The notes: a model not told the origin generated them from the letters alone. A DNA stretch of 64,000 nt from Kiritimatiellota bacterium (GCA_013151865.1 JAADHN010000073.1:1-64000), one strand, 5' to 3'. Counted from the first letter of the stretch, positions 1 through 64,000 are shown. Made by a program: numbers and translations.

Positions 1-116
1 TGGACAGCGGCGAAGTTTTTGCCCTGCGCCCCCTCGGGGATGCCAAGCCGGTCATCGATTGCGGCGGACTTTTTGCTTATGCACGCCAGACCGGCATGAT
101 CCCATCCCGAGATTAA
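1..116 (+). CDS. leuD: 3-isopropylmalate dehydratase small subunit, C-terminal fragment
   Basis: Only the last 37 codons and the TAA stop lie in the window (frame begins at base 3); the rest is upstream of base 1. The visible tail contains the block GDAKPVIDCGGLFAYARQTG followed by a short end, which matches the conserved C-terminus of the small (swivel) subunit of isopropylmalate isomerase/homoaconitase, where a G-D-x-x-P-V-I-x-x-G-G-x-F-x-Y-A pattern closes the protein. The enzyme works with LeuC, which carries the iron-sulfur cluster, in cytoplasmic leucine biosynthesis. A related aconitase-family small subunit is possible. A strong hairpin follows the stop by four bases. Confidence 0.7.
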   Translation, partial: DSGEVFALRPLGDAKPVIDCGGLFAYARQTGMIPSRD

Positions 117-119
117 ACC

Positions 120-158
120 CCCGGGGAGTCCACCATTCCGACTCCATCGTTCCCCGGG
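120..158 (+). terminator. Hairpin after leuD
   Basis: CCCGGGGA (120-127) is the perfect reverse complement of TCCCCGGG (151-158), and the nested GGAGTC/GACTCC (125-130, 139-144) can also pair. The structure starts four bases after the leuD stop and lies between convergent genes. It resembles an intrinsic terminator but lacks a T-tract. Confidence 0.45.
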
Positions 159-300
159 ACACCGACCACATGAGTCACTGAGTCACTTGACTCTTTATGT
201 GCAGAAGGCGGTCCGGACGGTCCCCGGCACAGGCGGCCCCTTCACTCTTTGCCATCCGCGCTCAGTCGCGGCTCGTTCGTCCGTGTCCGTCTGTCATTCC

Positions 301-1437
301 TCAGGCTTCCCAATCCCGTGAGTCGGGGACAGGGAGCCAGGCCCCACTCTGCAGGACCGACTGCTGCGACACCAAGCCCGGGAGCGTGTAGTCCATGGCC
401 TCGTGGATACCGACCGGCGGCGGCGCTTCGCCGCGAATCGCCCGAAGAAAGTCACGCACCTCGAAGTAGTCCCCCCCGCCGTGCCCGGCCCGGAGCGCTT
501 CTTCCGGCGGATTGCGCCAATCATCCGGCAAACAATCGATCAACGGCGAGTCTTCTTGCATGAGTGCATCGAGTTCGAACCATTTGTCCGGTTTCTCGGA
601 AAGACACCGCAACCATATCTTGTGCCGGTCGCCCGGCCCGCCCCGGGACGATTCGTAACATCCGTCCACCCCCTGAAGTTGATAGTTGGTCATGGCGTGC
701 GGCCGGTCGGAGACCATATCGACCCGAATCTTGATCAAGGCCCCGCGGGCGGTCCGGCACAGCATGGTGGCGCTGTCGCCGGCGTACGGTTCGCCGCGCG
801 GGTCCCGGTAATGCGACCCGGTATCGGCGCAGCAAACTTCGGTTACGCGGTCGCCGGCCATCCATTGCAGGATCGGGCCAAGGCTGTGGGTGCCGTAGGT
901 CACTCCCCGAATCCCGGTCTGCCAGGTGCGCCGCCACGGGGTCGTTTCGTTCAATTGCTTGAGTTCGTGAATGTATTCCCCGTCGGCAAAATACGTCTCG
1001 CCGAAATAGCCCTGCCGAACCAATTCGCGGACGAACACGTTGGGTTTCATGTAGGTGAAGTTCTCGGCCAACATGTAGACGGCCCTGGAATGCGTCGCTG
1101 TTGTTACCAGGCGCCGGCATTCCTCGAACGAGACTGCGGCCGGGACTTCGCTCAAGGCGTGGATGCTCCGTTCGAGGGCCGGGACCGCTTGGGCTACGTG
1201 CAGGGGCATGGGCGTGCCGATGATCACGGCATCGATGTTCGACCGCTCGAGCATCTCGCCGTAGTCGGCATACTTCTCTTCGGCCCCCAGTTCGACGGCG
1301 CACTTGTCCAGCTCTTCCGCCCGAATATCGCAAACCGCGCGGATTCGGGCCCCGTTCGCTTCGAGCGCTGCCCGGAAACTTTTGCCCCGGCCGGCGGCGC
1401 CGGCAATACCGACGAAAACTTCATCCGAAGGCTGCAT
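301..1437 (-). CDS. Gfo/Idh/MocA-family oxidoreductase-like protein
   Basis: A 378-residue cytoplasmic protein with an N-terminal Rossmann fold (VGIAGAAGRGKSF, residues 8-20) and the C-terminal alpha/beta domain of Gfo/Idh/MocA proteins. These normally oxidise or reduce sugars and inositols with NAD(P). The usual EKP motif, whose lysine is catalytic or cofactor-binding, reads EVP here (about residues 97-99), so chemistry may be altered. I chose the ATG at 1437 because GGAG lies nine bases upstream; a TTG at 1446 would overlap the previous stop but sits directly on that Shine-Dalgarno. It is the last gene of the isomerase-kinase-amidohydrolase run, with a five-base gap, so it probably acts on a product of that pathway. 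Substrate unknown. Confidence 0.85.
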   Translation of the reverse strand: MQPSDEVFVGIAGAAGRGKSFRAALEANGARIRAVCDIRAEELDKCAVELGAEEKYADYGEMLERSNIDAVIIGTPMPLHVAQAVPALERSIHALSEVPAAVSFEECRRLVTTATHSRAVYMLAENFTYMKPNVFVRELVRQGYFGETYFADGEYIHELKQLNETTPWRRTWQTGIRGVTYGTHSLGPILQWMAGDRVTEVCCADTGSHYRDPRGEPYAGDSATMLCRTARGALIKIRVDMVSDRPHAMTNYQLQGVDGCYESSRGGPGDRHKIWLRCLSEKPDKWFELDALMQEDSPLIDCLPDDWRNPPEEALRAGHGGGDYFEVRDFLRAIRGEAPPPVGIHEAMDYTLPGLVSQQSVLQSGAWLPVPDSRDWEA

Positions 1438-1442
1438 GACAT

Positions 1443-2540
1443 TCAACTCCTGTGTTGCGTCGAATCCGACCCCGACCCTGTCCCCACATCGGCCCGGGCA
1501 AGAAGGCGCTCCGCGTTACCGTGAAACACGGCCCCGAGGTCTGTCCCAGAGAGCCCCACGTCCCGGGCGGCCTCCCCGATGGCGCGCAAGGCCTCGTACA
1601 TATACAGGGTGTACGCGGCCTCGATCTCACGCGGCTCACGAACCTTGTTGAAGAAAAACGGGTGGCTGGTGCGGTTGATGTAACGCGTTCCCCGCCACTG
1701 CCGCCGGCCGCGCATGTAAAACACCGGATTGTCCGTGCCGTACAGGATGCGTTCGGGGCCGAGCACTTCAAAGGCCAAACGGTGCACCGCGGGATTCAAC
1801 ACTGCGGAATTGTCGAAATATAGCCCGAGGTCGGCGGACAGCGCCGGCAGGGCCGCACGGGCGTGCGGCTCCGTGTAACATCGCCCGAAATGGGCGACGA
1901 CCAGGCTCACGTCCGGGTAGCGGCTCCGGAGTTCGCGAACTTCCCGCAGATTGTCCGGGTGCGGCAATCGTTCTGCACGCGGCACATGCAACGTCACCCA
2001 GGCGCGCCGGTCGTTCAGGACTTCGAGCTGATGGTGCGGCAGGAAGTCGAATATGCTCGCTTCGATGTACGTGTCCCGCCCGATCCCCGACGGGCCGATC
2101 AGCGCGTAGTAAGGTTTGACGCCGATAATGCCGGGAGAATCGAGCAGCGCACCGATCTTTTCGGCGGACCAGGAGGGCCGGACGACTGCCAGACCGTGGT
2201 CCGGTCCGCTGGCGCACTCCGCGGCCGTGTCCGCGTTCATGCCGTCCAGGTCGTACTCGGGCATCGGATGGCCGAAAATGACTGCGGAGACCTCGCGGCC
2301 GGGGTAGACAATCTGTTGACATCGGTGCAGATCGACGACGGTCTGCGGTTCCGAAACTTCGCAAACCCAGTAGCTCCGCCGCATGGTTTCGTCCGGTTTC
2401 ACGAGACGGCGGGCGGGGTCGGTTGCGTGCACATGGGCATCGACGATGCGCCGGGGCAACCACGACGCGATGTGTTCTTGCCAAAATGCACGATCCACGT
2501 CCCGATAGTCCCATACGTGATGCAAATGACTGGACTGCAT
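1443..2540 (-). CDS. Amidohydrolase-2 family metal-dependent hydrolase
   Basis: A 365-residue cytoplasmic TIM-barrel protein of the amidohydrolase superfamily (Amidohydro_2 type). The first strand carries DAHVHA, the metal-binding H-x-H motif, near residue 34. A histidine-bearing segment (VVAHFGRCY) and the C-terminal strand GTDNPVFY, containing the conserved metal or catalytic Asp, follow in order. Such enzymes hydrolyse lactones or amides or decarboxylate acids. In this operon, between a sugar kinase and a Gfo/Idh protein, a lactonase or sugar-acid role is plausible. The 43-base gap to the kinase and five-base gap to the next gene suggest co-transcription. Substrate cannot be told from sequence. 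Confidence 0.85.
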   Translation of the reverse strand: MQSSHLHHVWDYRDVDRAFWQEHIASWLPRRIVDAHVHATDPARRLVKPDETMRRSYWVCEVSEPQTVVDLHRCQQIVYPGREVSAVIFGHPMPEYDLDGMNADTAAECASGPDHGLAVVRPSWSAEKIGALLDSPGIIGVKPYYALIGPSGIGRDTYIEASIFDFLPHHQLEVLNDRRAWVTLHVPRAERLPHPDNLREVRELRSRYPDVSLVVAHFGRCYTEPHARAALPALSADLGLYFDNSAVLNPAVHRLAFEVLGPERILYGTDNPVFYMRGRRQWRGTRYINRTSHPFFFNKVREPREIEAAYTLYMYEALRAIGEAARDVGLSGTDLGAVFHGNAERLLARADVGTGSGSDSTQHRS

Positions 2541-2583
2541 AACGGAATCCCGTGTTGCGATTGTGCATGCCCGGTTCCTCGCG

Positions 2584-4035
2584 TCAGCGACCGGGCATCA
2601 GTCGGCTCACATACTCGGCGGCGAGTCGGCGTCCGGTTGCGGAGTCCGCACCCGGTTCGATGAGTGTGGCCGGCCCCGCCATTCGTTCGGACATGGCGAC
2701 AAGGGAAACGCCGGCGCTTCGGGCCATCTGCGCAAGCACCGCGGCCCCATGGGCACTCGTGGCGCTGCGTTCGAGTCGGAGCACGGGCAATCCCGTTGCA
2801 TCGGCGACGATCTGGGGGGTGACCCGGCCGGCCGCCGCCCCGCCGCAGAGCACGAGGCGGGAGGGGCGCAACCCGGCCGTCCCGAGCAGGGCCAGGTCGC
2901 GTGCCAGTTCGCACGCCAGTCCTTCGACAACTGCGCGCAAGAAATGATTCGGGCCGTGGTGCAGTTGAACACCGAGAAAGGCGCCGTGGCCCGTCGAGTT
3001 CAGCCCCGGCGGCGTCAACGACGAAAACAGAGGCACACAGCGCAGTCCGTCGCACCCGGCGCGGACCGCGGCAAGCCGTGCGTCCAGGGATTCGGCGTCA
3101 GCGTCACCCGCACCGATCAGGCGCAGCGCCCAGTCGAACGCGGCCCCGCCGGTGCCGGGCGCCAGCATTTGGCCGAACAGGCCCTCAAGCACGTGGGTGC
3201 AAACCAACGCGGCGTCGGCGGCCGGCGGTACAAGCCGGTCGGTCACGCCAAGCAGCACCCAGGCCGTGCCGGTCCCCACCATCACGTCCCCCGGAACCAA
3301 CACGCCCGCGCCGACCGCGGCGGCGTATTGGTCGTGGATGGCCGGCATGACCGGGATACCGGGGCGCAGGCCGGTTGCCCCCGCCACGTCTGGCGCGAGT
3401 CCGCCGGCCGGCTGAACGGCGGGCAGGAGCGCGGGCAACCGCGCCGGATCCAGGTCGAGACGCTCAAGCAGTTCGACGTCCGCGCTTCGCCGTTCGGGGT
3501 TGTAGAGGCCGGCGATGGAGAGGGACGTGGCGTCGTGGGCGCGAACTCCGCACAGCACCCCGACAGCGACATCCCCCACAAACCCGAGGCCATTGGGGGG
3601 GGCGAGCAGGCCGGGCTCCTGTTCATGCAGTCGCAACACCTGTCCAACGGCGCCCCGGGCTCGAGGGTGCCCCGTATGACGGATGAACCAGTCCGGACCG
3701 AACTCGACCGACAGGGACCGGTCCCACGGCGCACCGCGGTTGTCCATCCAGCCGACGACCGGGCCGACCGGAACGTTCCGGCCGTTCACGACCTGGAGCG
3801 CCCCGCCCTGGGCGGACACTCCGACAGCACGGACTTCATCGACCCCGACCCTGGCGCCGACGGCCGAGAGCACGGTCAGCATAGCCTGGCGAATCTCTTC
3901 CATGTCCTGCTCGACCACGCCGGCGTCAGCGGTGTACAACGATACCGGGGCGCCGGCTTCGGCCAGCAGTTCCCCGTCTTCGCTTTCGAGAACGGCTTTG
4001 ACATTGGTGGTGCCCAAGTCCAGCCCGATGATCAT
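2584..4035 (-). CDS. FGGY-family carbohydrate kinase
   Basis: A 483-residue cytoplasmic sugar kinase. It begins MIIGLDLGTTNVKAV, the phosphate-1 loop of the ASKHA/FGGY fold, continues with EQDMEEI and GVSAQGG in the N-lobe, the HDQYAAAVGAG block, and near the C-terminus the nucleotide-binding LCGGAAAGRVTPQIVADATG. Length fits the xylulokinase/fuculokinase group. An upstream in-frame extension exists, but the ATG at 4035 begins exactly at the conserved motif and overlaps the isomerase stop by four bases (ATGA), so translation is likely coupled. The enzyme should phosphorylate the ketose made by the neighbouring isomerase; the exact sugar is not determinable. Confidence 0.92.
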   Translation of the reverse strand: MIIGLDLGTTNVKAVLESEDGELLAEAGAPVSLYTADAGVVEQDMEEIRQAMLTVLSAVGARVGVDEVRAVGVSAQGGALQVVNGRNVPVGPVVGWMDNRGAPWDRSLSVEFGPDWFIRHTGHPRARGAVGQVLRLHEQEPGLLAPPNGLGFVGDVAVGVLCGVRAHDATSLSIAGLYNPERRSADVELLERLDLDPARLPALLPAVQPAGGLAPDVAGATGLRPGIPVMPAIHDQYAAAVGAGVLVPGDVMVGTGTAWVLLGVTDRLVPPAADAALVCTHVLEGLFGQMLAPGTGGAAFDWALRLIGAGDADAESLDARLAAVRAGCDGLRCVPLFSSLTPPGLNSTGHGAFLGVQLHHGPNHFLRAVVEGLACELARDLALLGTAGLRPSRLVLCGGAAAGRVTPQIVADATGLPVLRLERSATSAHGAAVLAQMARSAGVSLVAMSERMAGPATLIEPGADSATGRRLAAEYVSRLMPGR

Positions 4036-5454
4036 GATTCGGCGATCTCCACGTAATCGGCGTCGAGCATGGCCGCCGCGCGGCGCAGTCGCGGACGGGC
4101 GTCCCCGAAGCAAAGTGCGTTGTGATGCGGGCCGCCGGCTTTGGCGTAGGCGGTCAGGAAATCCCGGACGTCTCCGGCCGGCCGCACTTTCGAATGGGGA
4201 ACGGCCATGTCCGGCAGCGGCCCGAAATCCTCGACCGCGACCGGCGCCGCAATGAAGCGCCAGCGATGATTCGGTCCTAGGGTCAATGCCGCGAGCGTGG
4301 CCGGTCCCGGCTCGAGCGACGCGACGAGCGCCAATTGCCGCTCCCGGGTACGCGTGATCGGCGTGGGGCGCGCCCGGAGCACCGGGCGACGATCTTTTCG
4401 GGCCATGGCGATGTTCATCTCCCCCATGTGACTCAGGAACAGACTGTTCCCACCGAAATCCATGGTGAATATCTCGGTAAATCCCGCGGGCGGCATGAGA
4501 CGGTTCAGAAACGTGCTGCCGGCGGCCGCGATCAGGTCTCCCTCCCCGCCGAAACCGAAACCTTCGCCCATGAGCCGGCTCGCCGCCACAAACGGCAGGG
4601 TCGGACTGCGTTCATCCTCGCCGAAAGCCGTGAACTGAACGCCCCGAGGCATCGGTCGCGAATCATGCCGCGCAACGCGAGTTCGGCCCGGGCGGTGACA
4701 TCCAGGTCCGCGTCGGTGACGTCGCGGTCCACCTCGTAGGAAGCGCGGTAGGTCGCGATCAGGTCCGTTGTGGCCGCGGAATCCGCAGCAGCGCAGCGCT
4801 GAGCGAATTCCTCGGTGCTCAAGTGCGTCCATTCGCAGCCCAGGCGCGCCGCCATGTCGGTGGTGTCCACGGCGAAATCGCCCATGCCGGGAAAGGGATA
4901 TCCAAGCAACCCGATCCGCAGGCCGTCAAGGCTTCGCACGGCGGCCGCGGCCGCGGCGAAATCCCGAATCGGCCCCGCGGGAGCCGAATCGGTGGAGTGC
5001 GAGGTGACATACTCGAATGCGACCCCGCTCCGCAAGAGTACGTTGGCCAAATCCTGAGTGCCGTGGACCCCGTGGTTGGCGATCATCTCCGCCGCCGTAA
5101 ACGTCCGGTCCACGGCATGGAGTTCCTGGATGTTCCAAATCAGGATCGGCAGTCGCACCCGTCGCAGACCGGGCAAGGCGATCTGGCTCGGCGAGTAGGT
5201 CAAAAGCACGACAACCACGGCGTCGCAACCGCGAGCCTCGTAGGCGGCCAGCGTCGATTCGACCTCCCGGCGCCGAAACACTGCCCCGTCGAACTCGACG
5301 TCCGCAAACGACTTGAACCGAGGCAACAGGTCGCGTCGAAGCCACGCCTCTCGGTCCGCGCGCAGACCGGGCGCCAGACTCTCATACAGTTCGAGTGTGA
5401 GTGCGAGCACGCCGATGCGAGGGCGGAGCGGGACGGCATCACGTGAATTGGACA
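4032..5454 (-). pseudogene. L-fucose/L-arabinose isomerase-family protein, interrupted by a frameshift
   Basis: Two frames together make one isomerase of about 473 residues. The first (from ATG 5454) covers the N-terminal and central domains, for example ALTLELYESLAP and NIQELHAVDR. Homology then jumps frame and continues with TAFGEDERSPTLPF, GEGFGFGGEGD, FLSHMGEMN and GGPHHNALCFGD, the metal-site blocks of arabinose/fucose isomerases. The jump falls at the C-run 4642-4645 (G-run on the coding strand); adding one G would restore a continuous frame. The family interconverts aldoses and ketoses with Mn2+, fitting the adjacent FGGY kinase, whose start overlaps this stop. The frameshift may be a homopolymer sequencing error or real inactivation; no classical slippery heptamer is visible. 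Confidence 0.8.
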
Positions 5455-5520
5455 TGGAATTTGCACCTTGCGTTGATGGACAGGCGGGGCGGTCCTTGAG
5501 AATGTCCCCACGAAAATGCA

Positions 5521-5690
5521 CGAAAATGCATGAACCACCTGTTGCGATGGCGCATGTCGCACGCTTTCCAGACATTGCCGCCGGTCATCGACCGAGGCGG
5601 TGTTTCAACACGGCCCCGGCCGGCGGTCGACGCAATGACCTGAATCCGTATGGGTGGGCTGCGCCCTCTCGCGACGAAGTGCATGAATGA
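5521..5690 (-). repeat. Dispersed intergenic repeat, copy A
   Basis: Read on the minus strand, this stretch aligns with 49203-49367 on the plus strand at roughly 80% identity by hand alignment with two small gaps. Shared blocks include TTGAAACACCGCCTCG, CAGGTCATTGC and CGGCAATGT. It lies upstream of the isomerase gene. Short reading frames through both copies share some residues, but these look incidental. The rest of the 5455-5882 gap (5691-5882) holds nothing I recognise. Confidence 0.75.
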
Positions 5691-5882
5691 ATCGGGCTAA
5701 CGCGTTCTTTCGTTTTCCGGGTGATGGAGGCCGGGTGTGGGCCGCCGGGCGCTCGCCCCCTGCGCAATTCCGGTCTTGTTTGTCGTGCCGGACGGGATCC
5801 CGCGCAATTTGCGGCTCGCCGGAGCCGCGCCCTCCAGGCCACCAGGACAACCTTCGCAAGTCGAGAGCCGGTCACTACGCAC

Positions 5883-7043
5883 TCAATACGGCGCATCGGC
5901 GGTGTACGCCGGCAGGTCCAGCCATTGGCCTTTTTCCGCCGAACGTCGAACCGTTTCGAGCACGCGCTGCAGATGAATCCCCTGCTGAAGAGACGGGCTC
6001 GCCGGTTTCCCCGCCGCCACGGAGTCAAGGAACGAATAAAGGCAATGGATGTGACCGCGAATCCAGCCGATGCTGAATTTCGGGCCGGGAAACTTGTTGC
6101 CGGGAGGCGGATACTTCTGCATGCAAGCGATGCGACGCCAGCCGCGTTCGCCGCCGTACTCCCCGTCGGACTGCCGTCCGTCATAAACGTCCAGGTAATT
6201 TGGGTCCATCAGGTTGAAGCGAAGCGCGCCGTGGCGGCCGTGGATTTCAAAACGCAATTCGTCCTCGCTGCCGGTGGCGATCTTGCTGGCTTCGACAGAG
6301 CCGACGGCGCCGTCCGGGGTACGCAGCAGCATAATGGCGACGTCTTCCACGTCGATTCTCATCCGGGTCCCGGGGCGGTCCAAACTCGGGCGTTCCCGGG
6401 CCCAAATCCGGCTGACGCAATTGACCGCGGAAAACGGCCCCAGCAGCCACATGAGCAAATCCAGGACGTGGGACCCAAGGTCGCGGATCACGCCGCCGCC
6501 CGCGGCGGCGGTACTCTTCCAATTCACCGCCTTGTCGGGATCTACGCTTCCGCTATGCAAATACGCGGCGCGGAAGTGGGTGACGGGCCCGAGAAAGCCT
6601 TGCTCGACCAGTTGCTTGGCTCGTAATGTTGCCGGGAAAAACCGATACTGCAGGGCCACTTGTGCCGTTCCCGTGTAATGCGGGAGCCGGGTCGCGACGG
6701 CGTCCGCTTCCGCCAGACTTCCGGTGACCGGTTTGTCCACATAAATGTGCTTGTTCAAACGCATGGCCTCCGCCAACGCCTCGTAATGCGCGTTGTTCGG
6801 GCTGCAGATATGGACGATGTCCACGTCTTTGGCCCGGATGAGTTCGAGTGGGTCGGTGGTGCCATGTGGGAAAGCGGCCTCGCGCTTCGCGGCGTCCACG
6901 CCGTCCGCCGTGGTGCGGCAGACCCAGCGGAGTTCGCAGCGGACCGGAGGAGGCGCGTAATGGAACGGGATGGTACGGTGCGCATAGGTGTGGGTGCGCC
7001 CCATAAAACCATATCCGACAATGCCGACACCGAGAGTTTCCAT
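5883..7043 (-). CDS. Gfo/Idh/MocA-family oxidoreductase
   Basis: A 386-residue cytoplasmic NAD(P)-dependent dehydrogenase. The N-terminal Rossmann motif GVGIVGYGFMGRTH begins at residue 4, HICSPNNAHY follows, and the dinucleotide/catalytic motif is HIYVDKPVTG, with the conserved lysine of the EKP/DKP motif intact, unlike the paralogue at 301-1437. The C-terminal half (GGGVIRDLGSHVLDLLMWLLG) carries the usual G-G-x-x-x-D-x-G-x-H substrate-site signature. The ATG at 7043 is preferred over an upstream GTG because it starts the fold directly and has AGGAG upstream. It lies 36 bases after the TonB receptor start-to-stop junction on the same strand, so it may share its transcript. Substrate probably a sugar or inositol. 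Confidence 0.92.
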   Translation of the reverse strand: METLGVGIVGYGFMGRTHTYAHRTIPFHYAPPPVRCELRWVCRTTADGVDAAKREAAFPHGTTDPLELIRAKDVDIVHICSPNNAHYEALAEAMRLNKHIYVDKPVTGSLAEADAVATRLPHYTGTAQVALQYRFFPATLRAKQLVEQGFLGPVTHFRAAYLHSGSVDPDKAVNWKSTAAAGGGVIRDLGSHVLDLLMWLLGPFSAVNCVSRIWARERPSLDRPGTRMRIDVEDVAIMLLRTPDGAVGSVEASKIATGSEDELRFEIHGRHGALRFNLMDPNYLDVYDGRQSDGEYGGERGWRRIACMQKYPPPGNKFPGPKFSIGWIRGHIHCLYSFLDSVAAGKPASPSLQQGIHLQRVLETVRRSAEKGQWLDLPAYTADAPY

Positions 7044-7079
7044 CGGAGTTTCTCCTGCTGCGATCACGCCATGCCGCCT

Positions 7080-9173
7080 TCAGAACCGGTGCACGATGGT
7101 GAAGATGAGGTTGCGGCCGGGTTCGTTCACACCCGAACCGTGGATGCGGTATGCCTTGTCGCCCACATTCTCGACCGCGACGGCCAAATCGGTATTCGCA
7201 TCGATCCGCCTCCCCCCGCGCACATTGACCACGGCGTAACCGGGTGTGCCGTTGGGAGGGAAACGGTTGTCGGTCTTTTCGGCGTCGGCGAGGTGATGCT
7301 GGGGTTTGGCCATTTCGACCGCGCACTCCAACCACCATCGCGCGTCGGGCGCCGTCGCCCGAAGGCCGATCTCGCTTGTCAGCGGCTGCATGCGGGCTAC
7401 CGGCCGGTCATCCGTGCCGTTTTGAATTTCCCGGTCGATGTACTGGTCTTCCCGGCCCTCCTGCCAAGCGAACCGGCCGAATACCGTGAGGATGCCGGTC
7501 AGATCATAGGAACCCACAGCCTCCACGCCGCGGATGTAGCCGTTGTCCAGATTCCGTTTGGTGGCGTTCCCGTTGTCCGTGAGACGGCCGATTCGGTCTT
7601 TCATGAGCGTGTAGTAGGCGGTCACTTCCAAACGCGACCGCCCGCCGCGGTGTTTGGCGCCGACTTCGAATGTCGTAAAATGCTCCGCATCCAGGTCCGC
7701 CGTAGGCGATTCTTGGCCGCCGCCGAAATCGTCCTCGCGCGTGGTGTCCGAGAGATTCGGGGCCCGGAACCCCTGGGAGACGCCGGCAAACAGATTGAGT
7801 TCGTCTTCGGGCAACGCCCGATAAAGCGTTCGCACGCTTGCCGTCACCGCGTCCCACCGCCCGGCGAGATCGCCGATACGGTCCGGGTTGGTAAATGCAA
7901 CCGTCCCCGCCCTCAACTCCACGTAGGTATATCGGACGCCGCTGAGGAGCGACCAACGTGCCCCAAAGTCCAACTCGTTTTGCACGTAAACGCCGAGAGA
8001 GGAATACCGCGAATCGTCTGCGACCACTCCTTGGGATAAATCCTTGCGTACACCGTTGTCGATGTTCCACCCCGCCGAATCGATCCAGTCACGGAAGAAA
8101 TCCACGCCATAGTTCCACACGCCCCATGGGGAGGGCGACTGGAGTCGAAGGGTCAGTCCGGCCGTGTCGATGTCCGTAAAACGGTGGCGGATGTCGGTGG
8201 TCGTTTTCTCCCGGACATAATTCTCCGCAAAGTAGGTGTAGAACAGGAGCAAATCCACTTCCTCGACCGGGCCTTCGCCGTTTCGGCGTTCGTACCGACC
8301 GAAGACCGTGCGCCGGTCATGGTCGTAGACGCGCCGCAGGTCGCCGGCTTTGCCCTTGGACAGCGTACCATGGAAGTCCTGGTGATCCACGGTGCGATGC
8401 ACACGGTCGATGTCGTCCTGGTCGAAATGATTGTAGCCGAAGGTCAACCCCTGGTCGGGGTCCAACCAGATTTTCAATCGTGCATTTCCGCTCCACTGTT
8501 CGTAGTTCGTGTTCGGATTGTGCACGTGGTCGCCCGTGACCAATTCGCCGAAATCCTGGCGCGTCAGACCAAGGCGAAGCGACCATTTGTCCTCGTAAGC
8601 GACCTCGCCTTCCAAGTGTTCGGAGAAAGAGTGCTCCGCGCTGGCGTAACGGAAGAGTGCCTCGCCGTCGATCCACTGCAGCCCCCGTCCCTCCAAACCT
8701 CGAGTCAAGGGTTGAGACCGGGCATACACCACACCGCCGATCGCGTCGCTGCCGTACAACACTCCGGCCGGGCCCATCATCACATCCAACTCTTTGTAAA
8801 AGAACGGATCCACCTGATTCCAGTACTGGTTCGGGCCTTCCCGGAGGAATGAGTTGTTCAGTCGGACACCGTCCTCGATCAACACCACCCGTTGCGACGT
8901 GAGGCCCCGAAGATAGGGCGAAGTCATGCCATGACCGGTTTTCTGCAGCATGATCCCGGGAACTTGGTCCAGGGCTTCGGTAAGCGTCGGGGCCTGCAAA
9001 CGGAGATGCAGGTCGTCAAACCCGAAGAAGTACACCGCGTGCGGCGTTTCCATCCGTTTGGTTTCATGGCCGGTCGCCACCACCACAACATCGTCCAATT
9101 CGACGCTTTGTTCTTCTGCGGCCAACGGCAAGCCCAACAATGTCGCGGCCAGGAGTCCCGTTCGCATTTTCAT
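7080..9173 (-). CDS. TonB-dependent outer-membrane receptor
   Basis: A 697-residue outer-membrane protein. Residues 1-20 form a signal peptide (MKMRTGLLAATLLG...). A TonB-box-like ELDDVVVVAT follows, then the plug domain (EALDQVPGIMLQKTG, YLRGLTSQRVVLIEDGVRLN, GPAGVLYGSDAIGG), then a beta-barrel rich in alternating aromatic strands and ending in Arg-Phe as expected for BAM-assembled barrels. Family members import siderophores, cobalamin or glycans using energy from TonB-ExbBD, none of which is in this window. Its position beside sugar-metabolism genes suggests carbohydrate uptake, but no SusD partner is present and the plug is more like simple siderophore/cobalamin-type receptors. The start could also be the ATG six bases downstream. 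Confidence 0.93.
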   Translation of the reverse strand: MKMRTGLLAATLLGLPLAAEEQSVELDDVVVVATGHETKRMETPHAVYFFGFDDLHLRLQAPTLTEALDQVPGIMLQKTGHGMTSPYLRGLTSQRVVLIEDGVRLNNSFLREGPNQYWNQVDPFFYKELDVMMGPAGVLYGSDAIGGVVYARSQPLTRGLEGRGLQWIDGEALFRYASAEHSFSEHLEGEVAYEDKWSLRLGLTRQDFGELVTGDHVHNPNTNYEQWSGNARLKIWLDPDQGLTFGYNHFDQDDIDRVHRTVDHQDFHGTLSKGKAGDLRRVYDHDRRTVFGRYERRNGEGPVEEVDLLLFYTYFAENYVREKTTTDIRHRFTDIDTAGLTLRLQSPSPWGVWNYGVDFFRDWIDSAGWNIDNGVRKDLSQGVVADDSRYSSLGVYVQNELDFGARWSLLSGVRYTYVELRAGTVAFTNPDRIGDLAGRWDAVTASVRTLYRALPEDELNLFAGVSQGFRAPNLSDTTREDDFGGGQESPTADLDAEHFTTFEVGAKHRGGRSRLEVTAYYTLMKDRIGRLTDNGNATKRNLDNGYIRGVEAVGSYDLTGILTVFGRFAWQEGREDQYIDREIQNGTDDRPVARMQPLTSEIGLRATAPDARWWLECAVEMAKPQHHLADAEKTDNRFPPNGTPGYAVVNVRGGRRIDANTDLAVAVENVGDKAYRIHGSGVNEPGRNLIFTIVHRF

Positions 9174-9309
9174 TCCGCACACCACCCCGTTTTTCGATCT
9201 CTCGGTCCTGTTCTACCGGTCCCACCTCTTCGCGCTCCGTTCTGTGCACAACGGCTCCGCGGCGGCCGTGGCCATGCCCCGGGCGAGCGGAGGGCGCCGA
9301 CGCTGGGCG

Positions 9310-10563
9310 TCATCTCTCGACCGGCGCCGGCACGGTCAGCCACGCCTGAGGCATAAGCAGAATGCGCGGGCGGGAACGCCCGTTTTCCGGCAACCGTTCC
9401 CGGGCCCGTCGCAGGCCCGTCTCGAGATCCTCGGCGCCTTCCATGCCCGTCAGGTGCACCTGCCCGACGGGCATACGGGTAACCAGCACGGCATGTCGTC
9501 CCCGGAGGAGCGTGGACAACGCGGTTTGGCCGTTGATGTCTGCGCATTCAGCAAGACCGCGAACAATTGCCTGCGGTGTCCCTTTTTCAAGCCACCGCCG
9601 AATCGAGTCGCTCCCGAGCCCCTCCGGACAGGCGGCCTCGAGCACGACCATCCCTCCCGGGGCGAGGGCCCGACCGGCATTCACAAGGGCTTTGTGGGCC
9701 TGCACCCAGTTCTGTGCGGCCCCTGCCGAGGCCACCACAAGGTCCGCCGGCGGGTCGACGGGACGCAGAAACAACCGGGCGGCCTCCGCACGGGCCGGCG
9801 GTATTGCTGCTTTCGGGGGGCCGGCAAAAACCGCGGCAAGCCGCCCATCAGGCCCGGTGACTGTTTGGATCGTGGCGCGGACCGGAAGGAACGCCGCTCC
9901 CTCGGCAATGTCTTCCGCCACCGGGTTCCCCACAATACGTCCCGGCTCGACGCCGAGTGCAAACTCGCCGCGGTCGAGATCGAGCGCCAAGCGGTGGTTG
10001 GCCGCGACCGTTCGGGCCGAGGCGATCCCCGGCAGGATCGACTTGGGACCGCCGGAGAACCCGGCAAAGTAGTGAAAAACTGTTGCCCCACAGGTAAGGA
10101 CGGCGTCCGCCTGCACAGCCGGTTCGGCCAGTTCGACCGGCGTGCCCCGACCTGTGGTTCCCACAAATCGACACAGACTCGAAAACGCATTGTGGATCTG
10201 CACCGCGCCCCGGAAACGGTGCCAGACCGCCGGTCCAAGCACGCGTTCCATCTCCGCGGATGTGGGAGCGCGATGCGAACCGCACGCCACCAGGAAAGTG
10301 AGCTGTTCGGGACGCAAACCGCGTCGGCGCCACAAACGAAGGAACCCCGGCAGCAACTGCGCCACGCCGGTCTTGCGCGTCTGATCGCTGACGACGAAAA
10401 CCACGCGCTCCCCCGGGTCGACGGCGCGTACCACCGGACCGAGCACGTCCTCGGACAATTCCGGTTCCGGGAACGGGCCCGCGCGCAATTCCCGCACCGC
10501 ACCCAGCGGAAAAACCTTTCGGCACAGTCGCCCGACGGCCTCGGTCCATTTGGTCGTATTCAA
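9310..10563 (-). CDS. LarA-like nickel-pincer racemase/epimerase (DUF2088)
   Basis: A protein of about 417 residues matching lactate racemase LarA. Counting from the TTG at 10563, the residues are His97 (ACGSHRAP), His164, Lys174 and His190 in the block HYFAGFSGGPKSILPG...ANH. Their spacing equals that of H108, H174, K184 and H200 of Lactiplantibacillus LarA, which hold the nickel-pincer nucleotide. Thus the site appears complete, and the enzyme may racemise or epimerise a 2-hydroxy acid. Open frame continues upstream to 10983, but that part is Arg/Pro-rich and non-conserved; the true start is uncertain since no Shine-Dalgarno is visible. No larB, larC or larE (cofactor synthesis) is in the window. 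Confidence 0.82.
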   Translation of the reverse strand: MNTTKWTEAVGRLCRKVFPLGAVRELRAGPFPEPELSEDVLGPVVRAVDPGERVVFVVSDQTRKTGVAQLLPGFLRLWRRRGLRPEQLTFLVACGSHRAPTSAEMERVLGPAVWHRFRGAVQIHNAFSSLCRFVGTTGRGTPVELAEPAVQADAVLTCGATVFHYFAGFSGGPKSILPGIASARTVAANHRLALDLDRGEFALGVEPGRIVGNPVAEDIAEGAAFLPVRATIQTVTGPDGRLAAVFAGPPKAAIPPARAEAARLFLRPVDPPADLVVASAGAAQNWVQAHKALVNAGRALAPGGMVVLEAACPEGLGSDSIRRWLEKGTPQAIVRGLAECADINGQTALSTLLRGRHAVLVTRMPVGQVHLTGMEGAEDLETGLRRARERLPENGRSRPRILLMPQAWLTVPAPVER

Positions 10564-11177
10564 TGCAATTGTCGTTCGGTTGTTGCGCAGTGGATCGTCC
10601 CGTCCTGCCCTGAATTGCCCGGCGCCTCGGACTCGTCCCGAGAATTCCGCCGAAGCCGAGCGTTTGCCCGGGCCCCGAGTTCTTTCGAGGAAGGCCCGGT
10701 TCGTGCTCTTGTCGTTCCCCGACGCCCGGCCGGCACGCGTTCCCGGCGCCGAACTGTCTTCGGGGACGCGCGGGGCCGCGACGCCGCGGGGACGTCGCGC
10801 ACAGCTCTCGGAAGAACCAGGGTGCCACGCCGGGTGCCGGCTTGCCCGACGGTCCGCCGGCCTCCGAGCAAGCCGGCGAACGGGCGCGATCCCGATCTCA
10901 CACCCGGGTTCCATGCACCAGCGTCCGGATAGGCCGGCGCATGGGATGCGCAAACCATAGTGCACCCCGAGGGTCGCTGCCACCCGACATCCCTTGCTGT
11001 GTCCCGCCTTATTGCGTGAGCCGCGATTGGGACGTACAGTGCGGCGGAGACTCGCTCGGACGCTTCGGCCGCATCGCGAACGCCGATATTTGAGCCCGCA
11101 CGGGGGGGGCGCAGATTATTACCCCAACCGGAGGAGGGACCGGAGGGACAGGGGGCTTCGAGAAGGAGAAATGCGCC
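10564..11177. other. Divergent intergenic region
   Basis: Spacer between the minus-strand LarA-like gene and the plus-strand methyltransferase. It contains open frame in phase with the LarA-like gene up to 10983, but without conserved protein features. Purine-rich sequence ending in GAAGGAG supplies the ribosome binding site of the methyltransferase. I see no RNA gene or repeat. Confidence 0.4.
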
Positions 11178-11963
11178 ATGTCATTCTATGAAGCGCTCGC
11201 CGATGACTACGATGACATGACCGCCTTCGATCATCGGATGGCCGCGGCGGAAAATCTTGTGCGAACGATTCTGCGCCGTCGCCCGGTTGAGTCGGCCGTC
11301 GACGTCGCCTGCGGCACCGGTCTCTATGCGCTCGCCCTGGCGCGATGCGGCGTGCCGAAAGTAGTCGGCGTGGACCTGGAACCGGCCATGCTCGCAAAGG
11401 CGGCCCGACATGCGCGCAACCTCGGTGTCCGACCGCACTTTGTGGCTGCGGACATGGAGCGCTTGGGCGCGGTCGTCGACGCGTCGTACGACCTGATTCT
11501 TTGCCTGGGCAATTCGTTGCCGCATGTCCTGGACCCGTCGGCGCGCCGGCGTACGCTCGAGGGGTTTCGCTCGTTGCTGTCCCCGGGCGGCGAACTCCTG
11601 GTGCAAACCCTCAATTTCGACCGGATCCTGGAGAAAAGCGAGCGAATTGTCAGCATCGACCGCAACATGAACCGGGAATTCATCCGCTTTTACGACTTCC
11701 TCGAGAGCGGCTTGGTCCGCTTCAATCTGCTGCGACTCGTCTGGGGAGAAAACGGGGTCGAACACGACCTGCAGAGCACGTTGCTCCGCCCCTGCCTCAG
11801 CCGCGAGCTGATTCGAGAATTCGAGGCGTGCGGACTCCGCAACGTCCAGGTGTTCGGCTCCCCGGCCCTCGGCGCCTTCAACGCGGACCGTTCCCCCACG
11901 TGCTTGGTGACAGGCCGCGCCCCGCAAGAGGACGCTTGCCCGGATCGGGTCCGGAAACTATAG
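11178..11963 (+). CDS. Class I SAM-dependent methyltransferase
   Basis: A 261-residue cytoplasmic protein. Motif I is VDVACGTGLYALALA (residues 40-54), the acidic end of strand beta-2 is VVGVDLE, and motif IV-like YDLILCLGNSLPHV and the beta-5 region LLSPGGELLVQTLNF follow in the usual order. AGGAG nine bases before the ATG supports the start. The substrate is not apparent; the family ranges from small molecules to quinones. It stands alone, 176 bases ahead of the helicase gene. Confidence 0.9.
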   Translation: MSFYEALADDYDDMTAFDHRMAAAENLVRTILRRRPVESAVDVACGTGLYALALARCGVPKVVGVDLEPAMLAKAARHARNLGVRPHFVAADMERLGAVVDASYDLILCLGNSLPHVLDPSARRRTLEGFRSLLSPGGELLVQTLNFDRILEKSERIVSIDRNMNREFIRFYDFLESGLVRFNLLRLVWGENGVEHDLQSTLLRPCLSRELIREFEACGLRNVQVFGSPALGAFNADRSPTCLVTGRAPQEDACPDRVRKL

Positions 11964-12139
11964 TGCCGGAGCTTCGGTTCTCGGAACGGTCGCGTCGCCG
12001 TTGCAGCGAGAAGGAAACTGCGACTCCGGTTCGGGGCACCGACTGTTCCGCAGTTTTTCGATTCCGGACCGGATCTCCCCACGCCGCTGCCGTCTCCTTT
12101 CCGTGTCCGACGAGGCGCGATGTCCGCCGCCATCCAACC

Positions 12140-15100
12140 ATGCCGAACCCACTTCCGAACATTGTTTTTCGGGCCTCTGCGGGAACGGGCAAGACCCACC
12201 GCCTGGTTGAGTTGTACACCGGACTCGTGCTCGGCCGCACCGATCTGGTCGCGAATGCCCTGGTTTCCGACGCGCCGGGCGCCGTTCCGCGCCAGCCGCC
12301 GCTCACCACGGCGTTCGAGCCGGACCGAATCCTATTGATGACCTTTACCGAGAACGCCGCAGCGGAATTGCGCGGACGCGTCAGCGCACGCCTTAACGAG
12401 GCGCTGTTCGAGGCGCAACGGGCCGGCGATATCGATGCCGAGGACCGGGCGCGACGCCGGCTTCAGCAGATCCAATCCGCGCCGATTTGCACCATTCACG
12501 CATTCTGTGCTCAGGTCCTGCGCGAACATGCGCTGGCGGCCGGCCTCTCGCCGCGGTTCGAGATCATCCAGGGGACGGAGCTGGAAGAACTCCGGGACCA
12601 AGTAGCCTACGAGGCCCTCGTGGCAGCGCTCGAGAACGACGCGCACCTCCGTGAAATCTGCACCGTGCGCAAGCCGCGCCGAATCCTGCGCAAGGCGTTG
12701 GCGGCCGGGCATCAGTTGGATCGGGCCGCATTTCCGTTCATCCGACTCGACGAGATGGATCCGACCCCGCAAATTCCCATTCCCTCAAGCGGAGAACTGG
12801 CCGCCGTAGCCCGCGAACTCCGCGACGCGCGGACCCGGGGAAAGGTTCCGAAATGCCTCCTGGATTTCGGTTCGCCGGACGATATCGAGACATTGACCGC
12901 GGCGGAACTCGCCGATCTGGCCCGGCGAATCCGGACGGCCCAGGCCGCGAAGTCCAGCAATCCCATGATCGCCGCCGCCCAGGACTGGGCCGTCCGGTAT
13001 TGGGGAAGTACGGCGGGAAAACCGTATCTGCTCGCCTTTCTCGATCTCGCACTCGCCATTCGTTTCGCCTTGCACGCGGCGAAACGACGGCGCGGCGCAC
13101 TCGATTTTCAAGACTTGGTCGTTGAGGTCGACCGGTTGCTCGAACGTCGCCCGGACCTGGGCCTTGGGCCCCCGGACGGTCCGGCGCGTTTCGATATCGT
13201 CATCGTGGACGAGGTCCAGGACAATTCCCGACTCCAGTATCGACTGCTCCATCGCCTCTGGCGCCCGGACCGAAACCGATTGGTCGTGTGCGGCGATCTG
13301 AAACAGAGCATCTACGGGTGGCGCGATGCGGACGTCCGGGTGATGACGGACCTGATCGAGGATATCGCCGCGGCCGGCCAAACCCACGCTGTGCCCGCCT
13401 GGGAAATCCGCTTGAGCACGAGTTGGCGCAGCCACCCCGCGCTTGTCAAAACTCTAAACAGCTTGGGGGCGTTCGTGTACGACCATCTCTTGGGGGCGGC
13501 CGACCCCGAGGCGCCGCCGCCGGTTGCGGTCGAGTACGAGAAGGAGGCTCTGATTCCCCGGGCAACCGATTGCGCCGGAGCGCCCTCCCCCTCTGCCGGC
13601 GCCGCACACCTTGAACTGTTGCTGCCCGATTGGCAGGTTGCCGAAACCCCCACTCATCTCGACGACCTCATCAGGGCCGGCGCGACGCACGTCTCTCCGG
13701 AGCAATTGAGCGACGACATCCTCATGCGTTCCGATCGTCAAGCCCGCGAATCGTTCGGGCCGGAAGTACTCGGTCTCGAACGACGCATCGGGGACGAGGC
13801 CCTTGCCGTCGCAGCCCGTATTCGATTGCTGGTCGATGGCGGCGCAGCCTGGCGCCCCGACCACGTCCACCACGACGGCGCCTGGACGTCCGCCCGGACG
13901 CTCCCCCAGGCCTATTGTTTCCGAGATATTACAATTCTCCTGCGCAGAACCACTCACCAAACCGTTTACGAAGAAGCACTGCGAATTCATGGCATCCCCT
14001 ACACCACAGGCGGCAAAGGCCGCGGCTTTTTCCAGCGCCCGGAAGTGCGGGATATCTATCACTTGCTCCGGGTCCTGCTGAACCCGGAGGATCCGGTGTC
14101 GTTGCCGGCCTTTCTCCGTTCGCCGTTCGCGGGACTCAGCGACCCCGCGATTCTCGCCCTGGCTCTTTCGGGGCGGAGGCGGCACGCCCGTGCCCGAATG
14201 AGTGCCCTGCGCACTGCCGTTCTCGACGCCGACGCGGAGGCCCTCCTCGACCTGAGGCCCGAGGACTGCGCGCGACTGAACCGAACTCGGCGTTTGCTTG
14301 CGCGCGGCCGAGCCCTGGTGGGGCTCACTTCGACCGCCGACCTGGTTCGGCAGATGGTCCGCAGCCACGGATTCGATGCCGTCCAAAGCGGCGGCGACCG
14401 CGGTGAGACCCGCCTGGCCAACCTCCGCAAGCTGCTGGACTGGATCAGCGCCCAGGAACGCAGTGGTTTGAACACGGTCAGCGACGTCGTACGGATCCTG
14501 CGCAATCGAATCGACGCGTGCCCGGACGAGCCCGAAGCCCCGGTCTTCGACCCATCCGAGAACGCCGTCAGAATCATGACGATCCACGGTGCCAAGGGAC
14601 TTACACAAAGCGTCGTTTTCGTCCCCGACCTGCGTTCGGGCCGATTGTCTGCGGAACGTCCCCTGTTCGTGGTTGGCGATCCGCCGCGGCGGGTCGAAGT
14701 GGAAGCCGAATTTCCCGGTGAGGAAGGCGATATCGACACCGTTTGCACCGGTGGTTTCGAGGACTGTGCCGGCGACGCCGTCCGTCAGGCGGAGATGGAA
14801 AACCGCAATCTTTTTTACGTGGCAATGACCCGGGCGCGGGACTTGGTGGTGTTTTCCGGCGAATCCACGGGCAAGCTCGTCCCGGAGAGCCGAACCTGGA
14901 GACGCTGGCTGGACCTTTGGATCGAGAGGCATCGTCGCGCCGACCGGAATGCCCCGCCCATGATCTTTCGCGCCTACACTCAGGTTCGCCAACACGCCGC
15001 CAACCTCGCCCGGGCGACTGCGGGACCGTCCGAGACAACGGACTTTGCCGGGATCGAGGACGTCCTATTCAGCCCGCCGCCCCGGAGGACGGGGCCGCCC

Positions 15101-15871
15101 GTCTACATCCACGCCACGGCCTTGTGTCACACCGTTGCGCCCGTCGCCGAGCGAACCGCCCCCGAAGCACCTTCGGCTGCGGACTCCGCAACCGGTGCCC
15201 GCGTGCCCGTTGTGCGGCGCGGCGTATCAGCGTTCGAAGTCTCCCTCGCGCCGGTGATCGACGCCAATTCGGAGAATGCGCCGCCGGTGTTCGACGACGA
15301 CCGGATGGACCCGGGGACGTTGCGTACCGAGTTCGGCAACGCCGGCCATGCCGTGTTCGAAGGACTGGACTGGGATCGGGAACTTTCCGGGCAAATCCCC
15401 GGTCTGGTCCGAGCCCAGGGATTGCCCGAGGGACCGGCTCGGGACCTGGAGCGTCGCGTGCGCGCCGCACTCGCTGAACAGGCCGCCCTGTTCGACGGCA
15501 TCGCCGGGGCAATACAACGTTTGATCGAGCTGCCGTTCGCTTTTGTTTGGCGACCGGAAACGCAACCCCGGTTGGTGCTCAACGGCACGATGGATCTGGT
15601 TTGGCGCGACCGCATCGGCTGGCATCTGCTCGATTACAAGTTTGCGGAATCTGCCGACCCGGAGGCTCTGCGGGAACGTTACTGGGTGCAGCTCGCGCTC
15701 TATCGACGCGCCCTGACGCAATTGGGTATGGCGCCGGTCGATAGTCGCCTTCTCGTTCTCGCGCCGAGTCGGACGCTCGACGTCCGACTCGACCCCGACC
15801 GGGACGACCCGCGCCTCGCCCCGGTTGTCGCGGCGGCCCTCGAGGTTGAACTGTGCGCGAGATCCTCCTGA
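12140..15871 (+). CDS. AddA/RecB-like UvrD-family helicase with C-terminal nuclease
   Basis: A 1243-residue DNA repair enzyme. All superfamily 1A helicase motifs are visible in order: Walker A FRASAGTGKTH at the N-terminus, Ia LMTFTENAAAEL, II FDIVIVDEVQDNS, III VVCGDLKQSIYGWRDAD, IV RLSTSWRSH, V MTIHGAKGLTQSVVFV and VI NLFYVAMTRARDLVVF. The last ~150 residues carry a RecB-type PD-(D/E)XK nuclease signature (GTMDLVWRD...WHLLDYKFA...QLALYRRAL). Such enzymes resect double-strand breaks and degrade linear DNA, normally with AddB or RecC/RecD. No partner gene is adjacent. I start at ATG 12140, where homology begins; open frame extends far upstream but overlaps the methyltransferase and is not conserved. 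Confidence 0.88.
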   Translation: MPNPLPNIVFRASAGTGKTHRLVELYTGLVLGRTDLVANALVSDAPGAVPRQPPLTTAFEPDRILLMTFTENAAAELRGRVSARLNEALFEAQRAGDIDAEDRARRRLQQIQSAPICTIHAFCAQVLREHALAAGLSPRFEIIQGTELEELRDQVAYEALVAALENDAHLREICTVRKPRRILRKALAAGHQLDRAAFPFIRLDEMDPTPQIPIPSSGELAAVARELRDARTRGKVPKCLLDFGSPDDIETLTAAELADLARRIRTAQAAKSSNPMIAAAQDWAVRYWGSTAGKPYLLAFLDLALAIRFALHAAKRRRGALDFQDLVVEVDRLLERRPDLGLGPPDGPARFDIVIVDEVQDNSRLQYRLLHRLWRPDRNRLVVCGDLKQSIYGWRDADVRVMTDLIEDIAAAGQTHAVPAWEIRLSTSWRSHPALVKTLNSLGAFVYDHLLGAADPEAPPPVAVEYEKEALIPRATDCAGAPSPSAGAAHLELLLPDWQVAETPTHLDDLIRAGATHVSPEQLSDDILMRSDRQARESFGPEVLGLERRIGDEALAVAARIRLLVDGGAAWRPDHVHHDGAWTSARTLPQAYCFRDITILLRRTTHQTVYEEALRIHGIPYTTGGKGRGFFQRPEVRDIYHLLRVLLNPEDPVSLPAFLRSPFAGLSDPAILALALSGRRRHARARMSALRTAVLDADAEALLDLRPEDCARLNRTRRLLARGRALVGLTSTADLVRQMVRSHGFDAVQSGGDRGETRLANLRKLLDWISAQERSGLNTVSDVVRILRNRIDACPDEPEAPVFDPSENAVRIMTIHGAKGLTQSVVFVPDLRSGRLSAERPLFVVGDPPRRVEVEAEFPGEEGDIDTVCTGGFEDCAGDAVRQAEMENRNLFYVAMTRARDLVVFSGESTGKLVPESRTWRRWLDLWIERHRRADRNAPPMIFRAYTQVRQHAANLARATAGPSETTDFAGIEDVLFSPPPRRTGPPVYIHATALCHTVAPVAERTAPEAPSAADSATGARVPVVRRGVSAFEVSLAPVIDANSENAPPVFDDDRMDPGTLRTEFGNAGHAVFEGLDWDRELSGQIPGLVRAQGLPEGPARDLERRVRAALAEQAALFDGIAGAIQRLIELPFAFVWRPETQPRLVLNGTMDLVWRDRIGWHLLDYKFAESADPEALRERYWVQLALYRRALTQLGMAPVDSRLLVLAPSRTLDVRLDPDRDDPRLAPVVAAALEVELCARSS

Positions 15872-15932
15872 ATCCCGGCGGGGGGGAAACCACGGCGCGG
15901 CGCGTCCGGTCCGCCGCGGATCGCAGGCGCGG

Positions 15933-16436
15933 TCAAAGTGCGAACAGAGCGAGCAGAACCAGGACGACGCCCGCGCCGCCGAGAATGATGGCCGCGATCA
16001 GTGGCCACGTCAGTCCGAACCCGATACGGGTGAGCTGGCCCAAGGTGAGAGAAGCGATTTCCGGCAGAAAAGAAGGCGCCGGGGCGCTGCGGTGCGGTGG
16101 GGTCAGTTCGGTCTCGAGCTTAAGCAGTTCGATGCGCGCCCCCTCGACGGCCCGTCGGTAACTGCCCAAGGCTGCGGCATCGTTTCCCGGATCGGGGGGG
16201 GCAGCAGGGACGGCGCTCAGTTCCTGCTTTATCCGTTCAAGTCCGGCGCTGCAGGCCTCAAGTCGGGAGCGTTCTTCATTCAGTTCCGCACGGAGTCGGT
16301 CGTACTGTTTGGCCACGTCTCTGCGCAAGCGTTCCAACTCCGCCGCCTCCCGCTTGAGCACCGCCGTTCGACTTCCCCGCTCGGTGAGGCCCACGGCCGC
16401 CGCACCGGACTCGGGGCTTGTTTTCGCATCGGTCAT
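15933..16436 (-). CDS. Coiled-coil protein with C-terminal membrane anchor
   Basis: A 167-residue protein of unknown function. Residues ~25-80 are charged and heptad-like (LKREAAELERLRRDVAKQYD, then a continuing Arg/Glu/Leu-rich helix), indicating a coiled coil. The last ~30 residues form one hydrophobic helix (GLTWPLIAAIILGGAGVVLV) ending with the protein, typical of a tail-anchored arrangement. GAGGG lies four bases before the ATG at 16436; a longer version from GTG 16562 or ATG 16544 is possible but adds Gly-rich low-conservation sequence. It converges with the helicase gene, 61 bases away. I recognise no family. Confidence 0.6.
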   Translation of the reverse strand: MTDAKTSPESGAAAVGLTERGSRTAVLKREAAELERLRRDVAKQYDRLRAELNEERSRLEACSAGLERIKQELSAVPAAPPDPGNDAAALGSYRRAVEGARIELLKLETELTPPHRSAPAPSFLPEIASLTLGQLTRIGFGLTWPLIAAIILGGAGVVLVLLALFAL

Positions 16437-16649
16437 CGGACCCTCATCCGCCCCCTCGGCGTCACCGCCGCCGGGCGCGAACCCCGGGCGTGTGATCAGT
16501 TGTTCGTTCAGGAACCTGGCGCACATTCGACCTCTCCCCAGCATTTGGTCCGGAATATGCACAAGTCGATTGCGACGGCCGCATGGAAAAACCGAGTCCC
16601 GGCGAAACGGACAGAAGGACGTTGGGACGCGTCCGACACAGCGTGTTGT

Positions 16650-17693
16650 CTACCATTGGACTCCGAGGATGGTGCAATTGATGCCGCTGCCGATGCCCAA
16701 CAGCGCCAGTCGGTCCCCGGACTGCACCCGCCCCTCTTCGACGGCCAGCGCCGCAGTGGCCGGCAGCGAGGCGGCGCCGCAGTTGCCGAGGTACTCGAAT
16801 GTCGAGAAATCACGGTCGGCATCGAGTCCCAGCGCTGAGTACAAGCGGGTACGATGCATCCGTCCCACCTGATGGGTGCAAATCACTGTGGGCGTGCTGT
16901 CGCTCCAGCCCAACGCCGTCTTGGTTTCAGTCCACGTTTTGCGCGCAGTCTCGACGCCGTTCTCGAGCAGTTGTTCCGCGTCCGTCTGCATCATCGGCCC
17001 CACGGACGCCGGATCGTCTTCATGATTGCCTTGGCACAGGTGATTGAACCGTGTGTCCGACCGCCAGGCGCCGCCCAGCAATCGATGCCCCGACCGGGTC
17101 ACATCCTCATGGGCCAGGAGTACCGCCGCCGCCGCGCTCCCGATCGTCAACGAAGCGAAATACGGCTTGATCTCACGCCTGGACAGGCCGGTGTCCTGCC
17201 GCAGGACCCGCACCGTGTTCTCGACCAACGGCAGGGAATCCTCTGCAGCCACCACGAGGGCCGTGGCCGCCTGCCCCAGTTGGATCATGTTCGCGGCAAC
17301 AAGTACGCCCGACAGGACTCCGAGACAGGCATTCGAGATGTCGAAATTCAAGGCGCGCGTCGGCAGACCGAGCAGCCGGTGCACCGACGTGGCTGTAGCG
17401 GGCTCGACAAAATCGCGGGACACGGCGCAGTGAAAGAGGCAGTCCACCGATTCGGGAGCGAACCCGGCCTGGGTCAGGGCCTTTCGCCCCACGGCGGCCC
17501 CGGCGTCGCTCGGGCGAGTTTCCCGTCCCCAGAACCGCCGCTCCCGAATCCCCGTCATGAGTTCGAGGCGCCCCTCGTGCAATCCGAGTCGATCGTAAAG
17601 GGGCTTGAGCCACTGCTCGATGGCCACGGAGGTCACGACCCGCTCGGGCAGGACGCAACTGATGGCTTCAATGCAGACCTTGGTATACCGCAT
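16650..17693 (-). CDS. OleA/FabH-like thiolase-superfamily condensing enzyme
   Basis: A 347-residue beta-ketoacyl synthase III-fold protein. The catalytic triad is Cys123 (FDISNACLGVLSG), His274 (ICTHQVGRMH) and Asn304 (YLGNCGAAS). Glu97 in SRDFVEPATA corresponds to the glutamate (E117 in Xanthomonas OleA) that acts as base in head-to-head condensation of two acyl-CoAs; RLELMTGIRERRFW near residue 45 is also OleA-like. So the enzyme may make long-chain beta-keto acids rather than start fatty-acid synthesis. No oleB, oleC or oleD is nearby, so the final product is unclear, and an ordinary FabH paralogue is the alternative. AAGG six bases upstream supports the ATG. Confidence 0.83.
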   Translation of the reverse strand: MRYTKVCIEAISCVLPERVVTSVAIEQWLKPLYDRLGLHEGRLELMTGIRERRFWGRETRPSDAGAAVGRKALTQAGFAPESVDCLFHCAVSRDFVEPATATSVHRLLGLPTRALNFDISNACLGVLSGVLVAANMIQLGQAATALVVAAEDSLPLVENTVRVLRQDTGLSRREIKPYFASLTIGSAAAAVLLAHEDVTRSGHRLLGGAWRSDTRFNHLCQGNHEDDPASVGPMMQTDAEQLLENGVETARKTWTETKTALGWSDSTPTVICTHQVGRMHRTRLYSALGLDADRDFSTFEYLGNCGAASLPATAALAVEEGRVQSGDRLALLGIGSGINCTILGVQW

Positions 17694-17853
17694 TTGCTAC
17701 CTTGCGTGTGGACCGGCCCTGCGCCCACGGCGGGCACGCTTCCGGGCAATCTTGGCGATAACAAGCTGGAACTGGGTACTATAGCTTCACAATCGAAGTT
17801 TACGCACCGCGACAGCCGCGCTCAAGCCCCCCCCCATGTTTAGGCAAGCGGTG

Positions 17854-17967
17854 TCGACGCGGTCCTCTTTCGAGAAAACGGCGGGACGCCGTTTCTACTG
17901 TGACATTCCCATCCGCGTCCGTCTGTGTCCATCGGCGGTTCTTTCTTTTCTCCACCGTATACGGACG
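17854..17967 (+). repeat. 114-bp direct repeat, unit 1
   Basis: Identical to 18013-18126 except for one base (GGGACG here, GAGACG there). It contains the hairpin AAACGGCG-GGA-CGCCGTTT and ends with the palindrome CCGTATACGG inside a 22-bp motif. No flanking transposase or target-site duplication was seen. Confidence 0.9.
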
Positions 17968-17989
17968 TTTTCTCCACCGTATACGGACG
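17946..17989 (+). repeat. 22-bp tandem duplication containing CCGTATACGG
   Basis: Positions 17946-17967 and 17968-17989 are identical 22-mers beginning TTTTCTCCACC and ending TATACGGACG. A third copy forms the end of unit 2 (18105-18126). The core CCGTATACGG is a perfect 10-bp palindrome, so the site could bind a dimeric protein, though it may simply be the repeat's terminal end. Confidence 0.85.
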
Positions 17990-18012
17990 CCGTTCAGAGT
18001 CGACGCGGCGTC

Positions 18013-18126
18013 TCGACGCGGTCCTCTTTCGAGAAAACGGCGAGACGCCGTTTCTACTGTGACATTCCCATCCGCGTCCGTCTGTGTCCATCGGCGGTTC
18101 TTTCTTTTCTCCACCGTATACGGACG
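18013..18126 (+). repeat. 114-bp direct repeat, unit 2
   Basis: Second unit, 113 of 114 bases equal to 17854-17967. The hairpin loop differs (AGA instead of GGA) while the 8-bp stem AAACGGCG/CGCCGTTT is unchanged. Confidence 0.9.
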
Positions 18127-18384
18127 CCGTTGCCGTTTCCACTTTGGCGCTGTCAGTCCGCAGGAAAAAGATTGCCGTCGCATTATGTTGCCTGCGTTCG
18201 AACGAAACGCATCGACAGCCGCCCGGGCGTGCGGGGCATCGACGTTTTTCTCGATATCCATGTGGAGAAAGAATTGCGAGATCCTTGAATGCCACCGCGG
18301 AAGCCCCGCGGTCCGCAGCCCCATCCCGAGCCCGCTGCGGCACGCCGCGCACGGGAACACTTGAGTCCGGAGAGAGTCCGCAGC

Positions 18385-21300
18385 ATGAACACGCATCGTC
18401 TCTGGAAGCGTTGCCTGCGCACGGTGCTTCTCGCGGCGCTGCTGTTTGGGGTCGGGGTCGCCGCGGCCCCGGTCACCGGTCCGGACCGGCCGGATTTCCA
18501 TCTTCCATTCGACGGGACGCTTGACGCGGAGCGAACGGACGGGGGACCGACGGCGCCGACGACGGAGCGGGACATTGCGTTCACGCCGGGCCTGAGCGGC
18601 CAGGCCGCCGTTTTCGGCGGCACGGATGCACCGACAGCAAAGCCGCTACTCGAGTTTGCAGCAGGCGACCTGTTCAAGGGACGGAGCGGCACACTTATGT
18701 TCTGGGTCCGGCCTGATTGGGAGGGACGCATTCAAGATCTGCGCCGCTTTCCGTGGTATCACTTCGTTCGAGCCGACGGCGCCGACGGCAAGCGCCGCTT
18801 GTGGTTGTTCATGTGGAACTGGCTTCGGTGCGATTTGCCGGCCGCTCCCGTGGCAGAGAAGAAGCCTCGCGCTCTCAGTTTGGCGCAGCATGTTCGGGCC
18901 GCTTGGTTCCCGGGCGACTGGCACCATGTCGCCGTATCGTGGAACGACGATGGTTGGAACAAACTGTATGTGGACGGTCTGCCGTACGAACAGCTGCAAC
19001 GAAAAGCGCAGATTGAGGGCCGTGCGGACCTCGCAGACGTGACGCACTTCTACGTGGGGTCCGTGCCCGGCGTGAGTCGCGGGATTCGTCCGGTCGACGG
19101 CGCGATGGACGAATTCAAGTTCTTTCGCCGCGCCGTGGGGGACGCGGCGGTGATGGCCGAGTATCGTCGCTTCATGCCGTTCGATCTGGTCGTGGATCGA
19201 CGCTTTCTGCGGGCGAGCGTGCCGGAGAAACTCGTCATCGAGGTTTTTCCCGGCGGCGGCATGACCCGACCGGGCGTGGGGACACCGGTCTCCACCCCGG
19301 TTTCCGGCAGTGTCATGCTCGCACTGACGGAAGCGACCGACGGTTTCGCGGGGCAGGTGCTTGCAAGCCGCACGTTCCGGCTGCTCCTGCGTGGAAAACG
19401 GCGCCTGGAACTCCCTGTCCCGCCTCTGCCTGCGGGGGAGTATCGGTTCGTACTGCGGTTCAAGTCTGGAGAGACGACAATTCAACGGACGTTACCGGTC
19501 ATTGCATTTCAGCAACGGCCGGCGCCGCCGGCGACCGACACACCGGCGGACTTGGGCCCGCCGACGGCGGACATTGATTGTACGTTGTCCGGAAACGGAT
19601 TCGCCAGCAATGTCCCCGCGCGGATTCGGCAGGGGGCCGGCGCGCTCGAGACCTATCGCGAAGCCGGCGAGCAGAAGGGCGACCGTTTTTCGTTCGAAGT
19701 CCCCTTTCCGCAGGCCGATGGACATCCCGTCGCACTCGAGATCGTTTGGCCCGACAATCGCCCGAGGGCGATGGGGCTGTACATGTACGTGGAGGCCCCC
19801 AAGCACGCCCAGCACCGCGATCGCCTCGAAGGCGGCATACAAAGCGGCAATGAGTTCCCGGTTTCCGGGCGGATGCAGACCACACGTTACCTCTTCTATC
19901 CCTGGGCCGAACATTACCTGTTCGAGGCCCGCACGCTCATGACGGGGGCGCCAGCGGCCGTGGCCCGTATTCGTGTGCTGCCGGTGCTGGGGCGACTGCC
20001 GCGGTTGCGTATTGGCGGCGCCGCGGAAACCGCCCGCCGGGATTTCGGACACCTGGACGAAGACCAGTCGTTCGAGATCTTGCTCGGCCCCGAGGGACGC
20101 GAAGCCAGGCGTCGGACCCGCGCCGTCGATACTCTCGAACGCCTGCTCGATTACCTCGACTACACGGGACAGAACGTCATCTCGTACCCCCTGTTGCGGT
20201 ACGATTTTGTCTATTACGATCTACCCGGCCAGCACCCGTCCGCGTCGAGCCTGCGAGCAGGAGGCTGGATATCGCTCTTCCTCGATATGTTCGCGGCCCG
20301 TCAAAAGAAACTGTTGGCCACTTGCAATCTCTACACCGTCCCCGAGGCAGTCCTGGACGTGGAGGCGGTGCCGCAACGACTCGAAAACGGCTATTTTCTA
20401 ACCGACCGTTTCGGCGGCCACCCGACCACGCTCCGCGGATACCGCGGCAATCCGACGCACCCGCTCTTCCGTCGGCACCTTCTCGGCCATGTCCGGGAAA
20501 TCCTCCGGCGCTTCGGCGCTCATTCGGCGTTCAAAGCACTCGACCTTTGGGTCGGCCCCGGCCGACCGTGGGGGTTCGGCTCGCTCGATTACGGCTACGG
20601 CGACTTCACAGTGCGGCTGTTCGAAGAGGAAACCGGACTCCGGGTCCCCGGGAAGACCGGCGCGCCCGGACGGTTCGAAGAACGCTGGCGACACCTCACC
20701 GGTCCGGGCCGCGACGCTTGGTTGACGTGGCGTGCGCAAAAGGTGCTATCGCTGTTTCGTGCCGTCATTGCGGACTCCGCAGAATTTGCCCGGGGGAAGC
20801 CGGTTTACGTTTCGGTCCAGCTCAATCCCGGGTCCTCGGAACCGAGCTGGACCGATCTTCTGGACGATACGAGCGTCGACTTCGCCCGCCGGCTCTACGA
20901 ACAGTGCGGCATGGACATGCGCGCCCTGAATCGGCTCACGCCCATCGTGCTGGTCCCCTTGCGGGAGCCGAGCATGTACCGTTGGCTGCGACACTGGCAC
21001 GACGGCGGCCGGAACGTGGCCGGCGAAACAATGGCGGACCTGGCAAAATTCGCGTCATTCCACAACTCCCGAACCAACGCCAGTTCCAGCTACCAACGTT
21101 ATTTCGAATCCTTTCGTCCGAGCCTCAAGAACGACCGGTTCAAGTCCTACTTTCAGAACGCGGATCCCAAGCCGTTCGGGCGTTGGTTCCTGCAGGAAAT
21201 CGCAACCGCCGTCGCCGCACTGGATCCGGACCAACTCCTCATCGGCGCCCAGCCGCTGGGGACCGCCGGGCGGGACGATGTCACCCGGGAATTCAATCGC

Positions 21301-22395
21301 GCTTGGCGCGCCTTGCCCCAGGGCGTCTACGGCGATGTGGAGGGTCTCGGGGACCCGGTGCTCCTCCGCCGCTTGAAGCGGCGCGACGCTCTTTGGCTTT
21401 ATGCCCTCAGCCGCACGTGGCTGCCGGTGGTTTTACACCTGCGCGTGACGCCCGCGCGTCCGGCGTGGACCGACCTGTCAACCGGGGACGAGCTGCGGCC
21501 CGGGCGCAACGGCCGAGTCGATATTGAATTGGCACCCTTCCAGTTGCGTTCATTTCGAGCGCCCACGACAGCGGCAGTGAGCAAAGCGGGAGTGACCGTG
21601 CCCGGCAAACTCCGCAAATGGTACGCCGGCCGCATTCGCACCATCGGGACACGACTGGCCGAACTGCGAGAGTACGGTATCGACACTGCGGGGGAACAGA
21701 AGATTCTCGACCGGATGCGGCGCCTGGAAGAAGCGGAATCGTTCGCGGAGCTGCACCGGCTGCTGTTCAGCAAGCGGATGGCGCGCATCCCGGAACAACT
21801 CGACCTGGCCAAGAAAGGCTGGCTCGCCGAACAAGCCGACATGGTCCGACGCAGCGAGTACGCTGTCAATTGCGGCAGCAGCCGGTTTCGACGGTTGGCG
21901 GGCCGTCTTTTCTTCCCCGACCCGCGCTTCGTCCCCGGCGCCGCCTACGGCCACATCGGTTCCAGCAAAACCGTGGGGCGCCCGGTCCCGATCCCGCTCG
22001 AGGGCATCCGAGACCAGGCGCTGCGGTACCTGTTCGCCAAAGAAGCCTACGATGTCGCCGGCTACCGGTTCAAGGTCAAACCGGGCCGCTACACCGTGCG
22101 GCTCTACCTCAAGGTCGGGTACCGTCCCGGGGCCAAGCCGGGAAACTTCGTGATGAGCGTGACCGCCGAGGGGCGCCGACTGCTCGACGCACTCGACCTG
22201 TTCACTGCGGCCGGGGGCAAATTCGACCGGGCCGTGGTCCGTGAGTTCCGTGGCGTCGAAGTCCGGGACGGCGTTCTCGACATCCTGTTCTCGTGCCCTC
22301 CGGGCGTGGATTCGACCGCACGGCTCTGCAACGGCATCGAGGTCATTCCGGAACACGGCGGCGACGCGGCGGGGCGTGCCGCCCCGCAGGGATAG
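18385..22395 (+). CDS. Large secreted LamG/malectin multidomain protein, glycosidase-like
   Basis: A 1336-residue exported protein. A signal peptide covers residues 1-27 (MNTHRLWKRCLRTVLLAALL...). Residues ~35-255 form a LamG/concanavalin-like domain (FHLPFDGTLDAERTDGG; WHHVAVSWNDDGWNKLYVDG; IRPVDGAMDEFKFFRRAVGD). A long centre (~500-1060) has alternating strand/helix segments and aromatic-rich pieces such as DLWVGPGRPWGFGSLDYGYG and resembles a glycosidase TIM barrel, but I cannot assign a family or catalytic pair. The C-terminal ~140 residues look malectin-like (GYRFKVKPGRYTVRLYLKV ... CNGIEVIPEHG). Two carbohydrate-binding modules around a barrel suggest attack on an external polysaccharide. 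The ATG at 18385 begins the signal peptide. Confidence 0.75.
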   Translation: MNTHRLWKRCLRTVLLAALLFGVGVAAAPVTGPDRPDFHLPFDGTLDAERTDGGPTAPTTERDIAFTPGLSGQAAVFGGTDAPTAKPLLEFAAGDLFKGRSGTLMFWVRPDWEGRIQDLRRFPWYHFVRADGADGKRRLWLFMWNWLRCDLPAAPVAEKKPRALSLAQHVRAAWFPGDWHHVAVSWNDDGWNKLYVDGLPYEQLQRKAQIEGRADLADVTHFYVGSVPGVSRGIRPVDGAMDEFKFFRRAVGDAAVMAEYRRFMPFDLVVDRRFLRASVPEKLVIEVFPGGGMTRPGVGTPVSTPVSGSVMLALTEATDGFAGQVLASRTFRLLLRGKRRLELPVPPLPAGEYRFVLRFKSGETTIQRTLPVIAFQQRPAPPATDTPADLGPPTADIDCTLSGNGFASNVPARIRQGAGALETYREAGEQKGDRFSFEVPFPQADGHPVALEIVWPDNRPRAMGLYMYVEAPKHAQHRDRLEGGIQSGNEFPVSGRMQTTRYLFYPWAEHYLFEARTLMTGAPAAVARIRVLPVLGRLPRLRIGGAAETARRDFGHLDEDQSFEILLGPEGREARRRTRAVDTLERLLDYLDYTGQNVISYPLLRYDFVYYDLPGQHPSASSLRAGGWISLFLDMFAARQKKLLATCNLYTVPEAVLDVEAVPQRLENGYFLTDRFGGHPTTLRGYRGNPTHPLFRRHLLGHVREILRRFGAHSAFKALDLWVGPGRPWGFGSLDYGYGDFTVRLFEEETGLRVPGKTGAPGRFEERWRHLTGPGRDAWLTWRAQKVLSLFRAVIADSAEFARGKPVYVSVQLNPGSSEPSWTDLLDDTSVDFARRLYEQCGMDMRALNRLTPIVLVPLREPSMYRWLRHWHDGGRNVAGETMADLAKFASFHNSRTNASSSYQRYFESFRPSLKNDRFKSYFQNADPKPFGRWFLQEIATAVAALDPDQLLIGAQPLGTAGRDDVTREFNRAWRALPQGVYGDVEGLGDPVLLRRLKRRDALWLYALSRTWLPVVLHLRVTPARPAWTDLSTGDELRPGRNGRVDIELAPFQLRSFRAPTTAAVSKAGVTVPGKLRKWYAGRIRTIGTRLAELREYGIDTAGEQKILDRMRRLEEAESFAELHRLLFSKRMARIPEQLDLAKKGWLAEQADMVRRSEYAVNCGSSRFRRLAGRLFFPDPRFVPGAAYGHIGSSKTVGRPVPIPLEGIRDQALRYLFAKEAYDVAGYRFKVKPGRYTVRLYLKVGYRPGAKPGNFVMSVTAEGRRLLDALDLFTAAGGKFDRAVVREFRGVEVRDGVLDILFSCPPGVDSTARLCNGIEVIPEHGGDAAGRAAPQG
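22369..22387 (+). terminator. Hairpin at the end of the large secreted gene
   Basis: GCGGGGCG and CGCCCCGC form a perfect 8-bp stem with loop TGC, ending six bases before the TAG stop. No T-tract follows, so it may be a 3' stability element rather than a terminator. Confidence 0.35.
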
Positions 22396-22541
22396 GTCGC
22401 GCCGGAGTTGATCCGTGGCTGCGAACTTCGCAACTGGGTGTTCCGCTCAACAATGATTGAGCACCAAGGGCCGCCCTGGACCGCATCCGCTGTGCGGGTG
22501 GAACGCACGAGCGTCGCTCGCGAACCGACCAGGAGTACGTT

Positions 22542-23138
22542 GTGGCCGCTGAATCAGTCCAATTTCCGATCTTGGTCTCGGAAGCGCGTCTCCGCTCCAG
22601 GGTGGTGGAGCTGGGGCGGCAGATCGCCCGGGACTGCCGCGGACTGGAATGCCTGCACGTGGTGGGGGTTCTGAACGGCGCGTTCGTTTTTGCCGCGGAC
22701 CTGGCCCGGGCGCTCCGCACCGCCGGAGGCCCGCCGACGACGTACGGTTTTCTCCAAATTCGGACGTACGGGACGCGCCGCAAGTCGGCCGTACCGGCCG
22801 GGACGGACAGCGTAAGGATGGACGCGGCGCCCACGGCGCTTGCCGGGAAACACGTACTGGTGGTGGACGATGTACTGGACCGGGGGACCACCCTGGGCCG
22901 AGTCCGCGAGATGCTGCTCGACAACGTGGGCGTCGGCTCGCTGCGAACATGCGTCTTGCTCCGTAAAGAGCTTGCCTGCACCGCCGCACGCCCCAAGGTC
23001 GGACGGCTGAATGTGGATTATGTCGGGTTCGATATTCCGGATGTTTGGGTGGCCGGGTACGGCCTGGACGCCGACGACGGGACGTTGCGCGACCTGCCGT
23101 TTATCGTCAGCTTGGAGCCGTCGTTGCGGAAATCCTGA
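22542..23138 (+). CDS. hpt: Hypoxanthine phosphoribosyltransferase
   Basis: A 198-residue cytoplasmic purine-salvage enzyme that transfers ribose-5-phosphate from PRPP to hypoxanthine/guanine. The PRPP-binding signature is VLVVDDVLDRGTTLGRV near residue 105, with the two acidic residues; the N-terminal HVVGVLNGAFVFAADLARAL and the late VDYVGFDIPDVWVAGYGLD (purine-site aromatic/Asp region) match the HPRT family. Translation starts with GTG, supported by AGGAG six bases upstream. The radical SAM gene follows after 43 bases on the same strand. Confidence 0.93.
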   Translation: MAAESVQFPILVSEARLRSRVVELGRQIARDCRGLECLHVVGVLNGAFVFAADLARALRTAGGPPTTYGFLQIRTYGTRRKSAVPAGTDSVRMDAAPTALAGKHVLVVDDVLDRGTTLGRVREMLLDNVGVGSLRTCVLLRKELACTAARPKVGRLNVDYVGFDIPDVWVAGYGLDADDGTLRDLPFIVSLEPSLRKS

Positions 23139-23181
23139 GACAGCTGTCCGCCACCGCGTTGCGAACTCCGCAGATTCTCTC

Positions 23182-24114
23182 ATGACGACGCCGACCTATC
23201 ACGATTACCGGACGTTTCTGCGGCAGCGGTACGGGGCGCGGGTCTACCGGGTCCCGCTGGATCTGGGGCTTGGGTGTCCGCACCGCGATCCGCAGACCCT
23301 GACAGGCGGCTGCGCGTACTGCGGGAGTTTTGGCGCCCGGGCCGTGCACTTGCGCCGCGGCGACGCGCTGGCGGAACAAGTCCGTGCCGGCCTCGCATTT
23401 GCCCGCCGCCGGTATCGCGCTGATCGATTCATGGCCTATTTTCAGGCTTCCACGTCCACCAACGCCACTGCCTCGCACTTGCGTCGCCTGTACCGCGAAG
23501 CCCTCGGGGCCGCCGAGTTTTGTGCGGTCATCGTCTCGACTCGTCCCGATTGCCTGCCGTCCGCCACGCTCGATCTGCTTGAAGAATTGGTCGAGGAATA
23601 CGATGTCTGGGTCGAACTCGGGATTCAGACTGCAAACGACGAGACCCTTGCACGCGTTAATCGCGGCCATGACTTTGCGTGCAGCCGCGATGCGGCCCGC
23701 GAGTTGGCGCGTCGCGGCGTGAAGGTGGCCGCCCATGTCATCCTCGGTCTGCCCGGAGAAGGTCCGACGGACTTCCGCCGAACGGCCGCAGAGCTCTGCA
23801 CTCTCCCGTTGTCGGGGATCAAGATTCACAATTTGCACATTGTCACGGGCACCCCCCTGGCGATCGAATGGCGGCAAGGTCGGGTCAGCACACTGGACGA
23901 GCACGAGTACGCAGAGGTCCTCGTCGACTTCCTGCGCCGTATCCCCCCCGAGTGGCCGGTGATGCGAATGGTTTCGGACACAGAGCGGCCGGTCCTTTTG
24001 GCACCGAAGTGGTGGATGAGCAAGGGCGAGTTCCTGGTGTATGTTCAAAGGAAAATGCGGGAAGCGGGCGTGCGCCAAGGCGACCTGTTAACGGAGTGGC
24101 GCCCCCCTCGTTAG
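23182..24114 (+). CDS. TIGR01212/YhcC-family radical SAM protein
   Basis: A 310-residue cytoplasmic protein binding a [4Fe-4S] cluster. The cluster ligands are Cys32, Cys44 and Cys47 in the family's stretched motif (CPHRDPQTLTGGCAYC). Downstream are AYFQASTSTNATASHLRRLY, the ELGIQTANDETLARVNRGHD strand and HVILGLPGEGPTDF, all diagnostic for the YhcC-like family. The exact reaction is unknown; a link to tRNA or lipoate-type chemistry has been guessed for relatives. The frame is open further upstream, but the ATG at 23182 follows the hpt stop and starts the conserved MTTPTYHDYRTFLRQRYG. Confidence 0.9.
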   Translation: MTTPTYHDYRTFLRQRYGARVYRVPLDLGLGCPHRDPQTLTGGCAYCGSFGARAVHLRRGDALAEQVRAGLAFARRRYRADRFMAYFQASTSTNATASHLRRLYREALGAAEFCAVIVSTRPDCLPSATLDLLEELVEEYDVWVELGIQTANDETLARVNRGHDFACSRDAARELARRGVKVAAHVILGLPGEGPTDFRRTAAELCTLPLSGIKIHNLHIVTGTPLAIEWRQGRVSTLDEHEYAEVLVDFLRRIPPEWPVMRMVSDTERPVLLAPKWWMSKGEFLVYVQRKMREAGVRQGDLLTEWRPPR

Positions 24115-24181
24115 CGGGGTGCCTGCCGTTCAGGGACCAAGTCATTCGGCACCGCCTTTGCGGCGGACATCCGGCAGACAC

Positions 24182-24209
24182 TTGGCAGCTCGTATAGCCG
24201 TGTTATACT
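24182..24209 (+). promoter_or_regulatory. Sigma-70-type promoter of cstA
   Basis: TTGGCA (24182-24187) and TATACT (24204-24209) are each one base from consensus and separated by 16 bp. They lie about 100 bases before the cstA start, leaving a leader of roughly 95 bases. This is the best housekeeping promoter I found in the window. Confidence 0.65.
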
Positions 24210-24310
24210 TGCCCAAGTCGAGACGGCACGGTTGGGCCATACGACGGCATCCGGCCGCGTGCCGGGTTGCCGGCGGAGGATGCCCGGGGGAAAAAGCAGG
24301 AGCGGACAAA

Positions 24311-26026
24311 ATGGTTGCTGCACTGTTTCTTGCGGGGTGCGCGATTTTTTTCATCGGGTACCGGTATTACGGGCGCAAACTTCAGGAATGGTTCGGCATG
24401 GATCCCGCGCGCCCGACGCCGGCGCAGGAATTGACGGACGGAATCGATTACGTACCCACCAAGTCCCAGATCCTTTTTGGGCACCATTTCAGTTCGATCG
24501 CCGGCGCCGGTCCCATCGTCGGCCCGATCCTGGCCGGAATTGCGTTCGGCTGGCTGCCCGCCCTGGTGTGGATTCTGATCGGTGCGATATTCGTGGGAGG
24601 CGTCCATGACTACGCGGCGCTTATGGCCAGCGTCCGGCACCGGGGCCGGTCGGTCGGCGAATTGTGCCGAGAGTATCTCAGCCCGCTCACCTACCGCGTG
24701 TTTCTGGTTTTTGTCTGGTTTGCCCTAGTCTACGTATTGATCGTGTTCATGGATCTGACGGCGTCGACGTTTGCGCCGGCCGCGGCCGCCAAGGCGGCGC
24801 TGGGCGGAGCGGTAGCCACTGCGTCGCTGCTGTACATCCTTATCGCCCTGCTGTTCGGGTTGTGCCTTTACCGGTTCAAGATCTCGTTCCGGACCGCCAG
24901 TTTCATCTTTGTGCCATTGGTATTTGCCGCACTGTTTGCGGGGCACTGGTTCCCGATTCTGCCGAGTCGTGTTCCGACGATCTGTTACGGCGATCCCAAG
25001 TACACGTGGACGGCCGTATTGCTGGTGTACTGCTTTGTTGCGTCCGTCGCGCCGGTCTGGATCTTGCTGCAGCCCCGGGATTACCTGTCAAGCTTTCTGC
25101 TGTTCGCCTGCTTGATCGGAGGCGGCCTGGGGCTGGTAATCGCGGGTGCGACCGGCCATGCCGCGGTATCGTACCCGAGTTTTCTGGGCTGGTCGAGTTC
25201 TAAAGCGGGGCTCCTGTTCCCAGGGCTGTTCATCACGGTTGCCTGCGGTGCGGTAAGCGGTTTTCACTCGATGGTGGCGTCTGGAACAACGGCCAAACAA
25301 TTGGACAACGAGCGGTCTGCTCTACCGGTGGCGTACGGGGGGATGCTGATCGAGGGCGTGTTGGCCCTGATCGCGCTTGCGGCGGTCATGGTGCTGACTC
25401 GGTCCCAAGTGGCCAACCACCCGGCCCAGCCGACTCTGGTGTTCGCCAACGCCATCGGCACCTTCTGCGTGGCACTTGGGATTCCGGCGGCCGTAGGCGA
25501 GAATTTCGGTCTTCTGGCCGTGAGCACGTTTCTGCTGACCACGTTGGACACGTCGACCCGGTTGAGCCGCTTCGTGATCGAGGAATTCTTCGGGGTCCGG
25601 GACCGTCGCTGGCGTTACCTCACGACAGCGGCCACGTTGGCGTTGCCCGCCTTGGTGGTTTTCGCTCGAATTTCGAACCCCAAAGCGCCGGGCACCTTCA
25701 TTCCGGCTTGGAAAGTCGTTTGGCCTGCCTTCGGCACGACGAACCAACTGTTGGCGGGGTTGACTCTGCTGGTGGTTTTTGTGTGGCTGACCTCCAAGGG
25801 CCGGAAGACGGCCTTCCTGGTGCTGCCCATGTTCTTTATGCTGGTCACGACCGGAGTGTCGCTGGTTTTGCTTTCGGTCCGCAATCTGGGCGGGAGCGGG
25901 CAGCCGCTGATCGGCGTCATTTCCGCCGGACTCTTCGTTCTGGCGCTGCTGGTCGTGGTGGACACGGCGCTGCACTGGTCTCGGATCCGGGGAGGGGGAA
26001 ACGGATTCAAACCCGAAGCAGCGTGA
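24311..26026 (+). CDS. cstA: Carbon starvation protein A (CstA-type transporter)
   Basis: A 571-residue inner-membrane protein with about 15 hydrophobic helices. The N-terminal GYRYYGRKLQEW, DGIDYVPTKSQILFGHHFSSIAGAGPIVGP and GGVHDYAALMASVRHRGRS are hallmark CstA blocks; later AGATGHAAVSYPSF, SGTTAKQLDNE and STFLLTTLDTSTRLSRFVIEEF are also family-typical. CstA proteins take up pyruvate or peptides, often under carbon limitation. AGGAG lies nine bases before the ATG, and a good sigma-70 promoter lies upstream, so it is probably a separate transcript from the radical SAM gene. Length is shorter than the ~700 residues of E. coli CstA, as in many other phyla. Confidence 0.95.
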   Translation: MVAALFLAGCAIFFIGYRYYGRKLQEWFGMDPARPTPAQELTDGIDYVPTKSQILFGHHFSSIAGAGPIVGPILAGIAFGWLPALVWILIGAIFVGGVHDYAALMASVRHRGRSVGELCREYLSPLTYRVFLVFVWFALVYVLIVFMDLTASTFAPAAAAKAALGGAVATASLLYILIALLFGLCLYRFKISFRTASFIFVPLVFAALFAGHWFPILPSRVPTICYGDPKYTWTAVLLVYCFVASVAPVWILLQPRDYLSSFLLFACLIGGGLGLVIAGATGHAAVSYPSFLGWSSSKAGLLFPGLFITVACGAVSGFHSMVASGTTAKQLDNERSALPVAYGGMLIEGVLALIALAAVMVLTRSQVANHPAQPTLVFANAIGTFCVALGIPAAVGENFGLLAVSTFLLTTLDTSTRLSRFVIEEFFGVRDRRWRYLTTAATLALPALVVFARISNPKAPGTFIPAWKVVWPAFGTTNQLLAGLTLLVVFVWLTSKGRKTAFLVLPMFFMLVTTGVSLVLLSVRNLGGSGQPLIGVISAGLFVLALLVVVDTALHWSRIRGGGNGFKPEAA

Positions 26027-26036
26027 CTTGAAGCCG

Positions 26037-26060
26037 GCCGTCGGCGCCCTTGCGGACGGC
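26037..26060 (+). terminator. Hairpin after cstA
   Basis: GCCGTC (26037-26042) pairs with GACGGC (26055-26060) around a 12-base loop, 11 bases past the cstA stop. No T-tract. The remaining sequence up to 26284 shows nothing I recognise. Confidence 0.3.
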
Positions 26061-26284
26061 ACGGGAGGGGGAAAACGGCCCCGGCGGCCGCACTCGTTGA
26101 ATCCCAACGCCGCCGGCCCTTCGTTTGCGTTGTCCCACCTGAAGCGACCGGACGCTGGGAGCAGGCGCGTCGACGAACGTTGTCCCGTCAGGCGAGACAT
26201 GCGTCGCGTTCGGAGTGGGCTTTGAGCTTTACCGTGCGCCGCGCCGAAAGTCCCCGAGAACCCTCGAGGAGTATTGCGACGACT

Positions 26285-28738
26285 CTATCTGGATCGTGTC
26301 AGTCCTCTGCCCAAAGCGGGAAAAATGCTCGTTGCTTCGGTTTTATTGTATTCGAACACGAGGAACCCGCCGGTACGCTGCCGCCGTGTGATGAGGATCT
26401 GTGAAATGAGCCCGGTTGCGCCGAACCTGGCCGTGCTGAGCCCGATCCCCGGATAGAGCGGCACCCCCGTCGGACGCACCCAGCCGAGCTGGCGAATGAC
26501 AGTCCGCTCGAACGCCCGATCATCCGGGATGTAGTCCATCGGACAGACGAAATCCAAGTATCCCTTGCGACACCACTCGACCCAGTCCTGACCGATCGTG
26601 TCCCGGTCCGTCGGCCAGTTACGGAAAACCGCGGCGGAGATCTTGATGTCCGGTCGAACTTTCTTGGCGGCATCGTGCACGCCTTTGACCACGGCCGTGA
26701 TATTACTGCGGCGGAACGCCAACCACTTACGGCGGAGCGGCCCGTCTTTGAGCACCTGGCCCGGCCAATCCGTCACCGGCGCCCCCGCAAATTGTTCGAA
26801 ACGTTTTCGGCACCCGTCGCAGTAGCAGGTTCGGTTCCCGGGGTAACGGATGTAGTCGAAATGGATGCCGTCGACGGGGTAGTTCTTGGCCACTTCGACC
26901 ATGGAATCGATCTCGAGCTTTCGATTCAGGGGATGGGACGGACAGAGCCAGGGGGTCCGGCGTCCCTGCGCATCCTCCTGCAGACGGCCTTCCCGTTTCA
27001 ACCGCGCGGTGAATGCCGGATCCACGGAACGACCGAGATTGAAATTCACCTTCCAAACATGGAGCTGTACGCCGTATTTCCGGCAAGCCTTGAGGCAAGC
27101 CGCCAATTGATCGCCCTGTTCTTTGACGAGCGGGGCCACCGGCAGGACCTTGCTGGGATAATAGGCGGCCCCGCCCCAGAGCATGTTGGGGAATATGGCG
27201 GTAAACCCGCTGGCAGCGAAACGTTGTACGGTCCGGTCCCAGCTCCACCCGGAGATGCCGTACGCCCGATGGCACCAAGCGCCGCGAAACTCGCCGGGCA
27301 GCGATTTCTGCGCCAGGAAAAAGGCTTCCTGCAGGGCCTGCCGTGCTTGGCCGGCGACGTCGATGGCATTGACAAATCTCCGGACGGCAAGCTGCCGACG
27401 GGCTGCGGCGGCAAGCTGTTCCGCAGATTGCAGCCGTCTGGAGACGTCTGCGTCTCGATTCCGCCGCAGATCGACCACGGCGGCGGCATAGCCGCTATAG
27501 GGACGAAAGCGGCCGATGTCGGCCACGGCGGCTTTCGCGGCCCTTTCCCAAACCTCCGGCAAGTAGCGTCCGACCATGGCCAGGAGCATCCGCGGGCCGT
27601 TGACCGGATCCTGGGCCAAATACACGTGAGTCATCCACATCCCGCGATCACTGCCAACCACGGCGGGCAGGTGTGTGTCCGCGCCTTCACTGTTGACCCA
27701 ATCCGCCAAGACCCGACTCTTGCCCGGAATCGGCTTGACTACCGTAATCGCCCAAGAACCTTGTGCGACGTTTACCGGAGCGCCGGCGAGCGCTCCGGAG
27801 CGAAACCGAATACGGCCAAAACCGCCTGGGACATCGCGCCCCGTCACATACTGCCCCGGGGTCATTCCCAGTGCCTTGAGTAGAAGAGGACGGACCGAAT
27901 AAAAGCCGATGACGCGCCCCCCACTCCGCACGAACTCCGAGAGGCGCGAAACCAGTTTGTCCGACATGGTCGGGCTATAGGGCAGGATCACGACTTTGAG
28001 GCCGCGCAACAGGTCGTCGGTCAGTTCGACATCGTCGACAACCGGGGGGTAAATGCCTGCCCTGCCGAGATGATCGACCACGTTTTCCGCATATCGCGCA
28101 ATGCCTTTTGCCTCGTTCTTCCCGATCCTTGCCGCCGCGGAAACCCCGCGCACCACGGCCAGCCCGGCGTCAGCGGGCAACAGCCCGAACGCAGCGACAT
28201 CGAACGCGGTATTCTCCCGTCCTCCTCGCCAGGCGGAAATCCGAATCGCCTCCACCTGCCCCCAACCGTTCGGAGTATCCTCGATACTCGTATTGGCCTT
28301 CAGAATCTCGATGGTTTCCCACTTTCCATCCGCACGCGGCGAGAAGGAAGAGGAGTACCATCCAGGTCCGCTGCGGAAATAAAGGCTGAAACGGGCCACG
28401 GGGGCCGCGTCGGCGCATCGGAACATGAAGCGAATCCCGCGGGCCAGGCGGAGGTCGAGGCGGACAGCGCCGTCCCATGAAGCCCGCTCCATGTCGGTTC
28501 CGGCAAACGGGCACCCGAGACGGAGGGCCGGTACGCGTCCGGCACGGAATGGCCGTGCCGGCGGCGATCCCTGCATCGGGGTCCACACCTCACCCGCGGC
28601 CGCCGTGTCCGGATAGTTCAGATCGATGACGACCGGATAATCGACGGCAGGCAGGTCTTCGCCCCGGACGGCCGCAGCCCCCCGGACGATGACGGCCACG
28701 AGCATTCCAAAGAGGACGCGATTCACTGTCCCGTTCAT
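26285..28738 (-). CDS. Secreted GHL10-family glycoside hydrolase-like protein
   Basis: An 817-residue exported protein. Residues 1-25 are a signal peptide (MNGTVNRVLFGMLVAVIV...). Residues ~35-190 look like a beta-sandwich carbohydrate-binding region (WYSSSFSPRADGKWETIEI). Residues ~200-390 resemble a class-I-amidotransferase-like fold (VVILPYSPTMSDKLVSRLSEF, GGRVIGFYSV). Residues ~465-817 are the GHL10/DUF187 barrel: LPGEFRGAWCHRAYGISGWS, GIHFDYIRYPGN near residue 628 (Asp and Tyr of the conserved motif), FVCPMDYIP and LYPGIGLS. A CYCDGC motif sits inside the barrel. GHL10 proteins act on extracellular glycans, some on cell-wall sugars; the substrate here is unknown. GGAAGG seven bases upstream supports the ATG. 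Confidence 0.87.
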   Translation of the reverse strand: MNGTVNRVLFGMLVAVIVRGAAAVRGEDLPAVDYPVVIDLNYPDTAAAGEVWTPMQGSPPARPFRAGRVPALRLGCPFAGTDMERASWDGAVRLDLRLARGIRFMFRCADAAPVARFSLYFRSGPGWYSSSFSPRADGKWETIEILKANTSIEDTPNGWGQVEAIRISAWRGGRENTAFDVAAFGLLPADAGLAVVRGVSAAARIGKNEAKGIARYAENVVDHLGRAGIYPPVVDDVELTDDLLRGLKVVILPYSPTMSDKLVSRLSEFVRSGGRVIGFYSVRPLLLKALGMTPGQYVTGRDVPGGFGRIRFRSGALAGAPVNVAQGSWAITVVKPIPGKSRVLADWVNSEGADTHLPAVVGSDRGMWMTHVYLAQDPVNGPRMLLAMVGRYLPEVWERAAKAAVADIGRFRPYSGYAAAVVDLRRNRDADVSRRLQSAEQLAAAARRQLAVRRFVNAIDVAGQARQALQEAFFLAQKSLPGEFRGAWCHRAYGISGWSWDRTVQRFAASGFTAIFPNMLWGGAAYYPSKVLPVAPLVKEQGDQLAACLKACRKYGVQLHVWKVNFNLGRSVDPAFTARLKREGRLQEDAQGRRTPWLCPSHPLNRKLEIDSMVEVAKNYPVDGIHFDYIRYPGNRTCYCDGCRKRFEQFAGAPVTDWPGQVLKDGPLRRKWLAFRRSNITAVVKGVHDAAKKVRPDIKISAAVFRNWPTDRDTIGQDWVEWCRKGYLDFVCPMDYIPDDRAFERTVIRQLGWVRPTGVPLYPGIGLSTARFGATGLISQILITRRQRTGGFLVFEYNKTEATSIFPALGRGLTRSR

Positions 28739-29240
28739 CAGATACCTTCCATTCTTTGCAACACTTCCGCGGATTCCAGGCGAGCCGTCTGCCGGGACAA
28801 CAAATCCCGGAGGTAAACATATCGGCGGCCGAAGTGCTGTTATTGCCGCTGTCTCGCCCGGCATTCCACACAACGTCCGGAAGCTGTATGGGCCGCGCAC
28901 TCCAGTCGTGAGGTCGGCGCATCGCCCCGGTCGACTTTTTCCGCAACCACCGGCACAAAGCGTCGGTGGCCCCCCGCGCGCCTGCGGAACGACCGTTCGA
29001 CTCCCTGCCGCGTCTCGTTGACGGTCCCGCAGGCAGCGCGGGGACTTACACGGAACACGTCGCCGATTCATCCGGCGGAACAGCACGATCACGCCGCCGC
29101 AAAACAGGTTCCGAGGGGGGAGCCGACACACCGCCGCAGACCCCAGCCCCCAAAGGAAAAGACTCATGTCAAACCGGGATGCGGCCGCCCCCTCGTTCCG
29201 GGCGCATCCGGCCCGGTCTTCACCAGCGCCTGCAGCTCAC
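28739..29240. other. Intergenic region upstream of the GHL10 gene
   Basis: A 502-base spacer between two minus-strand genes. It must contain the GHL10 promoter, but I could not identify convincing -35/-10 boxes, RNA structure or repeats. Confidence 0.3.
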
Positions 29241-30080
29241 TCACCAGTCCCATTGCACGGCCGGCGTATTACGCCGAGCCCGAGCAGATGCTCCGGTCAA
29301 TTGCCGGAATCTCCGTGAGACGATATCCTTCCGGTTGGCGTCACGCTGCTGAATGATCTTCCGCAATTCCGCGACCTCGGCTTCGAGCCGGTTTACGGCA
29401 ATGAGCTGGTTCTGCTGGCGCGCCGTGAAAACGCGGTCGATCAACTGGCGAAGTTCCGCCTCCAACCGGGTGATTTCCCGGCGTATTTTTGCCGGATCTT
29501 CGCCCCGACCGGACGTTTTGAGTGCGGTTCGCAGTTTCCGGGCCTGCGCACTGAGTTCGAGACAGCGGGCTTCGAGTTTTTCGATTTCCAACAGTCGTAC
29601 GTACTCGTCGGGACTGCTCCGGCGTGTTTCCTCGAGATCGATAAAGTGTTCGACCAGTTCCCGCGCAAGCCGCCGTCCCGCCCGCGGATCGGCCTGGAGC
29701 GCCGCCGCGAGGCGATCCAGGGCGGCGGGATTATTCTTGCGGTAGAAACGAATGACCCGGCCCACGTTGACGGCGGGGAACTCCTTGCGCAGTCCGTTGA
29801 AACAGGCTCGGACGCGCGCCGTTGCGGGATCTGTCGCGACTGCGGAGGGCTTTGCAGCCGGAGCCGGCGCGGCGCGCTGCGCCGCCGGCGAAGCGGATGA
29901 GCGCTTCGCCGGGGTTGAAGCAGGGGTGCGGGGGGGGGCGCTGCGGAGTCCGCAACACCAAGTGAGACCGGCGATGGCGAAAAAGCGACTGGCGCCGGGC
30001 AGGCTCCTACGCAAGCGCAAGGTCCATGGATGGCCGGGGAGCATCCCACACGTCTTGATCGCAACTTTCGCCGAGTTCAT
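29241..30080 (-). CDS. Predicted exported coiled-coil protein of the sigma-factor operon
   Basis: A 279-residue protein without recognised family. A hydrophobic stretch (FFAIAGLTWCCGL, residues ~33-45) after a basic region suggests an N-terminal signal or anchor, best read from the internal ATG at 30044. A Pro/Ala linker leads to a mostly helical region with strongly heptad-like charged segments (EIEKLEARCLELSAQARKLR; ITRLEAELRQLIDRV; NRLEAEVAELRKIIQQRDAN). The start at 30080 overlaps the anti-sigma gene by 74 bases in another frame. Being third in an ECF sigma/anti-sigma operon, it may be an envelope sensor or a target of that regulon; this is inference. Confidence 0.6.
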   Translation of the reverse strand: MNSAKVAIKTCGMLPGHPWTLRLRRSLPGASRFFAIAGLTWCCGLRSAPPRTPASTPAKRSSASPAAQRAAPAPAAKPSAVATDPATARVRACFNGLRKEFPAVNVGRVIRFYRKNNPAALDRLAAALQADPRAGRRLARELVEHFIDLEETRRSSPDEYVRLLEIEKLEARCLELSAQARKLRTALKTSGRGEDPAKIRREITRLEAELRQLIDRVFTARQQNQLIAVNRLEAEVAELRKIIQQRDANRKDIVSRRFRQLTGASARARRNTPAVQWDW

Positions 30081-30645
30081 GTTCGAGTAGCTTCAGAAGG
30101 TTGTCGCGACGCGCGTCGATGCGACGGCGCAAATCGCGGATGCGGCGGCGGCAGGACTGGGCCGGCTGGACGGACGGTCCACCCGGTAAGCTCGATTCGC
30201 CGGCACGATTGCGGGCAACGTCGACCACCGGTCCCGCCGCCGGGGCCGCCACCGCCAATCCGGCAGTTGCGGGGACGCTTCCCCGCCCTGCCCGGGCCAG
30301 CGCACCGTCCATGCCGGGAAAGTCTTGGGACCCGGGTCGGGGCAGGAGTCCTATCACAAAGACCGCCGCCGCCACACAGGCGGTTCGCAAACCCCAAGTG
30401 AGCACGGCGGGTACGGCGGGTTTCGCTTCATGCACGGCCCGTACTCGGGACATGAGCATCGCCACTTCTCGACGTCCCAGGTGATTGCGTTCCGCCAGGG
30501 CCTGGCGTTCCAGCGTTTCCAAGATGAACAGTTCGGTCCGACAATCTTCGCAAGAGCGGCAATGGACTCGCCAAGCCAAGCCGGCCCGGCTATTGAGTCC
30601 GCTGCTCAACGCCTGCTCTCGGAGTTTGTCACACCTGCTGCTCAT
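30007..30645 (-). CDS. Putative zinc-finger anti-sigma factor
   Basis: A 212-residue predicted inner-membrane protein. Near residue 27 it has His-x3-Cys-x2-Cys (VHCRSCEDCR), the ZAS-type zinc motif of anti-sigma factors. A single membrane helix follows (TWGLRTACVAAAVFVIGLL, ~residues 85-105), then a Pro/Ala-rich periplasmic part and a basic helical C-terminus. The start at 30645 overlaps the end of the upstream ECF sigma gene by 17 bases, so the two are translationally linked, as is usual for such pairs. It should hold the sigma factor inactive at the membrane until an unknown envelope signal. Confidence 0.72.
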   Translation of the reverse strand: MSSRCDKLREQALSSGLNSRAGLAWRVHCRSCEDCRTELFILETLERQALAERNHLGRREVAMLMSRVRAVHEAKPAVPAVLTWGLRTACVAAAVFVIGLLPRPGSQDFPGMDGALARAGRGSVPATAGLAVAAPAAGPVVDVARNRAGESSLPGGPSVQPAQSCRRRIRDLRRRIDARRDNLLKLLEHELGESCDQDVWDAPRPSMDLALA

Positions 30646-31240
30646 TCTTTCTCCAACTCTGCCGCAAGAGTTCCAGGGCCCGATGCATCCGCCAAAGGGC
30701 GGTCCCAGTGGGGATATCCAGGATGCCGGCGATATCTTTAAAAGCGACATCCCCGTAAATTCGGAGTTCGACCACATCACGGAGATCGGCGGGCAATTCT
30801 TCCACGAGACGCCGCACCTGCTCGGCGTCATGCTTGTCGAGCAGCATCTGTCGCGGATCGCCTTCACTTTGCGGTTCGGGGAAATCAGTCTCCTCGCCGG
30901 GGATTTCGAACTTCCGGCTTCGGCGCCGATCGATGGCCAAGTTCCTCGTCACGCGAAACAACCACGGCGCAAGACTCCGGGACATACGCATACGCGGGGG
31001 ATGGTGAATCAGTTTGAGAAAGACTTCTTGGCAAACGTCCCGTGCCAAGTCGGCCGATCCGACATACCGGGCCGCATAGGCCACAAGCCGGGTCTCATAC
31101 CGCGCGAAGATCTCCTCGAACGCCGCGCTGTTCCCGCCGGCCATCATTCGGAGCAACTTCCAATCCGACGCGGCTTGCAGTTCGGCCACGGCGGCGGCAT
31201 CCAGCATATACCGGTCAAGTGTACGTGTGTACAAACTCAT
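30629..31240 (-). CDS. ECF-type RNA polymerase sigma factor
   Basis: A 203-residue transcription factor. Region 2 is FEEIFARYETRLVAYAARYVG...DLARDVCQEVFLKL, with region 2.4 SLAPWLFRVTRNLAIDRRRS. Region 4 is VRRLVEELPADLRDVVELR...FKDIAGILDIPTGTALWRMHRAL, the helix-turn-helix that reads the -35 element. Order, length and motifs match the ECF (sigma-24-like) family. The ATG at 31240 is chosen because the extension upstream is not conserved; the Shine-Dalgarno is weak. It overlaps the anti-sigma gene by 17 bases and likely autoregulates a three-gene operon. Confidence 0.93.
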   Translation of the reverse strand: MSLYTRTLDRYMLDAAAVAELQAASDWKLLRMMAGGNSAAFEEIFARYETRLVAYAARYVGSADLARDVCQEVFLKLIHHPPRMRMSRSLAPWLFRVTRNLAIDRRRSRKFEIPGEETDFPEPQSEGDPRQMLLDKHDAEQVRRLVEELPADLRDVVELRIYGDVAFKDIAGILDIPTGTALWRMHRALELLRQSWRKNEQQV

Positions 31241-31412
31241 TTGAGCAACTTCGCCTTGTGCTGGGCCCTGCAGGACACCGGACACGACACGCGTGTCGTC
31301 ACCGCTAAAAACGGCTGAACAGGGCCTTTATTGGCAAAGGCGCGAAAACTGCGGCCAGCGGCGCCCCGCCACTTCCGGCAGACCGGTCCCTCTGCCGATG
31401 CAGCCGGTCCGG

Positions 31413-32429
31413 TCAGACTTCGAGGGTCCACCCGTACGGGTCCGGCCGAACCCCGTACTGGATTTCGGTCACCGTCGCATACAACTTCTCGAGCGTCGGA
31501 CCGCACCCGCCCCGAGGCCCGACCCGGATCACCAAGTCTCCGCGCACAATCTCGTTTACGGGCGTGATGACCACCGCGGTGCCGCAAGCGCCGATCTCGG
31601 CAAACTCGGGCACTTCGGCAAAAGGCACGGGCCGAACTTCCACCGGAATGCCGAAGTCACGGGCAATCTGCTGCAACGTCCGGTTCGTCACGCTCGGCAA
31701 AATCGAGGGTGATTCGGGGGTAACATACCGTCCATCCTGTGTAATGCCAATAAAATTCGAGGTCCCGAATTCTTCCACGTACCGGTGTTCGGCCGCGTCG
31801 AGGTAGAGTTCGACGGCGAACCCACGCTCGTGCGCCACGGCATGAGGCTCGAGGCTGGCCGCGTAATTCCCCGCCACCTTGATATTCCCCACCCCTCTGG
31901 GGGCGGCCCGGTCGTATTCGTCGAGCACGACGGCGCGAACGGGGGTCAAGCCTCCTTTGTAATATGCCCCCACGGGCACCACGAAAACGAGAAAAGTATA
32001 TTCCAAAGCCGGGGACACTCCCAGCTGCGGGCCGCTCCCGAAAAGGAGCGGCCGCACGTAGAGCGACCCCCCGGTCCCAAACGGCGGAATGAATTCACGG
32101 TTGGCGTCGGTCACGCGGCGCACCGCCTCGACGAAGAGTTCTTCCGGCACCTCCGCCATGCACAGGCGTCGAGCGGTTCTGGCCATCCGGCGGGCGTTTT
32201 CCCAGGGGCGGAACAGCCGCGTTTTGCCGTCTCGGCAACCGAAAGCTTTCAGGCCTTCGAAAGCCGATTGACCATAATGCAGCGCCGTAGCCGCCATGTG
32301 CAGGCGGACGAACGATCCCTCGACCAGTTCGCCTCCGTCCCAGGAACCATCGCGCCATGTATAGCGGATATGACAATTGGTGTCTCGAAATCCGAATCCG
32401 AGACTGCCCCAGTCGATCCGTTCTTTCAC
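31413..32429 (-). CDS. ilvE: Branched-chain amino acid aminotransferase
   Basis: A 338-residue cytoplasmic PLP enzyme catalysing the last step of leucine, isoleucine and valine synthesis. It begins ERIDWGSLGFGFRDTNCHIRYT and continues ATALHYGQSAFEGLKAF, the PLP-lysine block GVGNIKVAGNYAASL, EEFGTSNFIGI and ITPVNEI, matching the long (class II, about 340-360 residue) BCAT type. I favour GTG 32429, which has GGAG nine bases upstream and starts at the family's usual N-terminus. A GTG at 32540 would add 37 residues of low-complexity sequence. The gene is divergent from the ATPase operon. Confidence 0.93.
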   Translation of the reverse strand: MKERIDWGSLGFGFRDTNCHIRYTWRDGSWDGGELVEGSFVRLHMAATALHYGQSAFEGLKAFGCRDGKTRLFRPWENARRMARTARRLCMAEVPEELFVEAVRRVTDANREFIPPFGTGGSLYVRPLLFGSGPQLGVSPALEYTFLVFVVPVGAYYKGGLTPVRAVVLDEYDRAAPRGVGNIKVAGNYAASLEPHAVAHERGFAVELYLDAAEHRYVEEFGTSNFIGITQDGRYVTPESPSILPSVTNRTLQQIARDFGIPVEVRPVPFAEVPEFAEIGACGTAVVITPVNEIVRGDLVIRVGPRGGCGPTLEKLYATVTEIQYGVRPDPYGWTLEV

Positions 32430-32540
32430 GTTGTTTGACTCCACGTTCAGGTTGTGCTCCCCCGCGCCGCCAAAATCGCCCGGGGCGTATTCGGAATACT
32501 TGCCGGGACCCGCTGCTGCCGGTTGACCCGGGGAGATCAC

Positions 32541-32871
32541 GATTCAATGTAGCGCGCTTCCGATCCGTGACAAGAGCAGCGGCGTTTTTCAATCCCGACC
32601 GTACCGATCAAACTCGTCGAGCAAAATCCGCAATTGCAGTTGAAAGCCGCAAAGGTGGAGGTACATTTTCGACTCTTTTGTGTCCCCGACGACACACGAC
32701 TGCCCCGCATCGGGGCAGTGCCGCGCCTCGAACCGTGTCGCCGCGCGGTCCCCGTCCGTCTGCCTTGCGGCAAATGCCGATTGCCGCGAAACGAGTTGAT
32801 ACAGAACGAATATCACCGGCCGCGAGACAGATGTTTCAGGAATTCGCAGCAAGAACTTAGCGGAGGCCCCC
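32541..32871. other. Divergent spacer between ilvE and the V-ATPase operon
   Basis: Upstream region of both ilvE (minus) and ntpE (plus). Apart from one possible plus-strand promoter at 32640-32667 and the GGAGG ribosome site before ntpE, I see no structure that I can name. Confidence 0.35.
32640..32667 (+). promoter_or_regulatory. Possible promoter of the V-ATPase operon
   Basis: TTGAAA (32640-32645) and TACATT (32662-32667) are spaced by 16 bp. They lie about 205 bases before ntpE. Fit to consensus is moderate, so this is tentative. Confidence 0.4.
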
Positions 32872-33495
32872 ATGTCAGACGATCTTCAGTCGCTGCTTGA
32901 CCGGATCAACCGGGAAGGTTTGGAACGGGCTGAAGCGGAAAAGAAACGCATCCTCGATGAAGCCCGGACCGAAGCCCTACGTATTGTCGAGGAAGCGCGC
33001 ACTGAATCGGAACGCCTGATCGAACAGGCCCGTCAGGAGGCCGCAAACCTGAAGGAACGGGGGTCCGAAGCGCTCCGTCAGGCCGCCCGCAACACGCTTC
33101 TCTCTCTGCGCAGTCAGTTGCAGAAACGTCTATTCAATGTAGTGCGCGCGTGTGTCGGCGAGGCCATGACGGCCGAACTGATGGCCGAGTTGATCCGGGA
33201 AATGACCGCAGCGTACGCCAAACAAGGGTTCAAGATCGACCGATTGAGTGTGTTGCTCCCGGAAGAACGCCTGGAAGCCCTGCGCGACGGCCTACTGGCC
33301 CGATTGGGAGAAGATCTGCGCAACCGTACCGACCTCCAACCCCAGGCGGGGCGTCATGGCGGGTTCCAACTGAGTTTTAACGGTCAGGACGTGGTCTACG
33401 ACTTCACGGATGACGCCCTGGCCGAGGTCCTGTGCGCCTACTTGAACCCCGCGCTGGCCGAGTTGGTCGTCGCGGAGGCCGCCGCGGCGACGTGA
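32872..33495 (+). CDS. ntpE: V/A-type ATPase subunit E (peripheral stalk)
   Basis: A 207-residue cytoplasmic protein. The N-terminal ~75 residues are a continuous charged helix (EKKRILDEARTEALRIVEEA), typical of the E-subunit stator stalk; the C-terminal half has the globular E-domain pattern (DRLSVLLPEERLEALRDGLL; GGFQLSFNGQDVVYDFTDD). It links the A3B3 head to the membrane subunit I, normally with a G/H subunit that is not seen here. First gene of the operon; GGAGG stands upstream of the ATG, and 16 bases separate it from the next gene. Confidence 0.9.
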   Translation: MSDDLQSLLDRINREGLERAEAEKKRILDEARTEALRIVEEARTESERLIEQARQEAANLKERGSEALRQAARNTLLSLRSQLQKRLFNVVRACVGEAMTAELMAELIREMTAAYAKQGFKIDRLSVLLPEERLEALRDGLLARLGEDLRNRTDLQPQAGRHGGFQLSFNGQDVVYDFTDDALAEVLCAYLNPALAELVVAEAAAAT

Positions 33496-33511
33496 GATGC
33501 GGGCGGTCTAA

Positions 33512-34180
33512 ATGTCCGCGGTCGTTCTCGAATACGGCAGGTTCGCTCTCCTGTCGGACTCGTATTCGTATCATGTCAAGCATATGGGAAATGGAAATCG
33601 ACCAGTGGCCGGCACCTCATACTATTATCTGGTCAGTTCCCTACCCCTGTTGCGGTTGGAAGAGCCGCCGCCGTTCCCTTCCTCGGAATTCCTCGACACC
33701 TGCCGGGGTCAATTGTCCGCTACACGATTTGCGAAGCTGGCGCAGGTCACTCTCCTGCCGCGAGCACGGGCCTGCTGCGAGGTCGAGAGGCAGTGGAACG
33801 AGTGGGAAACCGGTTTGCGAAATTGTTTGGTCCGACACCGGGCGGCGGCGCTGGGGCTCGACCCCGAGCGCCTGTTTCGGCCGACATCCGAGGTGTGGCC
33901 CCAACTCGACAGGCAGGTCGACGAAGCCATGAATGGTCGGGACCCCGGGCAACGGGAACTGGCACTCGACCGGCTCCGGTGGCAACACTTGACGGACCTT
34001 GAGCCGGGACACGATTTCGATTTCGAGACGCTGGTGATCTATCGTCTCAAACTATTGCTGGTCGAGAAGCGATCCGCTCGAACGGTCGAGCGCGGCGAGA
34101 GGAATATGGAGGCCCTGCTCGGGCGTGTTCTCGAGGATGCACATGCGCACCGCGCCCCTGACGCTGCGGGAGCCCCTTGA
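33512..34180 (+). CDS. DUF2764 family protein of the V-ATPase operon
   Basis: A protein of up to 222 residues. The segment SYYYLVSSLPLLRLEEPPPFPSSEF is the hallmark N-terminus of DUF2764, a family found between subunits E and A in Chlamydia-type V-ATPase operons (CT309 position). The remainder is helical (WNEWETGLRNCLVRHRAAAL; LVIYRLKLLLVEKR). Because no subunit C gene is visible, this protein may take the place of the C (d) subunit coupling rotor to membrane ring; that is inference. The start is uncertain: an ATG at 33584 would place the conserved motif near residue 12, more like the family, but neither start has a clear ribosome site. Confidence 0.8.
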   Translation: MSAVVLEYGRFALLSDSYSYHVKHMGNGNRPVAGTSYYYLVSSLPLLRLEEPPPFPSSEFLDTCRGQLSATRFAKLAQVTLLPRARACCEVERQWNEWETGLRNCLVRHRAAALGLDPERLFRPTSEVWPQLDRQVDEAMNGRDPGQRELALDRLRWQHLTDLEPGHDFDFETLVIYRLKLLLVEKRSARTVERGERNMEALLGRVLEDAHAHRAPDAAGAP

Positions 34181-34447
34181 TCTCTCCGCAACAGGCGGCG
34201 TGAACGGATGTCACTCTCGGGGAAGGCCTTCCGTTGCACGGTGCAGTTGGATGTCGCGGTGAGGTCGTCCGGAGAACGAACCGGCAGGCCCGGCCTCGCC
34301 GGGAGCATGGGACGGGTTCGAGTCCAGTCGTGAAGCGACCTTTGTGCCCTGCGGGCGTCCGCGGATGAGTGCGGATGAGTCCCGTGGCGCGAAATCACGG
34401 GCCGAAACGGCCGGAAGAGACAACGTTTGTTCAGTCAAGGTATTACG
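34181..34447 (+). other. Hairpin-rich leader between DUF2764 and ntpA
   Basis: A 267-base spacer inside the operon. It holds a hairpin CCCGGC-ctc-GCCGGG (34289-34303), a perfect 10-base tandem GCGGATGAGT (34361-34380), a hairpin CCCGTG/CACGGG with a 9-base loop (34381-34401), and GGCC-GAAAC-GGCC (34400-34412), which shares two bases with the previous stem so the two may compete. Such a structured spacer could tune expression of the catalytic subunits relative to E, but no known riboswitch class is recognised. Confidence 0.45.
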
Positions 34448-36226
34448 ATGGCGACAACCACTCAGTCGAGAGATCCGAGCGCCGCCCGGAAGACCGGGTC
34501 GGTTTCCGGTGTCAACGGGAATATGGTCACGGTTGCTTTCGACACTGCCGTCACGCAGAATGAAGTGGCGTACATATGCGTCGGCGAGGCGCGCCTGAAA
34601 AGCGAAGTGATACGCGTACGGGGAAACGCGGCGGACCTGCAGGTTTTCGAAAACACTCGGGACATTCGCGTGGGCGACAGGGTGGAGTTTACGGGCGACC
34701 TATTGTCCGTCGAGTTGGGCCCCGGTCTTCTGGGTCGGGTTTTCGACGGTTTGCAGAACCCCCTGCCGCGGCTTGCGGAGCAGGCCGGTGCGTTCCTGCA
34801 GCGCGGTCTGTACCTTTATCCGCTGGATCAAGACACGGAGTGGGACTTCACGCCTCGGGTGAAGACGGGTGCGATCCTGAAAGCCGGCGACATGGTCGGC
34901 ACGGTGCCGGAAGGCATTTTCGAGCACCGCATCATGGTGCCGTTCGGCTGGTCCGAGGAGTGGCGAGTGACCTGGATTGCCGAAGCCGGTCCGCACAAAC
35001 TGTCGGACGCAATTGCCGGGCTCACGAACGGGGTCGAGGAGCGCACCGTAACTCTGGTTCAGCGGTGGCCCGTGAAGGTCCCCATCACGGCGTATTTGGA
35101 GAAGAGGCTGCCCTCCGAGCCCCTGGTGACCCAGCAACGGATCATCGACACGTTTTTTCCGGTTGCCAAAGGCGGTACGTTTTGCACACCCGGACCGTTC
35201 GGGGCCGGCAAGACGGTCCTCCAGCACGCGTTGGCACGGTATTCGGAAGTGGATGTGGTTGTGGTGGCGGCCTGCGGCGAACGGGCCGGGGAAGTTGTGG
35301 AAATCCTCCGGGAGTATCCCCATCTCGAGGACCCTCGCACCGGTCGCAGCCTCATGGACCGGACGGTGATCATCTGCAACACCAGTTCCATGCCGGTGGC
35401 GGCGCGGGAAGCATCGATCTACACTTCCGTCACCATTGCCGAGTATTACCGGCAAATGGGTTTGAACTGCCTGCTGCTGGCCGACTCCACCTCGAGATGG
35501 GCCCAGGCCGTTCGCGAAATGTCAGGTCGCCTCGAGGAAATCCCGGGCGAGGAGGCGTTTCCCGCCTACCTCGAATCCCTCATCGCCGGGTTTTACGAAC
35601 GGGCCGGACTGACGGTTCTGAATGACGGAACTCGGGGCTCCGTGACTATTGGGGGGGCGGTCAGTCCCGCGGGCGGGAACTTCGAAGAACCGGTGACGCA
35701 GGCGACGCTGAAAGTTGTGGGCTGTTTCCTCGGGCTTTCTCGCGAGCGAGCGAATGCGCGCCGTTTCCCGTCGATCCATCCGCTCGAAAGCTGGAGCAAG
35801 TACCCGAGCATCGCGAACGCCCGGGACCTTGCCCGGGCCGGGGCCGTACTGCGACGCGGGAACGAAGTGGACCAAATGATGAAGGTCGTGGGGGAAGAAG
35901 GGACGCAGCTTGAGGATTTCACGACGTACCTGAAGAGCGAGTTCCTCGATGCGGTCTACCTCCAGCAAAACACGTTCGACGAAAACGACGGCGCCACCTC
36001 GGCCGAACGACAGCGATACTGCTTTCACAAAGTCATCGAAGTCTTGGAGGGGGCGTTCGATTTCAAGGACAAATCCGAGGCCCGGGCCTTCTTTCAACAG
36101 CTCCGGCAGCATTTCATCGACTGGAATTACACTGCCTGGGGCTCCCTGGAATTCGAGGAAGCGGAACACCGCATCGACGCAGAACTCAAGCGCGGGGCCG
36201 GAGCGCCCGTGGCCGCGGTCGCGTGA
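34448..36226 (+). CDS. ntpA: V/A-type ATPase catalytic subunit A
   Basis: A 592-residue subunit that binds and hydrolyses (or makes) ATP. The Walker A loop GPFGAGKT occupies residues 249-256; the A-type-specific non-homologous insert precedes it (residues ~110-200, including [22 protein letters not shown]). Further marks are [18 protein letters not shown], the Walker B strand [30 protein letters not shown] and [22 protein letters not shown]. Length is typical. I start at ATG 34448 rather than a codon seven residues earlier. It pairs with ntpB, whose start follows 79 bases later. Confidence 0.97.
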
Positions 36227-36305
36227 GGGGGGGCCGGTCCATCGCCGCCGGGGGACCGAACTTTCCTGCACGGCACGGGGTCTGCACCAAACACTGTGGA
36301 ACGCC

Positions 36306-37622
36306 ATGAGAAAAGTTTACCATCGCATCATTCAGATCAGTGGGAATGTGATCACCGTCGAATCCGCCGACATCCCGTATGCTTCCTTGGCCGAAGTCAC
36401 GAGCAGTCGCGGCACGTCGCTGGCCCAGGTCATTCGCCTCGAAGGCCCCCGTGTCTCGCTGCAGGTTTTTGCGGGCAGCCGGGGCATTTCCACCGACAGC
36501 CAGGTGCGTTTTCTGGGACGCCCGATGCAGGTTTCCTCCTCGGACGCCTTGCTGGGACGGATTTTCACCGGGAGCGGGGCACCCAGGGACCGTGGCCCCC
36601 GCATCGAGGACGACTTGATCGAGGTCGGCGGTCCGTCGGTAAATCCGACACGACGGATTATTCCCCGACGCATGATCCGGACCGGTGTCCCGATGATCGA
36701 TCTCTTCAATTCTCTGGTGGAAAGCCAGAAACTGCCGATATTCTCGGTCGCCGGCGAACCTTACAACCCCCTGCTGGCGCGTATCGCCATGCAGGCGGAA
36801 GTGGACATGATCCTGTTCGGCGGCATGGGGCTCAAGTACGACGATTACCTTTTCTTCCGCAATACGCTCGAGGAGCACGGGGCGCTGAGTCGCTCGGTCC
36901 TCTTCGTACACACGGCCGCAGATCCGGTGGTGGAATGCCTCCTGGTTCCGGACCTGACCCTGGCGGTGGCCGAGCACTTTGCCGTCAACGGCAAACGCGT
37001 GCTGGTCCTGCTGACGGACATGACCAATTTTTGCGACGCCCTGAAAGAGATTTCCATCACCATGGAACAGATCCCGTCCAACCGCGGTTATCCGGGCGAT
37101 CTGTACAGCCAGCTCGCCGCCAGGTACGAGAAAGCTGTGGATTTCGAGACCGCGGGTTCGATCACCATCCTCTCTGTCACGACCATGCCGGGAGACGACA
37201 TCACCCACCCGGTCCCCGACAACACCGGGTATATCACCGAAGGTCAGTTCTATCTGCGGAACGGGCGGATTGAACCGTTCGGTTCCCTGAGCCGGCTGAA
37301 GCAATTGGTCAACGGCTCCACGCGGGACGACCATCGAGCCCTTATGGACACCATGATCCGACTGTACGCAGACTACCGCGAGTCGCTCGAGAAACAGGCC
37401 ATGGGTTTTCGCATGAGCGCCTGGGACGACAAACTGCTCAAATACGGAGCGCTTTTCGAGGAGCGAATGATGGACTTGGATGTCAATATCCCACTCGAAA
37501 ACGCCTTGGACCTCGGCTGGAAGACACTGGCCGAATGTTTCGAACCCCGGGAAACCGGCATCAAGACGGACCTGCTCCAGGAATTCTGGCCTCATGCCGA
37601 AAGTCCGGTTGACAAAGAATGA
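36306..37622 (+). CDS. ntpB: V/A-type ATPase subunit B
   Basis: A 438-residue non-catalytic nucleotide-binding subunit of the A3B3 head. Family blocks are [40 protein letters not shown] in place of a canonical P-loop, [17 protein letters not shown] (Walker B) and [23 protein letters not shown], followed by [20 protein letters not shown]. The frame is open far upstream, but that part overlaps ntpA; the ATG at 36306 begins where the family begins. Its 3' end overlaps ntpD by 29 bases, so the two are probably translated in a coupled way. Confidence 0.97.
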
Positions 37623-38211
37623 ATTGAAGGCGCAGCGGGACGCCCTGAAGCGCTTCCAGCGCTACCTGCCGACTCTTCAGTTGAAGAAGCAACAACTTCA
37701 ACTCGAAGTGCGGCGGACCCAGGACGAACTGACCGAACTCGATCGCCGTCGGCGCGAGTATCGGGATACGCTGGATCCGTGGCTGGATCTGTGGAGCGAC
37801 GACGCCGAGATCGAACGGATCGGCGGGCTGCTGCAGGTCGCCGCCTGGCGCACCGGAGTCCGGAATGTGGCGGGAATCGATACTCCCGTTTTTCTGGAAC
37901 TCCGCTTTCAGGAGGCTTCCTGGGACTTGTTTATCGCTCCGGCCTGGTTCGACGACGCGCTGGAGGCAGCCCGTAAGCTTGCCGAGTTCGCGTTGCGGCA
38001 CAAACTCCTGGAAGAACAGTTGGAGCGCCTCCAGGGCGAACTGCGCATCACGACCCAGCGAGTGAACCTCTTCGAGAAAGTCAAGATTCCGGAAGCGAGA
38101 GAGAATATCCGTCGGATTCGCATCTACCTCGGCGACCAACAGACCGCGTCCGTAGGTCGCGCCAAGATCGCCAAAGGGAAAGGTCAGGTCCGCACGGCGC
38201 AAATCGACTGA
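37594..38211 (+). CDS. ntpD: V/A-type ATPase subunit D (central rotor)
   Basis: A 205-residue rotor-shaft protein. It opens with the conserved [20 protein letters not shown] followed by long antiparallel helices ([20 protein letters not shown] ... [20 protein letters not shown]) and the C-terminal [20 protein letters not shown] signature. It transmits rotation between the A3B3 head and the membrane ring. Starts inside ntpB in another frame. The subunit F gene that usually pairs with D is not seen in the operon. Confidence 0.95.
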
Positions 38212-38346
38212 GCAGGACTCCGCCGCCGGGCAGCTCGGAACCGTCCGTACACGTGTAGAACGGCCGCACATTCGACCTGAATACAGGCAGTTCGTCGGGG
38301 GCAACCGGCAGCACGTCCGACCGCCACGGAACGGCACACAACCACC

Positions 38347-40149
38347 ATGATCGAACGCATGAAAAAAGTCGCGGTCGTCTGTTTGGCGGACGACCGCACT
38401 CAGGCTCTCGAACGCTTGCGCGAGTTGGGTACCGTCCACTTGGTGGATGTGCAGGAGCCCGCGTCGCAGGAACTCGAAGCGTTGACTCGACGCCGCGACG
38501 CCGTTGCACGGGCTTCAAGCATCCTGGCAGGGCGCAAAGGCGCTTCGGATGCGTCTCTGCCCGCCGGGGTTCGCGACCTATCCGCCGAAGACTTGGCGGA
38601 CGAAATCCTCCGGCTGTCGAGCCAATCGGCGGAAGCGGAAAACAAGGCGAGCGAATGGCTGCGTATTCGGCGTCTGATCGAGCCCTGGGGCAGTTTTTCG
38701 ATGGCCGACCTGCAACGAATTGAGGCAGGCGGCTTCCAAGTGATTCTCGCCACTGCCGCGGCCGATCAACTCCCGGAACTGCCGGAGGGAGCTGTTCTCC
38801 GAGAGATCCGGCGTGAAGGCAAGACCGTTTGGTTCGTCGTGATTGTGCCGGACGGTGTGGAAGTGGACGTACCGCGCGCGCCCCTGCCCGAAACAACCGA
38901 CATCGAACAAGTTGACGCGGCCCTGGCCGCTTCCCGGCGCCAGCGCGAGGAAACCGAGGCGATGTTGGCCGCCCTGAAGTGCCTGACCGACCGGCTCAAG
39001 CAAGGTCTGGATCGCCTGGACGCGGAAATCGAATACATCCGCGCTCGGGACGGCATGGGCGAGAAAGGCAGGCTGGTCTTTCTTCAGGGATTTGTTCCTG
39101 TCTCTCAGGCGTCCCGCTTGGCCGAAGCCGCGCAAGAGCACGGCTGGGCGGTACGCATCGAAGATCCGGCGGATGACGATGAACAGGTGCCGACGCGAAT
39201 TGTCCTGCCCAAATGGGTCGAGCCCATCCGATCCGTGTTCCAGGCCCTCGGAATCACGCCCGGATATCGGGAAGTGGACATCAGCGCCTGGTTCCTGCTT
39301 TTCCTGTCGATCTTTTTTGCCATGCTGATCGGAGACGCCGGGTACGGTCTGCTGTTTCTGGCGGTCACGCTGGTCGCACGCCGGAAATACCGAACAGCCC
39401 CCGCTTCCCCCTTTTGGCTGTTCGGCATCTTTTCCGCCGCCACGATCATCTGGGGAGTGATGACCGGAACGTACTTCGGCGTTCAGGGAGTGCCCGCCCC
39501 ACTGGCCGGGTTCGAGGTCGCATGGCTTAAGGATCCGACCAATGTCCAACGACTTTGTTTCTTGCTGGGCGCGATTCACCTCAGTATCGCCCACGGCTGG
39601 AACGCCCTGATATTCGCCCCCCGACTCAAGGCGCTGGGCGAGATCTCGTGGGGGTTGATTCTGTGGGGGAATTACTTCCTGGCTCGAACTCTGGTCGTGG
39701 GCGACCCCATGCCTTCGTTTACCGTGCCGGTCTTTTACGGTGTGGGCATCGTCGGCGTGGTTTTGTTTTCCTCGCCGCAGCGGAACCCGCTGAAAACCGT
39801 GGGCGCAGGGCTGGGCGCTTTGCTTTTGGGGATCGTCGGCAGCTTCGTGGACTTGGTGTCTTACATCCGCCTGTATGCGGTCGGGGCTGCCTCTCTGGCC
39901 ATCGAGCAGACATTCAACCAAATGGCCGCGGGGATGCACTTGCCGTTCTGGCTGACGCCCCTGGTGGCCGCCCTGATCCTCGCCGCCGGGCATGGTTTGA
40001 ATATTCTTCTCGGCGCCATGGCAGTGGTTGTGCACGGAATTCGGCTGAACGTGCTCGAGTTTTCGACGCACCTCGGCCTCCAGTGGGCCGGAGTCCCGTA
40101 CCGTCCGTTCGCGCACCGCGAGCCGGCCGCATCGGGACCCGAAGGGTAA
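38347..40149 (+). CDS. ntpI: V/A-type ATPase membrane subunit I
   Basis: A 600-residue subunit providing the ion half-channels. The cytoplasmic N-terminal half (residues ~1-290) starts MKKVAVVCLADDRTQALERL and includes coiled coils. The C-terminal half has about seven membrane helices (FLLFLSIFFAMLIGDAGYGL; NVQRLCFLLGAIHLSIAHGW; FVDLVSYIRLYAVGAASLAI). The last of these contains SYIRLYAVG, with the conserved arginine needed for ion translocation through the K ring. Length and motif order are normal. It lies 135 bases after ntpD. Confidence 0.96.
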   Translation: MIERMKKVAVVCLADDRTQALERLRELGTVHLVDVQEPASQELEALTRRRDAVARASSILAGRKGASDASLPAGVRDLSAEDLADEILRLSSQSAEAENKASEWLRIRRLIEPWGSFSMADLQRIEAGGFQVILATAAADQLPELPEGAVLREIRREGKTVWFVVIVPDGVEVDVPRAPLPETTDIEQVDAALAASRRQREETEAMLAALKCLTDRLKQGLDRLDAEIEYIRARDGMGEKGRLVFLQGFVPVSQASRLAEAAQEHGWAVRIEDPADDDEQVPTRIVLPKWVEPIRSVFQALGITPGYREVDISAWFLLFLSIFFAMLIGDAGYGLLFLAVTLVARRKYRTAPASPFWLFGIFSAATIIWGVMTGTYFGVQGVPAPLAGFEVAWLKDPTNVQRLCFLLGAIHLSIAHGWNALIFAPRLKALGEISWGLILWGNYFLARTLVVGDPMPSFTVPVFYGVGIVGVVLFSSPQRNPLKTVGAGLGALLLGIVGSFVDLVSYIRLYAVGAASLAIEQTFNQMAAGMHLPFWLTPLVAALILAAGHGLNILLGAMAVVVHGIRLNVLEFSTHLGLQWAGVPYRPFAHREPAASGPEG

Positions 40150-40284
40150 GAGTGCGGCTGTATCGAAGCGGCCGCCCGCCGCCGGGCGCGCAGCAGGCTG
40201 CGACGCCCGCAACCGCAGCGGAAACGGTGAGCAAAAACTGTTGGGATCGATAAGCGTATCTCGATCAAAAGGAGCCTCTCGCAA

Positions 40285-40761
40285 ATGGATGCATCTCTGG
40301 TTGCCTCACTTGGAAATGTTGGTGCCGCCGCGGCGCTGAGCTTCGCCGCCATGGGCTCGGGACTGGGAACAGGCGCCGCCGGCATGGCCGCCGTGGGCGC
40401 TTGGAAAAAGTGCTTCGCCCAGAACCGGGCAGCCCCCTTTCTACTGGTGGCTTTTGTCGGCGCCCCGCTCAGCCAGACGATCTACGGAATGGTCCTGATG
40501 CTCAAAATCGTGGCAACGGCCACCGAAGCAGCCAAAGGCGGAAGCATGAATTTCGCCGGGCTCATCGCCGCCGGTGTTCTCGGTGGGATGGCCATGGGCA
40601 TCTCCGCTTGGATGCAGGGCCGAGCCGGGGCAGCCGCCTCGGACGCCCTCGCCGAAACAGGTCGGGGCTTCGGCAACTATCTCATCGTGCTCGGCGTCAT
40701 CGAAACCGTGGCGATTTTCGTCCTGGTATTCATCCTGTTCGCCCTGAAAGTGACCGTTTGA
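40285..40761 (+). CDS. ntpK: V/A-type ATPase proteolipid subunit K
   Basis: A 158-residue four-helix membrane protein forming the rotor ring, made of two fused hairpins. Only the second hairpin carries the ion-binding carboxylate, Glu140 (VLGVIETVAIF). Ser63-Gln64 (APLSQTIYG) and Gln111 (WMQGRAG) match the positions of Thr64, Gln65 and Gln110 of Enterococcus hirae NtpK, which with Glu139 bind sodium, so a Na+-driven or Na+-pumping enzyme is possible (inference). AGGAG lies 10 bases before the ATG. A hairpin follows the gene and probably ends the operon. Confidence 0.95.
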   Translation: MDASLVASLGNVGAAAALSFAAMGSGLGTGAAGMAAVGAWKKCFAQNRAAPFLLVAFVGAPLSQTIYGMVLMLKIVATATEAAKGGSMNFAGLIAAGVLGGMAMGISAWMQGRAGAAASDALAETGRGFGNYLIVLGVIETVAIFVLVFILFALKVTV

Positions 40762-40780
40762 TCGGCCCCAAAGCCGCCGC

Positions 40781-40803
40781 GCCCGGCGCTTCCTGTGCCG
40801 GGC
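40781..40803 (+). terminator. Hairpin at the end of the V-ATPase operon
   Basis: GCCCGGC (40781-40787) pairs with GCCGGGC (40797-40803) around a 9-base loop, 19 bases after the ntpK stop. There is no T-tract, so rho-independent termination is unproven. Confidence 0.4.
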
Positions 40804-40995
40804 CGCCGCCGCACAACGCTCCGGCAGACCATTGACAAGCGGGCAGCTCCCTCCTACATTGTCGGCGCCATTGGGTCCGCGCCGGCAGGACACGTTTATT
40901 TGTATCCGGCGCGATCTGTGGCGCTCCTCGACCCGACACGGAGTGACTGAACACGGGGCGATCCGGCCGGATCGCCCCCCCGCGAGGGAAGATCC

Positions 40996-41907
40996 ATGAG
41001 CGAACCGGCACAGAAACCGACCCCCGCACTCCAAGTTGTCCTCGGATTCGACTGCGAAACGGACATCGGGAGCTGGACCCCATACTATGAGGGGCTGGTC
41101 AACGGGACCCCCGTCATCCTCGATCTTCTCGACAAACATGGCATCACCGCCACATTCTTTTTTACCGGTCACAGCGTACGCGCCCATCCGGAAAGCGTCC
41201 GTCGTGTTCTGACGGCCGGGCACGAAGTCGGGTGCCACAGCATCTACCACGAAACCGTGGGCGATTCCCTGTTCGACATTCCCGGCCTCTATCCACTGCT
41301 CCCGGAGGAAGTCCCGAACCGACTTCGCACCGCGACCGAATGGGTCGAAGCGGTATCGGGAACGCGGCCCGTTTCGTTCCGGGCGCCCCGTCTCTTCGGC
41401 TCCACCGCAATGCTCAATGCACTGGAAGACTTGGGATACATGACCGACGCCAGTTACCCCATGTACTATTTTCGGGACCGCCTCGTCCCGTATCACCCCA
41501 GCCGCACGGATTGGACTGCCGAAGGCGACCTGCGTATCGTCGAACTGCCGAACTTCGCAGACCTATCCATGCAATGTCGCGACCCGTTCGGACGGGACGC
41601 GGACCAATGGCCGCTTTTCCGCACGGAGAACGCCGACGCGCTGTTGAGGCATATCGACGGCTACAGCACCTACTGTATCGACGCGGGGGTGACGCCGTTC
41701 CTGTGTTTTTATTTTCATCCGTGGGAGTTCTGGCCCATGCCCCAGGGCGAGATTCATTACGGCGAAGGAGCGGTCCGGCCGGACCCGTTCATCGTCAAGA
41801 ATTGCGGCCCGTATGCCGCAAGCCAATTGGACCGCCTGCTGGCGGCGCTTATCGAGCGCGGGGCCCGGTTCTGTCAGGCGCGCCAAATCGCAGAGGAGAT
41901 GACATGA
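40996..41907 (+). CDS. NodB-type polysaccharide deacetylase
   Basis: A 303-residue cytoplasmic protein of the carbohydrate esterase 4 fold. The first metal/catalytic region is GFDCETD (Asp19), and the metal histidines are His81 and His85 in EVGCHSIYHE. RAPRLFGS (NodB motif 3) and FYFHPWEF (late catalytic His) follow. The FDCE form is like PuuE/PgdA-type enzymes that hydrolyse amides such as allantoin or N-acetyl sugars. GAGGGAAG precedes the ATG. The stop overlaps the next start by four bases (ATGA), so the pair is translationally coupled and probably acts on the same compound. Confidence 0.9.
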   Translation: MSEPAQKPTPALQVVLGFDCETDIGSWTPYYEGLVNGTPVILDLLDKHGITATFFFTGHSVRAHPESVRRVLTAGHEVGCHSIYHETVGDSLFDIPGLYPLLPEEVPNRLRTATEWVEAVSGTRPVSFRAPRLFGSTAMLNALEDLGYMTDASYPMYYFRDRLVPYHPSRTDWTAEGDLRIVELPNFADLSMQCRDPFGRDADQWPLFRTENADALLRHIDGYSTYCIDAGVTPFLCFYFHPWEFWPMPQGEIHYGEGAVRPDPFIVKNCGPYAASQLDRLLAALIERGARFCQARQIAEEMT

Positions 41908-43064
41908 AAGCCATTCCCGACGCCGAATACCAAATGCGAATGACCCGATTCCAGGCGAATATCAAGGCCGCCGGTCTCGATGCGGCCCTGGTGCACTCGA
42001 ACGAGGCCGACTTTGCCAATGTCCGGTATCTCACCGAGTACTGGCCGACGTTCGAGACTGCGGGGGTTTTCGTTCCGGCGGAGGGCCCCCCCATCTTGCT
42101 TATCGGCCCGGAGAGCGAAAACTACGCACGCGGTCGCAGCAAGGTCACCAATATCGAGATGATGGTCGAATACCGCGAGTCGGCGGACCCGGAATACCCC
42201 GGCATCCCGGTCGCAACGTTTGCGGACGTCGCGGCGAAAGCTCTTCCGGGGCGGACGCTCCATCGCCTCGGCCTTGTCGGTACCACGATCCTGCCCTTAC
42301 CGGTCTATGAAAGTCTGCAGCGGGACCTTCCCGGCGTCGAACTGGTCAAAGCCGACGATGCCCTGTCGGACCTTCGGAGCATCAAGAGCGATACGGAAAT
42401 CGCGCTGATGCGCGAGGCGTTCCGAATCAGCGAAATCGCTGTCGAAGCCATCTTGAACGAGATCAAGCCGGGCATGACCGAACTACAGGCCATCGGAATC
42501 GCCCAGCGGGAAATTTATGCCAACGGCGGAGAGTACGAGGGGCACGCCCTGTATTGTTTCGGGGGTCCGGCCACTTCGAACGCGATTTCCCGCCCAACTC
42601 ATCGCCCGCTCAAAGCACACGAAATTATCCAGGTGAATATCGGCGCGAGGGTGGGCGGGTACTCGTCGAGCGTGGGACTGCCCATCTCGTTCGGTCCGCT
42701 CCCGGTCGAACAGAAGCGGCTGGTCGAGTTCGGCCTCGAGGCGCACTTCAAAACGCTCGAATTACTCCGGGCGGGGCGGCCGGCGGCGCAGGTCGTGTTG
42801 GATTACGAACGTTTTGTGGAGGAACGCGGCTTTTCCGAGTATATGCTCTACGGCCCCTGTCACGGTATCGGGATGATGGAAGTCGAACGCCCCTGGATGG
42901 AGTCCTCATCCGAGTATGAGTTGCAGGAGAACATGACGTTCCAGGTCGACACGTTCTTCTGTTCCGGCGGCGAGTTCGGACTCCGCTGGGAGAACGGGGT
43001 GCGCATCACGAGAGACGGCGCCGAAAAACTGTCCAGCCGGTTCATGAAGCTCGTGGAATTGTGA
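41904..43064 (+). CDS. M24/creatinase-like pita-bread hydrolase lacking metal ligands
   Basis: A 386-residue protein of the Xaa-Pro aminopeptidase/creatinase fold: creatinase N-domain (~1-135), then the pita-bread domain. The usual metal ligands D-D-H-E-E read differently: VNIGARVGGYSSSVG has Asn and Ser where the two Asp belong, the His remains (GPCHGIGM), VDTF has Asp for Glu, and GLRWENG keeps the last Glu. Loss of the Asp pair resembles creatinase, a metal-free amidino hydrolase, so C-N bond hydrolysis other than peptidase activity is likely. Coupled to the deacetylase by ATGA. Open frame upstream overlaps that gene and is ignored. Confidence 0.83.
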   Translation: MKAIPDAEYQMRMTRFQANIKAAGLDAALVHSNEADFANVRYLTEYWPTFETAGVFVPAEGPPILLIGPESENYARGRSKVTNIEMMVEYRESADPEYPGIPVATFADVAAKALPGRTLHRLGLVGTTILPLPVYESLQRDLPGVELVKADDALSDLRSIKSDTEIALMREAFRISEIAVEAILNEIKPGMTELQAIGIAQREIYANGGEYEGHALYCFGGPATSNAISRPTHRPLKAHEIIQVNIGARVGGYSSSVGLPISFGPLPVEQKRLVEFGLEAHFKTLELLRAGRPAAQVVLDYERFVEERGFSEYMLYGPCHGIGMMEVERPWMESSSEYELQENMTFQVDTFFCSGGEFGLRWENGVRITRDGAEKLSSRFMKLVEL

Positions 43065-43165
43065 GTCTGCACACCTCCCGCTCGGCGTACAGGTGCGTTT
43101 CGGTTCAGGTCGGTTCTTCTCGGAGATCGGCGACCCGGACCGGAGTCACACAGAAGGAACGTGCC

Positions 43166-43531
43166 ATGGCAAACGACGACTTCGGCCGTTGCGTCTGGTT
43201 TTTTCCGGACGGCGACCTGCCGCCTCCCGGCGACGGCGAATTCGAGGGTCACGAATCGCTTCTGATCCTGAACCCGAACAGGCGGGCTGCAGAAGTTCGG
43301 CTGACCGTGTATTTCGAGGATCGCCCGGCGGACCGTCTCGATCCGTTCCTGGTTGAGGCCGAGCGTGTTCGATGTATTCGCATGGACCGCCCGATCGACG
43401 GATACCGAGTTCCGTACGGACAGTACGCCCTGAAGATCGAAAGTACGACGCCGGTCGTCTGCCAGATCGGTCGGGCCGATGTCCGACAGCCGAACCTCGC
43501 CTATTACACCGTCCTGGGCTTCCCCGGCTAG
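43166..43531 (+). CDS. Anabaena sensory rhodopsin transducer (ASRT) family protein
   Basis: A 121-residue soluble beta-sandwich protein. The N-terminal CVWFFPDGDLPPPGDGEFEG, then HESLLILNPNRRAAEVRLTV, YFEDRPADRLDPFLVEAERV and VVCQIGRADVRQPNLAYYTV match the ASRT family (sensory rhodopsin transducer, PF07100) along its full length. The Nostoc protein relays light signals from a microbial rhodopsin, but most homologues occur without rhodopsin, near carbohydrate genes, and are thought to bind small ligands. No rhodopsin is in the window. AAGGA eight bases upstream sets the ATG at 43166. It sits between a creatinase-like gene and a glycosidase-like gene. Confidence 0.82.
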   Translation: MANDDFGRCVWFFPDGDLPPPGDGEFEGHESLLILNPNRRAAEVRLTVYFEDRPADRLDPFLVEAERVRCIRMDRPIDGYRVPYGQYALKIESTTPVVCQIGRADVRQPNLAYYTVLGFPG

Positions 43532-43540
43532 CCGGGGAAG
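43519..43540 (+). terminator. Perfect hairpin across the ASRT stop codon
   Basis: CTTCCCCGGC (43519-43528) and GCCGGGGAAG (43531-43540) are exact reverse complements separated by TA, so the TAG stop lies in the loop. It lacks a T-tract. It may weaken read-through into, or stabilise RNA ahead of, the next gene. Confidence 0.5.
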
Positions 43541-43596
43541 GGTCAGCGGGGCGTGTCGGCGACCGGCGGCGGCATATTCGGCTGGAGAGCCACGGC

Positions 43597-45318
43597 ATGC
43601 TCAAAATCTTCCGCAGCCCCCGAGCAGATTTCGAACACGATGCCGAACGCGCTCATCAAGTCTACACCGAAGACGAATTGCGTCGTATTGCCGATGCGGG
43701 CTTCAATGCGGTGTGGATCCGAGTTATCTACCGGCGCCTGTTCCGCCATCGAGCCTTTCCTGAATTCGGCGGTTCCGCGGCGTGGCTCGGTCACCTCAGA
43801 AGCGTGGCCAAGCGCGGCGAAAAAGTGGGCGTCAAACTGGTCGTGTACTGCCAGGAGCCGTTTGGGTTGAGCCAGAGCGACCCGTTCTGGAAAAACCATT
43901 GCGAGGCGGCCGGCGCCACATGGGACTACCCGTACGGCACGGAATCGGCCCCCGGCCCCATGCGCGCACTCTGCGTCAGTTCCACCCCGGTCCGCGACTT
44001 TCTCGCGGAGGCTTCCGGCGCCCTGGTGCGTGAATTGCCCGGACTCGGCGGCGTGGTCACCATCACCGCGTCCGAATTCATGTCCCATTGTTACAGCCAC
44101 TACGCCACCAATGTTCCGGACGACCGGCAACCGCCTCCCCTGAACTGCCCCCGCTGCCGAAAACGCCCTTCCACTGACGTGGTGGCCGACGTGCTCAACT
44201 TGATGCGACAGGGAATGGATTCCGCTGATCCGACGGTACCGCTGATCGCCTGGAACTGGTCCTGGGTCATGTACGAGCCGGATCCTCAGCCCCACATCCT
44301 GAACCGGCTTGCCCCCGGGATCGATGTGCAGGCGGACTTCGAGCGCGGCGACACGAAAACCGATCCAACGGGAAGGGAAATCGAGATCAACGAATACTCG
44401 CTGTCTTTTGTCGGACCGTCCAACCGTTTTCTCGAGGTGAGAAACGCCGCACGGCGACAAGGACGCCGGGTGTTCGCCAAACTGCAGATCGGAACCACTC
44501 ACGAACTGGCCACGGTCTCCAACCTGCCACTCATTGACCGACTCTTTCGCAAAGCTGCCCGTGCTCGGAAAATCGACATCGAGGGCTTCATGGGATGCTG
44601 GAACTTCGGGAATGAACTCAGTCTGAATACGATAGCGTTCAACTTTTTTCTGTCGGACGCGTGCCCGCCAAACGAAGAAGAGGCCCTGGCGCGGTTGGCT
44701 GACCGAGAATTCCCCGGTTGCAGGCCGGAGTCTGTAATCGCCGCTTGGCATGGTTTCGGGGAGGCCTTCGATTACTACCCGTTCTCCATACCGTTCCTCT
44801 ACTATTCTCCGATCAATTACGCACTGGCCCTGCCCTTGCGTCCCGGCCCGCTCCATGCCAAACCGATCGGGCGAAGCTGGCTGTTGGATCCACGGGACGA
44901 CCGCGACGATCCAAGCCGCTGCTTCGGGCCCTTCACACCGGAGGACATTGCGGAACGGCTCGTTCGAATGAGTAAACTGTGGGGAAAGGCGCTGGACGCT
45001 TACGAGAATGGACTTGCAAATGCCGAGGGTTCGACGATGAAGGCCGCCGAATTGGCCGCCGCCCGTGCGGTGTATGCCTGTCTGCGGAGCACGGCGAATT
45101 ACTTTCGCCTCTATCTGTTGCGACGCACATGGCGGGATAACGCCGTGGCAGCCTTTCGAGAAATTGCGCGCGATGAACTCTGTGTACTGGAGGACGCGCT
45201 CCCGGTCTACGAGCAGGATCCACGGCAAGGCTTCCATATCGAAGGCCACGGCTATATGGTCACCCCGGCTCTGATCCGGGCCAAAGCCCTGGAGTTGCGC
45301 AGCGTGCTTGCCGTGTGA
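43597..45318 (+). CDS. Unknown cytoplasmic glycosidase-like protein
   Basis: A 573-residue protein with no signal peptide and no family I can name. The beginning (DELRRIADAGFNAVWIRVIY) and regular strand-helix alternation suggest a TIM barrel of the glycosidase type, with an aromatic-rich region (FDYYPFSIPFLYYSPINYAL) and ITASEFMSHCYSHYATN as possible active-site parts. NCPRCRKR contains a CxxC that may bind metal. The helical C-terminus covers ~150 residues. GGAG nine bases before ATG 43597 supports the start, 65 bases after the ASRT gene. Context suggests action on the same intracellular sugar derivative as its neighbours; this is inference. Confidence 0.6.
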   Translation: MLKIFRSPRADFEHDAERAHQVYTEDELRRIADAGFNAVWIRVIYRRLFRHRAFPEFGGSAAWLGHLRSVAKRGEKVGVKLVVYCQEPFGLSQSDPFWKNHCEAAGATWDYPYGTESAPGPMRALCVSSTPVRDFLAEASGALVRELPGLGGVVTITASEFMSHCYSHYATNVPDDRQPPPLNCPRCRKRPSTDVVADVLNLMRQGMDSADPTVPLIAWNWSWVMYEPDPQPHILNRLAPGIDVQADFERGDTKTDPTGREIEINEYSLSFVGPSNRFLEVRNAARRQGRRVFAKLQIGTTHELATVSNLPLIDRLFRKAARARKIDIEGFMGCWNFGNELSLNTIAFNFFLSDACPPNEEEALARLADREFPGCRPESVIAAWHGFGEAFDYYPFSIPFLYYSPINYALALPLRPGPLHAKPIGRSWLLDPRDDRDDPSRCFGPFTPEDIAERLVRMSKLWGKALDAYENGLANAEGSTMKAAELAAARAVYACLRSTANYFRLYLLRRTWRDNAVAAFREIARDELCVLEDALPVYEQDPRQGFHIEGHGYMVTPALIRAKALELRSVLAV

Positions 45319-45515
45319 GACGCGCGACAGCGTGAATCCGGTGCACGCATTCCGCGACAAGACCGACACACCTTCCAGGCCCTCGCGCTGTCTGCCTCGC
45401 AGGACACGGGGCGACGCAATCGCGAGGCGACCATCAAGGCCCCCCGCCGACACATGCCTGACCGGCGGTGTGGTCAAAACCGTGCCGGGGTTCACGATTA
45501 TTCGGAGGTACTCCC

Positions 45516-45875
45516 ATGCCCGCCCGAAGACGCCTGCTTCACATGGTCGTCATTGGAGTCGCGGTTGCGCTTGCGACCTGTCTCGTGTTTGCGGCCTGGA
45601 TCGGCTTCTCGTTGCTCGGGGCCTACGCACTTTTCGAACTCGATTCACCGAGACTGGCCCGAACTTGCGGCACTGCGGTGCGGGTATTGCTTTGGCCGGG
45701 GCGAGCGCTCAACCCCGGAGGCTGGCTCGGCGGTCCCGGCGCCACGTGCCTGCTGTTTTCTTTGTTCTGGGGCGCATTCCTGGTTGCCGTGATCTGTATC
45801 GCGGCACGGCTGCTCCACCGCTGCGGAAGAAACGCGCAACGAAGCGAGTCAAAAGCCGCCGGAACGGACCTCTGA
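45516..45875 (+). CDS. Small membrane protein with two transmembrane helices
   Basis: A 119-residue hypothetical protein. Helix 1 spans ~residues 8-38 (VIGVAVALATCLVFAAWIGF) and helix 2 ~75-97 (CLLFSLFWGAFLVAVICIAA), with a basic cytoplasmic-type tail. GGAGG seven bases before the ATG supports the call. No family recognised; neighbours give no clear clue. Confidence 0.6.
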   Translation: MPARRRLLHMVVIGVAVALATCLVFAAWIGFSLLGAYALFELDSPRLARTCGTAVRVLLWPGRALNPGGWLGGPGATCLLFSLFWGAFLVAVICIAARLLHRCGRNAQRSESKAAGTDL

Positions 45876-46229
45876 ACCCTAAACTGTCGGCGTTCCATTG
45901 AGGCCCCCCGGCCTCGATTGCAGCCGCGCCGCAAGCACGTCCCACCCCTCCCCGGAATGAGGTTAAAGCCGCTTCCCGACGCTGCGCCGCCCCTCGGAAA
46001 CTTGCCTTTTCGCACAGAGATGGTAAATTCAAGGTTTTCTTCGGTACTTCATCACCGGGTTTTCCGAGCTTCCGGGACTCAGCCGAAGGGGCACAGGATC
46101 GTGCCGACACGGTCGGCATTGTCCGCCTGGGGCCATTGTCCTCGACTGTCGCCGCATCTCGAGTGCAAGACCTGGACCTGCCCAGGAATGCCGGTGTGGA
46201 AAGTACCCTCGCAACAGAAAGGTTTGCAA
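45876..46229. other. Intergenic region with hairpin and possible promoter
   Basis: A 354-base spacer. Starting 21 bases after the preceding stop, 45897-45918 forms a 9-bp stem (one G-U pair) with loop CCCC, terminator-like but without a T-tract. At 46002-46029, TTGCCT and TAAATT are 16 bp apart and could be the promoter of the Cys-rich gene. Each box has two mismatches from consensus. Confidence 0.4.
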
Positions 46230-46709
46230 ATGGTCAGACGTCTTCTGAACAAGCTGCTGGGAAGAAGTGAGCCCGAGGCCCCGGAGGCGACGGATACCAC
46301 CCCGAAAAAGCCCCGTATCAAACAGGTGTACGAAGGGCCGAATGTGGATCGTCCCGAGTTTGCCCGGGGAATCGACGACGCAGAACTGATCGTGGCCTGC
46401 AAAGAGCGGGTCGTCTGCACATACAACCCCCACATCGAGCGACAACGCATTTATAAACCGGGGCGGCGTCGGGTGGGCGGCGATTTGGACACCGTATACG
46501 ACGGAGTGGCTGCATCGTGTGCCGCCATGAAGAGCTTCAGCGCCAAAGTCGCTGAAGAAGACGGATTGATCCAGCCGTATCGTTACGTGGACTTGAATCA
46601 CATCTTCGCGTGCTGTTGCGGCAACCCCAAGCGCTGTCCTTTCTTCCTGAAGGCCAATCAAGAACGCGCTTCCATCAACGGGCGGATGCAAAACATCCGG
46701 CAACGCTGA
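46230..46709 (+). CDS. Small protein with conserved-looking Cys cluster
   Basis: A 159-residue protein I do not recognise. After a basic N-terminus (MVRRLLNKLLGR) and a charged linker, the C-terminal part has FACCCGNPKRCPFF (four Cys in nine residues), preceded by single Cys residues (VACKERVVCTY, ASCAAMKSF). The cluster could bind zinc or an Fe-S centre. AAAGG eight bases upstream supports ATG 46230; an ATG at 46189 would lengthen it. No signal peptide. Neighbours are an unrelated small membrane protein and the convergent VIT-vWA gene. Confidence 0.6.
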   Translation: MVRRLLNKLLGRSEPEAPEATDTTPKKPRIKQVYEGPNVDRPEFARGIDDAELIVACKERVVCTYNPHIERQRIYKPGRRRVGGDLDTVYDGVAASCAAMKSFSAKVAEEDGLIQPYRYVDLNHIFACCCGNPKRCPFFLKANQERASINGRMQNIRQR

Positions 46710-46775
46710 CCGCCGGCGCCGCCCCTTGCGCCTCCGGGCCGCGCCGGGTCTCTCCTCTCCACACGTCTTCAAGCC

Positions 46776-49163
46776 TTATTGACGCAACCGCGCCAAGTCG
46801 GTTTTGTCGAGTGTTTCTTTGCCGTTGTCTCCGATCCGGACGGCGAATCCCGCCTTCAGGACAATGATCACCTTATCCCCGAGCATGAGCCAAGGCTTCA
46901 GGTCCGGTCGGACTTCGAGCAGCTTGAAATAGGCATCCGAGGCATAGCGAAGGCGCAGGACCGCATCCGTTTTGGCGAACTTCGCATCGATCCAGACCTG
47001 ACCGATCCGGTAGAACACTTTGCCCCTGAGGGCACGCATCGGTCGCCTCCCGTCGCCGGCGTCTTCGCGACGGGCGGTTTTCAGTCGGGAAAGCTGGGAA
47101 CTCAATTCCACAGCCGCTCTCCCGGAAACGGACGCACCGCGGAAGGCCTGCGCCGGCAGGCCGACGCCGCCCATGCCGTCCGCTCCTGGTTCGAATCTCA
47201 GTCGATCAGCCATGTCCACACGGACCCCAGCGGCTTCGGCCAGCCTTGCGAACGGAGCTTTGGCGGCGGCCGTACCGCGGGGCTTGATGGCCCCCGACCA
47301 CATGTTTCCGCCCCCCGCCGCCCCGGCAGGAGCACCCCCCGGCGCCTCTCCCATGGGAGAAAGCATTCTCCCGCCCGTTTGCGGGGAGCGGGGCCGTGGG
47401 GGCCGCCCGGCCGCCCCGGTCCGTGCGACCGAACGAACCGTATCGGGCATCACCAGATACGACGTGTACGGAGTCATGATTCCATATTCCCGGCTGAGCC
47501 GCACCACCTCGTCACGCAGTTCGGTTTTTTCCCCATTGAGTCGGATTTCATCCAGGAGATACCCGACTTTCCGCGTTGCCCACAGCCGCTCGATAAACTC
47601 GTTCTCCGAATTCTGCTGCGGGAAGCGGTCTTCATAAACCAAGACCCGCTTCTTGCCGTTCACGTCGCCTCGAAGCCGAATGGCCGTCTCTCCGGATCCC
47701 CGGTACCGCCCGAACACCAGCAACTGCGACCCCTTGAAAACGTCGGGCAGTAACTTGGGGTACACGTCGGACACCGGAATCGAACCGAAGTCCAGTTCCG
47801 GGTTCGAGAGGACCGGCTCGCTGGCCTTATCGAAGAACAGGGACACTTTCAACTCGATGTCCTCCTTCGGGCGTGCATACTCGACGGTCGCTCGCGTGCA
47901 CGCGGCCAACTGGTCGAGAAGGTGCGTGTTCACGTCATATCCCACTCCGAAACAAAAGATACGTACCCCTGTCGTGTACCGGCGCTTCACATTGTCCAAG
48001 ATGCGTTGCGGCGCCGTCGTCCCGACCGTCGGCAGACCGTCTGTAAGAAAAACCACCACGAACGGCCGGGGACCGTCCGTCTTCATGGACAACGCTCTGA
48101 GCAATGCACTGTTGATATCTGTCCCGCCGCGAGCCGGGAACCCTCGGATGTATTGCCGAGCCGCCTCGATGTTCGACGCAGTAGCGGGTGCAAGTTTCTT
48201 TCTGAAACTGTCCACGTCTGTACTGAAGCGCACGATGTTGAACCGGTCCGTTTTTCGCAGGTTGGCCACACAGTACAGCAGTGCGTCTTTGGCTTGGCCG
48301 ATCTTGTTGTCCCGGCTCATGCTGCCGCTCGTATCGAGCACGAAGACCATGTCTTTGGCCGCCACTTCCTCTTTCCGAAATTCGACCTTCGGGGAAAGCA
48401 TCAGCATGAACCACCCGTCCTTGTCTTTCTCGGGACGCCGCGTCAACAGGTTCACGCCAAAGTCCTTGTCCGAGACGGTCCAGTAGAGCAGGAAATCCCG
48501 GTCGAGGGCCTGGCCGATCGCCTCGAATCCGGCCACGGCCTCGTGATCGGTCTTCCGCACGGCATCGATCTCGTGGCTGGGCGAGTAAACGGTCTTGATG
48601 GGCTGTCGCGACCGAATGCGCACGGAGACGGTGAAGTCTTCCCGGACCCTGGAGGATCTTTCTCCGGTCCGCAGTGGATAGACATATCGGCAGATACCAC
48701 CGTCTCTGGCAACGACCTGCGAGTATCGAATCTCCACTTCCTGGGCCGCGTGGGGCGGGATCGGAAACACTTTGGCGCGAAACAGGTGGCCCCCGAGGTA
48801 TTCCAGCAGGCCCGGGTCGCGCATCCGCCGCACCACGTCGCGGTAGATGCGGGCCGCCTTGTCTTTGTCCAGCAACTCCCCCTTAATTCTCTTGCCGTCA
48901 ATGACCATCGAAAACTCCGTAACGGCCGCGTGCAGCGGCAGGGGAAAAACGTACGTGGCTTCAAGCGGTCGGGAAGTTGAGTTCTGGAAGGCCTGCCGGA
49001 CCACGGTCCAGGCAACCAGATCTCGCACGTCCACGGTGACGCGCTGATACTTGATGGCCAGGGGCGGAACACGTGTATCCGCTGGAATCATCATCCCGGT
49101 GGCGTCTGCCCGGAACGCCGCCGCCGCAAACAGAACCAGTGTCACGGAGAGCTTGGACTTCAT
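46776..49163 (-). CDS. Exported VIT and von Willebrand A domain protein
   Basis: A 795-residue envelope protein. Residues 1-22 are a signal peptide. A VIT domain covers ~40-165 (VVRQAFQNSTSRPLEATYVF; GLLEYLGGHLFRAKVFPIPP). A vWA domain follows at ~270-440 with an intact MIDAS: DTSGSMS near residue 277, a downstream Thr region (GGTDINSALLRAL) and FLTDGLPTVG. The C-terminal half has beta-rich repeats, a glycine/alanine linker (GEAPGGAPAGAAGGGNMWSG) and a final domain (VFYRIGQVWIDAKFAKTDAV) also seen in some Gram-negative VIT proteins. Metal-dependent protein binding at the cell surface is likely; the partner is unknown. GGGAG lies nine bases before the ATG. Confidence 0.9.
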   Translation of the reverse strand: MKSKLSVTLVLFAAAAFRADATGMMIPADTRVPPLAIKYQRVTVDVRDLVAWTVVRQAFQNSTSRPLEATYVFPLPLHAAVTEFSMVIDGKRIKGELLDKDKAARIYRDVVRRMRDPGLLEYLGGHLFRAKVFPIPPHAAQEVEIRYSQVVARDGGICRYVYPLRTGERSSRVREDFTVSVRIRSRQPIKTVYSPSHEIDAVRKTDHEAVAGFEAIGQALDRDFLLYWTVSDKDFGVNLLTRRPEKDKDGWFMLMLSPKVEFRKEEVAAKDMVFVLDTSGSMSRDNKIGQAKDALLYCVANLRKTDRFNIVRFSTDVDSFRKKLAPATASNIEAARQYIRGFPARGGTDINSALLRALSMKTDGPRPFVVVFLTDGLPTVGTTAPQRILDNVKRRYTTGVRIFCFGVGYDVNTHLLDQLAACTRATVEYARPKEDIELKVSLFFDKASEPVLSNPELDFGSIPVSDVYPKLLPDVFKGSQLLVFGRYRGSGETAIRLRGDVNGKKRVLVYEDRFPQQNSENEFIERLWATRKVGYLLDEIRLNGEKTELRDEVVRLSREYGIMTPYTSYLVMPDTVRSVARTGAAGRPPRPRSPQTGGRMLSPMGEAPGGAPAGAAGGGNMWSGAIKPRGTAAAKAPFARLAEAAGVRVDMADRLRFEPGADGMGGVGLPAQAFRGASVSGRAAVELSSQLSRLKTARREDAGDGRRPMRALRGKVFYRIGQVWIDAKFAKTDAVLRLRYASDAYFKLLEVRPDLKPWLMLGDKVIIVLKAGFAVRIGDNGKETLDKTDLARLRQ

Positions 49164-49202
49164 TTCGTCGGACTCCCTTTCGGCAAACCGCCCCCCTGCT
49201 CA

Positions 49203-49367
49203 ATTCATGGACTTCGTCACGAGAGGGCGTAGCTCACACGGATCCAGGTCATTGCATCGAACGCCGGCCAAAACTGGATTGAAACACCGCCTCGATCGGT
49301 GATCGACGGCAATGTTTTGAAGATGCGTGAGATGCCTCATCGCAGCAGATGGCTCATGCATCATTCG
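49203..49367 (+). repeat. Dispersed intergenic repeat, copy B
   Basis: Matches the reverse strand of 5521-5690 at about 80% identity. It fills most of the spacer between the VIT-vWA gene and the ARPP-1 gene and runs opposite to both, unlike copy A, which runs with its downstream gene. This argues against a gene-specific leader. Confidence 0.75.
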
Positions 49368-49385
49368 GGCCCGTTGTATCCGTTC

Positions 49386-50501
49386 TCATTCCCCGAGTTC
49401 CCGCCCGCCCCGATTCACGGGCAAGTAACGCCGCAGCGGCGGGCCTGCCCGCTCGGACGCTTCGAGGTGGATCACAGCCCGCCGAAACACCAGTGCGCGG
49501 CCGTGGACGCCGGGGCCGTTGAACTCCAGGCTTCGTCCGGCCGCCGGCGACGGGCCCATGCGAGAATGCGAGCGACGGATCCGCTCCAGGAACAGGCGCG
49601 CCGCATTCTCGCTCGGCCGACCGGCGCCGACCCGGCCGCGAATCGCCTCAAAGGCAAACGAATCCACCACCTCGTCCCGGAGTGCGCTGAACAGGCGCGG
49701 ATTGCAGAACAGGTCCGCGCCCAGCAATTCTCCACCACGGGCCGCCACCACGCCCACGGTTCGGCGCGGAAAACGACGGCGGAAAACAACGCGATACTTT
49801 TCGAGGCGGCGGTTGACGGACCCACTTTCAAGCACAGCACCGTAATCCTCGGTCGACGAACGGACCGCAAACGCTTGAGAAAGCTCCCGCACATGGCGCC
49901 ACACACTCTCCTGGGACGCACCCCGCAGCGCCTGACGGCGCAAACCGAACGCCGAGAGCCCGGCTGAAACGTCAAACTCCGCCCCACCCTGCCATCGGCC
50001 TTTCTGCACACAGTACACGGGCACGGCCACATCGTCGCTTGCCGGCCACAGCAGGACGTCCTCGCGCAACATCCGGTTTTGCCGTCCCCCGAAAAGCAGC
50101 TCCCCGGCCATCAAAAAGACGTACCGCGGCCCGCGATTGCGCACGATAACTTCGTCCACCTCCCCGCTGTCCCGGAGCCGGAGCCATCCGCGGTCCAGGG
50201 CCTCGGCGAGCGTCGTGTAGCGCGTGTCGTCCTCTTGCTCGATCAACTCGACAGGGAACAGCGTCAGCCCTCGATAAACAACCGGCCGGGCGACCCGGAG
50301 CTTGTCGACGAATTGTGTGATGTCATTCGCCGCCGGGGGACGCGGTGCCGGAGATGGATGCGGAAGCGGCACGGGACGGGGCCGCACAACGAGCGGACGT
50401 TCCGCCTGTCCGTTTTCGCCGTAGTCGCAACCGAGATAAGCAGCATTCGCACACAAGCCCGGCAGCAAGATTGACAAGAACACTCTGAGCATCGGTTTCA
50501 T
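49386..50501 (-). CDS. Exported ARPP-1 domain protein
   Basis: A 371-residue protein with a signal peptide (MKPMLRVFLSILLPGLCANA). The rest is the ARPP-1 (DUF6569-like) domain: VVYRGLTLFPVEL, TTLAEALDRGWLRLRDSGEV, VIVRNRGPRYVFLMAGELLF, GGRQNRMLREDVLLWP and VPVYCVQKGRWQGG are all consensus-like. The domain's function is unknown; it was named for association with ADP-ribosylglycohydrolase and rhodanese-phosphatase genes. The conserved Cys and tryptophan of CVQKGRW are present. It lies behind the VIT-vWA gene on the same strand, separated by repeat copy B. Confidence 0.82.
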   Translation of the reverse strand: MKPMLRVFLSILLPGLCANAAYLGCDYGENGQAERPLVVRPRPVPLPHPSPAPRPPAANDITQFVDKLRVARPVVYRGLTLFPVELIEQEDDTRYTTLAEALDRGWLRLRDSGEVDEVIVRNRGPRYVFLMAGELLFGGRQNRMLREDVLLWPASDDVAVPVYCVQKGRWQGGAEFDVSAGLSAFGLRRQALRGASQESVWRHVRELSQAFAVRSSTEDYGAVLESGSVNRRLEKYRVVFRRRFPRRTVGVVAARGGELLGADLFCNPRLFSALRDEVVDSFAFEAIRGRVGAGRPSENAARLFLERIRRSHSRMGPSPAAGRSLEFNGPGVHGRALVFRRAVIHLEASERAGPPLRRYLPVNRGGRELGE

Positions 50502-51233
50502 GGCGACGACCTCGATTCACGGGAGCCCGGACGACGGGCGGGATTCGATCCGGTCGAGCCCCGGTCCGGCGCCGTCACCCATAAAGACGATCCGCCCCCA
50601 CCTCTTGTTCAACCCTCTGCAACATTTCACGTGCCGTTTCCTTCGTCTCCTCCCGGCAATCTCCGCCGTTTCAAAGATGCAGGGCATCCAAAAATGGCTT
50701 GATCGACCCGACGCGCTTCAATTGACCCGGGAAAAGCATGATAGGGCGAGCTACTCAAAAGGCCATTCTGCGGGACTCCCGACTCCATTGCGCACAGCTT
50801 CGAACCGAGTCGGCGGGACTCCTCCGGATGCCCTCGGCTGCCTCCCCCTCATGTCCGTTCCCCCACCCCACGACCCGAGAACCCGACACTCGACACCGCA
50901 GCAAAAGGATTCCGCGGTGCTGCCCCTCATGCCGGAAGGCTTGTCATCGGTCCGGAACAGCGCTAAGTTCTCCACCTCCCCGCGGGTGGTGTGGAAGCTC
51001 GGAAACGGAGATTTGTCGCAACGAGCCGGCGCCGTTTCCATAGCCCCGCCGCGATTCGCGCCATGCGCGTTCCCAGGCGCGCACCGCGCCTCTTGCCGGA
51101 CCGCCGCCCGGCTCAACCGCGGAACATCGCAGAATGCCCCAACGGCGTCCAACACCAAATCGAGTATCCTGCCGGCGCCTGGGCGTCTCATCGTTTCGGT
51201 AGACTTCGCCCTCAAAACCGGAAAACGCTTCGA
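50502..51233. other. Long intergenic region
   Basis: A 732-base spacer between divergent genes. It is less ordered in codon structure than its surroundings, and frames across it are not protein-like. I found no RNA gene, repeat copy or convincing promoter; it must hold start signals for both flanking genes, or may include decayed sequence. Confidence 0.35.
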
Positions 51234-52847
51234 ATGCAGAACCAGCGACCAACGCTTTTGATCACGGCAGTCCTCGTGACCGCGATTTCCAGTGGCTTTC
51301 AAGGCGCGGACGCCGTACCGCCGTCCGCGCCCCGCCCACGCTTGGGGATGAATCTTGCCGGACCGGCCGACTGGAACACGGAACTGCCGTTCGTTGACGT
51401 ATTCAAGCTTTCTCGACCGTGGATCAGCCAGAAAAAGGGCATGGCTTGGGGCAAGGGACCAAAACTGGAGCTGGACAAGCACGGCTGGGTAAAGCGACTC
51501 GCCCCGGACTGCTGGGCCGAGACCCTGCTCTGTACCATCCGGGGCGGGCACTATCCGGGTGGCCGTTACACCGTCCTGTACGACGGCCGCGGCAGGATCG
51601 AGTTCGGCGGGGCCGCAACGGTGATGTCCAGTGTGCCCGGCCGCATGAAAGTCGATGTCGACCCGAACAAGGGCGCCATCTTCCTGCGCATCAAATCGAC
51701 CGATCCGGACGACTACGTGCGCCACATTCGCGTCATTATGCCGGGGTTCGAGACCACATGGAAAAGCAACCCGTTTCATCCTCTTTTCCTGCAACGCTGG
51801 AAGGGCATGGCATGCCTGCGGTTCATGGACTGGATGAAGACGAACGGTTCAAGCCTCGAGCACTGGGGCGACCGTCCCAAACCGGACGACGCCACGTACT
51901 CCCTCGGGGGGGTGCCGCTCGAGGTGATGCTGGATCTCTGCAACCGCCTCGGGACCGATGCCTGGTTCTGTATGCCGCACAAGGCCGACGACGAGTTCGT
52001 ACGGCGCTTTGCTGCAGTGGTCCGGGACGGTTTGCGCCCCGGACTCCGTGCCTACATCGAGTACTCGAATGAAGTCTGGAACAATCGCTTTCCCCAAACC
52101 CGGTACGCACGGCAAAAGGCCGTGGAATTGAAACTCGGTCCGCCCGAGCGCCCCTGGGAAGGCGGCGGGAAATACTACGCGAAGCGCAGCGTGGAAATGT
52201 TCACGATTTGGGAACAGGTTTTCGGCGGACTCGACCGGCTCGTCCGCGTCTTGGCATGGCAGGCCGGTAACGTGTGGTGGATGGAGAATATCGTCTGTAC
52301 ATACCAGGATGCTTACAAGCATGCCGATGCCATCGCCATCGCCCCGTACTTTCATTTTCTGGTGCCTGCGAAGTCCGCAAAAAAAGACCGGCCGACCGCG
52401 GATGAAGTGGCGTCTTGGCCGTTGAAAAAACTCTTGGATCAGGTCGAGAACCACGCCCTGCCCGCGGCAATCCGCGCCATGCAAAAGACCGCCGAGTTTG
52501 CCCGCAAGTACAATTTGACGATGGTCGCCTACGAAGGAGGCCAGCACTTGGTCGGTATCAACGGCGGCGAGAACAACCGGGAGCTGACTCGACTGTTCAT
52601 GACGGCCAACGCAGACCCGCGCATGGGCGAATTGTACGAGAAGTACTTGAAAGCCTGGGGAGAAGCCGGCGGCGACCTGTTCTGCAACTTCTCGTCCGTG
52701 AGTCGCTGGACCAAATGGGGATGCTGGGGACTCTTGCAGTACTCCGACGAGGCCCCGACCAACTCGCCCAAATTCATGGCGGTCATGCAGTGGGCGAAAT
52801 CGCTCGGACAGGACGTCGAGCTGCCTGACGATCTCCCAAGAGAGTAG
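51234..52847 (+). CDS. Secreted glycosidase-like/carbohydrate-active protein
   Basis: A 537-residue exported protein. A signal peptide (MQNQRPTLLITAVLVTAI...) ends near residue 28. The conserved core begins LGMNLAGPADWNTELPFVDV and includes SRPWISQKKG, FLRIKSTDPDDYVRHIRVIM, CMPHKADDEFVRRFAAVVRD, AYIEYSNEVWNNRFPQ (Glu followed by Asn-Glu, like the acid/base N-E of clan GH-A barrels) and MVAYEGGQHLVG (a second strand-end Glu, candidate nucleophile). Thus a clan A-type glycosidase fold is plausible although the family is not certain. Similar proteins are annotated as cellulose-binding or secreted hydrolases. Upstream frame extension is ignored because the signal peptide starts here. Confidence 0.75.
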   Translation: MQNQRPTLLITAVLVTAISSGFQGADAVPPSAPRPRLGMNLAGPADWNTELPFVDVFKLSRPWISQKKGMAWGKGPKLELDKHGWVKRLAPDCWAETLLCTIRGGHYPGGRYTVLYDGRGRIEFGGAATVMSSVPGRMKVDVDPNKGAIFLRIKSTDPDDYVRHIRVIMPGFETTWKSNPFHPLFLQRWKGMACLRFMDWMKTNGSSLEHWGDRPKPDDATYSLGGVPLEVMLDLCNRLGTDAWFCMPHKADDEFVRRFAAVVRDGLRPGLRAYIEYSNEVWNNRFPQTRYARQKAVELKLGPPERPWEGGGKYYAKRSVEMFTIWEQVFGGLDRLVRVLAWQAGNVWWMENIVCTYQDAYKHADAIAIAPYFHFLVPAKSAKKDRPTADEVASWPLKKLLDQVENHALPAAIRAMQKTAEFARKYNLTMVAYEGGQHLVGINGGENNRELTRLFMTANADPRMGELYEKYLKAWGEAGGDLFCNFSSVSRWTKWGCWGLLQYSDEAPTNSPKFMAVMQWAKSLGQDVELPDDLPRE

Positions 52848-53076
52848 AGCCCAGCACGGCCGGCGCACGGGGCCCGGTTCTCGCCCGGACCGCTTCTGTC
52901 CTGCCGCAGCACGATCCCACAATGCAGATTGCGTTTCCGGAGAAACACCATACGGTGTCGCATTCCCTGTTTGGGGACGCCGGGTCGTGCCGCCGTTGCA
53001 CGAGGAATCGTAAGAGTGGAAAAAGAAGCCGATGAAGCGTGCGACGCCGATGCGTGAACAGCGGGAGGAAAGGGAA

Positions 53077-54162
53077 ATGAAGCCGGACGTCAAAGCCAAA
53101 GGGACTTGGGTTCATCGTTTCAGCATCCGTTTTTTTACGGGCGTCCTCACGGTGCTCGTGTTCTGGCTGCTCGGTTTCCTCGTTCAAGACATTCGGGCGA
53201 TTCGCGGACCCAATTACGCGGTCATCGAGAAAAGGCACCTGGCCCCGACCCTGGTGAACAAACAAGAAGCCCTTGCAAAACAGATCGCCGATTTAACGCG
53301 CCGGATCAAGAATCAGACCGAGAAGCAGCGCGTTCTCGGAGACAGTTCCCGTAACCTTCAGCAAACCATGACCCAACTTCTGGAACTGCAGAAGATCGGA
53401 ATGCAGCGAAACGTCACGTTCTCGGAAAGGGAGCAGACGAACTTCACAAACAGCCTGAATCTCTTTCTGGAGAACCAGAAGCGATATCAGGAACTGAGTC
53501 GGACCATATCCCAGACGCTTGAGCAAAAACAGGAGCTTGTCCGGGAGAAGGAACAGATCGACCGGGAGCTTGACCTGCAGCGAAAAGAAGCGAGAACGGA
53601 ATACCAGACGCTGAGCATGAAGCACCGGTTGAGACTGGCTTTCCTGCAATTGGCCATTCTCCTGCCCATTCTTGCGGTGGCCGCAGTCGTTATCGCCCGA
53701 AAACGAAACAGCATCTACTTCCCGCTGCTCCTGGCGTTTGGCGCGGCAACCCTCATCAAGGTTGCCGTGGTGATCCACGAGTATTTTCCAACCAAGTATT
53801 TCAAGTACGTCCTCATCCTGGCGCTTCTGCTCGCAGTCGCGCGATTGTTGATCCACTTTATTCGAACCATCGCCTTTCCAAAGCAGGAGTGGCTGGTAAA
53901 GCAATACCGCGAAGCCTATGAGCGCTTCCTTTGCCCGGTCTGTGAATACCCGATTCGAACGGGGCCCCGGCGTTTTCTTTTCTGGACGCGTCGGACAGTC
54001 AACAAAATGGTTGTTCCCACTTCCCGTAGAGATCAGGAACAACCCTATGTCTGCCCATCCTGCGGCAGCACGTTGTACGAAGAGTGTCCTTCGTGCCAAA
54101 AGGTCCGGCACGCCCTGCTCCCGCACTGCGCTCACTGCGGCGCCGAAAAAGAGATCGCCTGA
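53077..54162 (+). CDS. Membrane protein with coiled coil and zinc-ribbon tail
   Basis: A 361-residue inner-membrane protein of unknown function. One helix near the N-terminus (FFTGVLTVLVFWLLGFLV), a long coiled coil (~residues 60-185; LVREKEQIDRELDLQRKEAR), then about three hydrophobic helices (LAILLPILAVAAVVIARK; IYFPLLLAFGAATLIKVAVV; YVLILALLLAVARLLI). The tail has paired Cys motifs: CPVC, CPSC, CPSC and CAHC, fitting two zinc ribbons. The last two are CPSCQKVRHALLPHCAHCGA. GGAGG eight bases before ATG 53077 favours this start over 53032. It could be an envelope scaffold or stress sensor; that is guesswork. Confidence 0.75.
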   Translation: MKPDVKAKGTWVHRFSIRFFTGVLTVLVFWLLGFLVQDIRAIRGPNYAVIEKRHLAPTLVNKQEALAKQIADLTRRIKNQTEKQRVLGDSSRNLQQTMTQLLELQKIGMQRNVTFSEREQTNFTNSLNLFLENQKRYQELSRTISQTLEQKQELVREKEQIDRELDLQRKEARTEYQTLSMKHRLRLAFLQLAILLPILAVAAVVIARKRNSIYFPLLLAFGAATLIKVAVVIHEYFPTKYFKYVLILALLLAVARLLIHFIRTIAFPKQEWLVKQYREAYERFLCPVCEYPIRTGPRRFLFWTRRTVNKMVVPTSRRDQEQPYVCPSCGSTLYEECPSCQKVRHALLPHCAHCGAEKEIA

Positions 54163-54554
54163 ACTGAACCCGTTGCGCCGCGATCTCCCGGGACACGACT
54201 CTCATCACATTTCAACGTTCATGCGTCGCATGGCAAACCAAGCTTGTTCCGGCTTGAAACACCGTCCCGCACAGTACTCACTCGCGCGACCTCGGGCGCG
54301 CACTCGAACGAACGCATAGCCTGGGCGATAATAACCCGGGGAGGCCGATCCCTGCCGGACGGGAGAGCCCTGTGCTTCCCGGCAAACGGCCCCAAATATC
54401 GTCACAAGTGAACCAACGCGAATGTTCTGCTTGCGTGTTTCGACGCGCGTTGGCCATCGGGGCCGGCGACGGACCTCGGGCACGCACGTGGATGTCGCGA
54501 CTCCAGCAAGAAGGCATGTCCGATTAACCCTCATCGACTCCGGGAGACACGATC
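54163..54554 (+). other. Intergenic region upstream of the flavodoxin gene
   Basis: A 392-base spacer. It includes a GATAAT at about 54327 that could be a -10 box, but no convincing -35 stands 17 bases upstream. Nothing else recognised. Confidence 0.3.
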
Positions 54555-55019
54555 ATGAAGAAGGTACTCATCGTCTACCACTCGCAGGAAAAGGGAAACA
54601 CGAGAATCATGGCCGAGCTGGTGGCAAGTGGCTGCCGCGAGATCACCGGAATCGACGTCGTGGCGGTCAATGTCAACGAACGGCGTGTGGACATGGACAC
54701 GGCCGAGGCGGCCGATGCCTACGCGCTGGGGTCCCCGGACTATTTCAGTTACCCGGCCGGCAACGTCAAACAGTTCGTGGACGACATCCTTCTCGCCGCT
54801 TGGCAAGAACGCCGGACCACCGGAAAACCGTGCATCTGTTTTGTGACGCATGGCGGAGGCGGCGCGGCCCTGCCGGCGCTCGAAAAACTGGTCAAGGCCG
54901 CCAAACTCGATCAAGTCCTGCCGGGGCTCTCCTGCCGAGGCGCTCCGCAGAGCGAGGACGACGTCCGGCGCTGTATTGCCTTGGGACGCGAGTTCGCCCG
55001 GAAAGTGGCGGCGCTTTGA
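54555..55019 (+). CDS. Flavodoxin-fold protein
   Basis: A 154-residue cytoplasmic protein. The FMN phosphate-binding loop is IVYHSQEKGNTRIMA (residues 6-20), with GSPDYFSYPAGNVKQFVDDI in the second FMN loop and ICFVTHGGGGAALPALEKLV in the third, as in flavodoxin/NAD(P)H:quinone-type reductases. A role in electron transfer is likely; the partner is not in the window. ATG follows GGGAG at a normal distance. Confidence 0.85.
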   Translation: MKKVLIVYHSQEKGNTRIMAELVASGCREITGIDVVAVNVNERRVDMDTAEAADAYALGSPDYFSYPAGNVKQFVDDILLAAWQERRTTGKPCICFVTHGGGGAALPALEKLVKAAKLDQVLPGLSCRGAPQSEDDVRRCIALGREFARKVAAL

Positions 55020-55152
55020 AAATGCTTCAGCCACTGCCCGAGGACCTGGACGGGCTCGGTTTTGGCCCGAACCGGCCGTTCGAGCATTGCCGTCGCGCTT
55101 CGAAGCGGGTGAAGCGACTGTGAACAGGTTTTGAATCCTGCTGCCGATCCTC

Positions 55153-55890
55153 GTGTCGGCTCTACCGGGTCCGCGCCGCGCCGGCGCTGAGCAACCACTG
55201 CGCCTGACGCGCTCGGCCCGTAACCAGTTGGTCGCGGCCAAGTTCTCGGGCAACCTCGAATCGTTCGACAAGGGGTTGCGAGGTCAGACCGATGACTTGG
55301 TCTTCAATCTGCGGAGGGGGTGTTTTCTCAAGCCATCTCCGTGGCACGAGTACGGCGTGGGATTCGGCCGGACTCTGGGCGTGGTCCCCGAAGCGCGCCC
55401 CGCCTTCTGGATGGCCGAGTGGGACAAGCCGGTCACGGCGAACTTGATCGTCTTGAGCGGCACGTACCCCAACCAGCCGCAGCCGGCAACCGGCTGGAAG
55501 ATCGAACTCCGCCGACACGGTCGCCGGGTCACCCGGGCTCGCGGCGTGGGAGGTTGGTATAATTGCGGTCGATATGTGTGGGGCGGCGGCGACACAGCGG
55601 CGGTCGAGTTCGACGCGATCCGCGTGAGTGTCTTCAGCAAAGATGCCGAGACCCCGCTCCGAAGGACCCACTTTCGCGGCGAGCCCGGATTGTCGTGGAT
55701 CGTGGCCCGCCTGCCGCCGGTCGACGCCTGCATCGAGACGCCGCGCCTTCCCATTCCCATTCGCGCCGGAGAACGGACCGTCCTGGCAGCTCGAACGCTG
55801 AGCGGCGCCGTTCGGCAGTGGAGGTGGGATTTCGGCGACGGCCGGACCGGACGGGGCCAGCAGATCGTTCATACATTTTCCGAACCATAA
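55153..55890 (+). CDS. Secreted-like protein with truncated PKD domain and possible nonsense codon in the signal peptide
   Basis: The open frame from GTG 55153 encodes 245 residues of an unrecognised beta-rich protein. In-frame sequence just upstream reads V-N-R-F, then TGA (55132-55134), then ILLPILVSALPGPRRAGAEQ, which looks exactly like a signal peptide; replacing TGA with TGG would give a natural start at GTG 55120. The C-terminus enters a PKD-like strand pair (WRWDFGDGRTGRGQQIVHTF) but stops before the rest of the domain. The gene may therefore be decaying, or the TGA may be a sequence error. No clear ribosome site precedes 55153. Confidence 0.5.
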   Translation: MSALPGPRRAGAEQPLRLTRSARNQLVAAKFSGNLESFDKGLRGQTDDLVFNLRRGCFLKPSPWHEYGVGFGRTLGVVPEARPAFWMAEWDKPVTANLIVLSGTYPNQPQPATGWKIELRRHGRRVTRARGVGGWYNCGRYVWGGGDTAAVEFDAIRVSVFSKDAETPLRRTHFRGEPGLSWIVARLPPVDACIETPRLPIPIRAGERTVLAARTLSGAVRQWRWDFGDGRTGRGQQIVHTFSEP

Positions 55891-56176
55891 AGCGCCGCCC
55901 CAGGCGTTTGGTCGGAGCGCCGCCGGAGACAAGTTCGCGGAGGCCGACGAGCGCGCAGTGAAACAACCGGTGTGATGCCGGTGGAGCGCCGCCAGATATC
56001 GGGCAAACGACCAGGGACCGGGCGGCGGCCCGGCGGCGGCATCCTGTCGTTCGGGATCCGGTCCCGCCGCTTCCGGCCCGTGTCTCGTGCGCGCCGACCC
56101 CTCCCCGGGTCCCCCCCCGCAGGCGCGAAACGGGCGGTCGCTCCGGCGGCAATGGAGCGAATCGGAACCGAACCGG

Positions 56177-57757
56177 TCACCGAGCCGAATCCCGCAACCG
56201 CTCCCACGCATCCGCCGGAATCCGGAGGAGTCTGCGGCGCAACCGGGGCGTCACTGCTTTCCCCAAGCGTTTCTGCTCGATAACGCCTTCGTGCGCGCGG
56301 CGTCTCACCTTGTCGTGAAATTCCGTAAAGACCCGCAAGTATTTCGGATCGATCAGCGGATCGCGAGTCTGGCGCCGCCATGCTTCGAGACAGGCCAGAA
56401 GTCGGTCGCGCACCGCCTTGAATTCAGGATCCCCCGCAAGATTTCGCAGTTCGCCCAGGTCGTTCCGGAGATCGTACAATTCGAGGCGCGGCGGACGGGA
56501 ATAGCGTTCCCATGCAGCGCGCACGCCGGGGTCTTTGCACGCGTCGGTGCGCGACAGGCGCAACGCCGGGCATCCATCTACGGCGCCTCCGCCCGGACGT
56601 TTTGTGTCGGCGGCCAGGAGATTGAGGATCAGGTGCCAGCGTCCGTCCCGGACGGTCCTCCTCGGGTAGTAGTTCGCCGGACCGTGAGCCGTGTACTCGC
56701 CGAACACCGGTCGTTCGTCGGCCGCCCGCCCGCCCGACACCAGCGGGACAAGGTCCTCCCCCGGCAAACCTGTCGGGACGGTCGCTCCGGCGGCAGCCAA
56801 GAGCGTCGGAAACAAGTCGACCGTGGATATCGGCGCCCGGAAAGAACACCCCCTCGGAATGCGCCCCGGCCATGTGATCAACAGAGGCACCCTCAACCCC
56901 GCATCGTAACAACTGAGCTTGGCCCGGCAAAACGCGGGACCATGGTCGCCGAGAAACACGACCAACGTCTGCCGCTCCAAACCGCGCCGGCGCAGCAGAT
57001 CTCGGAGCAGGCCAACCGCCGCGTCCACCCGGCGTACCCCGTTGTAGTAATCCGCCATTCGGCGACGCAACTCGAGGTGGTCGAACCCAATGAACGGCCA
57101 CGGCCTCATGTCCTCGGGGCGGGTGGGACGTGCAGGAACGCCGTCGACCTGCGCTTTGAACGGTGCGTGCACATCCATCAGGTTCAGGTAAAGAAAGAAA
57201 GGACGCCCGGCCGCATGTTCGAGGAAACGGCCGGCGTCATCTCGCACCCGCTTCACATGCCGCGTTTCCGTGTGCCGCAATCCACGATAATCGAACGGAA
57301 AATCGGCGGACGGTTCCACGTGAAGCTTGCCGATAATACCTGTGACGTATCCCGCCGCGCGTAAGCTTCGGGCCAAGTTGGGCAGGCCCCGCGGCATACG
57401 GTACCCGTAATGACTGAGCCCGACCTGGCCGTTCTGATGCGGGTAGAGTCCGGTCAGCAGGCTGGCCCGCGATGGACTGCAGGACGCCTGCGTCACCCAG
57501 GCGGTTTCAAAACGGACCCCCGCGTCGGCGAGCTTGTCGAGGTGGGGCGTCGCGACCTGTTTGTCCCCATAGCAGGAGAGAGACGGGGCCATGTCTTCGG
57601 CCACGATCACCAGAATGTTCGGTCGCGAGCTGGGTGCCGAAAGAGCCGCAGGCGATGCGGACAGCAACGCCCCGGCAACGCCTCCGCCCGCCACGGACAT
57701 GAACCGGCGCCGAGATATCTCGGAGTGGAGACCCCGGGGTGTCCGATGCTGCATCAT
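56177..57757 (-). CDS. Exported sulfatase (formylglycine-dependent)
   Basis: A 526-residue sulfatase. A Tat-type signal (SRRRFMSVAGGGVAGALL, residues 16-33) sends it across the inner membrane folded. The formylglycine motif C-x-P-x-R is Cys93 in CSPSRASLLTG, to be matured by an anaerobic or FGE-type enzyme not seen here. Metal-site residues are in ILVIVAEDMAPSLSCYG and VVFLGDHGPAF; GKLHVEP and DLRNDLGELRNLAGDPEF are also family-typical. It should remove sulfate from a glycan or other ester. I start at ATG 57757 with GAGGA upstream; ATG/GTG codons up to 57838 are alternatives. Confidence 0.94.
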   Translation of the reverse strand: MMQHRTPRGLHSEISRRRFMSVAGGGVAGALLSASPAALSAPSSRPNILVIVAEDMAPSLSCYGDKQVATPHLDKLADAGVRFETAWVTQASCSPSRASLLTGLYPHQNGQVGLSHYGYRMPRGLPNLARSLRAAGYVTGIIGKLHVEPSADFPFDYRGLRHTETRHVKRVRDDAGRFLEHAAGRPFFLYLNLMDVHAPFKAQVDGVPARPTRPEDMRPWPFIGFDHLELRRRMADYYNGVRRVDAAVGLLRDLLRRRGLERQTLVVFLGDHGPAFCRAKLSCYDAGLRVPLLITWPGRIPRGCSFRAPISTVDLFPTLLAAAGATVPTGLPGEDLVPLVSGGRAADERPVFGEYTAHGPANYYPRRTVRDGRWHLILNLLAADTKRPGGGAVDGCPALRLSRTDACKDPGVRAAWERYSRPPRLELYDLRNDLGELRNLAGDPEFKAVRDRLLACLEAWRRQTRDPLIDPKYLRVFTEFHDKVRRRAHEGVIEQKRLGKAVTPRLRRRLLRIPADAWERLRDSAR

Positions 57758-57886
57758 GATGTCATGGTCCTCGGCAGGAAGCGTCCGCCGGATAGAGCTT
57801 GTGCGATCCTCTTTCGAGGAACTCCCCATGCCGTGCAAGGCTCGACAGCGCAGGACACGCGGTGCGCCTCGCTCACGGGAGCGGTC

Positions 57887-58984
57887 TCACCGCACACCAT
57901 CCGTGTGTTCCAGAAGGAGTCGAATGCGGACTTGGTTTTCTAGAGCGTTGAACTGTGCCATGCGGGCACGGGCCGCGGCAAACGCGCCGGTCGAATCCAC
58001 GCCGTCGATTGCGCGCGCCGGGCCAGGAGGCGAGGGCAAAGGCGGAAGTGCGGCCATTTGCTTCTCGATTCCGACGCGGAATGCAGCGTCCCGAACCAGA
58101 GAGACCAGGAATTGGACGTCGGCCTCCTTCCGCCGGACGTCTTCCCACAAGGCGCGGAGTGCGGCCGTCTTGTCGCGGTACTCGATGATTCCCGTGTCCG
58201 TCTCGATTCGCCAGAACGGACCCCGAAGGCGATTCAGTTCGGCGGCGGCGGCACGAATCCGATCGACAAACCCCGCCCCCAGATAAACAGCCCCCGCACG
58301 CCAGATGAAAGGATAGCCCATGCCCGGCCCCCAGGAAGCACCGCGGAACTTGCCGCCCGACCAGGAAAACCGGCAGAGGCCCAGGGCAACCCCCTCGGGC
58401 CTGGTTTCGAATCCGAGCGATCCCCACGCGAAAAAAACCTCGATCGTCCAGCCGTCACTGCTCCGCTGAACGGCGGAATGCCAAGATGCATCGGTCCAGG
58501 TGGGATCGAGCGACCCGTCGGCGTTCTGGATGCCGTCGTAGCGCGTGCCAAGGGCATTGACGATGAACTTGCGAAACGCAATGACGCGGCGCGGAAGCGA
58601 ACTGAAGTAGATCTCCACGCAATCGTCGGTCCAAAGGTTGCCGTCGTCCGCCTGGGTGATGGTGGCGCGAATGCGGTCCATGGCCGGCTCGGAACAACGA
58701 ATGCCAAGGAACAAACCGGCGTCGTTGAACCCACAGGCAAAGGCTGTCTCGATGGGCGGCGGCGCCGGAGCGGGACCGCTCCCCGCCCTGCCGAATGCCG
58801 CAAAACGGCGGTCGAAAGTCAAGGTGCGCCAGCCTGGTTCGTCCAGCTTGCCGTCGACGGTGCATCGTCCCTCGAAACGGTGGGCCTCATACACCCCGAC
58901 CGGCGCGGAAAGCGGAATCCCGAATCCCGCGGAAGCAATGAGCCCCATGATGCCGGCGGCAAAACACCGAAAGCATGTCGTCAC
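57887..58984 (-). CDS. Exported CBM9-like domain protein
   Basis: A 365-residue exported protein. After a signal peptide (CFRCFAAGIMGLIASAG), residues ~35-245 form a CBM9-like carbohydrate-binding module: RCTVDGKLDEPGW, GFNDAGLFLGIRCSE, NLWTDDCVEIYFSS and DGWTIEVFFAW are its standard blocks. The last ~120 residues are helical with unknown role. CBM9 modules bind sugar-chain ends. It starts with GTG at 58984 and lies 129 bases before the sulfatase on the same strand, so both probably serve one polysaccharide. Confidence 0.83.
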   Translation of the reverse strand: MTTCFRCFAAGIMGLIASAGFGIPLSAPVGVYEAHRFEGRCTVDGKLDEPGWRTLTFDRRFAAFGRAGSGPAPAPPPIETAFACGFNDAGLFLGIRCSEPAMDRIRATITQADDGNLWTDDCVEIYFSSLPRRVIAFRKFIVNALGTRYDGIQNADGSLDPTWTDASWHSAVQRSSDGWTIEVFFAWGSLGFETRPEGVALGLCRFSWSGGKFRGASWGPGMGYPFIWRAGAVYLGAGFVDRIRAAAAELNRLRGPFWRIETDTGIIEYRDKTAALRALWEDVRRKEADVQFLVSLVRDAAFRVGIEKQMAALPPLPSPPGPARAIDGVDSTGAFAAARARMAQFNALENQVRIRLLLEHTDGVR

Positions 58985-59148
58985 TGTCCAACCTCCGATT
59001 CACGACGCGGGACGCCCCGTCATCACGAAGCGTGTCTGTACCATTCGCGGTCGGCCCCGGTCATTCACGGTTCGGCAAGGACCGGGAAGACATCCGCTTC
59101 GCACTTTCCCGTGAACTCCGACTTTCTCTCGCTGCACGTATCGACCAA

Positions 59149-60306
59149 TCACAGTCCCGACAAGGCCGCTTCGAACGCCTCTTCGTCGTGCTCGATCACG
59201 TCCGTTAGGGCACGACCGAACCTCCGTTCCGCCACCCGATCCCCGACCGCCGGAGCGCGGCGCAGAATCGGCAGGGCATCGCGAAACACCGCTCCGGCCG
59301 GGGTATCCAGAACAGCTTCGCCGCCCAACAGCGATAAGCGACGGCGCACCCAGGCCCGGCCGGGGGCTGGATTCAAGTCCCACCGAACATTCCGGAAAAA
59401 ACGCCGGAGTTCGGGCCAGTTTCGACGCATCTCGGCAATGGCGATGTCGTCGGGTTTGCGGGTGTCGCTCAGACCGAAGCGAACTCGCTTCACATTGCGC
59501 TTGGGGGTCAATAGAACGCCCATGCCCCGATAAAGAGTCTTCATCGAGTCGAGAGCGTCGGGCTCGATGACGGCGATGGAACCGCGGTCGCCCAACGCGT
59601 TCTTGTGATGGAGAAACAGCACGGGCCAGTCCGCGAGCGGGAGCGGAAAGTTGGTCTTTTCAATATCGAAACCCGTTTCAAGTCCGGCGATCCACCGACG
59701 CCGATTGGGATAGCCGCGCCCGGCAAACCCGCCGAAAGACGCCAAGCCGACGGAAACGAGTCGGTAGCGTTCCGAATTCAAAAACACCTCGCCCCACAAC
59801 CAAGTGGGTCGGTCCGCGTAATGAATGCAACGGAATACAAGCCATTCGGACGGGCCGTCCAACTGAAACACGAAATCCGCCACGGTTCGCCGACCTTCAG
59901 GCTCCATCACCAGAATCTCGCGCAGGAGAAAGCGGTCCCGCAACACAATGTTCCCCCGGTCTCGACGCAGGGTGATCCGGAGGAAGTTCTGGAAATCCCA
60001 TCCCCAGCGGGCAATACTTCGAAAACTGAAGAACCGGTCGCCATAATGCCGGTACACCGGCCGCTTTTCTCGCGGGTCGAAAGTCTGCGTGTAGAAAATG
60101 CCCAATTCCCGCGTCGGGTAGAAAGATATCCCGGCAAAAGTTCGCTCGAGCGGTTCCGTTCCATTTTGAATCCCAGTGGTGTGCCATTCCCGAAAAAGGT
60201 ATTCCACAGGCGCCGGCGCCCCCGCTGCGACCGTCGGAACCGCTGCCGGCGCCGTGAGCGCCACGGCGAAGAGAAGACTCCGATAGGATGATACCGTGCT
60301 GGACAC
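59149..60306 (-). CDS. Exported protein of unknown function
   Basis: A 385-residue protein with a signal peptide (SLLFAVALTAPAAVPTVAAG). It is beta-rich with many aromatic residues (SEWLVFRCIHYADRPTWLWG; FFSFRSIARWGWDFQNFLRI), compatible with a soluble or sandwich glycan-related fold. I recognise no family or catalytic motif. The gene starts with GTG, 15 bases after the GH42-like gene, which indicates co-transcription. Confidence 0.65.
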   Translation of the reverse strand: MSSTVSSYRSLLFAVALTAPAAVPTVAAGAPAPVEYLFREWHTTGIQNGTEPLERTFAGISFYPTRELGIFYTQTFDPREKRPVYRHYGDRFFSFRSIARWGWDFQNFLRITLRRDRGNIVLRDRFLLREILVMEPEGRRTVADFVFQLDGPSEWLVFRCIHYADRPTWLWGEVFLNSERYRLVSVGLASFGGFAGRGYPNRRRWIAGLETGFDIEKTNFPLPLADWPVLFLHHKNALGDRGSIAVIEPDALDSMKTLYRGMGVLLTPKRNVKRVRFGLSDTRKPDDIAIAEMRRNWPELRRFFRNVRWDLNPAPGRAWVRRRLSLLGGEAVLDTPAGAVFRDALPILRRAPAVGDRVAERRFGRALTDVIEHDEEAFEAALSGL

Positions 60307-60321
60307 TTTCGCCTCCGACTG

Positions 60322-63300
60322 TCACCGGACTCGGAACCGGGCTTCCCCACGCGCGCCGGAACAGAGTTCCTCGACTCGAAGACGCCACTTCCCCTGCGGC
60401 GCGTTCAACGCGATGGGAAAGCGAAGATCGCGCGTTTCGTCGCCGCTGAAGGCAAACGCGGTTTGCCCTGCCCTCCGCCGCCCGTCCGGTCCGGACAAAT
60501 CGAAGCGCAGCAGACTGTTCTCCACCGCGCCCCTTCCCCGCAGCACCCGGCACGAAACGTGGAGAACTTTACCGCGCCGGACCCGAGATGACGCGCGCAG
60601 GCGGATTCGGCGCACGGCCGCAGGCAGCAATCCGTACAGGAACTGATGAGTGCCCGAGCCAACCGAAATCTCTCCGGAAACGCCCAGGGGCTTCCCATTT
60701 TTCAAGTCCACCACTCGGAATTCTCCGGGCAGCTTCAGTACGTCGGGGCCACGCTCGCTGCGCCGCTCCAGGCCGAGGACCCAAGCGTCGGCGTGACGAA
60801 AGCGGGTGATGAACTCCCACGTCCGCGGACGCGCCGCGGTGATGAACGGCGTCACGCCGCCAAAGCGCAACAGATCGTCCGTTATCGTGCTTTCGGGTGT
60901 CGCGACCAAGGAAGAATAATCTCGATTGAGAAGAAGGGCCCGGCCCTTGCCGAATCGATGCAGCACGGCCGATGGCGCGCCGGGAATCCTCACACCGGCG
61001 CCGGCCCCGGACGCCTTGGACTCGACGACGGCGACTTCAGGCTTGGCGATTCCGAATACCGCGCGGAGACCGGGGGCGGGGGCTCGAAGCTCCATGAAGG
61101 GACTGACGCCGCCCGGTGCGATGTCCGCAACCACGGCGCCGCCTTTTCGGACGAAGTCGGCCAGCACCGGCAGAATCTCGTCCGGAATCACCATGGCATG
61201 AATCAGTAACAGCACACGCACACGGCCGGCCCCGATCCCGCGGGTCCGGATCTGTTCAGGGGTGACGAAACGCGGATTGACCCCCCTTTCCTGCAGGGCT
61301 GCGGTCAGGGAGTTCAACGCCAGAGACGCGCTGCCGAATTCGGGGTACAGCGCCGACGCGTGGTCATTCGCTTTGGACCAGTAGACCGCGACGCCGTCAT
61401 CGGCCAAATGCGAATTCCGCAGGAGCGTACCGACTCCGCGTTGGATTCGCTGGAGTTCCGGCAGCCAGCCGGCGTAGAAGTCCGCGTAATGCAAGTCGGT
61501 CGAAAACATGCCTTCCGACGCGATGAAAGCCACGAAGAACATGGAGGAATTGACCGCACCGCTGAGCAACTGATGCCAGAGCACGCGGACGCCGACGCGG
61601 GCGCCGTGATTGGCCGTGTAGGCTCCCCACCAGTTGCCGCGATGCGCCTCTTGCATCCAAAAAGCCAGCACGGCGTTCTGCAGACGGTCTTCGTACGGCG
61701 CCCACCAGTCCAATCCGGAAATCGTCGATTCCAAATCTCCCGGCATCGACCCCTCGGCCCCAACCCGGGCATCGGGGTCGCCTCGGCGTATGGCCGCGGC
61801 CATCCAACGGTGTGTGTCGGCATAGACGGTCTCCTGGAAAAGCATCTGGTCGTACCGGCGGGGAACGGACGCCCCATTGTCTCGGACCGTTGGATCGGCG
61901 AGAGGGCGAACGGCTGCGAAATCCGCAAAGTTCGTCTTCCACAGACGATTCAGCCGGTTGATGTCGCGCTCATACCGTTTCCGGAGAAAGGCCTGAAACG
62001 CCGACAGCCCGGGCCCGGCAATCTCCTGCTTGTACGAGAAACTGTTCTCGTCGCCAAGACTGTAGAGGTACGTCCCGTAGTCGCGGAGCGCTCTCGCCAT
62101 GGTTTCGAGCGTTTGTTCCTCCCGGCGTCGAGCGGTCGGGTCGTAATACTTCTTGATCCGACCGGGGTCCACATGGGCGGCGTAGACCATCCAGCCCTGG
62201 TCGGCGCGATCCAAAGCGCGGGCCGCTGTCACCGCATCCGCCGGTTTGCGTGTGAAAATCATGCCGTGCGTCACGCCGGCACGCTGGAGTTGCGCGCCGG
62301 CAAGGTCCCACAAGAAATTCGCCCGACTGATTCCCGGCGCCCCCCACATGAGGCGGACGAAGCGCCGTTCCAATTGCCGGGAAGTCCGCAGGAACAGCTC
62401 CTGTTCCGCAGCGGCCCACACCACGTCCCCGACGGCAAGCGCGGCGACAACGCGCACATACCTGCCGCGGGCCGTCTCGAGGGGCATCCGGACGCGGCGC
62501 TTTTCCGCTTTGGCGGGAAACTGTTCCCGAAAGAACAGGCGACCGTACACGTCCACGCCCCGAACGGTTACGGTCGCGTTCGGAGGCGGAGCATCGACAG
62601 CGATTGTCAAGTCGGCGCTGTCGCTGGACGCAAGCGCCGCGTTGTCGGTCTGGATACGGATGCGCGCCGGCGCGTCCATCACCAGCGTTCGGGAACAGAA
62701 GTCCAACGCCCGACCCTGCGGATTCCGCAGCGCCAATGTCAGGAAATGGCGCCCGTTCGGCAGCGCAGGCAGCGAGACCTCCGCGCCTCTGGCGCCGGCG
62801 GCAGACGGGATGACCCCGTGAAACTCCAACTCGCCGGCGACGTCCCGAACCCAGAACTCAATCTGCAATCCCGCAGACGACGACGCATCCGTCGGAAACT
62901 CGATCGAGACAGGACATGAAAGCGGCGCCGCTTCATGGAAGGTGCGCCCGTCTTTCCAGTCGCACTTGATGCCTTCTTCCTCCGACCGTCCCGCGGCCCA
63001 AAGCAACGATTTGGCGGCGATCTGCATCGCCACGTCGTATGTGCCCGGTTCCCGGATGCAGGCATAGCCCATGCCCCCGGTCTTCGGATAGGGCTGGAGA
63101 TTGCCCGCAGCCGGGTAAACGACGGCGACGCGACCCGTTCCGAAACGATACGGCTTGACCCATGCGTCAGCCAGCGCCGGGGCATCCAGCTTCCGGTACT
63201 TGGCGGAACGCCCCAGCCAAGTGCCGGTCAGGGCCAGACCGCCGACGATGTCACGCCCGGAAACCCCGGCGAACGGCTGGTAGAATGGGGTCTTGCGACT

Positions 63301-63864
63301 TCGCGTGTTCGCGAAGAATTGGACGAGACCGGTCCCTGCTTTTACGGCTTTGAGTAAAAGAAAACGGCACGAAACCGGCAACTTGTCGAAATTCACGTTG
63401 GCCAAGACAATGACGTCGTAGCGTTCAAGCAGTTTGTTCTCCAATTCCCGTGTCTTTTCGATTGTGCTTTGACCCAGCACGGCCGTGGTGTAAGGATGAT
63501 CGTCGAAAAACTGGTTCGGGCGATACGTCGTCACGGATTTGAACTTCAAATCCAGGCGTTCGGCAAGTTCGACCACGTCCCGGGAACAATACCCGGCCAT
63601 GGGAACGACGAACAACACCCTGAGCGGACCGCCGTTCAACGGCGTGGCAAAAGGGACATGAGGCGTACCCAGCCGATCAGTCCGAATGATGTTGAGGTAA
63701 TCGCCATTGTATCGGGGAATGGCAAAACTTGGATGCCCGAGCGAGGTCGGAGGAGGCGCGGAGCGCAGGGACCGCTCGCTGCCGAGGAAAAGCGAGGCCG
63801 CCAAGAACATCGCAAAGTGCATCGGCGCCCCATAACAGTGGACTCGAAAGATTCTCGGGAACAT
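60322..63864 (-). CDS. Large exported GH42-like multidomain glycosidase
   Basis: An 1180-residue exported protein. A signal peptide follows a short basic start. Residues ~70-200 look like an amidotransferase-like domain (LRVLFVVPMAGYCSRDVVEL; RYDVIVLANVNFDKLP). Two beta-sandwich-like regions precede the barrel (~510-850), which carries LYSLGDENSFSYK, with the likely acid/base Glu at about 606, and RLNRLWKTNFADFAAV, typical of GH42. A trimerisation-type flavodoxin-like domain follows (~855-1010; PVLADFVRKGGAVVADIAPG), then C-terminal sandwiches. This fits a galactosidase-like enzyme, but the nucleophile is uncertain. GGAGG seven bases before the ATG confirms the start. First gene of a four-gene minus-strand operon. 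Confidence 0.82.
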   Translation of the reverse strand: MFPRIFRVHCYGAPMHFAMFLAASLFLGSERSLRSAPPPTSLGHPSFAIPRYNGDYLNIIRTDRLGTPHVPFATPLNGGPLRVLFVVPMAGYCSRDVVELAERLDLKFKSVTTYRPNQFFDDHPYTTAVLGQSTIEKTRELENKLLERYDVIVLANVNFDKLPVSCRFLLLKAVKAGTGLVQFFANTRSRKTPFYQPFAGVSGRDIVGGLALTGTWLGRSAKYRKLDAPALADAWVKPYRFGTGRVAVVYPAAGNLQPYPKTGGMGYACIREPGTYDVAMQIAAKSLLWAAGRSEEEGIKCDWKDGRTFHEAAPLSCPVSIEFPTDASSSAGLQIEFWVRDVAGELEFHGVIPSAAGARGAEVSLPALPNGRHFLTLALRNPQGRALDFCSRTLVMDAPARIRIQTDNAALASSDSADLTIAVDAPPPNATVTVRGVDVYGRLFFREQFPAKAEKRRVRMPLETARGRYVRVVAALAVGDVVWAAAEQELFLRTSRQLERRFVRLMWGAPGISRANFLWDLAGAQLQRAGVTHGMIFTRKPADAVTAARALDRADQGWMVYAAHVDPGRIKKYYDPTARRREEQTLETMARALRDYGTYLYSLGDENSFSYKQEIAGPGLSAFQAFLRKRYERDINRLNRLWKTNFADFAAVRPLADPTVRDNGASVPRRYDQMLFQETVYADTHRWMAAAIRRGDPDARVGAEGSMPGDLESTISGLDWWAPYEDRLQNAVLAFWMQEAHRGNWWGAYTANHGARVGVRVLWHQLLSGAVNSSMFFVAFIASEGMFSTDLHYADFYAGWLPELQRIQRGVGTLLRNSHLADDGVAVYWSKANDHASALYPEFGSASLALNSLTAALQERGVNPRFVTPEQIRTRGIGAGRVRVLLLIHAMVIPDEILPVLADFVRKGGAVVADIAPGGVSPFMELRAPAPGLRAVFGIAKPEVAVVESKASGAGAGVRIPGAPSAVLHRFGKGRALLLNRDYSSLVATPESTITDDLLRFGGVTPFITAARPRTWEFITRFRHADAWVLGLERRSERGPDVLKLPGEFRVVDLKNGKPLGVSGEISVGSGTHQFLYGLLPAAVRRIRLRASSRVRRGKVLHVSCRVLRGRGAVENSLLRFDLSGPDGRRRAGQTAFAFSGDETRDLRFPIALNAPQGKWRLRVEELCSGARGEARFRVR

Positions 63865-64000
63865 ATATTATGTCCTCCGGCATGGATGCCTGAATTCGGG
63901 GCAGCCCGAAGCGGCGCGCACCGGGGCCGCTGTCACCGCCCGCTGAAACTATACCCGATCCCGGCCAGGTTGCATCGCTTGCACTGTGGCGATGGGCGGC

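Follow-up and report, generated by a model that had tools for sequence, protein, structure and literature searches.

That ASRT acts as the sugar sensor of an operon is an idea already in print: the main text of a 2009 study (De Souza, Iyer and Aravind; PMC2739507) describes stand-alone ASRT genes in sugar-metabolism operons and proposes that their products are intracellular sugar sensors. In ectoine catabolism, the ectoine hydrolase DoeA/EutD acts before the deacetylase DoeB/EutE (PMC5924519). DoeA is assigned to the M24 family by NCBIfam. Metal-free cleavage of a C-N-type bond is the presumed reaction of creatinase and of ectoine hydrolase, and solved relatives of ASRT are tetrameric beta-sandwiches. 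Here we describe a locus in which a creatinase-like M24 protein, a deacetylase, an ASRT homologue and a barrel protein are encoded side by side. The window, by which we mean the whole 64-kb stretch of DNA analysed, comes from an uncultured Lentisphaeria-type bacterium, and the same four genes were chosen by a codon-usage gene predictor:

40996..41907, plus strand: PDA, a CE4-type polysaccharide deacetylase (PF01522) of 303 aa
41904..43064, plus strand: M24-A, a creatinase-like M24 protein (PF01321 and PF00557) of 386 aa
43166..43531, plus strand: ASRT (PF07100), a single-domain protein of 121 aa
43597..45318, plus strand: BAR, a (beta/alpha)8-barrel with a C-terminal helical domain, a predicted GH20-type glycosidase relative of 573 aa

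The layout given by the initial annotation was verified, coordinates included: PDA and M24-A share an ATGA overlap (41904-41907), and gaps of 101 bases (43065-43165) and 65 bases (43532-43596) separate M24-A from ASRT and ASRT from BAR. Inspected by eye, the N-termini of the four proteins carry no obvious signal sequence, and we therefore take the enzymes of the set to be intracellular. A plus-strand run of V-type ATPase-like genes (34523-40761) lies immediately 5' of the set, and the 234 bases between this run and PDA contain the first two of three sequence elements:

40832..40860, plus strand: a weak promoter candidate of sigma70 type (TTGACA-17-TACATT) ahead of PDA, with 1 such match found and 1.2 expected
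40955..40978, plus strand: a perfect 24-base palindrome lying after this promoter match and before the start of PDA
43519..43540, plus strand: a perfect 22-base palindrome spanning the ASRT stop codon, ahead of BAR

The 24-base palindrome (folding z = -3.5) is a possible operator or leader hairpin. The 64-kb window holds four perfect inverted repeats in total (arms of 10 bases or more, loops no longer than 6), and the two that are spacer-free both lie in this set, one before PDA and the other at the ASRT stop. As conserved operators the palindromes were rejected, related loci having no matching sequence. Beyond the set, on the minus strand, the sequence of a 795-aa protein (46776-49163) suggests VIT/von Willebrand A domains.

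The M24 protein departs from metallopeptidases at its metal site. It contains both a Creatinase_N and an M24 domain (58 bits against PF01321 and 107 bits against PF00557), and at the five metal-ligand positions, which in an M24 metallopeptidase read D, D, H, E, E, it has N245, S256, H320, D349 and E363. Relative to prolidase, the two aspartates are thus replaced by Asn and Ser and one glutamate by Asp, while H320 and E363 remain. Both Asp ligands are lost in all 78 M24 sequences compared, which represent subfamilies A (the window type), B and C, and H320, D349 and E363 are invariant among them. Because both aspartate ligands are gone, M24-A is not to be filed as a metallopeptidase, and an ordinary Xaa-Pro peptidase is ruled out on the same ground. 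The M24 proteins of these sets instead appear, from their sequences, to resemble creatinase and ectoine hydrolase, so that "creatinase-like", the term first applied to the window protein, proves correct in a strong sense. This resemblance stops short of family membership: M24-A scores 55 bits against DoeA, for which the family cut-off is 613, and creatinase turned up only as a weak PDB match (E = 1e-6), short of a curated creatinase assignment. W47-P48, E51, E70, Y98-P99, E326 and E328 are also conserved across A, B and C, and together with H320, D349 and E363 they suggest an active site. Elsewhere, one M24-A copy (G197:C211) carries four in-frame stops and is apparently decaying.

PDA matches PF01522 at 72 bits (cut-off 23.1), and with its CE4 motifs intact (Asp motif, HSxxH, RxP, Asp, His) it is a member of the CE4 family; the corresponding residues (D19/E21/D23, H81/H85, R129/P131, D151 and H241) are kept in at least 95% of 27 PDA proteins encoded next to M24-A. 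Frequent substrates of CE4 deacetylases are cell-wall polysaccharides or exopolysaccharides, and this, along with the lost metal ligands, would suit a different reading, in which M24-A is a pseudoenzyme scaffold, as are Ebp1-like M24 proteins, and the set modifies envelope polysaccharide. We consider this highly improbable, given that the three subfamilies share H320, D349, E363 and the further conserved residues listed above, that the four N-termini show no obvious signal sequence, and that LacI regulators and sugar isomerases are among the neighbours.

BAR had to be placed by structure. By sequence it has no match in Pfam, NCBIfam or the PDB, even with a 16-sequence profile, and profile searches assigned it to no named GH family, GH20 or other. 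A structure model built from a five-sequence alignment (mean pLDDT 77) has a barrel and a helical C-terminal domain, with residues 158-180, which follow the strand preceding the conserved E160, poorly modelled. Foldseek searches with this model returned GH138 (E = 2e-10) and GH20C (E = 1e-9), as well as GH84 and GH89, and hhalign matched the BAR profile to proteins bearing a weak GH20b domain with 99.9% probability. As judged by predicted fold and profile, BAR is a relative of GH20-type TIM-barrel glycosidases. A DUF4838-type protein was rejected as its counterpart (hhalign probability just 24.7%). One BAR copy (G471:C13) has an in-frame TGA and, like the M24-A copy above, is apparently decaying.

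Recurrent adjacency in unrelated genomes had been set beforehand as the check on whether these genes form a unit, and it was found for M24 with BAR, for PDA with M24 and for ASRT with M24, in two phyla. The typical arrangement in Lentisphaeria is DUF6786-PDA-M24-BAR: PDA is usually, and DUF6786 (PF20583) often, upstream of M24-A, BAR is downstream of it in several loci (L047, L165, L191, L192, L196), and a LacI regulator adjoins many of the sets. In a second phylum, that of a TA06 bacterium, consecutive genes in 12 contigs encode M24-A, a creatininase-family protein (PF02633) and BAR, and in 3 other contigs the three are more loosely grouped; LacI and two zinc-type alcohol dehydrogenases often precede them. 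The conserved core is accordingly PDA (or creatininase), M24 and BAR. With PDA-M24-BAR collinear elsewhere in Lentisphaeria, M24-A and BAR recurring jointly in a second phylum, and ASRT strongly enriched next to M24 (see below), the neighbourhood of the four genes exceeds chance.

Loci that combine PDA with creatininase are almost absent (27 with PDA, 23 with creatininase, one with both). This suggests replacement of one by the other, an interchange confounded with phylum. Creatininase is also present within Lentisphaeria (L148, L154, L188, L225), and PDA was found once in the TA06 phylum (L284). A creatininase accompanying the window set was considered and rejected, as the window genome holds only a distant (28%) homologue.

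The creatininase-bearing clusters suggest two other substrates. In the first, a cyclitol or keto-sugar ring would be opened as in the Thermotoga inositol route, the dehydrogenases producing a keto or diketo cyclitol, an IolN-like enzyme hydrolysing a C-C bond and M24 acting on the product. The creatininase neighbour does match NCBIfam IolN (3-dehydro-scyllo-inosose hydrolase) at 1.6e-12, a score below the cut-off and second after creatininase, and in several TA06-phylum genomes M24-A-creatininase is preceded by LacI and a pair of zinc-type alcohol dehydrogenases. However, the window and most Lentisphaeria clusters carry a deacetylase without creatininase or dehydrogenase, and the distance of the nearest creatininase homologue in the window genome points the same way; we regard a cyclitol route as unlikely. 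The second would be catabolism of a non-sugar nitrogen compound, creatinine/creatine- or ectoine-like, by a ring-opening amidohydrolase followed by the creatinase-like M24. Creatininase and metal-free M24 do lie side by side in 21 of the 23 creatininase loci, and M24-A is weakly similar to both ectoine hydrolase and creatinase, yet the DoeA similarity scores are all far below family cut-offs, and these clusters also carry BAR, GH20b proteins, DUF6786 and sugar isomerases, which point to carbohydrates; we consider this reading very unlikely.

The window ASRT belongs to PF07100 (99.8 bits, cut-off 25, profile positions 2-119) and has TM1070 and Anabaena ASRT among its homologues. Of the ligand signature SHEshChhN, it has GHESLLILN, keeping His, Glu and Asn and lacking Ser and Cys; Met occupies the Cys position in the Lentisphaeria relatives aligned with it. 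Since Anabaena ASRT reportedly binds DNA, the window protein may act as a putative regulator. A search for rhodopsin (PF01036) gave no match in the window genome and none in the control genomes either. Within the class, 40 of 198 genomes encode PF07100. Elsewhere in the phylum it is rare: a sample of 388 genomes from the phylum, class members among them, yielded 3 matching genomes from outside the class.

When loci were picked by ASRT match alone, 29 of the resulting 48 had M24 no more than three genes away on the same strand, compared with 4 M24 among 355 other genes (odds ratio 16.6; Fisher p = 5e-11, a guide only, because related genomes are not independent). Three M24 subtypes, A, B and C, each stand beside a different amide-hydrolase fold. 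M24-B abuts ASRT at 17 junctions (-17 to +72 bases), and its sets also contain PIG-L, a DUF2334 deacetylase and a fucose/arabinose-isomerase-like protein; in 10 loci M24-C is followed by an amidohydrolase (amidohydrolase-2) and ASRT; LacI also occurs with M24-C. A recurrent family of ~670-700 aa without a Pfam match is seen in M24-B clusters (L145:15388-17433, L213:4170-6176). L213 (G484), in the TA06 phylum, is a deacetylase/isomerase/M24-B/ASRT set. L115 (G004) has ASRT with deacetylases and an isomerase and without M24. ASRT genes on plasmids (Sinorhizobium, Deinococcus, Nitrobacter, Caballeronia, Natrononativus) were set aside as examples of the tie, since M24 is absent there and the context is one of GH15, gluconate dehydrogenase or an oxidase; on two of these plasmids (L169 and L170, from Natrononativus and Sinorhizobium) two ASRT genes flank a flavin-dependent oxidase-like gene.

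M24-A is rarely accompanied by ASRT. Only 2 of about 47 M24-A loci read have one: the window, with ASRT in the cluster's interior, and G473, with ASRT at its head. This weakens the reading of the initial annotation, in that ASRT is not a fixed part of the set. ASRT might then be a passenger, inserted between M24 and BAR and without a role in the window operon. Its absence from nearly all other M24-A loci fits this, as do the 101- and 65-base gaps: in the M24-B and M24-C sets the spacing is tighter, with ASRT abutting or overlapping its neighbour. Against it, the closest relatives of the window ASRT are TA06-phylum ASRTs (55% identity), one of which heads an M24-A-creatininase-BAR cluster, and L188 in Lentisphaeria reads ASRT-creatininase-BAR. 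The ASRT tree groups the window protein with the TA06-phylum set (support 100/99, to be read with caution over long branches). We consider a passenger rather unlikely. Given its kinship with the TA06-phylum ASRTs and its rarity in M24-A sets, ASRT plausibly belongs to the window set as a facultative member.

Taken together, we give an even chance to the four genes being one form of a so far undescribed operon for the intracellular catabolism of an amide-bearing sugar, where the operon is read from gene order and gaps and the substrate and reactions are what we infer. BAR would split the glycosidic bond of an imported glycoside, releasing the sugar, and PDA, or the creatininase-family amidohydrolase in the other phylum, would take off an acyl group or open an amide. 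M24-A, as a metal-free protein resembling creatinase and ectoine hydrolase, might break a further C-N (or similar) bond, and the products would enter sugar metabolism, in some clusters via alcohol dehydrogenases or sugar isomerases. ASRT could bind the sugar or an intermediate and tune the operon or its enzymes. The substrate class would be an N-acylated sugar, cyclitol or sugar conjugate. The amide or sugar pathway sketched in the initial annotation is in keeping with the partners found (CE4, DUF2334, PIG-L, creatininase, amidohydrolase-2, sugar isomerases, GH20-type proteins and LacI), and its opening of an N-substituted sugar is a putative step. Counting against the operon are the absence of ASRT from nearly all M24-A clusters, the 101-base gap between M24 and ASRT, the lack of a transporter within the cluster, and BAR, which has no Pfam or NCBIfam family and whose predicted fold comes from a five-sequence model. 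More tentatively, and with some doubt, we suggest a widespread and so far undescribed pathway in which a metal-free M24 family would take apart an amide-bearing sugar together with interchangeable amide hydrolases whose folds are unrelated (CE4, creatininase, amidohydrolase-2, PIG-L/DUF2334); ASRT would be its dedicated soluble sensor and would thereby have a defined physiological role outside rhodopsins.

The tie between ASRT and metal-free M24 in two phyla offers a concrete, testable partner for ASRT in organisms without rhodopsin, and the cluster provides a probable context for M24-A/B/C, BAR and DUF6786, families without a described function there. If the proposed operon is real, glycosidase-rich bacteria would have a further route for amide-bearing sugars. 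In the mainly open-access literature covered, we found no account of the M24/amidohydrolase/BAR cluster or of the ASRT-M24 tie.

Of the known systems, the ASRAH/ASRT operons likewise place a stand-alone ASRT among sugar-metabolism genes; unlike in the window set, the partners named in the main text are sugar isomerase, aldolase, kinase, ABC transporter, amylase and dehydratase, with no M24, creatininase, CE4 or BAR (PMC2739507). Ectoine catabolism (PMC5924519) also pairs a deacetylase with an M24-family hydrolase, one to which M24-A is weakly similar, but M24-A is far below the DoeA cut-off, the deacetylase is a different one, and the ectoine system has no glycosidase-like or ASRT partner. The Thermotoga inositol route (IolM/IolN) shares zinc-type dehydrogenases beside a creatininase-family hydrolase, whereas the cluster's IolN score is far below cut-off and the enzymes of the route are absent from the window. 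We know of no counterpart of M24 or BAR in that route. The creatininase-creatinase pathway differs in that the cluster proteins are below family cut-offs or without curated matches, GH-type proteins are neighbours and the window has CE4 instead; it is alike in that, in the TA06 phylum, a creatininase-family protein adjoins a creatinase-like M24.
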